This document shows positions 1 to 52,163 of a DNA stretch of 52,163 nt, piece by piece (the stretch's first letter is position 1; each line of letters starts with the position of its first letter). The notes under the pieces were generated by a model. That model had not been told where the DNA came from, searched no databases, and saw nothing but the letters and a program-made list of their open reading frames with translations. Position numbers and translations under genes: made by a program. Source of the DNA: Actinomycetes bacterium (GTDB lineage Bacteria; Actinomycetota; Acidimicrobiia; Acidimicrobiales; GCA-2861595); the NCBI GenBank assembly GCA_023264975.1, contig JAHFUS010000023.1:1-52163 (forward strand), read 5' to 3'.

Positions 1-44
1 GTCCGCACGGTCAGGCCGGAAGGAGAACCGTTGCGGATCCGCCG

Positions 45-94
45 TTCTGGTCGGTGGATCGTGGCGGAACTTCGCACCGCTCCACCGACCAGAA
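45..94. terminator. Perfect 14-bp inverted repeat downstream of the VOC gene
   Basis: Bases 45-58 and 81-94 are perfect reverse complements separated by 22 bases. The hairpin lies just beyond the stop codon of the minus-strand VOC gene, so a terminator or mRNA 3'-end stabiliser is likely. There is no T-tract. The arms begin TTCTGGT and end ACCAGAA, as does a second hairpin at 45532-45579. Confidence 0.55.
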
Positions 95-116
95 GGACCG
101 CCGCAGTTCGCTGCGT

Positions 117-896
117 CTAGGTGGTTGGCCCGCCGGCGATCAGCTTGAAGTGGGCGCCGGTGACGTCGGAGGCGGTGGCCAGGCGGCCGTAGGGCGTGTC
201 CTCGGCCGGCGTGACGATGGCGCCCCCCAGCTCGACGGCCCGGGCCAGCGCGGCGTCGGCGTCCGTCACCCGGAAGTAGACGGACCAGTGGGCGGGCACG
301 CCCTCGGGCAGGAAGGCGCCGGCGTCCATGATGCCCGCCTCCTGCGTATCGGCGTCGCCGTAGGTGGAGTAGCGGAACTCGGGGGACTCGCTCATGGTCC
401 GGACGGGCCACCGGAACACGTCGCGGTAGAAGGCGACGGAGGCGTCGTAGTCGCGGGTGAGCAGTTCGAACCAGGCGGCGGTGCCGGGCTCGTTCAGGAC
501 GGCGAAGCCCTTGAAGGTGCCCGGCTGCCAGGCGCCCACGGCGGCGCCGCCGGGGTCGGTGACCACCGACATGGTGCCGAGGTCCGCCACGTCCATGGGC
601 GGCACGATGACGTGGCCGCCGTTGGCCTCCGCCGTCTCGACCGTCTTGCGGGCGTCGTCGGTCGTCAGGTGCACCGACCAGACGTCGGGCATGCCTCCGG
701 AGCCGTCGTTGCGCATCCCGCCGCCGACGGCCTGGCCGTCCTTGGCGAAGGTGATGTAGCCGCCGAACTCCTCGCCTGCGTCCTCCGACGTCCAGCCGAA
801 GAGGTCGCCGTAGAACGACCGGCTGGCAACGGGGTCCGACGTGTACAGGTCGATCCAGCAGGGGGCGCCGATCGGGGTTTCGTCGCGGGTGGGCAT
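117..896 (-). CDS. VOC-family (glyoxalase/bleomycin-resistance fold) protein
   Basis: The 259-residue product has two tandem vicinal-oxygen-chelate modules. The first, about residues 8-125, opens with PCWIDLYTSDPVASRSFYG; the second, about 135-255, opens with AAWFELLTRDYDASVAFYRD. Each shows the beta-alpha-beta-beta-beta pattern of the fold. This two-module form is common in actinobacteria and is often annotated as a glyoxalase-like or hydroxylase-type protein, but the substrate cannot be read from the sequence. The ATG at 896 is chosen because AAGGAG lies just upstream and the VOC fold starts immediately after it. The same frame stays open to about 2000, but that extension lies antisense to other genes and has no family features. 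The product is probably cytoplasmic, as no signal peptide is seen. Confidence 0.9.
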   Translation of the reverse strand: MPTRDETPIGAPCWIDLYTSDPVASRSFYGDLFGWTSEDAGEEFGGYITFAKDGQAVGGGMRNDGSGGMPDVWSVHLTTDDARKTVETAEANGGHVIVPPMDVADLGTMSVVTDPGGAAVGAWQPGTFKGFAVLNEPGTAAWFELLTRDYDASVAFYRDVFRWPVRTMSESPEFRYSTYGDADTQEAGIMDAGAFLPEGVPAHWSVYFRVTDADAALARAVELGGAIVTPAEDTPYGRLATASDVTGAHFKLIAGGPTT

Positions 897-1079
897 GGGG
901 TCTCCTTCGGGCGGTGAGCGCGTGGTCGCCAGTCGTGACGCTACGGCAGGGCCGAACTCGTCGCTCGGTCGCGCTGATGAATTCTCTGGGCAGCGACCGT
1001 CCTTCCTTCGAGCCGCCCGCGCCGGCCGGGTGAAAAGGCGAGAAGGCGAACCAGTGGCCGCAGTCGTAGGGTTCTCCCA

Positions 1080-1325
1080 GTGGCGGTTCGATCCCTTCGG
1101 CCAGGGCCTCCAGCCGGAGGACTTCGAGCAGGGCACACGAGCAACGGGCGGTATGTCGAGCGCAGTGAGCGCTCCGCCCTGGTGGCCGCGCAGGAGCCGC
1201 TCGGCCTCACCTGGTTCGAGTTCGCACCAGCCGACGCGGGCCGCCTCGAGGACCTGGTGGCCCGGCTCCGGGCCACCGAGTGGGCCTATGTGGACCGCGA
1301 GGTCGACGTGCGGCTCAGCAGGTAA
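1080..1325 (+). CDS. Small hypothetical protein, possibly frameshifted
   Basis: The last 50 or so residues (for example EPLGLTWFEFAPADAGRLED) read like genuine protein with an acidic helix, and the stop lies three bases before the ATG of the next gene. The N-terminal part in this frame is Arg/Gly/Pro-rich and looks like noise. The neighbouring frame from about 1054 reads sensibly (FSQWRFDPFGQGLQPEDFE) until about 1140, so a frameshift near 1140-1150 may split one gene of about 90 codons. I do not recognise the family. Its position suggests co-transcription with the following FAD enzyme. Confidence 0.35.
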   Translation: MAVRSLRPGPPAGGLRAGHTSNGRYVERSERSALVAAQEPLGLTWFEFAPADAGRLEDLVARLRATEWAYVDREVDVRLSR

Positions 1326-1328
1326 CAA

Positions 1329-2858
1329 ATGGCCGGCGTGGACGTCGTGGTGGGCGCCGGCCACAACGGCCTGGTGGCCGCCTGCTACCTGGCCCTCGCC
1401 GGTCGGGACGTGCTGGTGGTCGAGCAGCTCGACCGGCCCGGCGGGGGGTCGCGTACCGAGGAGACCATTCCCGGGTACCGCTTCGACCTCCACTCGGCCG
1501 CCCACAACATCATCAACATGACCGACATCCCGGTCGAGCTCGACCTGGCCGGCGCCGGCCTCGACTACGTCGAGATGGACCCGTTCTCGGTCGCCGTGCA
1601 CGCCGACGGGCGCAGGGTGCGCTTCCACCGGTCCATCGAGGCGACGCTCGAGTCGATCGCCGAGGAGTCGCCGTCGGAAGCGGCCGCCTACAGGCGGTTC
1701 CTCGACACTGCCGTGCCGCTGGTGCGCACCGTCCTGCCCGCCATCCGAGGCGACACGTCGGCCCGGGCGCTCCCCGGTCAGGTGGTCAACGCCGTGCGGG
1801 CGTTGCGCCACCAGCCCCTCACCACCGTCCGCGACGTCCTCAGCCCCTACGACTCGCTTCTCCGCCGCCGCCTGTCGTCGGACCTGACCCGGGGGCCGGT
1901 GGCCGCCTTCGCCGCCCACGCCGGCGTGGGGCCCACGGTGCCGGGCGGAGCGCTCTACGCCTTCTGGCAGGCGGCGTACCACCTGTTCGGCCAGTGGCAC
2001 GGCCGGGGCGGCGCCCAGAACCTCACCGACGCCCTCGTCTCACGCCTCACCTCGCTCGGCGGCGAGGTGCGGTGCTCGGCGCCGGTGGAGCGCATCGAGG
2101 CGGGAGGCGGCCGGGTACGGGCGGTGGTGCTCGAGGGAGGCGAGCGCATCGAGGCGTCCACCGTCATCACCGCCATCGATCCCAAGACGGCGCTGCTCGA
2201 CCTGCTCGACCCGCCCCTCGACGGCGAGGCCGGCGCCGACCTGGCCGCTGCCCGGCGCTCCAACGTCGTGCAGGCGGTGGTGCACGTGGCCACTGATCGC
2301 CTGCCTGCCTATCCGGGCGGCCGTCCCGGGGACTGGAACGGCCTTCAGAGCTACGTGGACCGCCTCGACGACCTCTCCTCGGCCTGGGCGCAGGCCGAGG
2401 CCGGGCTGCTCCCCGACCCGCTGCCCCTGTACGCCTTCACCCCCTCGGCCATCGACGACGGGCTGGCGCCGCCCGGCCAGCACACCGTCTACCTGGCCTG
2501 CCCGGCGGCGCCGTCTAGGGTGGACGGTGGGTGGGCCGCCCGGCGCGACGATCTGGTCGAGCGAAGCCTCGACGTGCTGGAGGCGCGGGCCCCGGGCGTG
2601 CGCAGTTCCGTGCTCGGCGTCGCCACCTGGACACCCGACGAGATGGAGCGGGTGGAGCGCTGGCCCGGCGGCCACCCGATGTACCTCGACATCGCCCTGG
2701 ACCAGCTCGGGCCGTTCCGTCCCACCAAGCGCCTCGGCGGCTGGCGCACCCCGGTGGGCGGCCTCTACATCTCCGGCGCCGGCACCAACCCCACCGGCGG
2801 CATCGCCGGCACGCCGGGGCGCCAGGCGGCCCGGGCCCTCCTGGCCGACCAGAAGTGA
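1329..2858 (+). CDS. CrtI-like FAD-dependent oxidoreductase (phytoene desaturase superfamily)
   Basis: The 509-residue protein starts with a dinucleotide-binding fold, VVVGAGHNGLVAACYLA (residues 6-22), followed by VEQLDRPGG, the ADP-ribose part of the FAD site. The C-terminus GGLYISGAGTNPTGGIAGTPG is the typical closing FAD motif of phytoene-desaturase-like enzymes. Length fits the family. These enzymes take hydride from hydrophobic substrates such as carotenoids, but no phytoene synthase or other carotenoid gene lies nearby. The substrate is therefore unknown, and a retinol-saturase-like or FAD-carotenoid oxidoreductase role is only a family-level guess. The ATG follows the previous stop by three bases. 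The enzyme is probably cytoplasmic or membrane-associated. Confidence 0.85.
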   Translation: MAGVDVVVGAGHNGLVAACYLALAGRDVLVVEQLDRPGGGSRTEETIPGYRFDLHSAAHNIINMTDIPVELDLAGAGLDYVEMDPFSVAVHADGRRVRFHRSIEATLESIAEESPSEAAAYRRFLDTAVPLVRTVLPAIRGDTSARALPGQVVNAVRALRHQPLTTVRDVLSPYDSLLRRRLSSDLTRGPVAAFAAHAGVGPTVPGGALYAFWQAAYHLFGQWHGRGGAQNLTDALVSRLTSLGGEVRCSAPVERIEAGGGRVRAVVLEGGERIEASTVITAIDPKTALLDLLDPPLDGEAGADLAAARRSNVVQAVVHVATDRLPAYPGGRPGDWNGLQSYVDRLDDLSSAWAQAEAGLLPDPLPLYAFTPSAIDDGLAPPGQHTVYLACPAAPSRVDGGWAARRDDLVERSLDVLEARAPGVRSSVLGVATWTPDEMERVERWPGGHPMYLDIALDQLGPFRPTKRLGGWRTPVGGLYISGAGTNPTGGIAGTPGRQAARALLADQK

Positions 2859-2925
2859 TCTGAGCCGGCGCTCATCGACCTGGCCCCATCCGACTCCGGA
2901 GCGGGTGGGTGGGAGAGTCTGTGCC

Positions 2926-3147
2926 ATGAGCACCGTGCAGGAACCGCCGAAACGTTTCAGCGTCATCAACGATGGCCTGTACCTGATCATCGTCACCGCC
3001 CTGGCCTTGTACTTCGTGATCGGCGGCATCGCCTGGGCGGTGCTCACCTACGAAGGCAAGAGGATGCCCGAGGGCCTGGCAGCCACCATCGCCACGGTGG
3101 GCGGCGGGCTCCTCGGTGTTCTCTCGCCGACCAAGAAGGACGCCTGA
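2926..3147 (+). CDS. Small membrane protein
   Basis: The product has 73 residues. One clear hydrophobic helix (about residues 18-40, YLIIVTALALYFVIGGIAWAV) is followed by a polar stretch and a Gly-rich second hydrophobic segment (about 50-66). It ends in a charged SPTKKDA tail, so one or two membrane passes are possible. The ATG is preceded by GGGAG at a usable distance. I do not recognise a family. The gene is convergent with the GMC oxidoreductase gene downstream, with 91 bases between them. Confidence 0.65.
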   Translation: MSTVQEPPKRFSVINDGLYLIIVTALALYFVIGGIAWAVLTYEGKRMPEGLAATIATVGGGLLGVLSPTKKDA

Positions 3148-3238
3148 CCGCTCGACGCCGGCGTTGACGGTTTGACGTGGACGGCGCCGGCTCAGGCCGT
3201 GGAGCGGGTTGGGGCCGCGGATGCCGGACGTCCCGCGC

Positions 3239-5647
3239 CTACTGACCGGCGCCGGCCTTCACGCCGAACACGTCCCACAGGTCGGCCAGGAAGGAGCGGC
3301 CGAAGCGGGCGAGAGCGGCGGCCCGGTCGAGTGGTCCGGACCCACCGTGGACGGCGAAGGTGGTGAGCTGGCGGGCGAAGTCGGGCACCAGGATGTGCAG
3401 GATGCCGCTCGCCACCAACTCGGCGTCGGTGTCGCCCTCGACCGGCACGTGGCCGCGGAGCAGGCGGACGTACAGCGTGGACGTGTCGCTCCACACGTCG
3501 AAGCCGGCGTCGTCGTGCACGTCCTTGTAGCCGCTCATGGTGAGGGGGTGGCCGGTGGGGTCGGTGAAGAACAGCCGGTAGTACATGTGGGTGCGACCGG
3601 GGCCGGCGTCGGCCACGAACAGGTTGAAGTCGCCCCGCTCCACCTCCATGCGCCCACCCAGGGCGTCGCAGTGCACCCACCCGGCGGCGGAGCCGAGGTG
3701 GTCGGCGTCGTCCAGGAAGCGGTCCACATCTGGCGCGGTGATGGTGAGGTGGAACATGAATGCGTTGCCTTCGGCCCTGCCCGAATCGAAGGCGGCCTCG
3801 TGGTCGGTGGCGCCGAAGGCGATGAAGCCCTTCATCTCCTCGGTGAACGTCAGCGTCTTGACGTCGCCGTCGGGGGACGGGCCGCCGGCCGGCGGGGGAG
3901 GCGCGACCGGGTCGATGTGGGGCACGGGGCGCACGGTGGAGCCGGTGGACTGGGAAGCTTCGAGCAGGTGGTCGACCGCCCGGTCGGCGAAGGCGGCGAT
4001 GGTGAGCGACGGGTTGGCGCCGACGGGCCCGGGCATCACCGATCCGTCGAGCACGTGCAGGCCGGCGTAGGCGAACGACTCGCCCCACTGGTCCACCACG
4101 CCCTCGGACACGTTGCGGCCCATGGGGGCGCCGCCGAGCGGGTGCACGGTGACGACCTTCTTGATCAACGAGATCGGGTTGTCGACGAGGTCGCCGCCCA
4201 GCTCGCCGGCCAGCGCCTGCATGGTGCCCCGGAGCCGGTCGAAGAAGGCGCGGGAGGTGGCCGTGGTCCAGTCGATCTCCAGCTGGCCCCGCCGCAGGCG
4301 CATGACGCCGTCGGGGGCGTCGCGCCCCATGCCGAGGAGGGGCAGGGAGGCGGATGACAGGGTGGCCTCGCCGATCAGCGACGCCAGCTCCACGCTCAGC
4401 GAGCTGCGGGGGTTCCTGCGGATCTGCGAGATGACCCGGGCCGCCACGATGCGCAGGACGCGCCGGAACCGGGTGGGGGCGGTGACCGCCTCGGCCATCC
4501 AGTCTACGGCTACCGGGTAACCGGCGTCCTCGATGTAGTAGCCGGGCCCGCTGCCGCCGTCCGCCGTGTCGGGGACACGCACGTAGCTGGTGATCACCGG
4601 CCCGAGGCTGCTGTCGATGACGCGGTACGGCGTGCGGCCGGTGCCCTTCCGGTGGGCGCCCATGATGATCCCGAGCAAGTCGCCGTTGCCGCAGAACCGG
4701 GTGCCCAGGGCGGGGCCGAGGTCGGGGAACGCGCTGCGGTTGCGGAGGAGGAGCCCGGTCGTGCCGAGCGTGCCCGCTGCTACGACCAGCCGGTCGCAGC
4801 TCACCCAGGTGAGGGGCAGCTTGTCGGTGTTGACCTTCACGCCCTCGTGCTCGGGGCCGTAGGCGACGTAGCCGACCATGAAGCCGCCGTCCGGGTCGCG
4901 CTCGATGCTGTGGACCTCGCAGCGGGTGCGGATGTCTGCCCCGTGGTGCCTGGCCGCCGACAGGTAGGTGTGGTCGAGGGTGTTCTTGCTGCCCTCGTTG
5001 CACCCGATGTTGCACTCGCCGCACAGCCGGCACGTGCGGCGGGGCACGCCGTGGATATTGGGGAAGGCGCCCTCGGGGATGGGCTCGGCCACCGCTGCCG
5101 GCCGGCCCCGGTTGGCGAAGGTGACGGCCAGGGGCGGCAGGCCCCACTCGAGGCCGAGGCCGGCGGCCGCGTCCCGCAGGGCCAGCGTCTTCGCCGGCGA
5201 CGGGTACCCCGGTGCGCCGAGCGGGAACGTCTGGACGCCCATCATCCGCTCGACCCGTTCGTAGTGGGGCTCGAGGTCGGCCCGGCTGATGGGCCAGTTC
5301 TCGTAGCCGCCTCCCACCGGGTGCTCGTGCACGAACCACCGCTCGTCCTTGCGCAGGAGGACGTTGGCGTAGATCAGCGACCCGCCGCCCAGGCCGCTCG
5401 ACACCAGCGCCTCGATGCCCTTGAAGGTCCAGATGTCGAACAGGCCGTGGTAGCCGCGAGAGGGGTCCCACACGTTGGCGGCCATCTCCCTCGGGCGGCG
5501 GGGGAAGCCGCCGGGCGGGTAGGGCTTCCCCCGCTCCAGCACGAGCACCGAGCGGCCCGCGTCGGCCAGGCGGTAGGCCGCCACCGACCCGCCGAACCCG
5601 GACCCGACGACGACCACATCGACGTGCGCATCGGCCTCGCGTCGCAT
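3239..5647 (-). CDS. GMC-family oxidoreductase, cholesterol-oxidase type, with an extra C-terminal domain
   Basis: The 802-residue flavoprotein begins with VVVVGSGFGGSVAAYRLADA (about residues 11-30), the FAD-binding glycine motif, then SGLGGGSLIYANV. A Cys cluster, CRLCGECNIGCNEGSKNT, matches the cholesterol-oxidase/ChoD-like branch. HPLGGAPMG carries the conserved active-site His, and MPGPVGANPSLTIAAFADRA closes the FAD site. The oxidoreductase core ends near residue 570. After a Pro-rich linker about 210 more residues follow (from LTFTEEMKGFIAFG), a beta-rich domain also seen in some fused GMC proteins. A steroid or other hydrophobic alcohol is the likely substrate. No signal peptide is seen. 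AAAGGGG precedes the ATG, and a TACGTT hexamer lies 28 bases upstream of the start (5675-5680, minus). Confidence 0.88.
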   Translation of the reverse strand: MRREADAHVDVVVVGSGFGGSVAAYRLADAGRSVLVLERGKPYPPGGFPRRPREMAANVWDPSRGYHGLFDIWTFKGIEALVSSGLGGGSLIYANVLLRKDERWFVHEHPVGGGYENWPISRADLEPHYERVERMMGVQTFPLGAPGYPSPAKTLALRDAAAGLGLEWGLPPLAVTFANRGRPAAVAEPIPEGAFPNIHGVPRRTCRLCGECNIGCNEGSKNTLDHTYLSAARHHGADIRTRCEVHSIERDPDGGFMVGYVAYGPEHEGVKVNTDKLPLTWVSCDRLVVAAGTLGTTGLLLRNRSAFPDLGPALGTRFCGNGDLLGIIMGAHRKGTGRTPYRVIDSSLGPVITSYVRVPDTADGGSGPGYYIEDAGYPVAVDWMAEAVTAPTRFRRVLRIVAARVISQIRRNPRSSLSVELASLIGEATLSSASLPLLGMGRDAPDGVMRLRRGQLEIDWTTATSRAFFDRLRGTMQALAGELGGDLVDNPISLIKKVVTVHPLGGAPMGRNVSEGVVDQWGESFAYAGLHVLDGSVMPGPVGANPSLTIAAFADRAVDHLLEASQSTGSTVRPVPHIDPVAPPPPAGGPSPDGDVKTLTFTEEMKGFIAFGATDHEAAFDSGRAEGNAFMFHLTITAPDVDRFLDDADHLGSAAGWVHCDALGGRMEVERGDFNLFVADAGPGRTHMYYRLFFTDPTGHPLTMSGYKDVHDDAGFDVWSDTSTLYVRLLRGHVPVEGDTDAELVASGILHILVPDFARQLTTFAVHGGSGPLDRAAALARFGRSFLADLWDVFGVKAGAGQ

Positions 5648-6044
5648 CGGATCCCCTTTCGACCGCGGCCGAAGAACGTACCGTGCCGGCGGACAGTGCG
5701 AGCGCGTGCGGACCGGTCAGCGCAGGAGCACCGCCGCGGTACCGATCGGCGGACCGGGCCTGTTGTCCGGCACCCAGACCTCCACCTGGTGGCGGTGGCC
5801 TGAGGCACGGCCTCCATCCGCAGGCGCCGGTCAGCACCGCCCCCCGCGGTGCGACCGGCCCATGCCACCCGATCCCCCCGGGCCGCAACACCACGAGACT
5901 TGCACGCAGAAGCAGCTGCTGCATTGGGGCCAGCAGGTGTTGTGCGAGGGGGTGCCAGCACCCCCTCCCTGACCGGCGAAGGCCGTTCCGGGCGGTTCGC
6001 GCCGGTCGGCAGGTACCGGCGGTCCGGGCGGCGAACTTCGAGCC
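5648..6044. other. Intergenic region between divergent genes
   Basis: This 397-base region separates the divergent starts of the GMC oxidoreductase and the CAP-domain gene. It holds the candidate TACGTT promoter element of the GMC gene (5675-5680, minus) and a copy of a dispersed repeat (5715-5744). It also has a perfect 8-bp inverted repeat with a two-base loop (5948-5955 and 5958-5965) that could be an operator. No convincing coding sequence was found; the open frames are Pro/Arg-rich. Confidence 0.5.
5715..5744 (+). repeat. Dispersed 30-bp repeat, copy A
   Basis: This 30-base sequence matches 17623-17652 at 28 of 30 positions, and similarity continues for several bases on the outer side. 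A diverged relative lies at 9-41. In copy B the repeat encodes the last residues and stop of the CofC-like protein. Here the antisense reading gives a similar GTAAVLLR plus stop with no gene in front of it. Confidence 0.6.
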
Positions 6045-6953
6045 GTGCCCGGATCCCCCCGTGTGGTCCCAGCCGCTCCACGGGGGACACGGTGGGCCAC
6101 CGCCGCTCTCACCGTGGCGCTGGCATGCGTGCTGGTCGTGTCCGGCCGCGTGCCGGGGGCGGACGCCCAGACGGCCGGGGGACTCGAGGCGGACTTCGCG
6201 GCACGGGTCACCGCCGAGCGCCGGGCCGCCGGCCTCGGCGCCCTGGCAACGGAGGCCGACCTCGTCTCCGTTGCGAGGAACCACTCGGCGGACATGGCGG
6301 CGGCGAGCCGGCTGTACCACAACACCCTCCTTGGCCAGCAGGTGCAGGGGTGGCTGGTGGTCGCCGAGAACGTGGGCGTCGGCTCCTCGGTGGACCAGAT
6401 CCACGGGGACTTGATGGCCTCTGCGCCCCACCGGGCCGACATCCTCGACAACCGGTTCACGGGCATCGGCGTCGGCGTCGTGCAGTCCGGCGCCACTGTC
6501 TGGGTAACCCAGGTGTTCCGTCGCAGCGCCGGCGCCCCGCCTCCCTCACCCGCCGTCGCGCCACCCGCCCCTCCCTCGCCGGCAGTGGCTGCCCCCGCCG
6601 GCGCCGCGTCGCCCCCGCCGGCCCGCACGGCCCCGCCCCGAGCCGCTCGTCAGGCTCCGACCGACACGGCGACCACAGCTTCCACGACGACGATCCCCGC
6701 CACGACCACGACGACCACCGCACCGATCATCGCCGTCCCGCCGACGGCCGCACCGATCATCGCCGTCCCGCCGACCACCGCCCCGTCGACGGCCGGCCTC
6801 CCCCTCGACACCCTCGCCGCCTCGTCGCCGCCCGTCGAGCCCCGGTCAGGACTGGTCGCCATGGGTCTGCTGGCGGCATTGCTCCTGTGGGCGGCGGCTG
6901 CGGCGGTCGTGAAGGTCGCCGTCCGGAACCACCTCGACGCCGCCCGCCCCTGA
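6045..6953 (+). CDS. CAP-domain (SCP/PR-1-like) exported protein with membrane anchor
   Basis: The 302-residue protein has an N-terminal signal segment (about 18-41, ending GADAQ). A short CAP domain (about 46-160) shows the pattern ARNHSADMAAASRLYHN, AENVGVG, APHRADILDNRFTGIGVGV and VWVTQVF. A long Pro/Ala/Thr-rich linker (160-255) contains a direct repeat, APIIAVPP twice. A C-terminal hydrophobic helix (about 275-295, MGLLAALLLWAAAAAVV) with a short basic tail would anchor it to the membrane or serve a sorting step. Bacterial CAP proteins are extracellular and mostly of unknown activity. The GTG start lacks a clear ribosome-binding site, so it could shift by a few codons. Confidence 0.85.
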   Translation: MPGSPRVVPAAPRGTRWATAALTVALACVLVVSGRVPGADAQTAGGLEADFAARVTAERRAAGLGALATEADLVSVARNHSADMAAASRLYHNTLLGQQVQGWLVVAENVGVGSSVDQIHGDLMASAPHRADILDNRFTGIGVGVVQSGATVWVTQVFRRSAGAPPPSPAVAPPAPPSPAVAAPAGAASPPPARTAPPRAARQAPTDTATTASTTTIPATTTTTTAPIIAVPPTAAPIIAVPPTTAPSTAGLPLDTLAASSPPVEPRSGLVAMGLLAALLLWAAAAAVVKVAVRNHLDAARP

Positions 6954-7106
6954 GGGGGCGCAGCCGCCGTCCAGCCAGGGTCGCCCGCCGCGAAGGGGGT
7001 GAGCCTCGGCGCCGACGGCGCCGGCCGGGCGACAGTCGAGTACAGGGGGACGGGTGTGTCGGCGAGGAAGCGCCGGCGCAGGTCGGAGGAAGCCGGGGAG
7101 GGATAC

Positions 7107-8315
7107 CTACGTGACCTTGAGCGAGCCTTCCATGTCCGGGTGCACGAGGCAGACGTACTTGTAGGTGCCGGGTTTGGAGATGGCCAGCGAGTACACGACC
7201 TGGCCCCCCGTGAAGGGCGCCCCGCTGCTGTGGTACCCCTCCCCGTTCCAGGTGCCGGCATCGACCGACAGCCTGGGTGGGTCGCCGCTGTCGGGGACGG
7301 GTAACGGGATCTCCGGGCTGGCGGCCGGCGCATACGACTTCTTGTTGATGACCAGGGCCCCGGTGCTGTCGAACCGGAGCCACGGGCGGGCGTCCTCGGG
7401 GGCGTTGAAGGCGATGGTGTGGAAGCCGTCGACGGTCCAGGTGACCTTCTCGCCCGCCTTCACGGTGATCTCCTTGGGAACCACGTTGAGGCTGGCGCTG
7501 CTGGGCACATCCTTGGTGGCGGTGGCGCCGACGCGGGCGTCTGTGCCGGTGATCGACTGCACCTGGTCGACCTTGGCCTTCACCTTGGCCACCAGGTCAT
7601 CGAGCTCCTGCTTCCCAGCGGCGGCGACCGCCTCGGGGGCGGGGACGGGGGTGGCCCGGTCCACCACCGTGACCGACTCGGTCATGGCCGGCCCGTGCAC
7701 GAGGCACATGAAGGCGTACTGGCCGGGCGCCATGTCCGCGGACAGCTTGAAGGTGACGGTCTTGCCGTCGGCCAGGAAGCCCGAGTTCAGGAACCGCTCG
7801 GTGCCGTCGATCTCGGCGGGCGGCTCCTGGTCTGGCTTGGGGCAGGCCACGTCGAGCGGCGGGTCGTTCTCGGGCAGGTAGCAGGGCTGCGACGCGGCCT
7901 GCACGAAGAAGGTGTCGGGGCCGGCGTTCGGGTCCTCGCTGAAGACGAAGGGGACCTTGTCGACGACGGCCTGCAGCTCCGGCGCCGGCTGGCCGCCGGC
8001 GGCCCCGATCTGGCTGTTGGCCACGAGGGCCTCGGCGATGAGCGACCCGGTGGCCAGGCTGTGGGGCTCCCCCGTGAAGGTCGACTTGAACTCGATGGTG
8101 TCGCCGGGGTGGGCCTGCGTCTTCTGAGGGAAGAAGTGGCTCCAGGAGGACGCGAAGCCGTCGGTCTTGGCGTCGATACCGATGGTGATCGTCTGGGCGC
8201 CGGCACCCTCGCCGCCGGTGGTGGTCGTTCCCGTGGTGGAGGGCTCGTCGCTCCCGCCGCAGGCGCCCGCCAGCAGGGCGGCGACGGCGACCAGTACCGC
8301 CAGTCGTCTCCGCAT
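7107..8315 (-). CDS. Lipoprotein with two cupredoxin-like domains
   Basis: The 402-residue protein has a lipoprotein signal peptide with lipobox LLAGAC (Cys about 19) and a Thr/Gly-rich spacer. The first cupredoxin-like domain, about 40-225, has GEPHSLATG and YAFMCLVHGPAM. A helical linker follows, then a second domain (about 270-402) with GFHTIAF and YKYVCLVHPDM. The His plus C-x2-H-x2-M arrangement is that of type-1 copper sites, so each domain could bind copper. The role may be electron transfer or copper handling at the outer face of the membrane. The start at 8315 puts the lipobox in place and follows an AAGGGGG sequence; the open frame extends 23 codons further. A TACGTT hexamer upstream (8374-8379, minus) resembles the one before the GMC gene. 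Confidence 0.85.
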   Translation of the reverse strand: MRRRLAVLVAVAALLAGACGGSDEPSTTGTTTTGGEGAGAQTITIGIDAKTDGFASSWSHFFPQKTQAHPGDTIEFKSTFTGEPHSLATGSLIAEALVANSQIGAAGGQPAPELQAVVDKVPFVFSEDPNAGPDTFFVQAASQPCYLPENDPPLDVACPKPDQEPPAEIDGTERFLNSGFLADGKTVTFKLSADMAPGQYAFMCLVHGPAMTESVTVVDRATPVPAPEAVAAAGKQELDDLVAKVKAKVDQVQSITGTDARVGATATKDVPSSASLNVVPKEITVKAGEKVTWTVDGFHTIAFNAPEDARPWLRFDSTGALVINKKSYAPAASPEIPLPVPDSGDPPRLSVDAGTWNGEGYHSSGAPFTGGQVVYSLAISKPGTYKYVCLVHPDMEGSLKVT

Positions 8316-8805
8316 CCCATGTCCCCCCTTCGGTCCGAGGCCTCGTCGCGTCAGGCCCGTTCGGACCGGGCGCGAACGTACCACCGGCGGTTCAGCCGTC
8401 CATCAGCGACAGCTTTGTTCGGTCGCCACCCGACGCGTAGGCGGGGTCGGGGGCGATAGGGACATTTCCGGGGGCTCGCCCACGATCCGCCGGCGGGGAC
8501 CTACTCGGCGCGACGCTCGGGCGCCGGGCGCCGGGGGATGGCGCTGCCGGCGCCCGAGACGCGCTCGCCGGCTCGGGCGCCCGGGCGAACCGGCAGGCAC
8601 CGCCGACGGAACCACCGGCTCCACGGGAGCCGGACACCGTCAAGATCGTGGAGCGACCCGCTTCACCTGCTCGGGCTGCACCGGTGCCCCAGGGTTACCC
8701 GGCCCACAGGGTGCCCAAACAGCTCTCCTGCATGTCGTCGCGAGTGCCAGGATCGACTTGTTCCCGGGCCCGATGGGAACGAGAAAGACCACCGGGGTGT
8801 TCTAC
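8316..8805. other. Long intergenic region with GC-rich inverted repeats before the sigma gene
   Basis: About 490 bases lie between the divergent lipoprotein and sigma-factor genes. Bases 8516-8527 pair perfectly with 8547-8558, and a second near-copy of the left arm at 8572-8583 could pair with the same middle segment. Two mutually exclusive hairpins are therefore possible. A further 8-bp hairpin lies at 8615-8633. No supported coding sequence was seen. The region may hold a structured leader for the sigma gene. Confidence 0.45.
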
Positions 8806-9783
8806 ATGGTCACCCCCCGACCACGGACACCGGGACCGCCGATGCAGAGGAAGCGAACAGGCACCGAACCGCAGGAAGACCTGGTACGTCTTTATCTCAA
8901 CGAGATCGGCCGGTACCCCCTGCTCATGAAGGCAGACGAGGAACGCCTTGGCGAGGCCGTGGCCCAGGGCCTGGCGGCGGCCGCCGAGTTGGCCGTGCCC
9001 GGCCCCGCCCTGGCGGCCGCCCGGCGCCGCCGGCTGCGCTCCCAGGTGCAGGCGGGCGAGCGGGCCACCACCGAGTTCTGCCAGGCCAACCTCCGACTCG
9101 TGGTGTCGATCGCCAAGCGCTACCAGGCGTCCGGAGTTCCCCTGCTCGACCTTGTGCAGGAGGGCAACCTGGGCCTGCTCCACGCCGTCGAGAAGTTCGA
9201 CCACAAGAAGGGGTTCAAGTTCTCCACCTACGCCACGTGGTGGATCCGCCAGGCCATCACCCGCGGCATCGCCAATACGGGCCGCACCATCCGCCTGCCC
9301 GTCCACGCCGGCGACCTGGTCAGCCGGGTGCAGCGGGGATCGGCCCGCCTCGAGGTGCGCCTCGGGCGCCGGCCCACGGCGGAGGAGCTGGCCGCCGAGG
9401 TCGATCTCACCCCGGCCCGGGTGGCCGAGGTGCTGGCCATGTCCACCGAGGCGGTGTCGATCTCGGCGCCGCTGTCGGACGATGGCGACGGCGAGTTGGG
9501 CGACATGATGGAGGACGTGACCGCCGTGTCGCCCCTCGAGCAGGTGATCGCCGATGCCGTGCCCTACGAGATGGTCCGCCTGTTGGCTCTGCTCGACGAG
9601 CGGGAGCGGGAGATCCTGCGGCTTCGCTACGGGCTGGACCAGGGCGAGCCCCGCACGCTGGAGGAGGTGGGCGAGCGCATGCACCTCACCCGGGAGCGGA
9701 TCCGCCAGATCGAGTCACGGGCGCTGTGCAAGCTGCGCCATCCGTCTCTCGACACCGGCGCCCGCGACCTCCTGTCCGGCTGA
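8806..9783 (+). CDS. RNA polymerase sigma-70 family factor (primary-like, group 1/2)
   Basis: The protein has about 325 residues and carries regions 1.2 to 4. Region 1.2 reads DLVRLYLNEIGRYPLLMKADEE and region 2 reads ANLRLVVSIAKRY, LLDLVQEGNLGLLHAVEKFD and FSTYATWWIRQAI. Region 3 has RPTAEELAAEVDLTPARV and region 4 has REREILRLRYGL and LTRERIRQIESRALCKLR. It lacks the long acidic region 1.1 of the housekeeping factor, so it is more likely a group-2 (SigB-like) factor. It would direct RNA polymerase to consensus promoters such as the many -10 hexamers in this window. Starts at 8773, 8806 and 8842 are all in frame; 8806 is a compromise, as none has a strong ribosome-binding site. Confidence 0.92.
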   Translation: MVTPRPRTPGPPMQRKRTGTEPQEDLVRLYLNEIGRYPLLMKADEERLGEAVAQGLAAAAELAVPGPALAAARRRRLRSQVQAGERATTEFCQANLRLVVSIAKRYQASGVPLLDLVQEGNLGLLHAVEKFDHKKGFKFSTYATWWIRQAITRGIANTGRTIRLPVHAGDLVSRVQRGSARLEVRLGRRPTAEELAAEVDLTPARVAEVLAMSTEAVSISAPLSDDGDGELGDMMEDVTAVSPLEQVIADAVPYEMVRLLALLDEREREILRLRYGLDQGEPRTLEEVGERMHLTRERIRQIESRALCKLRHPSLDTGARDLLSG

Positions 9784-9802
9784 CGGGCGGGCGCTTCACG
9801 CC

Positions 9803-9808
9803 TACGCT
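9803..9808 (+). promoter_or_regulatory. Leaderless-type -10 hexamer TACGCT for the ferredoxin gene
   Basis: The hexamer ends 9 bases before the ATG at 9818, so transcription would begin at or next to the start codon. Confidence 0.55.
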
Positions 9809-9817
9809 GGGACCGCC

Positions 9818-10024
9818 ATGGCGCTCGAGATCGAGGTCGACCCCGCCCGGTGCAACGGGTCGGCCGCCTGCGTGCGGCTGGCACCGGGCGTCTTCCACAT
9901 CGACCGGGGCATGGCCATGGTGATCGACGAGGACGCTGCCCCCGAGGCGGCCGTTCTGGTGGCGGCCAATGAGTGCCCCACCGCAGCCATCACCCTCACT
10001 CGCGATGGTGTCCCGATCACCTGA
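9818..10024 (+). CDS. Ferredoxin, 3Fe-4S single-cluster type
   Basis: The 68-residue acidic protein begins MALEIEVDPARCNGSAAC. Cysteines at 12 and 18 and a third at 53 in ECPTAAI form the C-x5-C...CP set typical of small actinobacterial ferredoxins that partner cytochromes P450 or other oxygenases. The fourth ligand position of 4Fe-4S proteins is not Cys, so a 3Fe-4S cluster is expected. The redox partner is not in the window. The ATG at 9818 lies directly behind a -10 hexamer. The longer open frame from 9554 lies out of frame within the sigma gene and is not supported. Confidence 0.9.
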   Translation: MALEIEVDPARCNGSAACVRLAPGVFHIDRGMAMVIDEDAAPEAAVLVAANECPTAAITLTRDGVPIT

Positions 10025-10082
10025 TGCCGGTCGGGGTCGTCCGGGCTTGATCTTCAAGGCGGCAGGCCTTGGCCGGTCACTC

Positions 10083-10106
10083 GTCCTCGACCCGCGGGTC
10101 GGGGAC
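10083..10106. terminator. 24-bp near-perfect palindrome between convergent genes
   Basis: The sequence from 10083 to 10106 is self-complementary apart from one pair, with CGACCCG and CGGGTCG at its centre. It lies between the ends of the ferredoxin gene (plus) and the ATPase gene (minus) and could end transcription from both sides. There is no T-tract. Confidence 0.45.
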
Positions 10107-10121
10107 CGGGGGCGGACCGGC

Positions 10122-10865
10122 TCAGGCCTTGACGAGTCGCTCGACGAGGGCCGCCACCGCCAGCATGGCGGGCGAGCCCGACTCGGTGTCGAAGGGTGCC
10201 ACGCCGAGGTGGTCGGCCCGCTCGACCGCAGGGTCCTCCACCACGGGCACGACCTCTACCCCGAGGATCTCGGCCAGCCGGGCGACGTCGTCGGGCCCGT
10301 TGGAGCGGTTGGCGATGCCGAGGATTTTCTGCACGCCCATTGACTCGGCCAGCCGGCAGGCGCGCCGGGCCACCTCGACGGACTTGGCGCTCGGCTCAGC
10401 CACCACCAGTACGGTGTCGTCAGGGCCGGGCCTGGCCCACATGAGGTCGTTGAGGCCGGCCTCCAGGTCGGCGACGACGGTGCGGTGGTCCGACGGCAGG
10501 GAGCCGAAGAACTGGCGGGTGGTGTTGTGCGACCCACAGCACAGGCACGCGTCGCTCGGCCGCTCGATCTTGCCGGTGGCGATCAGCACGATGCCGTTGG
10601 GGGCCCCCAGGCCGTAGCGGGCCAGCAGATCGTCGGGATCGGGCGTGGGGTCGTTGTGGGTGTGGCCGCTGGCCAGCAGGGCGTTGAGGATCGGTTCCAT
10701 CGTCTCCACGGAGTCCCGCGGGAGGCCGATGGAGATGCCCAGGTTCGGGTTTGGATCGGCGTCGACGGCCACGACCGTGTGGCCCGCCTCGGCCAGCCCG
10801 CGGATGAGGGCGCCCGCAATGGTGGTCTTGCCCGATCCGCCTTTGCCGGTGATGGCGATCTTCAC
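10122..10865 (-). CDS. CooC-like MinD/ParA-family ATPase
   Basis: The 247-residue protein starts VKIAITGKGGSGKTTIAGAL, a deviant Walker A (KGGSGKT) with the signature Lys. DADPNPNLGISIG follows in the switch region, and VVADLEAGLNDLMW is the Walker B strand. The stretch DACLCCGSHNTTRQFF carries the Cys pair that in CooC (CO dehydrogenase maturation) binds nickel at the dimer interface. A role in metallocentre assembly is therefore plausible, but no CO dehydrogenase lies nearby. The GTG at 10865 is chosen because AGGAGGT lies just upstream and it places the P-loop at the N-terminus. The start overlaps the stop of the upstream ATPase by four bases (GTGA), so the pair is translationally coupled. 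Confidence 0.88.
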   Translation of the reverse strand: MKIAITGKGGSGKTTIAGALIRGLAEAGHTVVAVDADPNPNLGISIGLPRDSVETMEPILNALLASGHTHNDPTPDPDDLLARYGLGAPNGIVLIATGKIERPSDACLCCGSHNTTRQFFGSLPSDHRTVVADLEAGLNDLMWARPGPDDTVLVVAEPSAKSVEVARRACRLAESMGVQKILGIANRSNGPDDVARLAEILGVEVVPVVEDPAVERADHLGVAPFDTESGSPAMLAVAALVERLVKA

Positions 10866-11965
10866 AGCGACACCTCCTGAGGTAGGAACAGCCCGGCGAG
10901 TTGTTCGACGGCCTTCACGGCCGCAGCGTCGGGGCAGTAGTCGATGGGAGCCACGCCGAGACGCTCGGCGGCGGCGACCTCGGAGTCGTACGGAATGCGC
11001 AGGACCGGCTCGAGCCCCTCGTGGTCGGGCTCGTCGCGGAAGCGATTGGCCACCACGACCGTGGGCACGTCGTTCACCATGGGCAGCAGCCGCCTGGCCG
11101 TGAGACCGGACCGCCACGCCGGGCCGACGACCACGATGACCCGGTCGGCGAAGGAGTGGTAATGCTCGAACGGGGTGGTGGGGCCGGCCTCCATGTCGCC
11201 CAGCACGTCCCAGTCGGGCTCGCCGAAGCCGTTGAGGATCTGGCGCATGGCCACCACGGTCTGCTTGGCCGCCTGCTTCTCGGGCTCGTCGATCTTGCCC
11301 AGGCTGAGGAACCGGACGCCGTCGGGGGCGATGGCAGCGTGGCGGTCGACCGCCTGTTCAGGCGTGACGCCCGACGCCAGGCGCCATCCGTAGGCCGCCC
11401 CGGCGTGTTCCTCCACCGACATGGGGACGCCGGTGGCCTCCTCGCCCTCGCCCTCGCCCTCGCCCATGCCCATGCCCATGCCGAGGCCGAGGCTGATGGC
11501 CAGGCCGGGACAGGTGTCGAGGTCGGCGGCCAGGATCTTGCGGCCCTGGCGGGCGAGGATCCGGCCCAGGGTGGCTGAGATCATGGTCTTCCCCGACCCG
11601 CCCTTACCCACCACGGCGATGCGCAGGCCGAGGCGCCGGCGTGCGGCGTCACGGGTGGCCGCGTCGACCGCGTCGATCTCCTTGCGGGCGTCGGTGACCG
11701 CCGACTCCATGCCCTCCCGGTGGGCATCCAGCTCGGCCTCGAACCGCTGCAGGCGGCGGGCCGCGCCGCCCGATGCCCGGCTCTCGCGCAGGTAGCGCTC
11801 GGCCTGGCGCTCGACGCCCATCCATGCCAGGCAGCGGTCAGGCTGGCCGGCAGTCTCCTCGGCCCGCGCCCGCACGGCATCGACCACCGCCGCCTGGCTG
11901 TTCAGGTGGTCGAGAAAGTTCGTCTCTCTGGGGCTGCGGTCCCCTCCGGCGCCTGGCCCTGCCAT
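10862..11965 (-). CDS. CooC/MinD-like ATPase with N-terminal helical extension
   Basis: The 367-residue product has about 115 residues of mostly helical, charged sequence (for example QAERYLRESRASGGAARRLQ) before a P-loop, IAVVGKGGSGKTMISATLGR. DLDTCPGLAISLGLG follows. Then comes an odd low-complexity run of three Gly-Met and four Gly-Glu units at 11448-11490, which may be a slippage-prone insertion. Walker B reads DVLGDMEAGPTTPFEHY. It is a paralogue of the ATPase immediately downstream but lacks its CLCC motif. The ATG at 11965 follows GAGGGA. The two overlapping ATPases may form a heterodimer or act in sequence; their target is unknown. Confidence 0.85.
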   Translation of the reverse strand: MAGPGAGGDRSPRETNFLDHLNSQAAVVDAVRARAEETAGQPDRCLAWMGVERQAERYLRESRASGGAARRLQRFEAELDAHREGMESAVTDARKEIDAVDAATRDAARRRLGLRIAVVGKGGSGKTMISATLGRILARQGRKILAADLDTCPGLAISLGLGMGMGMGEGEGEGEEATGVPMSVEEHAGAAYGWRLASGVTPEQAVDRHAAIAPDGVRFLSLGKIDEPEKQAAKQTVVAMRQILNGFGEPDWDVLGDMEAGPTTPFEHYHSFADRVIVVVGPAWRSGLTARRLLPMVNDVPTVVVANRFRDEPDHEGLEPVLRIPYDSEVAAAERLGVAPIDYCPDAAAVKAVEQLAGLFLPQEVSL

Positions 11966-12069
11966 AGTTCCCTCGCTATTTCCAAAGTCGCGACCTGCCA
12001 GGGTACCCGCCCCGCCACCCAGTCCGTCGAGGCCGGCGCGGCCCGGCCGACGGGGCCGCCGCCGTGTCG

Positions 12070-12075
12070 TAGCGT
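12070..12075 (+). promoter_or_regulatory. Leaderless-type -10 hexamer TAGCGT
   Basis: The hexamer ends 6 bases before the ATG at 12082. Confidence 0.6.
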
Positions 12076-12081
12076 GAGCCA

Positions 12082-12510
12082 ATGAAGGTCACCATGATGC
12101 TCTGTGACGCGGCCCAGGTGGCCGACGGCAAGCTCTTCATCCTCGGGGGCGGGTGGAGCATCACCGGCCCGGACCCGGCCCCGTCCGCCATCGCCTTGAA
12201 GCTCGAGGTCGACTGGAACGAGGCAGGGGTTTCCCACCACTGGGAGCTGTTCCTCGTCGATGCCGACGGCCGGGAGGTGCGCTTCGACACGGCGGAAGGC
12301 TCGCAGGCCGTCGAAATCCGGGGCGACTTCACCGTGCAGCGGCCCCAGGGTGTTCCCGAGGGCACCCCGGTCGACCTGCCCCTCGCCATCAACCTCGGTC
12401 CGCTGCCCCTGCCCCCGGGCGGTCGCTACACCTGGCGCTTCACGGTGGACGGCGAGGCCAACGAGGCCTGGTCGCTCGGCTTCACCAACCGGCCCGCCGT
12501 CACGGCCTGA
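12082..12510 (+). CDS. DUF6941-like conserved protein
   Basis: The 142-residue protein opens MKVTMMLCDAAQVADGKLFI followed by LGGGW. This matches my memory of the DUF6941 family, small actinobacterial proteins with a beta-sandwich look; the rest is alternating beta strands (HHWELFLVDADGRE, YTWRFTVDG). No signal peptide or membrane segment is present, and the function is unknown. The gene is transcribed divergently from the ATPase pair and convergently with the membrane protein, whose stop lies two bases beyond its own. Confidence 0.75.
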   Translation: MKVTMMLCDAAQVADGKLFILGGGWSITGPDPAPSAIALKLEVDWNEAGVSHHWELFLVDADGREVRFDTAEGSQAVEIRGDFTVQRPQGVPEGTPVDLPLAINLGPLPLPPGGRYTWRFTVDGEANEAWSLGFTNRPAVTA

Positions 12511-12512
12511 GC

Positions 12513-13631
12513 TCAGCCGTCGTCGTTGCCGCCGGTCGAGGGGCGGGAGCGGTCCTGGCGCACCACCAGGGGCGGGCGGCGGAAGGCGGCTCCACGGTCG
12601 GACGACCACGGGGCGTCGGGGGCCATGGTGAGAGCGGCCAGGGCGATGAGTGGCGCGTCGTAGGTGACGCGCCACCCGGCGAAGTCCAGCCAGGCCTGGT
12701 CCCGGTCTGCCCTGAGGGGCACGCCGGCGGCGGCCAGGCGGTCGCACACCGCGTCGTACTCGGCCCGGGTGACCGAGATGGGGTCGCCCTGGTGCGGGTC
12801 CGGGTCGTAGGGGATCTGGAAGAAGTCGGACAGGTGGCGCAGGGCCACGTAGCCGGCCCGGATGCACAGGTCGGCCTCGGGCTCCCTCGGCCCGTCCACT
12901 GTCGACGTCCGGAGGGCGGCCGCGTCGAGGACGGCGCCCGCCGCCGTGACCCACGACTGGGTCGGCTGGGCCGATCGGAAGAACACGAGGGCGGGCAGCG
13001 ACGTGTGCGTCTCCTCCAGGTCGGCGAACCAGTTCTCCCAGTCCTTCCATACGGCGGAGAGCCCGCCGTCCCACTGGATGAGGTGGTACCGGATGATCAT
13101 GTTCGGGCCCGACGGGGGGTTGTCGGCCCGCACCTCGAGGAGGGCCACCGCCACCTCCCGTCGGTTGAACGAGGTGTAAAGGCTGGGCAGGTAGGTGATG
13201 AGCAGGGCCAGCAGGCCGATGCCGATTCCCGCCTCGACGAAGCTGAGCGTCTCGCTCGGCAGGTCGCCCGCCGCCCGCGATCCCAGGGTGAACAGGGACG
13301 ACCCGGACAGCTCGTACGCCGCCCGGGCCGTCCGGGACTGCTGCAGCCCCCAGTACATGGCCGAGAAGCCCACATGCACGATGGCCAGCCACACCGCCGG
13401 CAGCAGGAGCATGCTGAGTGGTCCGAGCAGGGCCATGCGGCGGTCGCGTCGCTCGAAGGTGGGCCGGGAGCCCATGAAGACCCGCAGGACGCCGCGCACG
13501 CTCTCGAAGACGACCCGTGCGATGACGGACTGCAGGGGACGGGGGACGACCATGGTGCGCACCGCCGAGGAGAGCGACCAGACGGACAGGCCGGCGCCGG
13601 CCGCGAACACCGGGAGCCGTTCGATGCTCAT
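12513..13631 (-). CDS. Conserved hypothetical membrane protein
   Basis: The 372-residue protein has three hydrophobic segments, at about 8-27, 70-98 (LLGPLSMLLLPAVWLAIVHVG) and 138-160 (GIGIGLLALLITYLPSLYT). A soluble C-terminal part of about 200 residues follows. It is acidic and Trp/Asp-rich (IRYHLIQWDGGLSAVWKDWE) and ends in a disordered Arg/Ser/Gly tail. The arrangement suggests an N-terminal membrane anchor with a large cytoplasmic domain. I do not recognise a named family. The ATG overlaps the stop of the glycosylase gene by four bases (ATGA), so the two are co-transcribed. Confidence 0.7.
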   Translation of the reverse strand: MSIERLPVFAAGAGLSVWSLSSAVRTMVVPRPLQSVIARVVFESVRGVLRVFMGSRPTFERRDRRMALLGPLSMLLLPAVWLAIVHVGFSAMYWGLQQSRTARAAYELSGSSLFTLGSRAAGDLPSETLSFVEAGIGIGLLALLITYLPSLYTSFNRREVAVALLEVRADNPPSGPNMIIRYHLIQWDGGLSAVWKDWENWFADLEETHTSLPALVFFRSAQPTQSWVTAAGAVLDAAALRTSTVDGPREPEADLCIRAGYVALRHLSDFFQIPYDPDPHQGDPISVTRAEYDAVCDRLAAAGVPLRADRDQAWLDFAGWRVTYDAPLIALAALTMAPDAPWSSDRGAAFRRPPLVVRQDRSRPSTGGNDDG

Positions 13632-14410
13632 CGGAGCGAGGCAGCGGGCGACGCCAGATCTGCGGCTTCAGGGCCGGCCAGGCCGGCGGCGGCGGCCAGG
13701 TGGGCGGCCAGGGCGGCCCGGGAGGCGTGTGCGTTCAAGCCGCTGGTGGAGGGCATGACATAGGACGGCTGACCACCGAACGGTTCGGGCTGGGGGCCGG
13801 CCACCGCCCGAGTATCGAAGGCCGCTCGCCAGCCGGCCAGGCCCACGAAGCACACGACGTCCGGCCGGAGCCAGCGCACCAGGCGCTCCACCCGAGCCGC
13901 TCCCTCGCGGTACTCATCGGCGGTGAGCTCTGCCGCGCCCACCGTGGCCCGCTTCACCAGGTCGGTCATCCCCACGCCACATGCCTTCAGCGCGTGCAGC
14001 GGGTCGCGGTCGCGCTGCACCAGGCCGGCGTCGAGTGCGGCCGGCCAGAACCGGTTCCCGGGCCGCGCATACCCCACGCCCCTGTCGGCCGAGTAGATGC
14101 TGGGATTGAGCCCGCAGATCAGGACCCGCATGCTCGGGCCGACCACGTCGGGCAGGGTGCGCAGCCTGGTGGCGCCGGCCACGATCGCGCTCCCCGACAC
14201 CGTCAGGCCGACGACGCCGAAGCCGGCCCCGGCCAGCACGGGAGCGAGATCGTCGGGCGCCCACCGTGGGCCGTCGCCGTGATGATGGTGCACCACGAGC
14301 GTGACGTGGTCGTCCGGCATCAGCGAGCGATGGAGTGCGGCCAGGGCGAGGGGCAACTGCCGCTGCGGCACGCGCAGGTCGGAGGCGTCGGTTCCCGGCT
14401 GCTCCACCAC
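13628..14410 (-). CDS. Mug-type (G/U mismatch) DNA glycosylase with a partial methyltransferase-like N-terminus
   Basis: Residues from about 93 form a uracil-DNA glycosylase of the Mug/TDG group. MRVLICGLNPSIYSADRGVG carries the catalytic-loop Asn, ARPGNRFWPAAL is the following core motif, and VMPSTSGLNAHAS is the DNA-intercalation loop. It should remove uracil or damaged pyrimidines from G mismatches. Residues 1-90 (QRQLPLALAALHRSLMPDDH, then FGVVGLTVSGS) resemble only the C-terminal half of a class I methyltransferase fold. It looks like a fusion whose front half is gone. The GTG at 14410 sits 9 bases after a TACCGT hexamer, which supports this shortened start as real. A shorter protein starting at the internal Met near residue 93 is an alternative. 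Confidence 0.85.
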   Translation of the reverse strand: MVEQPGTDASDLRVPQRQLPLALAALHRSLMPDDHVTLVVHHHHGDGPRWAPDDLAPVLAGAGFGVVGLTVSGSAIVAGATRLRTLPDVVGPSMRVLICGLNPSIYSADRGVGYARPGNRFWPAALDAGLVQRDRDPLHALKACGVGMTDLVKRATVGAAELTADEYREGAARVERLVRWLRPDVVCFVGLAGWRAAFDTRAVAGPQPEPFGGQPSYVMPSTSGLNAHASRAALAAHLAAAAGLAGPEAADLASPAASLR

Positions 14411-14419
14411 TGGGCACCG

Positions 14420-14425
14420 ACGGTA
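14420..14425 (-). promoter_or_regulatory. Leaderless-type -10 hexamer TACCGT for the glycosylase gene
   Basis: On the minus strand the hexamer ends 9 bases before the GTG at 14410. Confidence 0.5.
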
Positions 14426-14453
14426 GCGCCGTCCTCCCGTGGCGAGGCCGCCG

Positions 14454-14459
14454 TAGCCT
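14454..14459 (+). promoter_or_regulatory. Leaderless-type -10 hexamer TAGCCT for the lipoprotein gene
   Basis: The hexamer ends 7 bases before the ATG at 14467. Confidence 0.6.
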
Positions 14460-14466
14460 CGGGGTC

Positions 14467-15330
14467 ATGCGTACCCTCCAGCGGCCGTTGCCGACGCTTG
14501 TCGGCCTTCTCGCAGCTCTCGTCGTCGCCGTCGCCGGGTGCGCGGGCGACGACAGTGCGGGTGGGACGTCGGGGGCCCGGGCGCTCCTCACCGGCGCCCC
14601 GGCGAAGACCATCGACGCCGGGTCGGCCCGCATCGCTGTCGACGCCAGCATCGAGGGTCAGCGCCGTGGCACCTTCGCCGGCCAGGGCGAGTTCGACTTC
14701 GAGACCGAGCGGGGACGTCTCGAGCTTGATCTCGGCCCCCTCGGGCTGGCGGGGGCGTCGAAGACCGAGGTGCTGCTGGACGCCGATCTCGTCTACCTGA
14801 AGCTCGGTGCGGCCCTGCCCGGCCTGGGCCAGAAGCCATGGGTGCGCATCGACCTCGGCGCCCTCAAGGCCGGTCAGGGGGACGGCATCGAGGCGCTGCG
14901 CCAGCTGCGGGCCAACGACCCCCGAGCGGTGATCAACGAGCTGCGGGGCGCCACCGGCGACGCGACCAAGATCGGCACCGAGGCCGTCCGGGGCACCGAC
15001 ACCACGCACTACAAGACCACCGTCGACCTCGACAGGGCCGCCGCTGCTTCCCCCTCATCCGTCCGTGACGACCTGGCCGAGGTGGCGCGCCAGCTGGGCA
15101 CCTCGAAGCTGGCCGTGGAGGCGTGGCTCGACGCCGACGGCCGGATCCGGCGGCTGCAGTACACGATCGATCTGGCGGATCTCGACGAGGACGCGCCGGC
15201 CAAGCGCACGGGGGAGGGCATGGTGGTCGCCCGGCTGGAGCTCTACGAGTTCGGCGTCGAGGTCGCCGTCGCACCGCCGTCCGCCGACCAGACGACCGAC
15301 CTGGCTGAGCTGCTGGGCACTGGCCGCTGA
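14467..15330 (+). CDS. LprG/LppX-like lipoprotein
   Basis: The 287-residue protein has a signal peptide with lipobox VAVAGC (Cys about 25). A domain follows with SARIAVDASIEGQRRG, DFETERGRLELDL, VLLDADLVYLKLG, GTDTTHYKTTVDL and VEAWLDADGRIRRLQYTID. This order matches the LppX/LprAFG fold, a half-barrel that carries lipids or lipoglycans across the cell envelope in mycobacteria. A single copy without a linked transporter gene makes the cargo unknown. It would be anchored to the outer face of the cytoplasmic membrane. Confidence 0.85.
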   Translation: MRTLQRPLPTLVGLLAALVVAVAGCAGDDSAGGTSGARALLTGAPAKTIDAGSARIAVDASIEGQRRGTFAGQGEFDFETERGRLELDLGPLGLAGASKTEVLLDADLVYLKLGAALPGLGQKPWVRIDLGALKAGQGDGIEALRQLRANDPRAVINELRGATGDATKIGTEAVRGTDTTHYKTTVDLDRAAAASPSSVRDDLAEVARQLGTSKLAVEAWLDADGRIRRLQYTIDLADLDEDAPAKRTGEGMVVARLELYEFGVEVAVAPPSADQTTDLAELLGTGR

Positions 15331-15738
15331 CGGCTACCTCGTCGCGCAGGCGGCGCCGACCGTCACCGGCCGTGTGATGGCGTCGGCGATGAGCACGAGG
15401 GAACCGAGGACGAGCGCCGGGAAGATCGGTCGCGACGGTGCCCGGTGGCCCGACGAGCCCGTCGCGGTGGGGTCGGCTCGTGACAGCAAGCCTCGGTCCG
15501 CCATCGCCGGAAGCCGGCCAAGTCGATCTTCCGGGACGGGTCGGGCCGCGTTCCGGATGGCCAGCAGTGAAAAGGTCTTTCGGACGCGGTGTTCCAGAAA
15601 GCCTTGTCGCACAATGGTTTCTCGGAACGATGATGAGAAAGCCTTGTGGAACAAGGGATTCCGAATCGGAAATGCTTGACCTACGTGCCCCGTTCCTCTT
15701 TGATTTGTTGCTGTACTTCCCACTCCCAGGAGGATGGC
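15331..15738. other. AT-richer intergenic leader upstream of the HU gene
   Basis: This 408-base stretch is less GC-rich in its last 200 bases than the surroundings. A 12-base direct repeat, AGAAAGCCTTGT, occurs at 15596-15607 and 15636-15647, spaced 40 bases apart. A possible -35 TTGACC lies at 15676-15681 without a convincing -10. The HU message would have a leader of 50 bases or more, unlike the leaderless genes here. No coding sequence is supported. Confidence 0.45.
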
Positions 15739-16218
15739 GTGAACAAGGCTGAACTGATCGAGAAGGTGAGGGAGGTCGCAGGCCTCTCGAGAAGCCAGGC
15801 CGAGTCGGCGGTCGACGAGACCCTCGGCTCCGTGGTGTCCGCCATCAAGGCAGGCGACCGGGTGAGCCTGTTCGGGTTCGGGACCTTCAACGCGTCGGCG
15901 CGGGCAGCCCGCACGGGCCGCAACCCGCGGACAGGAGAGGCAGTGAAGATCCCCGCCTCGAAGGGCGTCCGGTTCTCACCTGCAGCCGCGTTCAAGGCTG
16001 CTCTCAACCCCAAGGCGGCGGCCAAGAAGGCGGCGCCTGCGAAGAAGGCTTCGAAGTCGGCGTCGCCGGCCAAGGCGAGCAAGACGGCACCGGCCAAGAA
16101 GGCGGCCCCCGCCAAACAGAGCGCACCGGCGAAGAAGGCGGCACCGGCGAAGAAGAGCGCACCGGCGAAGAAGGCGGCACCGGCCAAGAAGGCCGCCAAG
16201 TCCACCAAGAAGCGCTAG
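15739..16218 (+). CDS. hupB: HU-family DNA-binding protein with histone-like C-terminal tail (HupB-like)
   Basis: The 159-residue protein has an HU core in residues 1-90: VNKAELIEKVREVAGLSRSQ, then VSLFGFGTFNASARAARTGR and NPRTGEAVKIPASKGVRFSP, the DNA-embracing arm. The tail (about 95-159) consists of PAKK and AAPAKK units like those of mycobacterial HupB and histone H1. It bends and compacts DNA and probably acts as the main nucleoid protein. The GTG is fixed by AGGAGG at 15728-15733, five bases upstream, and is where the HU fold begins. The frame stays open for 31 codons upstream, but that part is not HU-like. Confidence 0.95.
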   Translation: MNKAELIEKVREVAGLSRSQAESAVDETLGSVVSAIKAGDRVSLFGFGTFNASARAARTGRNPRTGEAVKIPASKGVRFSPAAAFKAALNPKAAAKKAAPAKKASKSASPAKASKTAPAKKAAPAKQSAPAKKAAPAKKSAPAKKAAPAKKAAKSTKKR

Positions 16219-16237
16219 CGAAAGGCGGGACCAAGGG

Positions 16238-16723
16238 ATGAGCGCAGCACCAGTGAAGAAGGCGGTCAAGAAGGCGAAGGCCACCATCAAGGGGGCCACC
16301 GCGGTTGTCGCCAAGGGCGTGCCGGCGAAGGTGACCGCGATCAATAGGACAGCAGCGGCCAAGAAGGCGGCGCCGGCGACCAAGGCGACGCCGGTCAAGA
16401 AGGCGGCCGTCACGAAGGCTCCGGCCAAGACGGCTCCGGCCAAGAAGGCGGCGTCGGCGAAGAAGGCCGCACCTGCGGCGAAGGCCCCTGCCAAGAAGGC
16501 CCCTGCCAAGAAGGCCCCGGCCAAGAAGGCCCCGGCGGCGACCAACGCCCCCGCAAAGAAGGCAATGCCTGCGACCAAGAAGGCCCCCGCCAAGAAGGCT
16601 CCCGCCAAGAAAGCCGCTGCCAATAAGGCTCCCGCCAAGAAAGCCGCTGCCAATAAGGCTCCCGCCAAGAAAGCCGCTGCCAATAAGGCTCCCGCCAAGA
16701 AGGCCGCCGCCCGCAAGCGGTAA
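16238..16723 (+). CDS. Histone H1-like Lys/Ala/Pro-rich protein
   Basis: The 161-residue protein is made almost wholly of Lys, Ala and Pro, with no HU core. A short lead (MSAAPVKKAVKKAKATIKGA, then TAVVAKGVPAKV) precedes PAKKA and ANKAPAKKA units down to the final AARKR. It begins 19 bases after the hupB stop and repeats the style of the HupB tail, so it looks like a stand-alone tail protein from the same operon. It should bind DNA non-specifically and may modulate HU. Such a tail can also serve as an acetylation target. The 3' part contains a perfect 30-bp tandem repeat. Confidence 0.82.
   Translation: MSAAPVKKAVKKAKATIKGATAVVAKGVPAKVTAINRTAAAKKAAPATKATPVKKAAVTKAPAKTAPAKKAASAKKAAPAAKAPAKKAPAKKAPAKKAPAATNAPAKKAMPATKKAPAKKAPAKKAAANKAPAKKAAANKAPAKKAAANKAPAKKAAARKR
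16591..16710 (+). repeat. 30-bp tandem repeat inside the H1-like gene
   Basis: Units begin at 16591, 16621, 16651 and 16681. The second and third are identical; the first and last differ at a few positions. Each encodes ten residues of the (A)NKAPAKKAA type, so the number of units could vary between strains by slippage. Confidence 0.85.
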
Positions 16724-16735
16724 GGCGGTGGTGCT

Positions 16736-16772
16736 GGTGGTGGTGCCGTTGCGCACCGACGGCGCCACCACC
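16736..16772. terminator. Hairpin between convergent H1-like and LmbE genes
   Basis: Bases 16736-16749 pair with 16759-16772 with one mismatch around a nine-base loop. It fills the gap between two convergent genes and could terminate both transcripts. There is no T-tract. Confidence 0.5.
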
Positions 16773-16785
16773 GCCCGCAGACCGC

Positions 16786-17523
16786 CTAGAGCTTCGTCAT
16801 CAGCTTGAATGCCTCGCCCGAGGGCAGGCCGGCCATGCGACCGTGGTCGGCAAGGCGTTCCACCATCCTGGCCCGGAAGGCTTCGACCTCGTCGGTGGCC
16901 TCCGGGTCGTCGATGTCCATGGTCGAACGGAACTGGCTGCGGTGCTCGAGCAGGGCCGCCAGCTTGGCGTCCTCGTAGCCGGCGGCGTCCTCCACGTGGT
17001 CGACCTCGTCGGCTTCCCACAGCAACAGGGCCGACGGCCGGTGGGGCTCGAGGCCGTGTTCGGGGAAGAAATGCGGGTCACGGGCGCCCACGATGCCGTC
17101 GGTGACGAGGAAGCCGGCGTTGCGGTGGTCGGGGTGCAGCCGGTACCGCCGCCACGGGTCGTGGCCCAGCACGACTTCGGGCCTGATGCGCCGGATCGAC
17201 TCGGCGACCCCGCTCGCCTGTTCGAGGCCCGAAGCCAACTCGCCGTCGGTCCACCCCAGGAAGACCACGCGGCCGGCGCCGCCCAGGGCGCGCGATGCAG
17301 CCCGCTGCTCCTCCTGGCGACGCTCTACCAGGGCGGCTGTGTCCTCGTCGGGGTCCCACGAGCCCTTGGACCCGTCGGTGCAGACGAGGTGGTGGACTTC
17401 GCAGCCGGCGGCCGCCCACTTGGCCAAGGTGGCGCCGCACCCGAACTCCACGTCGTCGGGATGGGCGCCCACTGCGAGCGCCCGCGCCGGCACGTCGAGG
17501 TTGGTGCTGATACCGCTCGTCAC
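16786..17523 (-). CDS. LmbE/PIG-L family deacetylase
   Basis: The 245-residue enzyme carries AVGAHPDDVEFGCGATLA near the N-terminus, with the zinc ligands in AHPDD. HPDHRNAG in the middle holds the third ligand. The family hydrolyses N-acetyl groups from GlcNAc conjugates, for example in mycothiol or mycothiol-conjugate metabolism; the exact substrate here is open. The GTG at 17523 follows GGAGG and begins right before the fold. It is the last gene of a minus-strand run after the CofC-like gene, 101 bases downstream of it. Confidence 0.88.
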   Translation of the reverse strand: MTSGISTNLDVPARALAVGAHPDDVEFGCGATLAKWAAAGCEVHHLVCTDGSKGSWDPDEDTAALVERRQEEQRAASRALGGAGRVVFLGWTDGELASGLEQASGVAESIRRIRPEVVLGHDPWRRYRLHPDHRNAGFLVTDGIVGARDPHFFPEHGLEPHRPSALLLWEADEVDHVEDAAGYEDAKLAALLEHRSQFRSTMDIDDPEATDEVEAFRARMVERLADHGRMAGLPSGEAFKLMTKL

Positions 17524-17622
17524 CCTGTCGCCTCCGATCCCGTCACCGGCCGCCCGCTGCGCCTTGCCGGCGCCGTCATCCTGGCACCACCTCGAGCGGG
17601 CGTGCGAGCGGCCGGCGGGACT

Positions 17623-17652
17623 GGTCAGCCCAGGAGAACCGCCGCGGTACCG
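17623..17652 (+). repeat. Dispersed 30-bp repeat, copy B
   Basis: This copy matches 5715-5744 at 28 of 30 positions. It covers the last codons and stop of the CofC-like gene (minus strand). Confidence 0.6.
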
Positions 17653-18245
17653 GTCAGCTGACCGGGCCCGCTGTCGGTGGCGCGTCGACGCGGAGGGCCC
17701 TCGACGGCCACGCCGGCCCAGGGCAGGTCGGACGGCAGGTCGACGTCCCGGCCGAGGCGCGGCTCCCGCACGACCCGCAGCGCCAGACCGAGGCGGAGGG
17801 CGGCGGCGCCGTGGCGATGGAACGAGCCCGGACCGTAGGCGAACGGGAAGCCGGCCGTCGCGGGCACGCAGGCCACGTTGGTGCCGTCGTCGCGGTGGTC
17901 CGGCACCAGTGTCACCCCTCCGAAGCGGGCCACCCACCCCAGGTCGGTGGCGAGGGGCAGGTCGGCGTGGGCCACGATGACCCGCTCGGCGCCGGCCCCG
18001 CCGAGTTCTTTCACGCCGTCCGACACCGCCCCGTCGAGCCCCCGCCCCGGCGCCCACACCACCCGTGCGCCATGCTCGGTCGCCCACTCGGCCACGGCAA
18101 CGTTGTCGCACACCACCGCCACGGGCAGGGGGCGGGCGGCCCGCAGCACGGCGGCTGCCATGGCGCGAGCCAGCAACTCCCGCTTCTCCGGCGCCAAGGC
18201 GGGGGCCAGGCGCAACTTGGCCACGCCGAATGCCTTCACGGGCAC
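17625..18245 (-). CDS. cofC: 2-phospho-L-lactate/PEP guanylyltransferase (CofC/FbiD), coenzyme F420 biosynthesis
   Basis: The 206-residue nucleotidyltransferase has the N-terminal VPVKAFGVAKLRLAP motif, the P-loop-like nucleotide site of this family. VIVAHADLPLATDL carries the metal-binding Asp, and DGTNVACVPATAGFPFAYG with SFHRH covers the acceptor site. It transfers GMP from GTP to phospholactate or phosphoenolpyruvate in the first committed step of F420 side-chain assembly. Family members usually begin a few residues earlier (xxVLVPVKAF). Here an in-frame stop lies 10 codons upstream and only non-standard codons could extend it, so the GTG at 18245 is used with some doubt. No other F420 gene is in the window. 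Confidence 0.85.
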   Translation of the reverse strand: MPVKAFGVAKLRLAPALAPEKRELLARAMAAAVLRAARPLPVAVVCDNVAVAEWATEHGARVVWAPGRGLDGAVSDGVKELGGAGAERVIVAHADLPLATDLGWVARFGGVTLVPDHRDDGTNVACVPATAGFPFAYGPGSFHRHGAAALRLGLALRVVREPRLGRDVDLPSDLPWAGVAVEGPPRRRATDSGPGQLTGTAAVLLG

Positions 18246-18278
18246 CAGGACGGCGACGTGGGGGACGGCCGTGCGTTC

Positions 18279-18590
18279 CTACGTGAGGATTTCGAACACG
18301 CGCACCAGCGGCTCCTGGCGGAGCAGCTCGAGGATGCGGACCTGCGCTTCCCTGGCCGCCCTCGACACCATGGCCTCCCCCATGGTGTCGATGCTCTCCC
18401 ACCGGGAGACGGTGGCGCACTCGAGCAGGCCGCCCGGGTGGTGGTCCATGCCGAGCACGAGCTCGATGCTCGTGCACCCGGCGAACCCGCGGTACACCGG
18501 GAGCACGTCGTCGGCGAAAAGGCGGCGCACCTCGTCGAGGTCGGCGGGGTCCACCGCCGTCTGGAACATGCGGAGATACGCGGTGCTCAC
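18279..18590 (-). CDS. Antibiotic-biosynthesis-monooxygenase-fold protein
   Basis: The 103-residue protein reads VSTAYLRMFQTAVDPADLDE, then FADDVLPVYRGFAGCTSIEL, and CATVSRWESIDTMGEAM. This is the ferredoxin-like alpha/beta pattern of the ABM family of small dimeric proteins, some of which are cofactor-free oxygenases. No catalytic residues can be assigned. The GTG at 18590 overlaps the upstream phosphoesterase stop by four bases (GTGA), showing operon organisation. The ATG at 18599 is an alternative start. Confidence 0.7.
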   Translation of the reverse strand: MSTAYLRMFQTAVDPADLDEVRRLFADDVLPVYRGFAGCTSIELVLGMDHHPGGLLECATVSRWESIDTMGEAMVSRAAREAQVRILELLRQEPLVRVFEILT

Positions 18591-19432
18591 GGGGCCCATC
18601 CTGTCTTCGAGAACATCCCTGCCAGCGCGCCGCTGGTCTGCAGCCGCATGGTCCGTCGGTCGAGCTCCGCTGCCATCCGTTCGCCGACCCCGGGATAGCG
18701 GAGGGTGACGCGGATGACGTCGGGCGTCACTTCGATGAGGTTGTACGACGGCCTGGTGTACCCGCGGAGCCGGTACGACGAGACCGTGCCCGAGTTCACC
18801 AGGAGCGTGTCGTTCAACAGCCACACATGCGGGACGTGCTTGTGGCCCGAGAGCACGAGGTGCACGCCGAGCTCGGAAAGCAGGGTGAGCACGTCGCCCG
18901 CGTCCCACACCGTGTTCCGCTCCCGACCGGTGCCGGGCACGGGCACCAGGTGGTGGTGCAGCACGAACGTGCGCACGTCGGCGTCGCCGACGAACTGTTG
19001 GCGGATCCAGTCGTAGCGCTCCCGGCCCACCTCGCCCTCGGCCAGGTCGGGCTTGGAGGAGTCGATGGCCACCACCCGCATGGACAGGGAGTCGCCGCCC
19101 TGGATGCGTAGGACGCTGTCGCCCTTGCCGCCGATCCCCTCGCCCACGCCGAAGGTGTCCCGGAAGTGGAGGTACCCGACGTTCTTCGAGTCGTGGTTGC
19201 CGGGGATGACCACCGAGCGCAGGCCGGCGTCGAACAGCGGCTCCAGATGGCTGTGCGCCTCGCGGAACTCGTGGGCGTAGCCGTCGGTGGTGAGGTCGCC
19301 GCCCACCACCACCAGGTCGGGGCCGAGCCCGGTGATCTCCGCCACTGCCGCGTCCAGCAGGGCGCCGTCGAAGAACGGCGACCCGCAGTGGATGTCGGAC
19401 AGCTGGGCGATGACGAACTCTTCGCGCGCCAC
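18587..19432 (-). CDS. Calcineurin-like metallophosphoesterase
   Basis: The 281-residue protein carries the full dimetal signature: QLSDIHCG, VVVGGDLTTDGY, VIPGNHDSKN, VLHHHLVP and SGHKHVPH. The arrangement resembles class III cyclic-nucleotide phosphodiesterases of the CpdA/Rv0805 type, so cAMP or another phosphodiester is a reasonable substrate guess. The GTG start lies 7 bases behind a TACACT hexamer, implying a leaderless message. It is the first gene of an operon with the ABM-fold protein, the CofC-like gene and the LmbE-like gene. Confidence 0.88.
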   Translation of the reverse strand: MAREEFVIAQLSDIHCGSPFFDGALLDAAVAEITGLGPDLVVVGGDLTTDGYAHEFREAHSHLEPLFDAGLRSVVIPGNHDSKNVGYLHFRDTFGVGEGIGGKGDSVLRIQGGDSLSMRVVAIDSSKPDLAEGEVGRERYDWIRQQFVGDADVRTFVLHHHLVPVPGTGRERNTVWDAGDVLTLLSELGVHLVLSGHKHVPHVWLLNDTLLVNSGTVSSYRLRGYTRPSYNLIEVTPDVIRVTLRYPGVGERMAAELDRRTMRLQTSGALAGMFSKTGWAP

Positions 19433-19439
19433 GCCGACG

Positions 19440-19445
19440 AGTGTA
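19440..19445 (-). promoter_or_regulatory. Leaderless-type -10 hexamer TACACT for the phosphoesterase operon
   Basis: On the minus strand the hexamer ends 7 bases before the GTG at 19432. It is divergent from the gpsA promoter about 50 bases away. Confidence 0.6.
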
Positions 19446-19492
19446 GGGGCGTCCTCCCGGCCGGCCTCGTGGCGGGTTGGCGCGGGTGTCCG

Positions 19493-19498
19493 TATGGT
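19493..19498 (+). promoter_or_regulatory. Leaderless-type -10 hexamer TATGGT for gpsA
   Basis: The hexamer ends 6 bases before the GTG at 19505. Confidence 0.6.
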
Positions 19499-19504
19499 GA
19501 GGCC

Positions 19505-20524
19505 GTGGGCACCAGGGTGGCAGTACTCGGGGCGGGTTCATGGGGCACGACGATCGCCGCACTGGCGTGCGGCAACGTGTCCACCGTCTTGTGGGCCAGG
19601 CGCGCCGAGCTGGCCGAGGCCCTCACCGCCACCCACCGCAACCAGGACTACCTTCCCGGCGCCCGCTTGCCCGAAGGTCTCGTGGCGACCGCGTCGATGG
19701 AGGAAGCGCTGGCGGGTGCTTCGGTGGTCGTGATGGCGGTGCCGTCGCACGGCTTCCGTTCCATCCTCGAACTGGCCCGGCCGTTCCTGGCGGAGGGGAC
19801 ACCGATCGTGAGCCTCACCAAGGGACTCGAAGAGGGGTCGAGCAGGCGGATGACCGAGGTCATCGCCGAAGTCGTGCCCGGCTCGCCGGCCGGCGTCCTC
19901 ACCGGGCCCAACCTGGCGGGCGAGATCATGGCCGGCCAACCCGCGGCCAGTGTGGTGGCGCTGGAGGACGAAAGCCTGGCGGCCGAGATTCAGGGCCTGC
20001 TCGGCACCGACGGCTTCCGGGTGTACACGAACACCGATGTCGTCGGCTGCGAGGTGGCGGGCGCGCTGAAGAACGTCACCGCCATCGCCTCGGGGATGGG
20101 CGACGGCATGGGGTTCGGCGACAACAGCCGGGCCGCCCTCATCACCCGCGGCCTCGCCGAGCTCACCCGGCTCGGCACGGCGCTGGGCGGTCAGCCCCAG
20201 ACCTTCCCCGGCCTGGCCGGCATGGGCGACCTGGTCGTCACCTGCATCTCCCCGCGCAGCCGCAACCGCCACGTTGGCGAGCAACTGGGACGGGGTCGCA
20301 GCATGGCCGAGGTGGTGGCCGAGATGAAAATGGTGGCCGAGGGGGTCAAGACGTCGCGCACGGTGCTGGACCTGGCCGCCACGGTCGGCGTCGAGATGCC
20401 CATCGCCGAGCAGGTCGTGGCCGTGCTCTACGGGGGCAGGACGGCGGCCGAGGCGCTCCCCGTCCTCATGCTGCGCGAGGCCAAGCCCGAGCACCCGCCG
20501 GCGAGGTCGAGGCCCGCGGGCTGA
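19505..20524 (+). CDS. gpsA: NAD(P)-dependent glycerol-3-phosphate dehydrogenase
   Basis: The 339-residue protein starts with GTRVAVLGAGSWGTTIAALA, the NAD-binding glycine motif. It continues with VMAVPSHGFR, SLTKGLEEG, LTGPNLAGEIMAGQPAA, CEVAGALKNVTAIASGMGDG, the catalytic-Lys region, and FPGLAGMGDLVVTC. It interconverts dihydroxyacetone phosphate and sn-glycerol 3-phosphate to supply phospholipid synthesis in the cytoplasm. The length is normal. The GTG at 19505 begins directly before the first strand and behind a -10 hexamer; the frame is open much further upstream but runs antisense to the phosphoesterase. Confidence 0.95.
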   Translation: MGTRVAVLGAGSWGTTIAALACGNVSTVLWARRAELAEALTATHRNQDYLPGARLPEGLVATASMEEALAGASVVVMAVPSHGFRSILELARPFLAEGTPIVSLTKGLEEGSSRRMTEVIAEVVPGSPAGVLTGPNLAGEIMAGQPAASVVALEDESLAAEIQGLLGTDGFRVYTNTDVVGCEVAGALKNVTAIASGMGDGMGFGDNSRAALITRGLAELTRLGTALGGQPQTFPGLAGMGDLVVTCISPRSRNRHVGEQLGRGRSMAEVVAEMKMVAEGVKTSRTVLDLAATVGVEMPIAEQVVAVLYGGRTAAEALPVLMLREAKPEHPPARSRPAG

Positions 20525-20662
20525 ACATTGTGTGTGGGCCTTGACGGCTACGTGCTCCGTATCGCCGAGGCCCGCGCGGTGGGTCGGTCCCTGCTTCGTC
20601 CATGGCCGCACTGTTCCCCGATCCCGCCCCCTGACCCATGCCGTGCCTTTCCCTACCGGCGC

Positions 20663-20668
20663 TAACGT
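20663..20668 (+). promoter_or_regulatory. Leaderless-type -10 hexamer TAACGT for glgX
   Basis: The hexamer ends 6 bases before the ATG at 20675 and likely drives the glgX-treY-treZ operon. Confidence 0.6.
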
Positions 20669-20674
20669 GACCCG

Positions 20675-22757
<2,083 letters not shown>

Positions 22758-22768
<11 letters not shown>

Positions 22769-25529
22769 GCCTCCCGACGACACCGGTCCCGGCGCCCCGC
22801 CCGGTCCGTCGTCCACCTATCGCGTCCAGCTGTCCCCGGCCTTCACCTTCGACGACGCGGCCGCCATCGCCGGGTACCTGGCAGACCTCGGTGTGAGCCA
22901 CCTCTACGCATCCCCCATCCTCCAGGCCGCGCCCGGCAGCACCCACGGCTACGACGTGGTCGACCACCACAGGGTGAACGTCGAACTCGGCGGCGACGAC
23001 GGGCACGCCCGCATGTGCGACGCTCTCGGCGCCGCCGGCCTCGGCCAGGTGCTCGATGTGGTGCCGAACCACATGGCCATCGGGACCCCGGAGAACGCGT
23101 GGTGGTGGGACGTGCTGGAGAACGGGCCCGCCAGCATCTATGCCGCCTACTTCGATGTGGACTGGGACCCGCCCGAGTCCAAGCTCCGCCACACTGTCCT
23201 GCTGCCGATCCTCGGCGACCACTACGGCCAGGTGCTCGAGGCTGGCGAACTGCAGCTGAGCCGCGACGGCGGCTCGTTCACCGTCAACTACCACGACCAT
23301 GTCGTCCCGGTCGCGCCGCGCACAATCGACCGAATCCTCCTGACGGCGGCGGAGGACTGCGGCTCGGCCGAGTTGGAGTCGGTGGGTGCCGCCTTCGGGC
23401 GCCTCCCGCCGGCCACCGCCACCGATAGGGAAAGCGTGCGCGAGCGCCATCGGGACAAGGAGGTGCTCCGGGCCCGCCTGGCCGAGCTGTGCGAAGCCGA
23501 CCCGCAAGTGGGGGCGGCGGTCGACGCCAGGGTCACGCTGGTGAACGGCGACTGGGACGCCCTCGACGCCCTCCTCTCCCGCCAGAACTACCGCCTGGCC
23601 TACTGGCGCACGGCCGGGCGGGAGCTCGACTACCGGCGCTTCTTCGACATCAACACGCTGGTGGGAGTGCGGATCGAGGACCCCCAGGTGTTCGACGACA
23701 CCCACGCCCTCATCCTCGAGTGGCTGGACAAGGGCGTGGTCGACGGCCTGCGCATCGACCACCCCGACGGTCTCCTCGATCCCGAGGGCTACCTCGACCG
23801 CCTCCGTGACGCCACCGGCGGGACGTGGGTGGTGGTGGAGAAGATCCTCGAGGCGGGCGAGAGCCTGTCGGCGACGTGGCCCGTTGCCGGCACCACGGGC
23901 TACGAGTTCCTGGCCCGCGTCGGCGGCCTGTTCGTGGACCCGGCGGGCCGTGAGGCGTTGCTCGACCTCTACGGCGAGCTCACCGGGAAGCCGACCGACT
24001 TCGACGAGGTGGTGCTGGAGAAGAAGCACGTGGCCCTGCGGGAGATCCTGGCCGCCGACCTGAACCGTCTCACCGGGCTCTTCGTACAGGTGTGCGAGCG
24101 CAACCGCCGCTACCGCGACTACACCCGCCACGAGCTCCACGAGGCGCTGCGCGAGGTGGTTGCAAGCTTCGGGGTCTACCGGACGTATGTACGGCCGGCC
24201 GACGGCACCGTGCGGCCCGACGACGTGGCCCACGTGGAGGCGGCGGTGGCGCGGGCGGCCGAACGCCGTCCCGAGATCGACGCCGAGCTGTTCAACTTCC
24301 TGGCCGACCTGCTCCTGCTCCGCCGACGCGGCGAGTCGGCCGCGCCCGGCCTTCCCGGGCCCATCGGCGAGGCGGAGGCCGATCTGGTCGCCCGCTTTCA
24401 GCAGCTCACCGGGCCGGTGATGGCCAAGGGCGTGGAGGACACGACCTTCTACGACTACGTGCCGCTCGTGTCGCTCAACGAGGTGGGCTGCTCGCCCGGC
24501 AAGTGGGGCACCTCGGTCGACGAGTTCCATCGCGCCTGCCAGGAGTCCGCCGTTCACTGGCCGCGGTCGATGCTCGCCACCAGCACGCACGACACCAAGC
24601 GCAGCGAGGACGTGCGGGCCCGGGTCCACCTCCTCTCGGAGATGCCCGCCGCCTGGGCGGACGCGGTGCGGCGCTGGCGCGCCATGAACGCGCGCCACCG
24701 CACCGGCCCCGGTTTGCCTGACGCCAACGCCGAGTACCTGCTGTACCAGACGCTGGTGGGCGCGTGGCCGCTCACGGCCGAGCGGGCGGCCGCCTACATG
24801 GTGAAGGCGGCCAAGGAGGCCAAGGTCCACACGTCGTGGATCGACCCCGACCCCGACTACGACGCCGCCCTCTCGGCTTTCGTGGGCGGCCTGATGGCGG
24901 ACGAGGCGTTTCAAGCCGACCTGGCCACCTTCGTCGGGCTGTTGGTGGCGCCGGGGCGGGTGACCTCGATGGCGCAGGCGCTGGTGAAGCTCACCGCGCC
25001 CGGCGTGCCCGACACCTACCAGGGCTCCGAGGTGTGGGACCTCAGCCTGGTCGATCCCGACAACCGCCGCCCGGTGGACTACGACATCCGCCGGCGCCTG
25101 CTGGCCGACCTGCCTGGTCTCGACGCCGCCGCCGTGTGGGCGCGTGCGGACGAGGGCCTGCCCAAGCTGCACGTGGTGCGCGAGGCCCTACACTTGCGCC
25201 GGCGCCGCCCGGAAGCCTTCAGCGCCGAGGGCGCGTATACGCCGCTGGCTGCGGGTGGCGCCAAGGCGGGGCACGCAGTCGCCTTCGCCCGGGGCGATGC
25301 AGTGGTCACCGTCGTGCCCAGGCTCGTCCTCGGCCTGGGTGGTGACTGGGGCGACGCATCGGTCGACCTCCCGGGCGGTCGCTGGCGCAACGTCCTCACC
25401 GGCGACGACGTGGTCGGCGGCCGGGTCCCGCTCGCCGGACTCCTGGCCACCTTCCCCGTAGCGCTCCTCGAGCGCGCGGCCGGCAGCCGGGTTGGCGCGA
25501 CCGGATCGGGGAAGGGCAGGCGGGAATGA
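22758..25529 (+). CDS. treY: Malto-oligosyltrehalose synthase
   Basis: The 923-residue GH13 isomerase starts STYRVQLSPAFTFDDAAAIA and then LGVSHLYASPIL, typical of TreY. The active site includes LRIDHPDGLLDPEGYL (nucleophile Asp334) and VVVEKILEAGESL (acid/base Glu361); MAKGVEDTTFYDYVPL and TSTHDTKRSEDVR are further family motifs. It converts the reducing-end alpha-1,4 bond of maltodextrins to alpha,alpha-1,1. The length is somewhat longer than many homologues through an insertion around residues 215-260. The GTG at 22758 overlaps the last codons of glgX, indicating translational coupling; the frame is open further upstream within glgX. Confidence 0.95.
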
Positions 25530-27244
25530 CCTTGTTACGAGTGTGGGCGCCAAAGGCGGCGGAGGTGGAGGTGGACCTGACCGGCCGGCGCGTGCCCATG
25601 GTGGCGGCGGCCGGTGGGTGGCACGAGGTCGACGTGGCCGGCGCCGGCCCGGGCACCGACTACGGCTTCTCCCTGGACGGCGGGCCGGTGCTGCCCGATC
25701 CCCGGTCGCCGTGGCAGCCGGCCGGTGTGGACGGGCCGTCGCGCACCGTCGACCATGCCGCCTTCGGTTGGACCGACGCGAGCTGGCGGGGCGTCCACCT
25801 GCCGTCGGCCGTGCTGTACGAGCTGCACGTGGGCACGTTCACGCCCGAGGGCACCTTCGACGCCGCGATCGGCCGGCTCGACCACCTGGTGGACCTGGGC
25901 GTCGACGCCGTCGAGCTGCTGCCCGTCGCCCAGTTCCCCGGCGAGCGGGGGTGGGGCTACGACGGGGTCGACCTGTACGCGCCCCACGAGCCCTACGGCG
26001 GCCCCGAGGGCCTCAAGCGGCTGGTCGACGCGGCCCACGCCCGCGGCCTCGGCGTGGTGATGGACGTCGTGTACAACCATCTCGGCCCGGCCGGGAACCA
26101 CCTCGGGTCGTACGGCCCGTACTTCACCGACCGCTACGCGACCCCATGGGGCGCAGCGGTGAACCTCGATGATGCCGGCAGCCACGAGGTACGCGCCTTC
26201 TTCGTCGACAACGCCGTGGCATGGCTGCGCGACTACCACTGCGACGGGCTGCGGCTCGACGCCATCCACGCCATCCTCGACACGTCCGCCACCCACCTGC
26301 TGGAGGAGATGGCGACGCAGGTCGAGGCGCTGGCCGCCTCGCTCGGCCGCCCCCTGTTCCTGGTGGCGGAGAGCGACCTCAACGATCCCCGTGTCGTCCG
26401 CCGCCGGGAGGTCGGGGGCTACGGGATGGACGCCCAGTGGAGCGACGACTTCCACCACGCCATCCATGCCGCCCTCACCGGGGAGCGGGACGGGTACTAC
26501 GCGGACTTCGGTTCCCTCGCCCAGATCGAGACGGCGCTGCGCCGGGCCTTCGTGTACGCCGGCGAGCATTCGCTGTACCGCGACCGCCGCCACGGACGCC
26601 TCGACCCGACCCTGTCGGGCCACCGCTTCCTCGGTTACGCACAGAACCATGACCAGATCGGCAACCGGGCCCAGGGCGATCGCAGCGCGGCCCTCATGTC
26701 GCCCGGGCGCCTGCGCCTGGCCGCTGCCCTCGTCCTCACCGCGCCCTTCGTGCCGATGCTGTTCCAGGGCGAGGAGTGGGGCGCAGGCACGCCGTTCCAG
26801 TACTTCACCGACCACGCCGACCCCGCTCTCGGCCGGGCCGTCAGCGAGGGCCGCCGCTCCGAGTTCGTCGCCTTCGGCTGGAAGCCGGCAGACGTGCCGG
26901 ACCCACAGGACCCTGCCACCTTCGAGCGGTCCAAGCTGGACTGGGACGAGCCGGGCCGCAAGGAGCACGCTGCCGTCCTCGGCTGGCACCGCCGGCTCAT
27001 CGCCCTGCGCCGCGCCGTCCCCGCCCTCACCGATGGCCGCCTCGACGCCGTCGACATGACGTTCGACGAGGACGGGGCCTGGCTGCTCGTGCGGCGGGGA
27101 CCGGTCACCGTTGCCGGCAACCTGGGTGACGACGCCGTCGACCTCGCGGTCACCGGCGCCATCGTGCTCGCCACCAACGGCGTCGAGCACTGCGCGGACG
27201 GCACGCTGCGTCTCGCGCCCGACGCCGTCGCCGTCCTGGCCTGA
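25526..27244 (+). CDS. treZ: Malto-oligosyltrehalose trehalohydrolase
   Basis: The 572-residue GH13 enzyme has an N-terminal beta module (LLRVWAPKAAEVEVDLTGR) and VLYELHVGTFTPEGTFDAAI. Catalytic motifs are GLRLDAIHAI (Asp245), VAESDLND (Glu282) and QNHDQIGNRAQGDR (Asp376); PMLFQGEEWGAGTPFQYF is a further family motif. It cleaves trehalose off maltooligosyl trehalose and completes the glycogen-to-trehalose route. The ATG overlaps the treY stop by four bases (ATGA). Trehalose made this way serves as compatible solute and stress protectant in actinobacteria. Confidence 0.95.
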   Translation: MTLLRVWAPKAAEVEVDLTGRRVPMVAAAGGWHEVDVAGAGPGTDYGFSLDGGPVLPDPRSPWQPAGVDGPSRTVDHAAFGWTDASWRGVHLPSAVLYELHVGTFTPEGTFDAAIGRLDHLVDLGVDAVELLPVAQFPGERGWGYDGVDLYAPHEPYGGPEGLKRLVDAAHARGLGVVMDVVYNHLGPAGNHLGSYGPYFTDRYATPWGAAVNLDDAGSHEVRAFFVDNAVAWLRDYHCDGLRLDAIHAILDTSATHLLEEMATQVEALAASLGRPLFLVAESDLNDPRVVRRREVGGYGMDAQWSDDFHHAIHAALTGERDGYYADFGSLAQIETALRRAFVYAGEHSLYRDRRHGRLDPTLSGHRFLGYAQNHDQIGNRAQGDRSAALMSPGRLRLAAALVLTAPFVPMLFQGEEWGAGTPFQYFTDHADPALGRAVSEGRRSEFVAFGWKPADVPDPQDPATFERSKLDWDEPGRKEHAAVLGWHRRLIALRRAVPALTDGRLDAVDMTFDEDGAWLLVRRGPVTVAGNLGDDAVDLAVTGAIVLATNGVEHCADGTLRLAPDAVAVLA

Positions 27245-27251
27245 CCCGGAC

Positions 27252-28052
27252 ATGCTTGCGCACGACGGGGACGCGATCTACGACGCGGTGGTCGTCGGCG
27301 GCGGGGCGGCGGGGCTGGCGGCGGCGACATGGATCGCCCGCTACCGGCGATCGGTGGCGGTGCTGGACGGCGGGGAGCCCCGCAACCGGTTCGAGCTGGG
27401 CACGGGTACCTGGGCGAGGACCCCGTCGACCCTGGCGACCTCCTCAGGCGGGCCCGGGAGCAACTCGGGCGTTACGAGGAGGCCGACATCTGCGCAGGGC
27501 GGCCATCGAGGTCCGGCGCGGGGAGGACGGCGTGTTCACCGTGGTGGCGCCTCCGGCCTCCGGCTTCGGTCCCGCCGGCTTGTCCTGGCCATCGGTGTGC
27601 GGGACCGCTTCCCCGAGGTCGAGCGGTTCTTCGAGCACTACGGGGCCGGCGTCTTCCACTGCCCCGCGTGCGATGGCTACGAGGCCAGGGACGCCCGGGT
27701 GGTGGCGTTCGGCTGGAGCGAGGACGTCACCGAGTTCGCCCTCACCCTCCTCGGCTGGGCCCGCCGCGTCACCATCGTCACCGACGGCCGGGTTTTCGAG
27801 GGCGACACCGACTGCCGGCGCCGGCTCGACCAGGCGGGCGTCGCCGTCCTGGAGGACGACGCCGTCGAGCTGCTGGGCGAGCGCGGCCACCTCGAAGGTG
27901 TGCCGGGCCTTCAGATCCTCCAGGTGGCGGCGGCCAAGGGCGCCACCGCCGGTGTGGCCTGTGCCCGCTCGTTACGGGGGGAGGGTGGCCAGCCCGATGC
28001 GTGGGAGGGGCGGGTCCCGGGGTTGGACGACACCACCGTCCCGCCTGCCTGA
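27252..28052 (+). pseudogene. Thioredoxin-reductase-like FAD/NAD(P) oxidoreductase, broken
   Basis: The start reads YDAVVVGGGAAGLAAATWIA and VLDGGEPRNRFELG in one frame. The expected continuation HGYLGEDPVDPGDLLRRARE lies in the second frame from about 27400. RRAAIEVRRGEDGVFTVVAP is in the third frame from about 27490. The first frame resumes near 27570 with RRLVLAIGVRDRFPEVERFF and HCPACDGYEARDARVVAFG. Near 27900 the second FAD half with its GD motif is missing: HLEGV is followed almost at once by LQILQVAAAKGATAGVACAR, the normal C-terminus. So there are three frameshifts and an internal deletion of roughly 70-90 codons. The product would be inactive. It follows treZ by 7 bases. Confidence 0.85.
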
Positions 28053-28140
28053 TTTTCCCGGAAAAATCTTGGAATCGTGTTTGGGTGCCGGGCCGAGCGG
28101 GGGAGAACTGAGGTGTCCCGCCCCCCGGGAGCCCTACATG

Positions 28141-28173
28141 CCGGGAAGGCCGCTTTCGAGCAGGCTTTCCCGG
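28141..28173. terminator. 11-bp inverted repeat after the pseudogene
   Basis: Bases 28141-28151 pair with 28163-28173 with a single G-T wobble and an 11-base loop. It lies between the pseudogene and the convergent small gene and may end transcription of either. The surrounding 28053-28234 holds no gene that I can support, apart from an AT-rich near-palindrome at about 28053-28069. Confidence 0.4.
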
Positions 28174-28234
28174 TATGTGCGCGCCGGGGATCGATCGGCG
28201 GTCCGGCCGGCGTGGCTGCCATCCCCGGCGGTGG

Positions 28235-28423
28235 TCAGATGGGCCGGTCGTCCTCGTCGGGCAGGGGACTGGGGAGGGCCTGCTCGATGGCGTCGGCCTC
28301 GGGCACGTCGATCGGGATGCTGATCGGCTCGTTGGCGATGTCCGTGGGGACGGCCGGCTGGCCCTGCTCGGCCCGGTCGGCGTCGGGGACGAGGTCGTCC
28401 TGCGTGCCAGGGGTGTAGGTCAT
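28235..28423 (-). CDS. Small acidic hypothetical protein
   Basis: The 62-residue protein is strongly acidic with no predicted fold (TQDDLVPDADRAEQGQPAVP, then EADAIEQALPSPLPDEDDRP). It resembles short actinobacterial proteins carrying the pattern EADxxxxxEQ followed by an acidic tail, whose function is unknown. The ATG at 28423 lies 7 bases behind a TACATT hexamer (28431-28436, minus), which supports a separate leaderless gene. The longer frame upstream is Arg-rich and antisense to the phosphatase gene. Confidence 0.65.
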   Translation of the reverse strand: MTYTPGTQDDLVPDADRAEQGQPAVPTDIANEPISIPIDVPEADAIEQALPSPLPDEDDRPI

Positions 28424-28430
28424 GGGTACA

Positions 28431-28436
28431 AATGTA
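28431..28436 (-). promoter_or_regulatory. Leaderless-type -10 hexamer TACATT for the small acidic protein
   Basis: On the minus strand the hexamer ends 7 bases before the ATG at 28423. Confidence 0.55.
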
Positions 28437-28497
28437 GGGTGCCCGAGAGGGGTGGCCCTGCGCGGCCGCCGTGTCTGTCTGCACGGCAGGCGCCTCG

Positions 28498-28503
28498 TAG
28501 GCT
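28498..28503 (+). promoter_or_regulatory. Leaderless-type -10 hexamer TAGGCT for the PAS/PP2C gene
   Basis: The hexamer ends 8 bases before the GTG at 28512, which decides that start over the frame-open upstream codons. Confidence 0.55.
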
Positions 28504-28511
28504 GTCTCGTC

Positions 28512-30614
28512 GTGTTCGAGTTGGGCCGTTTCACTCTGAGCGACATGGTGCGGTGCAGCACCGGCGTCCGTACCGCCGCGGACGGAGCGGCGTCCATGGA
28601 GTCGGCGGCGCGCCGCATCGTGGCCTTCCTGCACGACAGCCTGATCGACAAGGAGCTCCTGGAGCGCTCGTGCGCCCTGGTGCGCCTGTACAAGGCACAC
28701 CCCTTCGAAGCGCTCGAACCGGCCCTCCAGGAGCGCGCCCGCGCTCAGGCGGGGCCCGAGCGCAGCTGGCGGGGCGTGCCGTGCCTCACACTGCTCGGCA
28801 CCGCCGGCGATGGGCCCGGGTGGTGCGATCGCCATGCGTCGGTCACCCATGCCGCCATCCCCCTCCACAGCGACGAGACCGTCCGTCAGCTCCCCATGAT
28901 CCAGCAGCTCGTGGAACAGCTCGGGCTCGAGGTCCACGAGGTGGTGGAGCCCCACCCCGAGCTATTCATTGATCTCGACAAGCGCTCGTTCAACGTGTTC
29001 CACGTGCCGGAAGCGGTGGGCAGCCCCTTCGTCCCCGCCCAGGACGACTTCGTCCTGCGCTACGGCGTGAAGTCGGTCCTCGGCTTCGGAGGGGTGCTCC
29101 CGCCCGGCTCGATGTTCGCCGTCATCCTGTTCTCCCGCACGTCGATCAGCGAGGAGACCGCCCAACTCTTCCGCTCCGTCGCCCTGAGCGTGAAGCTGGC
29201 GCTACTGCCGTTCACCGAGGGCTGCGTCTTCGACTCCGAGCTCGACGGGCCGGGTGGCGTCCGGACCCGCCACCCGAGCGACGAGTTGCAGTATCTGCGC
29301 TCCCGTGCCGCCACCGCCGAGCAGCTTGTCGAGGTGCGCGGCGACGCCATCCTCAGCCAGTCCCTGCGGCTCGAGGGGGCCCTGGAGGACGCCGAACGCC
29401 GCGCCGAGGAGCTGGCCGCGTCGGAGAGCGCCCTCCTGCGGAGCGAGGCCCAGGCCAGGGCCGTCGTCGACGCCTCGCTCGATGCCATCATCGGTATGGA
29501 TGCGCAGGGACGGATCACCGAGTTCAACCCGGCCGCAGAGGCGGCCTTCGGCTATGAGCGGTCCGAGGTGGTGGGCCGGCAGCTGGCCGAGGTGATCATT
29601 CCTGCGGCGCTGCGCCAGCGTCACTACCGCGGGATCGAGGAGTACCTCCGAACAGGTCGGGGCCCGGTCCTCGGTAAGCGTGTCGAGCTGGTCGGCATGC
29701 GGTCGAGCGGCGAGGAGTTCCCGGTCGAGCTGGCCATCACCTGCGTGGACACCACCGAGGGCGAGACGTTCACCGCCTTTCTCCGTGACATCACCGATCG
29801 CAAGGAATCGGACCGGGCCCTGCTCGTCAGCCGCGAGCGCGCCATGCACGTCGCCCGCACCCTGCAGGACAGCCTCCTGCCCCCGACCCTCCCCGCGCTT
29901 CCCGGCATCGAGCTGGCGTCGCGTTACCACCCGGCCGGCGATGGCAGCGAGGTGGGCGGCGACTTCTACGACGTGTTCCAGAACGGGCGGGACGACTGGG
30001 GGGTCGTGCTGGGCGACGTCTGCGGGAAAGGGGCGGAAGCGGCCGCCGTCACCGCACTGGTCCGCTACACGATCCGCGCCGCCGCCATCCGTCGGCGCAA
30101 GCCGGCCACCATCCTCGAGATGCTCAACCAGGCCGTGCACCTCCAGTACCCGGAGCGGTTCTGCACGGTCCTCTACAGCCGCCTGCGTCGCCAGGCCGGC
30201 AGCTGGTGGCTCACGGTGGCGTCCGGCGGCCACCCGGCCTGCCTTTTGGTGCGCCCGACCGGCGAGGTGGTGGAACTGGGCGAGCCGGGCATCATCGTCG
30301 GCCCGTTCCCGACCGCCTCGTTCCCTGAGGTGCACCACGAGGTGGCGCCGGGCGACGTGGTCATCTTCTACACCGACGGGGTGAGCGAGGCCCGCGGCCC
30401 CGGCCGCTCGTTCTACGGGGAGCCGCGCCTGAAGGACCTGGTGTGCTCGCTGGCCGGCCAGTCCGCCGCCACCATCGCCGCCCAGGTGGAGAAGTCGGTC
30501 CTGTCCTTCCAGGGCGGCCTGGCCAGCGACGACCTGGCCGTGCTGGTCGTGCGCCGACCGCCTGCTGCGCCGGTCCGGCTACGACCGGCGGGCCGGGCCG
30601 GGCCGCCGGGCTGA
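28512..30614 (+). CDS. PAS-domain SpoIIE-type PP2C serine phosphatase
   Basis: The protein has about 700 residues. Residues 1-250 form an N-terminal sensory region of unclear type (AAIPLHSDETVRQLPMIQQL, VLPPGSMFAVILFSRTSIS), which may be a divergent GAF-like domain. A coiled coil follows at about 268-312, then a PAS domain at about 312-425 (ASLDAIIGMDAQGRITEFNP, ending FLRDITDRKES). From about 440 to 680 is a SpoIIE/RsbU phosphatase with metal-binding Asp in EVGGDFYDVF, LGDVCGKGAEAAAV, FYTDGVSEAR and SDDLAVLVV, all intact. Such proteins dephosphorylate anti-anti-sigma factors in partner-switching stress responses. No partner anti-sigma or antagonist genes lie next to it. There is no membrane segment, so it senses inside the cell. 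Confidence 0.9.
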   Translation: MFELGRFTLSDMVRCSTGVRTAADGAASMESAARRIVAFLHDSLIDKELLERSCALVRLYKAHPFEALEPALQERARAQAGPERSWRGVPCLTLLGTAGDGPGWCDRHASVTHAAIPLHSDETVRQLPMIQQLVEQLGLEVHEVVEPHPELFIDLDKRSFNVFHVPEAVGSPFVPAQDDFVLRYGVKSVLGFGGVLPPGSMFAVILFSRTSISEETAQLFRSVALSVKLALLPFTEGCVFDSELDGPGGVRTRHPSDELQYLRSRAATAEQLVEVRGDAILSQSLRLEGALEDAERRAEELAASESALLRSEAQARAVVDASLDAIIGMDAQGRITEFNPAAEAAFGYERSEVVGRQLAEVIIPAALRQRHYRGIEEYLRTGRGPVLGKRVELVGMRSSGEEFPVELAITCVDTTEGETFTAFLRDITDRKESDRALLVSRERAMHVARTLQDSLLPPTLPALPGIELASRYHPAGDGSEVGGDFYDVFQNGRDDWGVVLGDVCGKGAEAAAVTALVRYTIRAAAIRRRKPATILEMLNQAVHLQYPERFCTVLYSRLRRQAGSWWLTVASGGHPACLLVRPTGEVVELGEPGIIVGPFPTASFPEVHHEVAPGDVVIFYTDGVSEARGPGRSFYGEPRLKDLVCSLAGQSAATIAAQVEKSVLSFQGGLASDDLAVLVVRRPPAAPVRLRPAGRAGPPG

Positions 30615-30659
30615 GCATCGCTTCGTTTGCCGCCGACCTCCCGACGGTAAAGGCCCAGC

Positions 30660-31175
30660 GTGGGCCATACGACGATTCCTCCTGACGTGCCGGTTCGACG
30701 CGCCCTGCGGGCCCGCACGACCCGCCGCGTCTTCGTTACGGTGCTGTCGCTGTTCCTGCTGGCTGGCGTGCTCGGCCTGCTTGGCGTGCGCACGGGCACG
30801 GTCAGCACCGAGGGCGGCGGGTACGAGCTCGAGGTCCGCTACGCCAAGCTCGCCCGGCCCGGCCTGTCGGTGCCGTGGGCCGTCACCATCCGCCACCCGG
30901 GCGGCTTCGACGGCCCGGTCACCCTCGCCACCAACAGCACGTACTTCGATCTGATGGACGAGAACTCCATCGACCCCGATCCGCAGGCCAGCACCTCCGA
31001 TGGAGAGCGCCTGATATGGGAGTTCGAGCCACCGGAGGACGGAGACACCATTGAGGTGTCCCTCGACACGCGGGTCGGCCCCAACATCCAGTTGGGTACC
31101 AATGGCACCACCGAGATCCTCGAGGACGGCCAGCCGGTGGCGAGCGTCACCTACAAGACCTGTGTCATGCCCTGA
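30660..31175 (+). CDS. Membrane-anchored hypothetical protein
   Basis: The 171-residue product has a basic N-terminus, one hydrophobic helix (about 24-42, VFVTVLSLFLLAGVLGLLG) and an external beta-rich part (YELEVRYAKLARPGLSVPWA, ERLIWEFEPPEDGDTIEVSL). It is probably a type II anchored protein with a small immunoglobulin-like domain. I do not recognise a family. The stop overlaps the next ATG by one base, so it is co-transcribed with the YetF-like gene. Confidence 0.7.
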   Translation: MGHTTIPPDVPVRRALRARTTRRVFVTVLSLFLLAGVLGLLGVRTGTVSTEGGGYELEVRYAKLARPGLSVPWAVTIRHPGGFDGPVTLATNSTYFDLMDENSIDPDPQASTSDGERLIWEFEPPEDGDTIEVSLDTRVGPNIQLGTNGTTEILEDGQPVASVTYKTCVMP

Positions 31176-31654
31176 TGGAACCGCCCCTCAGAGCAACGGC
31201 CGTCTTCTTCTTCTTCTTGTGGGCGGTCACCCGCGCCCTCGGCAAGCGGGAGCTGGCCCAGATGAGCGCCTTTGAGCTGGTGCTGTTGATGGTTTTCGGC
31301 GATCTCGTGCAGCAGGGCATCACGCAGGAGGACTACTCGGTGACCGGTGCTTTCCTCGCCATCGGCACTATCGCCTTCTGGGTGCTCGTTTTCGGCTACA
31401 TCGGCTTCAAGTTCCCGTCGACCCGCAGGGTGGTAGAGGGCGAGCCGGTGCTGGTTGTCCGTAAGGGCAAGCCCATCGACGAGGCCATGAAGGTGGAGCG
31501 GCTGACCCTCGACGAGGTCCTTGAGGCGGCGCGCGAGCAGGGCATCAGGGATCTTGGCGAGGTCGAGGCGGCGATCCTCGACCCGGACGGCAAATTCGCT
31601 TTTATCAAGGTCGACGGCGAGCAGCACCAGCCGGACGAGAAGCAGGCGATCTAG
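31175..31654 (+). CDS. DUF421 (YetF-like) membrane protein
   Basis: The 159-residue protein has three hydrophobic helices in its first 80 residues. They carry the DUF421 signature LGKRELAQMSAFELVLLMVF followed by GD. The soluble C-terminal part (VVRKGKPIDEAMKVERLTLD, then FAFIKVDGE) matches YetF/YcaP-type proteins. The function is uncertain; Bacillus members affect spore or membrane properties. The ATG overlaps the preceding stop (TGATG). Confidence 0.88.
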   Translation: MEPPLRATAVFFFFLWAVTRALGKRELAQMSAFELVLLMVFGDLVQQGITQEDYSVTGAFLAIGTIAFWVLVFGYIGFKFPSTRRVVEGEPVLVVRKGKPIDEAMKVERLTLDEVLEAAREQGIRDLGEVEAAILDPDGKFAFIKVDGEQHQPDEKQAI

Positions 31655-31693
31655 CCGGGGCTCCGTCAGGGAGATGCCGTGCGAGGATGCGTC

Positions 31694-32572
31694 ATGGCGC
31701 TGATGGAGGGCGTGGTCCTCGTGAATCCGAGATCGGGGCCGCTTCCGGAACCCTTGGGGGAGGTGCGCGAGCACTTCGGCGACCACCAGATCACCGAGTG
31801 CGAGGGTGACGACCTCGAGGACCTGGCCCGCGCCGCCATCGACGCCGAGCCCGACTTCGTGGCCATGGCGGGCGGTGACGGCAGCATCCGCTGTGTGGCG
31901 TCGTTGCTGGCCGGCACCGACATCCCGCTGATCCCGGTGCCCACCGGGACCCGCAACCACTTCTCTCGTGAGCTGGGCATCGAGACGGTGGGCGCCGCCG
32001 CCGCCGCCGTCAACGGCTGCCGCCGGAAGGTCGACCTGGCCGAGGTCAACGGCGAGCGGTTCGTGAACAACGCCAGTGTCGGGTTCTACGCCGCACTGGT
32101 GCGGGAGCGGGACGCCCACGAGAGGCACCTCCCGAAGGGCGTGGCCAACGTGACAGCGGCATGGGCCCAGGCCCGCAGGGGCCACCGGTTCCGGACCGAC
32201 GTGGGCGGGCGGCCGTACCGGGCGTGGCTCGTGTTCGTGGGCAATGGTTGCTACGGCGAGGGCATAACGGACCTCATGAGCCGCGACGCGCTCGACAAGG
32301 CCCTGCTCGACGTCCGGGTGCTGCGAGCCGACGTGCCGCTGGCCCGCACCCGCACCGTTCTGGCGCTGCTCCTCGGCCGGTTCGGCGCCTCGCCGCTGAT
32401 CGTGTGCAGCGAGGTATGCGACGTGGAGGTGGGGCTGCGAACTCCGGACGTCGAGGTGGCGCTCGACGGTGAGATCGTCCGCCTCCGGGCCCCGCTGCGC
32501 TTCACCTCGCTGCCCGGCGCCCTGACGGTCCTGGTGCCGGCGCCGGGCCCGCCGGTACCGTCGGGCCGATGA
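31694..32572 (+). CDS. Diacylglycerol/sphingosine-kinase-like lipid kinase
   Basis: The 292-residue protein has the DAGK catalytic signature: VLVNPRSGPLPEPLGE, then VAMAGGDGSIRCVASLLAGT, the GGDG nucleotide loop, and IPVPTGTRNHFSRELGI. A beta-rich second domain follows with VNNASVGFYAALV and VFVGNGCYGEGITD. It probably phosphorylates a lipid head group such as diacylglycerol at the inner membrane face. The ATG at 31694 is preferred over the GTG at 31679 because GAGGA stands six bases before it. Its last codons overlap the DUF3097 start (ATGA). Confidence 0.88.
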   Translation: MALMEGVVLVNPRSGPLPEPLGEVREHFGDHQITECEGDDLEDLARAAIDAEPDFVAMAGGDGSIRCVASLLAGTDIPLIPVPTGTRNHFSRELGIETVGAAAAAVNGCRRKVDLAEVNGERFVNNASVGFYAALVRERDAHERHLPKGVANVTAAWAQARRGHRFRTDVGGRPYRAWLVFVGNGCYGEGITDLMSRDALDKALLDVRVLRADVPLARTRTVLALLLGRFGASPLIVCSEVCDVEVGLRTPDVEVALDGEIVRLRAPLRFTSLPGALTVLVPAPGPPVPSGR

Positions 32573-33405
32573 GCGGGTGGGATCCCTACAGCGGCATCCT
32601 GGCAGGGCCGATCGACGGCCCGGCCAAGGTGAAGGTCACCTATCCCGAGGTGACGGGATCGATCGGCATGTGGGCCGTGCATCGGGCCTCCCGCTTCCGC
32701 GGCGTCGTGGTCCGCTTCGAGCGCGACGGGCTGACGCTGCGGGGCCAGACCGGGATGGAGCGGGTCTTTGCCTACCAACCGGGCGCATTCGCCGTGGACG
32801 GCGCGGCGGCCACCATCGTGCGGCCGGTGACGGCCCCGGCAGCGGGCCCGGCGACTACCGCGTCCGGATCCGTGGCGGTGGCCGGCCAGCGGGCCCGGGT
32901 GGCGCGAGCCGGCCGAATCCTCGTGGAGGGCGTCCACGACGCCGAGCTGGTGGAGCGGGTGTGGGGCGACGACCTGCGGGTGGAGGGCGTGGTGGTCGAG
33001 CGGCTGGACGGCCTCGACCACCTGGCCGCGGCGGTCGCCGAGTTCGGACCCGGTCCCGGCCGGCGCCTCGGCGTGCTGGTCGACCATCTGGTGCCTGGGT
33101 CCAAGGAAGCGCGCCTGGCCGCTGCGGTCCGCCATCCGCACGTGCTCGTCACGGGCACGCCGTTCGTCGACGTGTGGGAGGCCGTGGCACCGGCCGTCGT
33201 GGGCATTGCGGCGTGGCCCGACGTGCCCCGGGGTGTCGACTGGAAGACCGGCGTCTGCGAGCGACTGGGTGTGAGTGACCCCGCCACGATGTGGCGCCGG
33301 GTCATGGCCTCCGTGCGCACCTACGCCGACCTGGCGCCCGCCCTCGTGGGAGCGGTGGAGCGGCTCATCGATTTCGTCACCGAGCCGGCGGACGGGTGCG
33401 GCTGA
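32569..33405 (+). CDS. DUF3097 family protein
   Basis: The 278-residue protein carries GRILVEGVHDAELVERVWGD and LRVEGVVVERLDGLDHLA, the hallmark of DUF3097, a family almost confined to actinobacteria. These segments resemble a TOPRIM-like strand-helix pattern with acidic residues, so a nucleic-acid role is conceivable, but the function is not established. The start overlaps the lipid-kinase stop by four bases. The gene is convergent with rsgA. Confidence 0.88.
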   Translation: MSGWDPYSGILAGPIDGPAKVKVTYPEVTGSIGMWAVHRASRFRGVVVRFERDGLTLRGQTGMERVFAYQPGAFAVDGAAATIVRPVTAPAAGPATTASGSVAVAGQRARVARAGRILVEGVHDAELVERVWGDDLRVEGVVVERLDGLDHLAAAVAEFGPGPGRRLGVLVDHLVPGSKEARLAAAVRHPHVLVTGTPFVDVWEAVAPAVVGIAAWPDVPRGVDWKTGVCERLGVSDPATMWRRVMASVRTYADLAPALVGAVERLIDFVTEPADGCG

Positions 33406-33479
33406 GCGCGACCCCCGTCACTGGTGACCATCCCGGTGGGAGGGCCCACATTGCGGGTTGCGGAGATCGCTCCCCGGTC

Positions 33480-34553
33480 TCAGCGGTCCCGCCGGCCCTC
33501 CAGCCGCTCCACCTCGCTGAGCAGCTTGCTGCCCCGTCGCCCCTGGGCCCGGCGGGCCTGCTCGTCCCGGCGCACCTCGAGCGCATCGAGTTCGAGGAGG
33601 AGCTTGTGGTAGCTCTCGACCCGCCGGCCGTCGAGCCCACCGCCGTCCACCGCTGCCCGCACGGCGCACCCCGGCTCCTGCTCGTGGCGGCAGTCCCGGA
33701 ACCGGCAGCCGAGGGCCACGTCCTCCACGTCGTCGAAGGCGGCCGCCACCCCGGAGCCGGCGTCCCACAGTGGCAGGCTGCGCAGGCCCGGCGTGTCGAG
33801 CAGGACACCGCCTCCCGGCACAGGCACAAGCCGGCGGGCGGTGGTGGTGTGGCGGCCGCGTGCGTCGGCCTCCCGGACCGCTCCGGTGGGCTGGACCTCG
33901 TCGCCCACCAGGCGGTTCACCAGGCTCGACTTGCCGGCCCCCGAGGGGCCGAGGAGGGCGAGCGTGCGGGACGGGCGCAGCAGCGCGCGCACGTCGTCGA
34001 TCCCGTCGCCCGCCACGGCGCTCGTGACCACCACGTCCACACCGCCGGCAGCGGCTTGCGCTTCGGCGACGGCCTGGCCCAGGTTCGGCGCCAGGTCGGC
34101 CTTGGTGAGCACCACAGCGGGCGCGGCCCCGCTCTCCCACGCCGCCGCCAGCATGCGCTCGATCCGGTTCTGGCCGACCGGCCGGTCCAGGGCGCACACC
34201 ACGGCCACCACGTCGAGGTTGGCGGCCAGCACCTGCTCGGCCGTCACCTGCTCGTCGGGGTCCTTGCGCGAGATGGCGGACCGGCGGGGGAGGATGGCGA
34301 CCACGCCGGTGTCGTCGCCCCCGCCCCCGAGCACGGCCACCCAGTCGCCGGTGGCCGGCACGCCGGAGAGGCCGGCCTGGCGGGCGACGGCGCCGAACGG
34401 GGAAGCGCGCACCACTCCGTCGTCGGTGACGACAAGGCACGAGCCCCGGTCGACGCGCGACACCCGGCCGGGTACGGCGCCCGGGACATCGAGGCCGGCG
34501 AACAGGGCGGCCACCCGCTCGTCCCAGCCGAACGGCAGCAACTCGTCGGGCAT
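33480..34553 (-). CDS. rsgA: Ribosome small-subunit-dependent GTPase A
   Basis: The 357-residue protein has the circularly permuted GTPase order of RsgA. An OB-fold N-terminus is followed by G4 (VVLTKADL), G5, then G1 (LGPSGAGKSSLVNRL), G2 (GRHTTTARRL) and G3 (LLDTPGLRSL). The zinc knuckle CRFRDCRHEQEPGCAV follows at the C-terminus. It assists late maturation of the 30S subunit and releases on GTP hydrolysis. A TAGCGT hexamer ends 10 bases before the ATG. Length and motifs are complete. Confidence 0.95.
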   Translation of the reverse strand: MPDELLPFGWDERVAALFAGLDVPGAVPGRVSRVDRGSCLVVTDDGVVRASPFGAVARQAGLSGVPATGDWVAVLGGGGDDTGVVAILPRRSAISRKDPDEQVTAEQVLAANLDVVAVVCALDRPVGQNRIERMLAAAWESGAAPAVVLTKADLAPNLGQAVAEAQAAAGGVDVVVTSAVAGDGIDDVRALLRPSRTLALLGPSGAGKSSLVNRLVGDEVQPTGAVREADARGRHTTTARRLVPVPGGGVLLDTPGLRSLPLWDAGSGVAAAFDDVEDVALGCRFRDCRHEQEPGCAVRAAVDGGGLDGRRVESYHKLLLELDALEVRRDEQARRAQGRRGSKLLSEVERLEGRRDR

Positions 34554-34563
34554 GTCGACCGCG

Positions 34564-34569
34564 ACGCTA
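34564..34569 (-). promoter_or_regulatory. Leaderless-type -10 hexamer TAGCGT for rsgA
   Basis: On the minus strand the hexamer ends 10 bases before the ATG at 34553. Confidence 0.5.
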
Positions 34570-34641
34570 CCGGCCGCCGGCGCCGTTTCTCCGAGTTCCC
34601 CGCGCCGCCGGGCACGGTGCGCACCTCGGGCGTGATGTCCC

Positions 34642-34673
34642 GCACCTGACCCCGCGCACCAGGGGTCAGGTGC
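34642..34673 (-). terminator. Perfect 12-bp hairpin after the small peptide gene
   Basis: Bases 34642-34653 and 34662-34673 pair perfectly around an eight-base loop, starting 15 bases past the stop of the minus-strand peptide gene. It separates that gene from rsgA and suggests a short independent transcript. Confidence 0.65.
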
Positions 34674-34688
34674 AGGACGACGAACGCC

Positions 34689-34949
34689 TCAGCGAACGAA
34701 GCCGCAGAGCTTGTGGCCGAGCTTGACGAGGGCGTACGGCTTCTTGTTCATGATCGATTCGGCGCGCGAGCCGCTGAAGGCGTTGGGGATGCCCATGCAG
34801 CCGCCCCCGAACTGCTCCTCGCGGACCGCCGGCGCGTAATCCGATGCCGGGACCAGGTCGGCCGGCATGGTGGGCGCGGGCAGGATCGACGACCGTACTT
34901 CGACCTCGCTACCAGGAGCGTCTTCCAATACGTCGACTGCTGTGGACAT
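34689..34949 (-). CDS. Small two-Cys peptide, possible precursor or secreted peptide
   Basis: The 86-residue protein has an acidic, Pro-rich first half (residues 1-45). A Gly-Gly-Gly follows at 48-50, then a 36-residue basic C-terminal part that starts with Cys51 (CMGIPNAFSGSRAESIMNKK) and has Cys82 near the end (KLGHKLCGFVR). The layout of acidic leader, GG site and basic two-Cys core recalls double-glycine leader peptides, though no dedicated transporter or maturase is adjacent. A clear GAAAGG ribosome-binding site lies upstream, and it has its own terminator and an inverted-repeat promoter region. The next gene upstream is a subtilisin-like protease on the same strand. I do not recognise a family; an ordinary small cytoplasmic protein is the alternative. 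Confidence 0.7.
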   Translation of the reverse strand: MSTAVDVLEDAPGSEVEVRSSILPAPTMPADLVPASDYAPAVREEQFGGGCMGIPNAFSGSRAESIMNKKPYALVKLGHKLCGFVR

Positions 34950-34993
34950 GCCGACCGCCTTTCTGCGCCGGGGCCACCCTCAGTGGCGACAGC

Positions 34994-35024
34994 CCCTAGT
35001 ATCGCACCTAGTTCCGTCCTAGGG
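34994..35024 (-). promoter_or_regulatory. Inverted repeat CCCTAG...CTAGGG upstream of the peptide gene
   Basis: The hexamers at 34994-34999 and 35019-35024 are inverted copies, with a third CTAG-containing site between them. On the minus strand a GGAAC element, as found in many ECF -35 boxes, lies at 35011-35015. It is a candidate promoter or operator for the peptide gene, about 50-70 bases before its ATG. Confidence 0.4.
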
Positions 35025-35087
35025 ACCCCCCAATCTCGTCGCCGGCCCGGCCCTGGCCGGCCGCGAGCCCGACGCCGCGTGGCGCGG

Positions 35088-36371
35088 TCAGTCGATGAAC
35101 GTCCCCATGCCGGACGGACCGGGCGACCCGGCCGCCAGGACCTCGTCCAACGCCTCACGGGGCGACAGCCGGCGCTCGGACGTCATGGTGGCGGCGATGG
35201 CCCCGACCACGCGAGGAGCGGCGAATGACGTTCCGCTCCACACGGCCGTTGCATCAACGCCGAAGTTGAGGGAGGGCGCTCCCAGTGGCAACGGCATGTC
35301 GCCCTCGAGATAGGTGCTGCGCAGGCCCACGCCGTGCGCACAGGCCCGCACCCACGGGCCCCGGTTGCTCCACTCGGCCGGATCGCCCTTGCCGTCGACG
35401 GCGGCGACACCCACCACGTGTTCGAAGCCCTCGATGCCGCCGAAGGCGGCCGGCCACATCTTCTGCTCGGGTACGCCGGCCTTCTCGGCTTGCAGAAAGT
35501 CGTTGCCGGCGGCCGCCACCACGACGGTGTCGGTCCGATCGCGCACGGCCTCCAGCGCCCGCCGCAGCGCCTCGGGGGGCTCGTGGTCCTCGCTCGGCCC
35601 GGCCAGCGACAGGTTCAAGATGTGGGTCCCCTTGGCGCCGAGGATGTCGAGGGCCAGCTCCACGTCGTCGACCAGGCCGACGTCGTCCAGCGTCACCTCC
35701 GGGTTGAGATCGGTGTCCGGGGCCAGCTGGCGGATGACGCCGGCGATGAACGTGCCGTGGCCGCCGAACACCGAGCGGATGTGGCGCCGGGCCTCGTCGT
35801 AGAAGCCGTCGTGGTCGTCGCCGTCGTCGGCGTAGTTGTGCGAGAGCAGGGGATGCTTGGACGTGCTCTGCTTGACGAAGCCGGTGTCGAGGATCGACAC
35901 ACGCACGCCCTTGCCTGTGCCCGGACGCTTGGAGGACTCGACCGTCACGGGGCCGGTCCCGCCGTCCTGGGGAAGGTCGCCGGGGCCGAACTTCATGATC
36001 GGCGCCCCGGCCATGATGTGGCTGAGCGTGACCGCCCGCCGGGGGGCACGGTGGCCGGCCTTGTCCCTGATCGCCATCATCGACCGGCGTGCGTCGGCAT
36101 TGGGGCCGAAGAGCCGCCACTGGCGGATACCGAGGCGGTCGAGCTGCCGGCCGTCGCGGCTGTGGCACCGGACCCGCCGGGCGCCTTCGGCGGCGAGGAG
36201 GTCGGCCAGCTCCCCTTCGAATTTGGCGTCTACGAGCAGCTGGTCGGGGCGGTAGAGGTACCGCTCCGGGCCCTCGGCGTACCAGGCGACCCGGCGATCC
36301 TTCTCGATGGCATACCAGACGATGTCGGCGGCCAGCTCCGCCGACCTGGCTGGATCGATGTGCTCGGGCAT
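35088..36371 (-). CDS. S8 subtilisin-like serine protease, cytoplasmic type
   Basis: The 427-residue protein has a complete catalytic triad: Asp162 in VSILDTGF, His205 in GGHGTFIAGVI, and Ser382 in SGTSFAAPRV. The oxyanion Asn lies in VAAAGNDF. The first 120 residues (RSAELAADIVWYAIEKDRRV, AWYAEGPERYLYRPDQLLVD) replace the usual signal and inhibitor propeptide and look like a separate helical domain. No signal peptide or membrane segment is present, so the enzyme acts inside the cell. The ATG at 36371 follows GAGGGGG. It is divergent from the TPR-CHAT protease gene, with 131 bases between, and upstream of the small peptide gene; a joint pathway is inferred from position only. Confidence 0.9.
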   Translation of the reverse strand: MPEHIDPARSAELAADIVWYAIEKDRRVAWYAEGPERYLYRPDQLLVDAKFEGELADLLAAEGARRVRCHSRDGRQLDRLGIRQWRLFGPNADARRSMMAIRDKAGHRAPRRAVTLSHIMAGAPIMKFGPGDLPQDGGTGPVTVESSKRPGTGKGVRVSILDTGFVKQSTSKHPLLSHNYADDGDDHDGFYDEARRHIRSVFGGHGTFIAGVIRQLAPDTDLNPEVTLDDVGLVDDVELALDILGAKGTHILNLSLAGPSEDHEPPEALRRALEAVRDRTDTVVVAAAGNDFLQAEKAGVPEQKMWPAAFGGIEGFEHVVGVAAVDGKGDPAEWSNRGPWVRACAHGVGLRSTYLEGDMPLPLGAPSLNFGVDATAVWSGTSFAAPRVVGAIAATMTSERRLSPREALDEVLAAGSPGPSGMGTFID

Positions 36372-36449
36372 GTCGTCCCCCTCGTCTCGCAACGCAGCGG
36401 CCGTCGTGCCGCACCCGACGCTTCTAGCATCTCGATCACGATGCGCCAA

Positions 36450-36469
36450 TCGATAGTTTCGTACATCGA
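36450..36469. promoter_or_regulatory. Short inverted repeat in the divergent protease promoter region
   Basis: TCGAT at 36450-36454 and ATCGA at 36465-36469 flank a ten-base spacer, midway between the two divergent protease genes. A shared operator is possible, but short repeats of this kind also arise by chance. Confidence 0.3.
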
Positions 36470-36502
36470 ATCCTGCGACGTTCGGGCTGGGCGCCGGCGG
36501 CG

Positions 36503-39133
36503 GTGACGTCGATCACAACCGATCTCGGCGAGCGCGCCTGCGAGGCGCTCGACGTGGCGACGGCCGAGCCCCGCCGGGCGCGGGTGCTGGCCGGACAGGT
36601 GCGGGTCGAGGCGAAGCGGGCGGGCCGGCCGGACGTGGCATCGATGGCGGAGCAGGCCCTCGGGCTGGCGGCGCGGGAGCTGGGCGAGATCGACGCCGCA
36701 GTCGCCCATCTGAGGAAGGCCGTTGCGGTGGCGGAGCGGGCCGGGCTGGTCAAGCGGGCGGCGGAGGCCCGGGCCAGCCTGGCGCCCACGCTGCAGTACG
36801 CCGGGCGTCCGGCCGACGCCTTGCGGGAGGCCGACACGGCGGCCGCCGTGCTGCGGGGGCCGGGGCTGGCCCGCCTCCAGCTGCAGCGGTCCGGCATCCT
36901 GCTCCGCCTCGAGCGCTTCGACGAGGCCCTCGCCCTGCTCCGGCCGGCGGCCGCCTCCTTCCGGCGGAACGGGGACACCCTCTGGGAGGCCCGCCTGCAC
37001 AACGCGCGGGGGATCATCAACGGCCACCGGGGCGCCCACCGCGCCGGCGACCGTGATTTCCGCCGGGCGGCGGAGTTGTTCGCCGCCACCGGCGACGAGG
37101 TTGCGGCCGCCCAAATGCTGTGCAACAGGGCGTGGCTGGCCGGCCGGTCGGGCGACGTACCGGGCGCGCTGGCCCTTTGGGACGACGCCGAAGCGCGCCT
37201 GCGGGAGCTGGGCATCCCCTTTGGCGCCGCCTACATCGATAAGTGCGAGGCCCTTCTTGCCGTCAACCTGGCGGCCGAGGCCCGCTCGACGGCTGAGCGG
37301 GCGGCCAGCGAGTTGGCGGCCGGCGGGATGGCCTCGGACATCCCCGAGGCCCAGATGAAGGTGGCGCAGGCGGCGCTGCTGGAGGGAGACCCCGCCGCCG
37401 CTGCCGCCGTGGCCGCCAGAGCGGCGCGGTCGTTCGGGCGCCAGCACCGCCCCGCCTGGGAAGCGATGGCCCGCTGGGCGGTGGTGCAGGCCAGGTACGA
37501 GGCCGGGTCGCGCTCGGCCGCCACCCAGCGCGCCGCCTCGGGCGCGGCCGACGTCCTCGCCGGTTTCGGCCAGTCGGTGGCCGCCCTCGACGCCCGCCTT
37601 GTCGCGGCCCGCATCGCCGTCCGCCGCGGGAAGGTCGACGAGGCGGACGCGCTCCTCGGATCTGTCCGGGTCCAGCGCCGCGCCCCGGCCGACGTGCGGG
37701 CCCGCGCCTGGTACGCCCAGGCCATGGTGCGTGACGCACGGGGCGACGGCGCGGGAGCCGACCGGTGCCTGCACGCCGGCTGGCGGGTGCTGGACCAGTA
37801 CCGGGCCAGCCTGGGCGCCACCGAGTTGCGGGCCAGCGTGGCGGGCCACGGCCGGGAGCTGGCCCGCCTCGGCGTGGCGCGGGGACTGGCGGCCGGCCGG
37901 CCGGCGTCCGTCCTGCGTTGGGCCGAGCGGGGGCGGGCCGCCGCTCTGCGGCTGCGACCGGTACTACCGCCGGCGGAGGGCGCGCTGGCTCGCGACCTGG
38001 CCGAGGTGAGGGAGGTGGCGTCCGCCCTGGCCAAGGCGGAGTCCCGGCCCGAGGCAGACAGACTGGAGGCGCGGCAGGTCGCCCTCGAGGCGTCGATCCG
38101 CCGCCACGCCCGGCAGGCGGCCGGCTCGGGGACAGTCGACGACGTGCCCACCCTGGACCGCCTGGCTGCCGCCCTCGGGTCGTCCGTGCTGGTGGAGATC
38201 GTGGCGCTTGACGGGTTCCTCCACGCCCTGGTCGTGCGGGAGGGTCGAGCCGTGCTGCGCCCCCTCGGCCCGGCGGAGGTGGCGGACACCGAGGTCGAGC
38301 ACCTCCGCTTCGCCCTGCGCCGGCTGGCGCTGCGGCGGGGCTCGGAGGCGTCCATGGCGGCGGCGGCGGCCGGCGCGGCGGCGGCGGCGGACAGGCTGGA
38401 GGCGCTCCTGCTGGCGCCGGTGGCAGGCGACATCGGCGACCGGGCCCTCGTGCTCTCGCCCCCGGGACGCCTCCACGTCCTGCCCTGGTCGATGCTCCCA
38501 ACCTGCCACGGCCGCCCGCTCTGCATCGTCCCGTCGGCCGCACTCTGGCTGAAGGGCGCCGGCGGGGCCCGGCGTGGCGGCAGGGCGCTCCTGGTCGCCG
38601 GGCCCGACCTTCCCCATGCCGTCGATGAGGTCGACCTGCTCCATGCGGCCTATCCGAAGGCGACCGTCCTCGCCGGCGCCGGCGCCACGGCGACGGCGGT
38701 GGGGCGGGGGATGGCCGCCGCCGACCTGGCCCACGTCGCCGCCCACGGATCCTTCCGGTCCGACAACCCGCTGTTCTCCTGCCTGCGCCTGGCCGACGGC
38801 CCGTTCACCGTCTACGACCTCGAGGCCCTGCGCACCGCACCGCCCCTGCTCGTGCTGTCGGCATGCGACTCCGGGCTGTCGTCCGTGCGCCCGGGCGACG
38901 AGCTGATGGGCCTCGCCTCGGCCCTGTTCATGATCGGCACCAGGGCGCTGGTGGCCAGCGTCGGTCCCGTGCCGGACGACACCACCAAGGGCCTCATGGT
39001 CGACTTCCACCACAGGCTCGTAGCCGGGGCCTCGCCAGCCGCGGCCCTGGCCGCCGCCGGCGGCAGTCGCCGGGCGTCCACGGACCCGGCGTGGGTGACG
39101 GCTGCGTCCTTTCTCTGCTTCGGCGCCGGCTGA
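36503..39133 (+). CDS. TPR-CHAT caspase-like protease
   Basis: The 876-residue protein has TPR-like helical repeats across about residues 1-400 (for example LGEIDAAVAHLRKAVAVAER and RFDEALALLRPAAASFRRNG). A long helical linker follows, then a CHAT peptidase domain from about 560 to the end. The dyad is intact: His748 in HVAAHGSF and Cys788 in VLSACDSG, with GLASALFMIGTRALVASVG after it. CHAT proteases cleave specific partner proteins after activation, with TPRs as the sensor or scaffold, as in known bacterial gasdermin and Craspase systems. The GTG at 36503 is the first start in frame. An ECF-type sigma factor and a small beta-rich protein follow on the same strand, and an S8 protease is divergent. 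Confidence 0.92.
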   Translation: MTSITTDLGERACEALDVATAEPRRARVLAGQVRVEAKRAGRPDVASMAEQALGLAARELGEIDAAVAHLRKAVAVAERAGLVKRAAEARASLAPTLQYAGRPADALREADTAAAVLRGPGLARLQLQRSGILLRLERFDEALALLRPAAASFRRNGDTLWEARLHNARGIINGHRGAHRAGDRDFRRAAELFAATGDEVAAAQMLCNRAWLAGRSGDVPGALALWDDAEARLRELGIPFGAAYIDKCEALLAVNLAAEARSTAERAASELAAGGMASDIPEAQMKVAQAALLEGDPAAAAAVAARAARSFGRQHRPAWEAMARWAVVQARYEAGSRSAATQRAASGAADVLAGFGQSVAALDARLVAARIAVRRGKVDEADALLGSVRVQRRAPADVRARAWYAQAMVRDARGDGAGADRCLHAGWRVLDQYRASLGATELRASVAGHGRELARLGVARGLAAGRPASVLRWAERGRAAALRLRPVLPPAEGALARDLAEVREVASALAKAESRPEADRLEARQVALEASIRRHARQAAGSGTVDDVPTLDRLAAALGSSVLVEIVALDGFLHALVVREGRAVLRPLGPAEVADTEVEHLRFALRRLALRRGSEASMAAAAAGAAAAADRLEALLLAPVAGDIGDRALVLSPPGRLHVLPWSMLPTCHGRPLCIVPSAALWLKGAGGARRGGRALLVAGPDLPHAVDEVDLLHAAYPKATVLAGAGATATAVGRGMAAADLAHVAAHGSFRSDNPLFSCLRLADGPFTVYDLEALRTAPPLLVLSACDSGLSSVRPGDELMGLASALFMIGTRALVASVGPVPDDTTKGLMVDFHHRLVAGASPAAALAAAGGSRRASTDPAWVTAASFLCFGAG

Positions 39134-39193
39134 ACGGCCCGGTCACGGGATCGCAACGCGGCCGGGATGCCGTGGCGCCGCCCGCCCGGCGCC

Positions 39194-39199
39194 TACGAT
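39194..39199 (+). promoter_or_regulatory. Leaderless-type -10 hexamer TACGAT for the ECF sigma gene
   Basis: The hexamer ends 6 bases before the GTG at 39206. The sigma gene may thus be transcribed apart from the CHAT gene. Confidence 0.55.
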
Positions 39200-39205
39200 C
39201 ACGCC

Positions 39206-39793
39206 GTGAGCCACGCCGACGATGCCGCCCTCGTGCGGGCGGCGGCCGGCGGCGACCAGGCGGCGTGGGACGCCCTGGTGAAGCGCTTCAGCGGGCTGGT
39301 GTGGTCGATCGCCCGGTCCCACCGTCTCGGTGCCGCCGACGCGGCTGACGTGTCCCAGACGGCGTGGCTGCGCCTGGTGGAGAACCTCGACCGGCTGCGC
39401 GACCCCGAGCGGGTCGGCGCCTGGCTGGCCACCACCAGCCGCAACGAGTGCCTCCGCGTCATCCGCCGGTCGGGCCGCCAGGTGCCCACGGACATCGAGG
39501 CCGCCATCGACCTGGAGGCGGACGAGACGGTGGCGCCGCCGGTCGACGCCGGCCTGCTGGCGGGGGAGCGCGACGCCGACCTGTGGGCGGCCTTTGCCAT
39601 GATCAGCGAGCGCTGCCAGGTCCTGCTCCGCCTCCTCATCGCCGACCCCACGCCGACCTACGACGAGATCGGCGAGATCCTCGGCATGGCGGTCGGCAGC
39701 ATCGGTCCCACCCGCGCCCGCTGTCTGGAGCACCTCCGCCGCAAGAGCGGTATCACGGCGGGTCCGGGCCGACTCTCAGTCAGCGGGGAGTAA
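39206..39793 (+). CDS. ECF-type RNA polymerase sigma factor
   Basis: The 195-residue protein has region 2 (LVKRFSGLVWSIARSHRLGA, then DVSQTAWLRLVENLDRLRDP and WLATTSRNECLRVIRR). Region 4 is also present (ISERCQVLLRLLIADPTPTY, DEIGEILGMAVGSIGPTRAR and CLEHLRR). It lacks region 3, as ECF factors do. It should direct RNA polymerase to a small regulon under a cognate control protein. No transmembrane anti-sigma gene follows; the next gene, 10 bases on, encodes a small soluble protein that could take that role. The GTG at 39206 sits behind a -10 hexamer and just before region 2. Confidence 0.9.
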   Translation: MSHADDAALVRAAAGGDQAAWDALVKRFSGLVWSIARSHRLGAADAADVSQTAWLRLVENLDRLRDPERVGAWLATTSRNECLRVIRRSGRQVPTDIEAAIDLEADETVAPPVDAGLLAGERDADLWAAFAMISERCQVLLRLLIADPTPTYDEIGEILGMAVGSIGPTRARCLEHLRRKSGITAGPGRLSVSGE

Positions 39794-39803
39794 GGAGGCA
39801 GTC

Positions 39804-40283
39804 ATGGCGGAGGACGTGCGACCGGAGGAGGAGGACGATCGGCTGTTCGAGACGTTGCGCGCTGTCGCCCAGCGCCTCGACCCCGTGCCGGCCGAGGTGG
39901 AGGCCGCCGCCCGCGGCGCCTACACGTGGCGCACGGTCGACGCCGAACTGGCCGAGCTTGCCTACGACTCGCTGCTGGACGACGACCGCCTGGCCGGCGT
40001 GCGGGCCGACGACGCGCCGCGCACCCTCACGTTCGAGGGCCCCGCCTACAGCGTGGAGATCGAGGTGGCGACCGACGGCGGCGGTCGTCGCCTGCTGGGC
40101 CAGCTGGTACCGCCGGCGCCGGCGCAGATCGAGGTCCGTCACTCGGGTGGCCTGCTCCGCCTGGGCGCCGACGAGGTCGGCCGGTTCTCGGCCGAAGGCG
40201 TGGCACCCGGCCCGGTCAGCCTTCGCTGCATGCTCGAGGGCGCTGACGGCCCGCCGCTGGACACGGCCTGGGTCACCGTCTGA
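39804..40283 (+). CDS. Small beta-rich protein linked to the ECF sigma factor
   Basis: The 159-residue acidic protein has helices first (residues 10-65: DDRLFETLRAVAQRLDPVPA, DAELAELAYDSLLDDD). A beta-sandwich-like domain follows (70-159: RTLTFEGPAYSVEIEVATDG, QIEVRHSGGLLRLGADEVGR, VSLRCMLEGADG). The second half resembles carboxypeptidase-regulatory-like folds. GGAGG lies six bases before the ATG, and the gene follows the sigma gene by 10 bases. I infer that it is a cognate regulator of the sigma factor or a substrate of the neighbouring proteases; neither is shown by sequence alone. Confidence 0.75.
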   Translation: MAEDVRPEEEDDRLFETLRAVAQRLDPVPAEVEAAARGAYTWRTVDAELAELAYDSLLDDDRLAGVRADDAPRTLTFEGPAYSVEIEVATDGGGRRLLGQLVPPAPAQIEVRHSGGLLRLGADEVGRFSAEGVAPGPVSLRCMLEGADGPPLDTAWVTV

Positions 40284-40294
40284 TCACCGTCTGA
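40273..40294 (+). repeat. 11-bp perfect tandem duplication over a stop codon
   Basis: TCACCGTCTGA is present twice in tandem. The first copy ends with the stop of the 159-residue protein; the second supplies a further in-sequence TGA. It looks like a recent slippage duplication. Confidence 0.8.
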
Positions 40295-40310
40295 AACGGC
40301 TGCTTGCCGG

Positions 40311-40329
40311 CGCCTGAACGGTTCAGGCG
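40311..40329. terminator. Perfect 9-bp hairpin between convergent genes
   Basis: CGCCTGAAC and GTTCAGGCG flank a single base. The hairpin includes the stop codon of the minus-strand membrane protein and lies 28 bases past the plus-strand gene, so it may end both transcripts. Confidence 0.5.
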
Positions 40330-40991
40330 GTGTGGACGACCGGGGCGGGCGACAGCACGACCTTCACCCCGTGGCGGCGGGCAGCGGCCCGGAACCAGGC
40401 CACGCTCACGCCGATCCCGGCGCCGGTGAGGACCCAGCCGACCACGGCCCGGGCCACCAGATAGGTCGCAGTGCCCATCGAGCCGAGCAGGACGGCCGAG
40501 ATTGCTACCTGGACCAGGATGTTCACGCCCCACAGCACGGCGATGCGGGCGAAGTAGCGGCGCACCCATGGCGCGTCGCGGAGGTCGTCCGGCAGGGGTA
40601 TGAAGTCGCCCGCCAGCCGCATCGGCATGGGCCGATCACTCCGGGCGGTGGCGCAGAAGGCGATGCCGGTGGCGGCGGTGGTGACCAGAGGCTGGATCAG
40701 GACGAGCGCGGGGTTGCGAAGGGCCAGTGCCACGCCGATGCGGGCGATACCGGTGAGAGCGCCCAGGGCCATGAGGCCGGGCACCGCCCGCCCGAGCATG
40801 TGGCGTCGGCAGATGGCGAGGCCCGTCCAGATCATCCCGGCCGCCAGGCCGGCCACCACGCCGGCGGCGCGCATGGTGAGCGTCGACAGCACCAGGGGGG
40901 CCACGCTCGATTCGCCCAGACCGGGCGCCGCGTGGCGGGCCAGACTCCTCAGCCCGGGAAGGTGGACATCCGTCACCGGCGCGGTGGGCAT
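40323..40991 (-). CDS. VC0807/DUF3159-like integral membrane protein
   Basis: The 222-residue protein has about five or six hydrophobic helices (for example AAGVVAGLAAGMIWTGLAIC, VPGLMALGALTGIARIGVAL and ARIAVLWGVNILVQVAISAV). It ends in a short basic tail. Polar motifs between helices (DRPMPMRLAGDFIPLP, PWVRRYFARIA) recall the VC0807/DUF3159 group of small membrane proteins without known function. The ATG at 40991 places the first helix normally. A TTG at 41063 with GGAGG close before it is an alternative that would add 24 residues. Confidence 0.65.
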   Translation of the reverse strand: MPTAPVTDVHLPGLRSLARHAAPGLGESSVAPLVLSTLTMRAAGVVAGLAAGMIWTGLAICRRHMLGRAVPGLMALGALTGIARIGVALALRNPALVLIQPLVTTAATGIAFCATARSDRPMPMRLAGDFIPLPDDLRDAPWVRRYFARIAVLWGVNILVQVAISAVLLGSMGTATYLVARAVVGWVLTGAGIGVSVAWFRAAARRHGVKVVLSPAPVVHTA

Positions 40992-41141
40992 GTGTTGTTG
41001 TCGGAACGTTGCCGGCTGCCCTGTATCTCCTTTCCGCCCACGGGTCGGGCACCCAGTGGGCAAGATCCTCCGAGGCCGCCACCGGGGGACGGACCTGCCC
41101 GCGGCTGCGGTGGACGCCCCCCATCCGGGCCGTTCCGCACG

Positions 41142-41723
41142 TCAGGGCGAGAGGCGCTCGATGACCCAGCGGTCGCCCTCACGCCGGTAGCGGAGGCGGT
41201 CGTGGAGGCGGTCGTCGCGGTGGTGCCAGAACTCGACGGTGCGGGCCACCAGCCGGAATCCCCCCCAGAACGGCGGGCTGGGGACGTCGGCAGAGCCGAA
41301 GTCGGCGTCGAGCTCGGCCACCCGCGCCTCCAGGGCGTGCCGGCCGGGCACAACCTCGCTCTGGTGCGACGCCCATGCGCTCAACTGGCTGCCGCGGGGA
41401 CGTGATCGCCAGTACCGCTCGGACTCCTCCGCCCCGATTTTCTTCACCGCTCCCGCCACCCGAACCTGGCGGTGAGGCGGCCAGTAGAAGACCAGCGCGG
41501 CCCGGGGGTTGGCGGTCAGATCCCGGGCCTTGGGGCTCGTGTAGTTGGTGAAGAAGGCGAATCCCCGCTCGTCGGCGCCCTTCAGGAGCACCATCCGGCC
41601 CGCCGGCTCGCCGTCCGCCGACGCCGTTACCAGTGCCACTGCGTCGGTGCCGGCCTCGGCGAACCAGGCGGAGAACTGGGCGACGGGGTCGGCGTCGAGG
41701 TCGTTTTCGTGCAGTCCGGGCAC
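41142..41723 (-). CDS. pdxH: Pyridoxamine 5'-phosphate oxidase
   Basis: The 193-residue protein carries the FMN-binding split-barrel motifs of PdxH: GRMVLLKGADERGFAFFTNY, ARAALVFYWPPHRQVRVAGA-like strands, SQLSAWASHQSEVV and PSPPFWGGFRLVA. The C-terminus WVIERLSP is also typical. It oxidises pyridoxine or pyridoxamine 5'-phosphate to pyridoxal 5'-phosphate in the cytoplasm. The GTG at 41723 lies 11 bases past the stop of the PhoU/TrkA-C gene, preceded by GAAGGG. It is the last gene of a three-gene minus-strand operon. The N-terminus is slightly short for the family but complete in its core. Confidence 0.92.
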   Translation of the reverse strand: MPGLHENDLDADPVAQFSAWFAEAGTDAVALVTASADGEPAGRMVLLKGADERGFAFFTNYTSPKARDLTANPRAALVFYWPPHRQVRVAGAVKKIGAEESERYWRSRPRGSQLSAWASHQSEVVPGRHALEARVAELDADFGSADVPSPPFWGGFRLVARTVEFWHHRDDRLHDRLRYRREGDRWVIERLSP

Positions 41724-41736
41724 CGGGCGGCGCCCT

Positions 41737-42963
41737 TCAGGAGCGGGTGCCGAGGGGGACCAGGACGTCCTGGCCGGTGTCGTCGTCCTCGACGAGGCCG
41801 TAGCCGCATAGCTCGGCCAGCAGCGCCCGGCCCTCGTCGGGCCCGGTGGCGATGAGCTCGTCCCCTGCCTGGAGGCGGACCTCGCGGCGGGGCCGGTAGA
41901 GGTAGCGGCCGCCGCGGCGGATGGCCAGGAGATAGAAGCCCGTCTCCGTTTCCAGCTGCAACTCGCCGAGCGAGCCGCCGTCGGCCGCCGACCGCGGCGC
42001 CACCGGTACCTGGGCCACCACCTCCTCTGCCTCACCGAAGGCGAGGGCGAGGATGGGGTGCAGCTCCTCACCCCGCTCGACCGGCCACACCATCTGCTGG
42101 GCTGCGTCGCCCAGGGCCTCGGCCGCCGCCGACAGGTGGAGCAGGCCCCGCAGCGGCGACGGATCGGAGTGGTTGGCGGCCGACCGCAGGACCCACGTCT
42201 CGATGCGCTCCTGCATCTCGTCGAGACGGTTCTCGAGGTGCACCACCTCGGCGGCCAGGCCGGCGTCACGAAGCACCAGCGCCGAGTAGGCCAGGCCGAC
42301 GGCCACCTCGGAGATGTTCTTCATCTCCACCAGCGTGTCGATGGCCTGGTCGAGATGCGGCTCGCCATCGGGAGCGGCGGGCGGGAGCCACGGCGCCTCA
42401 CCTGCGAGCGCGCGCAGGCCGGCGACGCCGGCGCCCGGGCCCTGCGCCAGCACCATGTCGTCGGGCAGGAGGATCACGTCGTCTTCGACCTCGGTGTTCC
42501 ACTCGCCACTGCGGCGCAGTGCCACCACGGCCATGCCGAGCTCGGTGGGCAGTTCCAGGTCTCCCACGCAGCGGTGCGCCATCTCGGAGCCTTCGCGCAC
42601 GCGCACCTGGTGACTGACCTCCTCGGCCTGCGCCATGTCGGCGATGAGGGCGGGAGGGATTCCGAGGCGGTGGCTCACGATGCGGCCGATGTCCGTGGCC
42701 GCCATGCCGATGCCCTCGATGGCGCTCACCACGTCGAGTACGGACGCCATCGCGTCGGCGTCGCGGGGCGAGCGGGCGGCCACCACACACAGGGTGCGCA
42801 TGTCGTGGGTCAGCTCGAGGAGCTTGTCCCGCAGCTCGTCGACCTCGTCCACCATGTCGGCCTCTCCGTAGTAGAGGGCGGCGTAGGCGATGTCGACCAT
42901 CAACTCGGAGATGTCCTTCGCCTCCGCGAGCAAGGTCCTCAGGTTTCTGGGTTTGTCGTCCAT
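41737..42963 (-). CDS. PhoU/TrkA-C regulatory protein of a cation transporter
   Basis: The 408-residue soluble protein is an internal duplication. PhoU-like helices (1-105: LLAEAKDISELMVDIAYAAL, YYGEADMVDEVDELRDKLLE) are followed by a TrkA-C-like domain (ELGMAVVALRRSGEW, DVILLPDDMVLAQGPG). A second PhoU-like set (MKNISEVAVGLAYSALVLRD) and a second TrkA-C-like domain (FYLLAIRRGGRYLYRPRREV, then RLQAGDELIATGP) come after. TrkA-C domains bind nucleotides or ions and gate cation transporters. It sits 37 bases downstream of the MgtE-like transporter gene on the same strand, so it probably regulates that transporter. Confidence 0.85.
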   Translation of the reverse strand: MDDKPRNLRTLLAEAKDISELMVDIAYAALYYGEADMVDEVDELRDKLLELTHDMRTLCVVAARSPRDADAMASVLDVVSAIEGIGMAATDIGRIVSHRLGIPPALIADMAQAEEVSHQVRVREGSEMAHRCVGDLELPTELGMAVVALRRSGEWNTEVEDDVILLPDDMVLAQGPGAGVAGLRALAGEAPWLPPAAPDGEPHLDQAIDTLVEMKNISEVAVGLAYSALVLRDAGLAAEVVHLENRLDEMQERIETWVLRSAANHSDPSPLRGLLHLSAAAEALGDAAQQMVWPVERGEELHPILALAFGEAEEVVAQVPVAPRSAADGGSLGELQLETETGFYLLAIRRGGRYLYRPRREVRLQAGDELIATGPDEGRALLAELCGYGLVEDDDTGQDVLVPLGTRS

Positions 42964-43000
42964 CAGTTCATCGCCACAGTGGGGATCACACGGTAATGCG

Positions 43001-44356
43001 TCACGCGAGGCCGAGGAGAGCGATGGTCAGCACGAGGGAGAAGGCACCGACGAAGTCGACCGACGAGCTGACGACAGGAATGCCGTAGGTGTCGGGGTCG
43101 AGCCCGGTGCGCACCGCCGCGATGGTGCCGTAGTACGCCACCACGACCACGAAGACCACCGCTGCCATGCCACCGATGACCGACACGCCCACCATCTGGG
43201 CCAGACCGGGACTGGCGTGGTGAAGGAGCCCGCTCACCGCATGGGCACCCACGCCGTTGAACAGGTACACGGGCAGGCCGAGGAGGAAGACCAGGGCGAT
43301 GTCGCCACGCGCCTCGTGCCCGGGGATGGCGGTGGGCGAGACGCTGCCCAGCACCAGCTTGGTGGACAGCCGGCCGGACAGGATGCCGCCGAGGGCGCCG
43401 GCACTGCTGAGGTGGGCTGGTACCAGGACGAGCAGGGCGGGCAGGGCGTCGAAGGAGTGGAAGCGCCGCTCCAGGACGATGCCGGCCATGGCGCTCACCG
43501 CCCCGGCCACCACGAGCACCGGCAGCGATTCCCGCACGATCCGGCGCAGCAGGTCGAGCCGGGACAGGGCGCCGAGGATGAGGGCCCCGATCGACACGGC
43601 GAGGGCGAGAACGCCGATGGCCGGGGTGACGATGGCGAACCCGACGAGGAACGTGGCCAGGTAGAGGGAAGGCAGGGTGAGGACGTCGCCCAAGGTGGAC
43701 ACGAGCGGCGCGGTGACGTTGTCGAGGTCCCAGTCGTGGCGGACGGCGCCGGCGGTGAGGGCGAGGGCGCCCACGAGCACGAGTACCGATGCGATGAGCC
43801 CTCCCACCACCGAGATCAGTGCCAGGTCGAGGATGGAGATCGTGTCGGTGATGCCGAGGGCCACCGCCACCGACTTGGCGATAACGGCCAGCAGCCCGGA
43901 CATGGCCAGGGTCAGGGCCAGCACGGCCGTCACGTTCTGGCCGAGGGCCGTCGTGCGCTTTGTGGACAGCTCGAACGTGCCGGCGTGGATCGTGGTGCTG
44001 ATCCGGTTGCCGAAGGCGCCGAAGATGTTGCCCCGCAGGCCGATGGCGGCCGGCACCAGCACGAGCAGGCCGGGCAGCTTCTCGAAGGTGCCGGTGATCG
44101 ATCCGAGGAAGGCTCCGGCGAGCAGGCTGGTGGAGCTGTTCAGGCCGAGGGCGACGAGGCTCTGGCGGACGGCCGCCGCATCGGGCCCGAGCAGGCCGAG
44201 AAGGCGGCGGACCAGCCACCGCAAAGGCCGGGGCCGGCCCTTGGCGACGACGACGACCTTCTGGGCGCTAGCCCTGGCGCGCTTGGCTCCTTCGAGCGCA
44301 GGGCGCGGGATGCGCTCGAGCGTGGCCCGGCGCGAGCGATCGCGGGTGCGCACCAC
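43001..44356 (-). CDS. MgtE/SLC41-like divalent cation transporter with two membrane repeats
   Basis: The 451-residue protein has a basic N-terminus and two tandem MgtE-type membrane repeats. The signatures are VPAAIGLRGNIFGAFGNRIS with TTIHAG in the first, and VPAHLSSAGALGGILSGRLS in the second. The closing motif is TYGIPVVSSSVDFVGAFSLV. It lacks the cytoplasmic N and CBS domains of classic MgtE, as in SLC41-type and archaeal-style duplicated forms; the PhoU/TrkA-C protein downstream may replace that sensor. It likely transports magnesium across the cytoplasmic membrane. The GTG start has GGAGG somewhat far upstream. Confidence 0.88.
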   Translation of the reverse strand: MVRTRDRSRRATLERIPRPALEGAKRARASAQKVVVVAKGRPRPLRWLVRRLLGLLGPDAAAVRQSLVALGLNSSTSLLAGAFLGSITGTFEKLPGLLVLVPAAIGLRGNIFGAFGNRISTTIHAGTFELSTKRTTALGQNVTAVLALTLAMSGLLAVIAKSVAVALGITDTISILDLALISVVGGLIASVLVLVGALALTAGAVRHDWDLDNVTAPLVSTLGDVLTLPSLYLATFLVGFAIVTPAIGVLALAVSIGALILGALSRLDLLRRIVRESLPVLVVAGAVSAMAGIVLERRFHSFDALPALLVLVPAHLSSAGALGGILSGRLSTKLVLGSVSPTAIPGHEARGDIALVFLLGLPVYLFNGVGAHAVSGLLHHASPGLAQMVGVSVIGGMAAVVFVVVVAYYGTIAAVRTGLDPDTYGIPVVSSSVDFVGAFSLVLTIALLGLA

Positions 44357-44513
44357 GACTCGGAGGCCTCCGCGAGATCACGGGCCGCAGTCTATGAGCG
44401 TGCCGCTAGGTCGGGGATCGCGGCTCCTCGGCGTCCACCGAATCGCCTCCGGCCTCGTTGGCGACCCCGCGCCGTTCCGATCGGGCCGCAGTAAGCCGGG
44501 CCACCGCGTGGCC

Positions 44514-44519
44514 TAGCTT
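44514..44519 (+). promoter_or_regulatory. Leaderless-type -10 hexamer TAGCTT
   Basis: The hexamer ends 8 bases before the ATG at 44528 and decides that start over the in-frame TTG at 44519. Confidence 0.55.
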
Positions 44520-44527
44520 TGCCCGAG

Positions 44528-45526
44528 ATGGCCCTCGCCCCCCGACGCCGCCGCGGGCGCCGGCCGCGGTTGCTCCTGTTCGGGCTCCTCGCCACCGTGG
44601 TCGTGCTGCTCGTGAACAGCGCCTTGTCGTCGTCCGACAATCCGTCGCGGCGGCTGGCCCAGCTGGCCTACCTCGACGAGGTGCGGCCCCAGGTCGACCT
44701 GTCCACCGCCCAGGGTGCGTCGATCGCCCAGGTGCGGACGGAAGCGGTCAACCTCGGCCGGGAGGGGGCGACGCGGCGGGTGGCCCGGATCGTCCGGGAC
44801 GCAGATGCCGTGCTGACCGCCGTCCGTCGGATCACGCCGCCCGACGGCCTGGGGACGACGCACAGCATTCTCCTCGCCACCGTGGCCATCCGGGCGCGGG
44901 TCGCCTCCAGCGTGGCCGCCGGCCTCACCGGCGCCCTCACCTCCGGCCCGCCCGAGCCCGCGGTGGACGAGCTCGTGCAGGCGGGCGAGGAGATGCTGGC
45001 GGCTGACCAGACCTACAAGGTCTTCGTCGACGCGGTCCCCACGCCGGCCGGGGTGACGGCGCCACTGCTGCCGGTGTCGACGTGGGCGGCCGAACCGATG
45101 CTGTGGAGCCGCCCCGAGCTGGCCGCCTTCGTAGCCTCGATCCGGGCCGGCACCACCCTCACCGCCGTGCACGACGTCGGGGTCCTCACCGTGGTGACCG
45201 ACCCGGTGCAGGTCGCAACCGAGGGCAGCGCGGCCGTGCTGCCGCTGGTCAAGACGCTGCGGCTGGACATCGTGGTGGCCAACACGGGCAACTCGCCCGA
45301 GAAGGCGGTGCCGGTGGTGGCCACCCTCATCGGTCCGGCCGGCGAGATCGACACGGCGCGGGACTTCGTCGACCTGGCCCCCGGGCAGCGCCGGGCCGTG
45401 CCGCTTGGTGGCCTTCGGCCGGCCGTCGGCGGACCGTCGACCCTCACCGTGATGATCGGGCCGGTCGAGGGCGAGGCCTCGTTCCCGGACAACGAACGGT
45501 CGATCGGCCTGGTGATGCGGGGCTGA
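44528..45526 (+). CDS. Membrane-anchored extracytoplasmic hypothetical protein
   Basis: The 332-residue protein has a basic start, one helix (about 15-32, LLLFGLLATVVVLLVNSAL) and a helical external part (40-190: LAQLAYLDEVRPQVDLSTAQ, AIRARVASSVAAGLTGAL). A C-terminal beta domain (230-330) with LRLDIVVANTGNSPEKAVPV and FVDLAPGQRRAVPLGGL resembles CARDB-type adhesion modules. It is anchored outside the membrane with unknown function. It is convergent with larC and followed by a strong hairpin. Confidence 0.72.
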   Translation: MALAPRRRRGRRPRLLLFGLLATVVVLLVNSALSSSDNPSRRLAQLAYLDEVRPQVDLSTAQGASIAQVRTEAVNLGREGATRRVARIVRDADAVLTAVRRITPPDGLGTTHSILLATVAIRARVASSVAAGLTGALTSGPPEPAVDELVQAGEEMLAADQTYKVFVDAVPTPAGVTAPLLPVSTWAAEPMLWSRPELAAFVASIRAGTTLTAVHDVGVLTVVTDPVQVATEGSAAVLPLVKTLRLDIVVANTGNSPEKAVPVVATLIGPAGEIDTARDFVDLAPGQRRAVPLGGLRPAVGGPSTLTVMIGPVEGEASFPDNERSIGLVMRG

Positions 45527-45531
45527 ACCGG

Positions 45532-45579
45532 TTCTGGTACCGGAAACCGACCGGTGGCGGTCGATTCCCGGTACCAGAA
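45532..45579. terminator. Strong hairpin between convergent genes
   Basis: Bases 45532-45543 and 45568-45579 pair perfectly, and the interior (CGACC with GGTCG) can pair too, making an extended stem. It lies just past the stop of the plus-strand gene and 20 bases from the larC stop. The outer arms start TTCTGGT and end ACCAGAA, as in the hairpin at 45-94. Confidence 0.65.
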
Positions 45580-45598
45580 GGTGGTGGGCGAGAAGCCG

Positions 45599-46810
45599 TC
45601 AGCCGGCTTCGTCGCCCGCCCCGTCGGCGCGGACCGGACCGGGGGGATCGAGGCGGCGGAACTCGGCCTCGGCCCGGAAGACGACCTCACGCAGCGGCAC
45701 GCCGGCCCGGCGCGCTACGCGGGCGGCGTCGTCGTGCTCCACCTTCACCCGGCCGGGGCTCACCTTCACCCGCACCGGGAGGCCGGCCACCTCGACCTCG
45801 GTCTCCTCCCGCACCCGGGGCCAGCGCTCCAAGGTGGTGCCCCGCACCCCGAGGGAGCCGGTCTCGGCGGTGAGCACGCGGGCCACCTGGGAGGCGAGGG
45901 CGGGGTCGCACAGGGCGCTCACCGTGTAGGCGGGCCGGCCCTTCTTCATGAGGATGGGTGTGACCCAGGCATCGTGGGCGCCCGCCTCGAGCAGGGCGGC
46001 GACGGCGTGGGCGACGGTCTCGCCGGTGACGTCGTCCACGTTCACCTCGAGCAGGGTGACGGGCTGGCCCGGCAGCGGCGCCGCCTCGTCGGTGGGAACG
46101 CCGACGACGACCTGGGTGGCGTTGGGCAGCCCGTCGATCTCCCTGGAGCCAGCGCCGAAGCCGACCGCCTCAACCGTCATGGCCGGCATCGGCCCGTAGC
46201 CGGAGGCATTGGCGGCGAGGAGGGCGGCGCCGGTCGGCGTTGTGAGCTCGACCGTCACCTCGCGTCCGTAGGTGGGCACGCCCTTGAGCAGCTCGACCAC
46301 AGCCGGCGCCGGGTTGGGCAGCATGCCGTGGGCGGTGCGGACCATCCCGAGGCCCGTGGCGACCGGGCTGGCGTAGATCCGCTCCACCCCGAGGAGCTCC
46401 AGAGCGGCGCACGTACCGACCACGTCGACGATGGCGTCGATGCCACCGACCTCGTGGAAGTGGACCTGGGAGGGATGGCGGCCGTGCATGCGGCCCTCGA
46501 CCTCGGCCAGCGCGGCGAAGGTGGCCAGTGCCCGGTCCCGTACCCGGCGGGGGAGCCGTCCCTCCTCCACCATCCCGGCGATGTGGCCGTGGGTGCGCAC
46601 GACGGGGCTGTCGCCGGCCCGGACGTCGATGCGCGTCGCCGCGATACCCGAACGCTGCACGGCATGGGCCTCCACCGTCCACCCGCTCACGGGGAGGCGC
46701 CGCACCATCGCCAGCACCTCGTCGAGGTCGGCGCCGGCGTCGACCAGGCTGGCGAGGGCCATGTCGCCGGCGATGCCGGAGAAGCAGTGGAACCAGGCGA
46801 TCGAGCCCAT
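45599..46810 (-). CDS. larC: Nickel-pincer cofactor biosynthesis protein LarC
   Basis: The 403-residue protein opens with IAWFHCFSGIAGDMALASLV, the LarC signature. RTHGHIAGMVEEGRLP and VHFHEVGGIDAIVDVVGT, rich in His, and TTPTGAALLAANA follow. The C-terminal half has LEVNVDDVTGETVAHAVAAL and TPILMKKGRPAYTVSALC. LarC inserts nickel into the pyridinium-dithiocarboxylate cofactor used by lactate racemase-like enzymes, with CTP hydrolysis. The ATG overlaps the larB stop by one base, so the genes are coupled. The LarE sulphur insertase and a LarA-type enzyme are not in the window. Confidence 0.93.
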   Translation of the reverse strand: MGSIAWFHCFSGIAGDMALASLVDAGADLDEVLAMVRRLPVSGWTVEAHAVQRSGIAATRIDVRAGDSPVVRTHGHIAGMVEEGRLPRRVRDRALATFAALAEVEGRMHGRHPSQVHFHEVGGIDAIVDVVGTCAALELLGVERIYASPVATGLGMVRTAHGMLPNPAPAVVELLKGVPTYGREVTVELTTPTGAALLAANASGYGPMPAMTVEAVGFGAGSREIDGLPNATQVVVGVPTDEAAPLPGQPVTLLEVNVDDVTGETVAHAVAALLEAGAHDAWVTPILMKKGRPAYTVSALCDPALASQVARVLTAETGSLGVRGTTLERWPRVREETEVEVAGLPVRVKVSPGRVKVEHDDAARVARRAGVPLREVVFRAEAEFRRLDPPGPVRADGAGDEAG

Positions 46811-47547
46811 CAGCGCAGGAGGCGGACCACCGCGCAGGCGGCGCCGAAGCCGTTGTCGATGCCGACGACGCTGAGCCCGGAGGCACACGACGCGAGCATC
46901 CCGATTAGGGCGGTGATCCCCTCGAACGAGGAGCCGTACCCCACGCTGGTGGGCACGGCGACCACGGGTGCGCCAGTGATGCCGCCCACCACGCTGGCCA
47001 GCGCACCCTCCATGCCCGCCACCACCACCACGGCGTCGGCTGCGGCCAGGTCGTCGGCGACGGCGAGGAGGCGATGGACCCCGGCGACGCCGCAGTCGGC
47101 CACGGTGCGGGGCCGGAAGCCGTGGGCGGTGAGGGTCGCCGCGCACTCCTCGGCCACAGGGAGGTCGGCGGTGCCGGCGGTCACCACGAGGATCACGCCG
47201 GGCCGTTCGGCGGACGACCGCCACGCCAGGGTGCGGCCGGTCTGGGTGCCCCCGGGGTTGCGCTCGAGGGCGGCCGTGGCCTGCTCGGGGTCGGCCCGGG
47301 TGAGGAGGACCGGCGACGATCCGGGCTCCGACAGCAGTTCGGCCACGATGGCGGCGCAGTGCTCGGACGTCTTGCCCGGTGCATAGACGGCTTCGGCCAG
47401 ACCCTGGCGAAGCGCCCGGTGGTGGTCGGCCTTGGCGAAGCCCAGGTCGACGAACGGCAGCCGCCGTAGGCGCGCCACGGCGTCGTCCGGCGACAGGGCG
47501 CCGGAGCGCACGTCGTCGATCAGCTGTCGCAGCGACCCCTCGTCCAT
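46810..47547 (-). CDS. larB: Nickel-pincer cofactor biosynthesis protein LarB
   Basis: The 245-residue protein has the LarB/PurE-like C-terminal domain: VILVVTAGTADLPVAEECAA, ADAVVVVAGMEGALASVVGG, then VVAVPTSVGYGSSFEGITAL and GIDNGFGAA. The N-terminal 90 residues contain PFVDLGFAKADHHRALR and EAVYAPGKT, both typical of LarB. It carboxylates the pyridinium ring of nicotinic acid adenine dinucleotide in the first step of cofactor synthesis. It is the first gene of a larB-larC pair. A GATACT hexamer about 9 bases upstream of the ATG is its likely -10. Confidence 0.93.
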   Translation of the reverse strand: MDEGSLRQLIDDVRSGALSPDDAVARLRRLPFVDLGFAKADHHRALRQGLAEAVYAPGKTSEHCAAIVAELLSEPGSSPVLLTRADPEQATAALERNPGGTQTGRTLAWRSSAERPGVILVVTAGTADLPVAEECAATLTAHGFRPRTVADCGVAGVHRLLAVADDLAAADAVVVVAGMEGALASVVGGITGAPVVAVPTSVGYGSSFEGITALIGMLASCASGLSVVGIDNGFGAACAVVRLLR

Positions 47548-47597
47548 GACCCGCCCAGTATCCGGGAAATCACGAGCAGGTGCCCAGCCTTGAGGCC

Positions 47598-47603
47598 TAG
47601 CCT
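47598..47603 (+). promoter_or_regulatory. Leaderless-type -10 hexamer TAGCCT for pheA
   Basis: The hexamer ends 9 bases before the ATG at 47613 and is divergent from the larB start. Confidence 0.55.
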
Positions 47604-47612
47604 GCGCCCTCG

Positions 47613-48569
47613 ATGACGCGCCTCGCCTTCCTGGGCCCTCCCGGGACCTTCACCGAGGAGGCCCTCCTCACCCAGCCCGACCTGGCTGAGTTCGACCTCG
47701 TGCCCATGCGGTCGATGCCCGACGTGCTGGCCGCCGCCCAGATCGGCGAAGTCGAGCTCGCCTTCGTGGCGCTCGAGAACTCCATCGAGGGCACGGTCAA
47801 CGTGACTCTCGACTCGCTCATCTTCGACACCGACCTGCTCATCCGCCGAGAGGTGATCCTGCCCGTCACCCTCGACCTGCTGGTGCCGCCGGGCACGACC
47901 CTGGCCGACGTCGAGCGCGTCGTGTCGATCCCCCATGCATCGGCCCAGTGCCGCAGCTGGTTCGCTGCCAACCTGCCCGGCGTGCGGTTGGTCGCCGCGA
48001 ACTCCACGGCCGAAGCGGCGGAACAGGTCGGGCGGGACAAGCCGGCGGGCACGGCGGCCGTGGGCACTGCGTTGGCGGCCAAGCTGTACGGGCTCGACGT
48101 CGTGGCCTCGTCGATCGGCGATCACGACGACAACGCCACCCGGTTCGTGCTGGTGAGCCCGTCGGGCATTCCCGCCCCCACCGGCCACGACAAGACGAGC
48201 ATCGTGTGCTTCCAGCGCGCCGACCGGCCGGGCAGCCTGCACGCCATACTCGGCCAGTTCTCGGCCCGCAACATCAACCTCACCAAGCTGGAGTCCCGGC
48301 CCACCAAGCGGGGCCTCGGCAACTACTGCTTCGTCATCGACCTCGAGGGTCACGTGGACGACGAAGTGGTGGCCGACTGCCTGCGCGACCTCCACGCGCA
48401 GTTGGCGGGCCTGAAATTCCTCGGCTCCTACCCGGCGGCGGGCGAGCATGGCCCCGCCATCCGCCGTGACGCCGACGAGGCGTGGAAGGCGGCGCACGCC
48501 TGGATCACCGACCTCCGGGCCGGCATCCTCCCGGCGGGCGAACCGGGCACCACCGCACCGCCCGGGTAG
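47613..48569 (+). CDS. pheA: Prephenate dehydratase
   Basis: The 318-residue protein starts RLAFLGPPGTFTEEALL, the PDT signature, with VALENSIEGTVNVTLD and DNATRFVLVS (the catalytic TRF). A C-terminal ACT domain (about 195-280) has DRPGSLHAILGQFSARNINL and TKLESRP, which binds phenylalanine for feedback control. It turns prephenate into phenylpyruvate. No chorismate mutase domain is fused. It ends 13 bases before the tRNA-Ser gene. Confidence 0.95.
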   Translation: MTRLAFLGPPGTFTEEALLTQPDLAEFDLVPMRSMPDVLAAAQIGEVELAFVALENSIEGTVNVTLDSLIFDTDLLIRREVILPVTLDLLVPPGTTLADVERVVSIPHASAQCRSWFAANLPGVRLVAANSTAEAAEQVGRDKPAGTAAVGTALAAKLYGLDVVASSIGDHDDNATRFVLVSPSGIPAPTGHDKTSIVCFQRADRPGSLHAILGQFSARNINLTKLESRPTKRGLGNYCFVIDLEGHVDDEVVADCLRDLHAQLAGLKFLGSYPAAGEHGPAIRRDADEAWKAAHAWITDLRAGILPAGEPGTTAPPG

Positions 48570-48582
48570 CCTTGACGTCCCG

Positions 48583-48665
48583 GGAGGGATGGCAGAGCGG
48601 CCGAATGCGAGGCTCTTGAAAAGCCTTGGACACACGTCCCGTGGGTTCAAATCCCACTCCCTCCG
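48583..48665 (+). tRNA. tRNA-Ser (anticodon UGA)
   Basis: The cloverleaf is complete. The acceptor stem is GGAGGGA (48583-48589) with TCCCTCC (48658-48664) and discriminator G. The anticodon stem AGGCT/AGCCT closes the loop CTTGAAA, with anticodon TGA at 48617-48619. The long variable arm GGAC/GTCC marks a serine tRNA, and the T arm is GTGGG/CCCAC. CCA is not encoded. The recombinase gene starts 100 bases downstream, so the 3' end is a likely attachment site. Confidence 0.95.
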
Positions 48666-48719
48666 CCGCAGTTCAGAGGCTATTTCGCTTCTTGATCAGG
48701 TCCAGGCAGAAGCGTCCGC

Positions 48720-48739
48720 TGTCCATAACTTGTCCATAA
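48720..48739 (+). repeat. Direct repeat TGTCCATAA between tRNA-Ser and the recombinase
   Basis: The nine-base word occurs at 48720-48728 and 48731-48739, an 11-base period (one helical turn). Such repeats beside an att site often bind the recombinase arm domain. Confidence 0.45.
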
Positions 48740-48752
48740 ACCTCGGTCCGGT

Positions 48753-48758
48753 TATCTT
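48753..48758 (+). promoter_or_regulatory. -10-like hexamer TATCTT before the recombinase gene
   Basis: The hexamer ends 7 bases before the GTG at 48766, which favours this start over the in-frame codons that run through the tRNA gene. Confidence 0.5.
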
Positions 48759-48765
48759 CGTACCT

Positions 48766-49947
48766 GTGCCCGGGAGCATCCGCCAGCGAGGTCCTCACAC
48801 GTGGCAGGTCCGGGTGTCCGCCGGGCGCGACCCGGCGACCGGCCGGTACCGCTACGTGTCCCGCACGGTTGAGGGCGGGAAGCGTGCAGCACAGCTGGCG
48901 GTAGCGGAACTGGCCGTAGCGGTGGAGCGGGGCCACGTGAGGCCCCTGCGGGGGAGCGTCGCCGAGCTGCTCGAGAAGTGGATGGCGCACATCGAGGTCC
49001 AAGGCCGGGCGCCCGCCACGCTTGTGCGCTACCGCTCGGCGATCTCGGCCAACATCGTGCCGGCGCTGGGCCACATCGACGTAGCCAAGCTGTCCGCCGC
49101 GGACCTGGACGGCTTCTACGCTGCACTCCTCGCCCGCGGGCTCAAGCCGCTGTCGGTGCGCAAGTGCCACGCCGTCCTCTCGGCCTCGCTCCGCCAGGCC
49201 GTTCGATGGGGCTGGATCGACCGCAGCCCGATCGACCGGAGTTCACCGCCGTCGCCACGCACGAGGGAGATCGTCCCGCCGACGATTCCCGAGGTCCATC
49301 TCCTCTTGGCGAAGTGCGAGCAGTCGAACCCGGACCTCGCCAGTCTCATCTACGTCGCCGTCACCACGGGATGCCGGCGAGGCGAGCTGTGCGGGCTGCG
49401 GTGGGCCGACGTCGACCTCGACCAGGCGACGCTGGTCGTGGCCCGATCCATCTCCGACACCCCGGGCAGCGTGGCGGTGAAGGAGACCAAGACCCACCAG
49501 ACCCGTCGCCTCGCGCTGGACGGCTCGACCGTCGAGGTGCTTCGCCGTCAACACGACCGGGCCACAGCGCGGACACGGGCCGTCGGTGTCACGTGGGATG
49601 CCAACAGCTACGTCTGGTCCCAGGAGGTCGACGGCTCCCGACCGTACCGGCCCGATCGGGTGACCGGCGCATTCCGCGGCCTGCGCGACCGGGTCGGCCT
49701 CCATCACCTGACCTTCCACGCGCTCCGCCACTTCTCGGCGACCGCCCTTGCCGGGCGGGGAGTCGGCGTCCGCACCATCGCCGGCCGTCTCGGCCATGCG
49801 AATCCCAACGTGACGCTCCGCACGTATGCCCACTTCCTTGAGGTGTCCGACCGGGAGGCCGCCGCCGTCATGGGCGACCTCGCCGCCGCCTTGGACTACG
49901 AGATCGAGGTCGATGCTTCCGGCGCTACCCCCGTCCGATCGGGCTGA
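48766..49947 (+). CDS. Tyrosine recombinase/integrase
   Basis: The 393-residue protein has an N-terminal arm-binding domain (about 1-60), starting VPGSIRQRGPHTWQVRVSAG. A SAM-like core-binding domain (about 65-155) has LLEKWMAHIEVQGRAPATLV. The catalytic domain has Arg204 in TGCRRGELCGLRW, His318 and Arg321 in FHALRHFSA, His344 in LGHANP and nucleophile Tyr354 in RTYAHF. All are present, so it should be active. It would integrate the element at the adjacent tRNA-Ser 3' end. Its 3' end overlaps the convergent excisionase-like gene by 52 bases. Confidence 0.95.
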   Translation: MPGSIRQRGPHTWQVRVSAGRDPATGRYRYVSRTVEGGKRAAQLAVAELAVAVERGHVRPLRGSVAELLEKWMAHIEVQGRAPATLVRYRSAISANIVPALGHIDVAKLSAADLDGFYAALLARGLKPLSVRKCHAVLSASLRQAVRWGWIDRSPIDRSSPPSPRTREIVPPTIPEVHLLLAKCEQSNPDLASLIYVAVTTGCRRGELCGLRWADVDLDQATLVVARSISDTPGSVAVKETKTHQTRRLALDGSTVEVLRRQHDRATARTRAVGVTWDANSYVWSQEVDGSRPYRPDRVTGAFRGLRDRVGLHHLTFHALRHFSATALAGRGVGVRTIAGRLGHANPNVTLRTYAHFLEVSDREAAAVMGDLAAALDYEIEVDASGATPVRSG

Positions 49948-50213
49948 CCGGCCAGGAGCTCCTGCAGCGAGATGAGAGCGACGACGAGCCGTCGGCCGAG
50001 CCGGATGGCGGGCAGCTCACCCCGGGCGATGAGGTCGTAGACGAGGTCCTTCGAAACGCCGAGCAGCCGGGCTGCCTCGTCCACGCTCACCGCCAGCCGT
50101 TCCCGCGTGGCGTCACCCACCGGAAGACGGTCTGCGCTGTCGGCGCTGGCCACCTCGTTGGTACCGGTGGAACCTCCCGAGGATCGGGCCCTGCCGAGCG
50201 ATCCGTTGCGCAT
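49896..50213 (-). CDS. Excisionase-like helix-turn-helix DNA-binding protein
   Basis: The 105-residue protein has a central MerR/excisionase-type HTH (LAVSVDEAARLLGVSKDLVY, then DLIARGELPAIRLGRRLVV) typical of the HTH_17 family. The N-terminal 40 residues are Ser/Gly-rich and disordered. It may direct excision of the element or repress the recombinase. GGAGGAGG precedes the ATG. It overlaps the recombinase gene end-to-end on the opposite strand, so transcription of one may interfere with the other. Confidence 0.85.
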   Translation of the reverse strand: MRNGSLGRARSSGGSTGTNEVASADSADRLPVGDATRERLAVSVDEAARLLGVSKDLVYDLIARGELPAIRLGRRLVVALISLQELLAGQPDRTGVAPEASTSIS

Positions 50214-50845
50214 GGTGCAGCCTCCTCCACGGTCCGGGTGGACCGTCGGCAGAGGTAGTCTAGCATCGTTGTAAGCAGGTTCTTACCGCTAGATACGGTT
50301 AGTTAGCTCCTTCGGCTTTCAGCCCAATCAAGACCGGCCCGACGGCCGCAGCTCTGGCGTCCGGCATCCCGAGGGAGCGGCCAGAGCCGCGACAGAGCCG
50401 GCAAAGGCAGCATCTGGGTAGACGTGTCATTTCCGCTCTAGTTGCCCCTCAGTGCCGCTCTAATGTCCTTCTGGTGGCCATACTGCGGCATCCGGCTGTC
50501 GGAGCGTGGTCGGCCGTCCTCGGCGTGCCGTCGTGGCCGAGCCCGGTCGGGCGGGCCGTGGCCCGGGCCGTCGACGCCGGCCCTGCTGGCTCACCTACAC
50601 CACTCGACGCCTTGCGGCCCCTGACCCGCCTCATTCGCCGAGACCTCGCCAGCGACCGTCCCGGCCCTCCGACCACCGATGTCCGCCACCCCCGAAAACC
50701 CGACTGTCGACACCCACCCGATGCGTCCGCCAGAACGTGAAACTAGCTCCACAGTCGGCATGGATCGGCCGGCTCCGGACCGCCTCGTGCGTGGGTTACC
50801 CGCCACGATGGTGGGCCTGAGCCACATGACGGAAGGAGCCGACCG
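50214..50845. other. Long non-coding region between the excisionase-like gene and the IS110 transposase
   Basis: About 630 bases carry no supported gene. The first 120 are AT-richer and hold the excisionase promoter region with inverted repeats (50231-50244; 50271-50286). The word CCGCTCTA occurs twice near 50430-50460. The last 300 bases are GC-rich with short palindromes. In IS110-group elements the long left non-coding end encodes the bridge RNA that guides target and donor recognition, so this region is where such an RNA is expected. The exact IS boundary cannot be fixed by eye. Confidence 0.45.
50271..50286 (-). promoter_or_regulatory. Operator-like inverted repeat GTAAG-n6-CTTAC
   Basis: The perfect five-base arms lie 58-73 bases upstream of the excisionase-like ATG, in a locally AT-rich patch. 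It is a candidate operator for that HTH protein. Confidence 0.4.
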
Positions 50846-51952
50846 ATGCCGAAGACCATCATCCCGCGACGTGACGAGTTGATCTACCTCGGGTTGGACG
50901 TGAGCCGCGACTCGATCGCGGTGGGAACCCTGCGTCCCGACGACGAGGTGCCTGACGTGACCAAGGTGTTCAACGACGAGCCGTCGGTGCGCCGACTGGT
51001 CGGCGCATTCGACGATCCGCGTCGTCTGGTCGCCTGCTACGAGGCCGGACCGACCGGCTACGACCTGGCCCGCCTGCTGGCCGGACTGGGCGTGCGTTGC
51101 GACGTCGTGGCCCCGTCGCTGATCCCGGTGGCGCCGGGAGCCAAGGTCAAGACCGACCGCCGTGACGCCAAGCGGCTCGCCCGCCTGCTCCGCGCCGGCG
51201 AGCTAACCGCCATCCGGGTGCCGACGCCTGCCGAGGAGGGCGTGCGCGACCTGTGCAGGGCGCGCTCCGCCCTGGTGGCCGACCGTCGCCGGGCCCGCCA
51301 GCGCCTGGCCTCGTTCCTGCTGCGCCACGGCCGGGTGTGGCGGGGGGCGTCCAGCTGGAGCCTCAAGCACCGGGAGTGGCTGGCCGCCACCCACTTCGAC
51401 GACCCCGCCCTGGAGGCCACCTACCAGCGCTACCTGGCCGTGGCCACCGTGCGCGAAGCCGATGTCGACGCCGTCGATGCCGACCTGGCCGGGTGGTTCG
51501 AGCACCCCCTGTTCGCCGATGCGGTGTCACGCCTGTCCGCGTACCGGGGCCTCGACCGCCTCGGCGCGCTGGTGTTGGCCTCCGAGGTCTGCGACTGGCG
51601 GCGCTTCGCAGGCGCCGGCGCCTTCATGAGCTTCTGCGGGCTGGTCCCCTCCGAGTACTCGAGCGGCGACCGCACCCGGCGCGGCCACCTCACCCGGGCC
51701 GGCAACGTGCACGTGCGCACCCAGCTCGTCGAGTCGGCCTGGGCCTACCGCTACCCGGCCCGGGTGACCAAGGAGCTGGGCCAGCGCCACCACGGCGTCG
51801 CTCCCGACGTGGTAGCCCGAGCGTGGACGGCCCAGCTCCGCCTGTCCCAGCGCTTCCGGGCCCTCGACACCCGCAAGGGCGTGCGCTCCGTCGTGTGCGC
51901 GGCGGTGGCCCGGGAGCTGGCCGGGTTCGTGTGGGCCGAGATGACCGCATGA
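50846..51952 (+). CDS. IS110-family transposase
   Basis: The 368-residue protein has the N-terminal DEDD (RuvC-like) domain: YLGLDVSRDSIAVGTL, CYEAGPTGYDLARLL and KTDRRDAKRLARLL. The C-terminal Transposase_20 domain (AYRGLDRLGALVLASEV, FMSFCGLVPSEYSSGDRTRR, GHLTRAGNVHVRTQLVESAW) includes the conserved Ser region. It is intact and of normal length. AAGGAG stands 10 bases before the ATG. IS110 elements move through a circular form without inverted repeats and use a bridge RNA. Confidence 0.95.
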   Translation: MPKTIIPRRDELIYLGLDVSRDSIAVGTLRPDDEVPDVTKVFNDEPSVRRLVGAFDDPRRLVACYEAGPTGYDLARLLAGLGVRCDVVAPSLIPVAPGAKVKTDRRDAKRLARLLRAGELTAIRVPTPAEEGVRDLCRARSALVADRRRARQRLASFLLRHGRVWRGASSWSLKHREWLAATHFDDPALEATYQRYLAVATVREADVDAVDADLAGWFEHPLFADAVSRLSAYRGLDRLGALVLASEVCDWRRFAGAGAFMSFCGLVPSEYSSGDRTRRGHLTRAGNVHVRTQLVESAWAYRYPARVTKELGQRHHGVAPDVVARAWTAQLRLSQRFRALDTRKGVRSVVCAAVARELAGFVWAEMTA

Positions 51953-51978
51953 GCGGGTGCCGTCAGCGCCTGGCTCCC

Positions 51979-52000
51979 AAGAAGCCCTGGCGGGCTTCTT
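51979..52000 (+). terminator. Perfect 9-bp hairpin after the transposase gene
   Basis: AAGAAGCCC (51979-51987) pairs with GGGCTTCTT (51992-52000) around TGGC, 27 bases past the transposase stop. The T-rich end makes it the most terminator-like hairpin of the window. Confidence 0.65.
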
Positions 52001-52059
52001 CGTCCATGGTGCTGGCGGCGGATGACCGGGTTGTCAAGGCTTCCCCTGCGTGTGTCCTG

Positions 52060-52096
52060 AAAGTGGAGTGATCCCGATGTAGAAGGTCCCGATCAC
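52060..52096. other. Repeat-bearing non-coding sequence near the right edge
   Basis: TCCCGAT occurs at 52072-52078 and 52087-52093, and GTGATC (52068-52073) faces GATCAC (52091-52096). This layout recalls terminal repeats of some insertion sequences such as IS21-like elements. The window ends before any second transposase, so this is weak. Confidence 0.3.
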
Positions 52097-52163
52097 AAAG
52101 CGTGCTGTGCCGGTGATGGAGGATGGCCCTCCGGGCTCGCCGATCGGGCGGGGAGCCCAAACC

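Follow-up and report, generated by a model that had tools for sequence, protein, structure and literature searches.

An ECF54-type module of a subtilase, a TPR-CHAT protease, an ECF-type sigma factor and a small putative regulator is spread across Actinomycetota

A cytosolic S8 subtilase (S8), a TPR-CHAT cysteine protease (CHAT), an ECF-type sigma factor (sigma) and a small protein of 159 residues (B159) form a module that is spread across Actinomycetota. We analyzed it in a stretch of 52,163 nucleotides from an Acidimicrobiales genome (contig JAHFUS010000023.1 of assembly GCA_023264975.1), referred to here as the window, and the module is almost certainly one functional unit. The gene arrangement was known before: in a 2022 review, ECF54 is a group of actinobacterial ECF sigma factors accompanied by carboxypeptidase, subtilase and CHAT genes, for which control by proteolysis is proposed, the gene context being given without a mechanism (PMC8999054). 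Our comparison adds a rereading of the third neighbor as B159, a proposed cleavage site, a promoter-like motif, S8-CHAT pairs in trans and an injection system as a possible target.

All five open reading frames of the original prediction were recovered, among them a subtilase with an intact triad and no signal peptide, divergent over 131 bases from a TPR-CHAT protease with both catalytic residues in place, and an ECF-type sigma gene closely followed by a small soluble protein (Table 1). The S8 residues D188, H231, N316 and S408 are numbered on an open reading frame of 453 aa, which stays open up to a TTG at 36449; counted from the ATG the protein has 427 aa, and its N-terminal part, judged by eye, resembles a subtilase pro-domain. 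This ATG lies exactly 131 nt from the GTG of CHAT, and an alignment of the region between them with locus L016 revealed a common footprint, CGCTTCTARCATCTC..TCACGATGCGCCAATCG..AGTTTCGTACATCG. CHAT is composed of a TPR-like helical array (about residues 8-477) and a CHAT domain (about 551-876), with a mean pLDDT of 91.5 in its AlphaFold2 model. For sigma, homologues favor the GTG at 39206 over an alternative ATG at 39167, and their alignment contains a conserved PxGSIGPTRxRCLxxLR. No signal peptide or membrane helix was detected by hydropathy in S8, CHAT, sigma or B159. The active sites of both proteases are practically invariant among homologues, with D, H and N of S8 present in 54 of 54 and S in 52 of 53 sequences, and the His/Cys dyad of CHAT kept in 52 of 52.

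Table 1. Features of the module and its surroundings in the window
Feature	Position	Strand	Remarks
86-aa peptide ORF, judged outside the module	34689..34949	-	homologues: sister genome and one weak, unlinked
S8 subtilase, cytosolic	35088..36371	-	Pfam S8 E 1.2e-21; no signal peptide or TM helix
S8/CHAT divergent intergenic region	36372..36502	.	footprint kept in sister genome
TPR-CHAT cysteine protease, 876 aa	36503..39133	+	Pfam CHAT E 5e-32; dyad H748/C788
ECF-type sigma	39206..39793	+	TIGR02937 E 2.6e-22; Sigma70_r2 E 1.7e-13
Weak promoter-like motif copy GGTATCA-N16-ACTCT	39749..39776	+	PWM score 13.4
B159, 159 aa, putative soluble partner/anti-sigma	39804..40283	+	10 nt past sigma stop
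B159 Arg67 codon, proposed cleavage site	40002..40004	+	Arg in 112/112 canonical homologues; codon read back

Linkage was assessed in 48 named loci that were seeded with sigma only and flanked by 7 kb or more in each direction. B159, CHAT and S8 occurred together in 26 of these 48 loci, and B159 with at most one protease was found in 13 further loci. Counted by protease instead, 11 loci beyond the 26 have S8 and/or CHAT as an incomplete set. Several of the remaining sigma loci have subtilase or CHAT genes elsewhere in the genome. When loci were seeded with B159 instead, 26 of 29 had sigma no more than 1.5 kb away. This survey of gene neighborhoods, which the original prediction had put forward as its check, thus found the module genes adjoining each other in most related genomes. 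No other gene family recurred across many genera in the sigma-seeded loci, the next clusters being generic ABC-type and similar genes. Among 396 sampled genomes, about 10% encoded B159. S8-CHAT pairs also occur apart from sigma, and three CHAT-bearing MAGs were without a module-type S8. In two Dactylosporangium loci, CHAT is followed by a caspase-like gene. None of the fetched loci contained a natural fusion joining B159 to sigma or to a protease. PADLOC reported no known defense system, only weak BovA and subtilase matches. Two further CHAT proteins are encoded in the same genome (L002 and L003); their 20-kb surroundings (L027 and L028) contained no match to the CHAT, S8, sigma or B159 of the window.

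The ECF54 group was reportedly defined in Huang 2015 and Casas-Pastor 2021, with SFT86700.1 as the model protein of its profile. We assign the window module to the ECF54 type from its gene context and its ECF-type sigma (TIGR02937): subtilase and CHAT are found together with B159 in the 26 loci described above, and the neighbors named in the review are the same as ours. The carboxypeptidase neighbor is represented only by a regulatory-like domain, CarboxypepD_reg (PF13620), which matches 21 of 49 B159 homologues with a best E of 1.6e-7, the B159 of the window falling below threshold. Most probably the ECF54 "carboxypeptidase" is B159 and has no peptidase function. While the review describes ECF54 without an anti-sigma factor (PMC8999054), B159 is a candidate for this role here.

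The AlphaFold2 model of B159 (mean pLDDT 86.6) predicts helices at residues 7-25 and 30-62, a linker at 63-72 and an Ig/FN3-like beta-sandwich at 73-159. Confidence is above 90 over most of residues 71-159 and under 50 at linker residues 63-67, the latter possibly due to a shallow alignment. The best Ig/FN3-like match of the sandwich has a Z of 9.4 (87 aligned, 2.4 A), a value common among sandwiches. No solved structure related to B159 by sequence was found, nor any sequence relatedness between B159 and CHAT. Gene adjacency suggests that B159 is probably the regulator of sigma.

The linker carries an arginine, R67, which is present in all 112 canonical B159 homologues. The surrounding sequence reads LAGVR|A in the window and LAGVR|G/S in most homologues; in the logo, V occupies P2 in 69 of 89 and G or S occupies P1' in 77 of 89 sequences. 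Where CHAT was missing from the fetched stretch of a canonical locus, it was encoded elsewhere in 13 of 15 genomes and in all 6 Dactylosporangium; the CHAT search found none in two genomes with R67 (G435 and G321). CHAT was absent from the genomes of the nine sigma loci with a diverged partner missing the site (p 4e-5), a correlation confounded by ancestry as these partners come mostly from related Frankiales MAGs. They have also diverged at D46, A50, G99, D123 and F128. A search for protease-less genomes that had lost R67 singly was unclean, other conserved positions being gone too, and this test was weighted lower. The arginine is kept in B159 copies adjoining S8-CHAT pairs without sigma (L202 and L204), and sigma-less B159 copies with a degenerate helix 2 (L210, L211 and L215, all from one genus) retain LAGVRG exactly. 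From these sequence comparisons R67 appears to go with the proteases rather than with sigma, which lends indirect support to the small protein as the target of proteolysis, as suggested in the original prediction. Separase, metacaspases and paracaspase are Arg-specific relatives of CHAT, and separase is among the top fold matches of the window CHAT, so an arginine at P1 would fit CHAT. Another possibility is that R67 is structural, with LAGVR forming an edge strand. We consider the odds even that B159 is cleaved by CHAT and/or S8, and a cut precisely at R67 is a tentative proposal.

A spaced motif, TGTATCA-N15/16-GCTC, was detected upstream of S8, sigma and B159 genes. It occurs 36 times in 1.5 Mb, compared with zero for the reversed pattern and at most 2 for other spacings. 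A site scoring at least 20 precedes 34% of S8 genes and 13% of sigma genes, versus 1.3% of other genes, and is missing from about two thirds of loci. The whole-genome pattern was seen in 22 of 34 module genomes, while the reversed control reached 6 of 34. An unspaced search returned GC-rich noise apart from the GTATC/GCTC pair. In some Micromonosporaceae the motif heads an injection-system operon, and several sigma-free S8-CHAT pairs have a copy of their own. Very likely, judging from its spacing and placement, this motif is the promoter of the module sigma. There is no good match in the S8/CHAT intergenic region of the window. The weak copy in Table 1 is embedded in the sigma gene at its 3' end and precedes B159 by about 55 nt; the equivalent position in two relatives scores 18.8 and 17.1. 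This copy overlaps the codons of a conserved GIT and may be partly coincidental. The window genome has two exact pattern matches, one ahead of the gene for a putative secreted protein (L143), the other with no gene downstream (L158), and we therefore claim no regulon for it.

In the model that we favor, at slightly below even confidence, CHAT together with S8 would cut the putative anti-sigma B159 and free sigma, which would turn on S8 and itself. B159 would most likely be a soluble anti-sigma factor, its N-terminal helices holding sigma and its linker and Ig-like domain serving as a sensor or protease handle. The TPR array may read a cytosolic signal, upon which CHAT, with S8 as a second protease, would cut the linker, most simply after Arg67. 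Freed sigma could then drive S8, its own operon and/or B159, providing positive feedback plus a reset, and further outputs that differ between lineages, for instance the contractile injection system of Catellatospora. The observed linkage, intact active sites, confident folds, R67 invariance with its protease association, and spaced motif are the basis from which we infer B159-sigma binding, the R67 cut and the protease making it, the role of the motif and the nature of the signal. That proteolysis is linked to sigma is a plausible idea, one that a published review had put forward for ECF54 (PMC8999054).

There is precedent for such a mechanism in Csx29/Csx30/CASP-sigma, in which a TPR-CHAT protease cuts an anti-sigma factor (PMC10028731). 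The best structural match of the window CHAT is the TPR-CHAT of Craspase (7y83_D, Z 32.7). Craspase, a type III-E CRISPR system, and the window module both combine in one locus a TPR-CHAT with a His/Cys dyad, an ECF sigma and an inhibitor protein, the last being a candidate here; under the proposed model they would also share protease-relieved sigma inhibition and autoregulation. The window CHAT scores 11.6 bits against the Csx29 family model NF041237 (cut-off 300) and is thus not a member, and comparison of gene families across loci and genera revealed neither Cas7-11 nor CRISPR as a recurrent neighbor. Csx30 has 565 aa compared with 159 aa for B159, and the module, unlike Craspase, has S8 as a second protease. 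Separase (5fby, Z 30.3, 310 aligned, 2.8 A) shares with the window CHAT a helical repeat array joined to a CHAT-like protease domain. It cuts after Arg, yet it is a eukaryotic cohesin protease without a sigma or subtilase partner. Protease-released anti-sigma factors include RseA/DegS and similar systems (named in PMC10028731); as in the model proposed here, an ECF sigma is freed by signal-dependent proteolysis, but those systems are membrane-anchored whereas all parts of the module look cytosolic. We offer only doubtfully the fuller picture of a CRISPR-free cytosolic counterpart of Craspase, widespread in actinobacteria, in which an Arg-specific TPR-gated CHAT and a subtilase would cut B159 after the linker arginine, setting free a sigma that has a promoter class to itself, boosts the proteases and, in certain lineages, triggers a contractile injection system.

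Other explanations also need to be considered. The sigma-B159 pair could control expression only, with S8 and CHAT as outputs that cleave other proteins, cellular or foreign, for example in a death or conflict response. The higher frequency of the motif before S8 than before sigma is consistent with this, as are the sigma-free S8-CHAT pairs with their own motif copies, the caspase-like gene of the two Dactylosporangium loci and the motif upstream of the injection-system operon. We nevertheless consider it unlikely, since it leaves unexplained both the tracking of CHAT by the linker arginine and the sigma-less B159 copies between S8 and CHAT. The published ECF54 proposal, inferred from gene context, is that the proteases degrade sigma itself and keep its level low without an anti-sigma factor, for which ClpXP control of AntA provides a precedent (PMC8999054 section 3.3). 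This proposal depends on the third neighbor being a carboxypeptidase, while that neighbor resembles B159, CarboxypepD_reg is not a peptidase, and B159 adjoins sigma in nearly all B159-seeded loci; we regard it as decidedly unlikely.

CHAT itself could also be the anti-sigma factor, releasing sigma by conformational change. DdvA of Myxococcus xanthus (PDB 8rot and 8rw5) is a solved transmembrane anti-sigma factor in which the TPR-CHAT fold is likewise tied to an ECF sigma. In sequence-profile comparison no CHAT chain came closer to the window CHAT (8rot, E 4.5e-12), and the two share the fold (8rw5, Z 24.6, 586 aligned). In contrast to DdvA, the window CHAT is a soluble protein in which hydropathy shows no TM helix; it has no extra N-terminal domain, its TPR helices begin at residue 8, and there is a separate small partner. 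Its absolutely conserved His/Cys dyad argues for catalysis and unlinked S8-CHAT pairs exist without sigma, making such a role very improbable. The original prediction had further included the 86-aa two-Cys peptide as a candidate module member that the proteases may process; under this variant S8 or CHAT would process it as a signal or toxin. This open reading frame is real, the sister genome encoding a homologue with 73% identity, and it adjoins S8 in the window. The sister copy is placed beyond a second subtilase, 2 kb from S8, and has one Cys only, so two cysteines are not a conserved trait. Beyond the sister genome the peptide was not found with the module, the homologue in G003 being weak and unlinked, and its promoter footprint differs from the module motif. 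Linkage, Cys count and footprint led us to rule out the peptide as part of the module, and its processing by S8 or CHAT is exceedingly improbable.

The present comparison focuses the question of how ECF54 works on R67 of B159, two active sites, a single promoter pattern and a pairwise interaction. It also likely mends a misreading, the "carboxypeptidase" neighbor being a binding domain rather than an enzyme. If the favored model is true, sigma control through release by TPR-CHAT proteases would extend well outside CRISPR and be common in actinobacteria, and separase-like proteases would be connected with transcription as well as, in certain lineages, with injection systems.

Five open reading frames lie where the original prediction placed them, and its statement that the active-site residues of both proteases are intact in the window proteins held. 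The window corresponds to contig C101 in a draft genome of 3.8 Mb, which probably belongs to the Acidimicrobiia, judging by its relatives and the named hits. Neither signal peptide nor membrane helix was found in any of the S8 subtilase, the TPR-CHAT protease, the ECF sigma factor and the 159-residue protein next to it (B159), all four of which were checked. The flanking genes, encoding RsgA and a DUF3159 protein, are household genes unrelated to the module.

Features in the window and in compared loci (L numbers)
Feature	Location	Strand	Remark
S8 protease	35088-36371	minus	Pfam S8, E 1.2e-21
TPR-CHAT gene	divergent from S8, 131-nt gap		TPR repeats and CHAT domain, E 5e-32
ECF sigma	after TPR-CHAT gene		E 2.6e-22
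B159, 159 aa	10 nt past sigma gene		
86-aa peptide	window, 34689-35060 region		
Second subtilase and 91-aa protein	L016, 2876-5160		sister genome, between peptide gene and S8
Contractile injection system operon	L039-L042, L045, L087, L088, L091, about 1-6,200		directly behind CHAT
Peptide (47-61 aa) and MvdD-type ATP-grasp gene	L172, 1501-2706		Solirubrobacter soli, behind a motif copy
Caspase-like gene	L210, 340-1113; L215, 5102-5953		behind CHAT

The proposed grouping of proteases and sigma factor was borne out by a neighbourhood survey across relatives, in which sigma and B159 were linked, mostly with CHAT and S8. This pair, usually so accompanied, occurs in many families of the order with varying gene order; a scan seeded with sigma only named Solirubrobacter, Catellatospora, Dactylosporangium, Catenulispora, Micromonospora, Actinokineospora, Nitriliruptorales, Acidimicrobiia and others. 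Among 48 sigma-seeded loci with 7 kb on either side, all four genes were present in 26, B159 and S8 in six, B159 and CHAT in four, B159 alone in three, CHAT and S8 with B159 farther away in one, and none of the three in eight. Clustering of all called neighbour genes showed recurrence across genera for these four families only. B159 was found in 40 of 396 sampled Actinomycetota genomes, and sigma adjoins it in 26/29 B159-seeded loci. An unlinked CHAT is usually encoded elsewhere in the same genome, then nearly always with an S8 partner, so that the module in fact consists of an S8-CHAT pair and a sigma-B159 pair. The four genes form one unit, which is real and conserved. Saccharothrix tamanrassetensis has a dozen matches to the module's TPR-CHAT profile, among them a second complete module (L198), and two other CHAT proteins in the window's genome (contigs C99 and C54) fall outside the family.

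The AlphaFold2 model of B159 (mean pLDDT 86.6) has helices at residues 7-25 and 30-62, a linker with pLDDT below 50 at residues 63-67, and a seven-stranded sandwich resembling Ig/FN3-like domains (best Z 9.4). Pfam matched CarboxypepD_reg, a regulatory-like sandwich domain and no peptidase, in 21/49 homologues, and the 'carboxypeptidase' listed among the ECF54 neighbours most probably corresponds to B159. Since its gene adjoins the ECF sigma, B159 is the natural candidate anti-sigma and would bind the sigma factor.

His748 and Cys788 of CHAT are conserved in 52/52 homologues, and Asp, His and Asn of S8 in 54/54, with Ser in 52/53; this near-invariance indicates that selection keeps both proteases active. 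Arg67 in the B159 linker is identical in 112/112 canonical B159s, preceded by Val in 69/89 and followed by Gly or Ser in 77/89. An arginine at P1 fits the CHAT/separase clan. Nine sigma loci have a partner without the Arg site, and their genomes hold no CHAT of the module family; where the site is kept but CHAT is unlinked, CHAT lies elsewhere in 13/15 genomes (p 4e-5, from data that share ancestry), and likewise in all six Dactylosporangium genomes. Sigma-less B159 copies adjoining S8-CHAT pairs retain the Arg; in three of them, all of one genus, the second helix is degenerate but LAGVRG is kept exactly. Thus, the Arg tracks the proteases rather than sigma; these comparisons are not independent of ancestry, and the site-less partners, most of them from related MAGs, have diverged at other positions as well. 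Arg67 is a candidate cleavage site, supported by correlation. Two Dactylosporangium S8-CHAT clusters carrying a sigma-less B159 copy (L210, L215) also have a caspase-like gene, metacaspase-looking by eye.

Upstream regions of sigma and S8 genes share TGTATCA-N15/16-GCTC, which occurs 36 times in 1.5 Mb of module loci; there the reversed form was absent and other spacings occurred at most twice. A constant spacing of this length is what an ECF promoter shows. Site scores of at least 20 were found upstream of 34% of S8, 13% of sigma and 1.3% of other genes, percentages somewhat flattered by a PWM trained on the same loci. Independent of the PWM are the spacing and reversed controls and whole-genome counts, in which 22/34 strong module carriers had the pattern versus 6/34 for the reversed control. 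In the window there is a single, weak copy (score 13.4), located at the end of the sigma gene before B159; two relatives have better copies in this position. The motif also stands upstream of sigma relatives without B159, CHAT or S8 (L074, L082, L095), and so seems to follow sigma, not the proteases. In Catellatospora and Allorhizocola, genes for the contractile-injection-system tube (CIS_tube), a gp19-like tube and the sheath form an operon with a copy in front of it, and in Dactylosporangium vinaceum one lies between an S8 and a CHAT gene, far from sigma. Remaining matches are single and may be chance; the Solirubrobacter soli set looks like a graspetide cluster, and its motif could be chance.

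The 86-aa peptide, originally counted with the module, was set aside as a partner. It represents a small family (TS-I/F-LP..PT..PA ... LGH..CG). The stretch upstream of the peptide gene shows strong conservation in the sister genome (GGGGGGTCCC..GG.CGGAACTAGGTGCGATACTAG) and is apparently a promoter of another kind than the module's. The sister genome's 91-aa protein resembles a subtilase pro-domain.

We favour a reading in which CHAT, with S8, would cut B159 under regulation and thereby free sigma, although the subtilase may instead make the linker cut. In the main rival reading, S8 and CHAT serve solely as outputs; the motif upstream of S8 genes would fit this, but the tie between Arg67 and the proteases is left unexplained by it. 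The published reading, in which the proteases act on sigma itself, is less likely. The CHAT model (pLDDT 91.5) matched the TPR-CHAT of Craspase (Z 32.7), separase (Z 30.3) and DdvA (Z 24.6). The PDB entry describes DdvA as a transmembrane anti-sigma factor, which brings the ties between TPR-CHAT folds and ECF sigmas to three. A DdvA-like role of CHAT as the anti-sigma is also less likely. The likeness to Craspase (PMC10028731) is one of working: module CHAT does not match the Csx29 model and no Cas effector is among the recurrent neighbours, so the module is no member of that system.

Both the gene arrangement and the broad concept have been published in outline as ECF54, in a review proposing proteolytic control (PMC8999054). 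What is new is the identity of the third partner, most probably B159, a candidate cleavage site in its linker, and a probable promoter class along with an initial group of targets.
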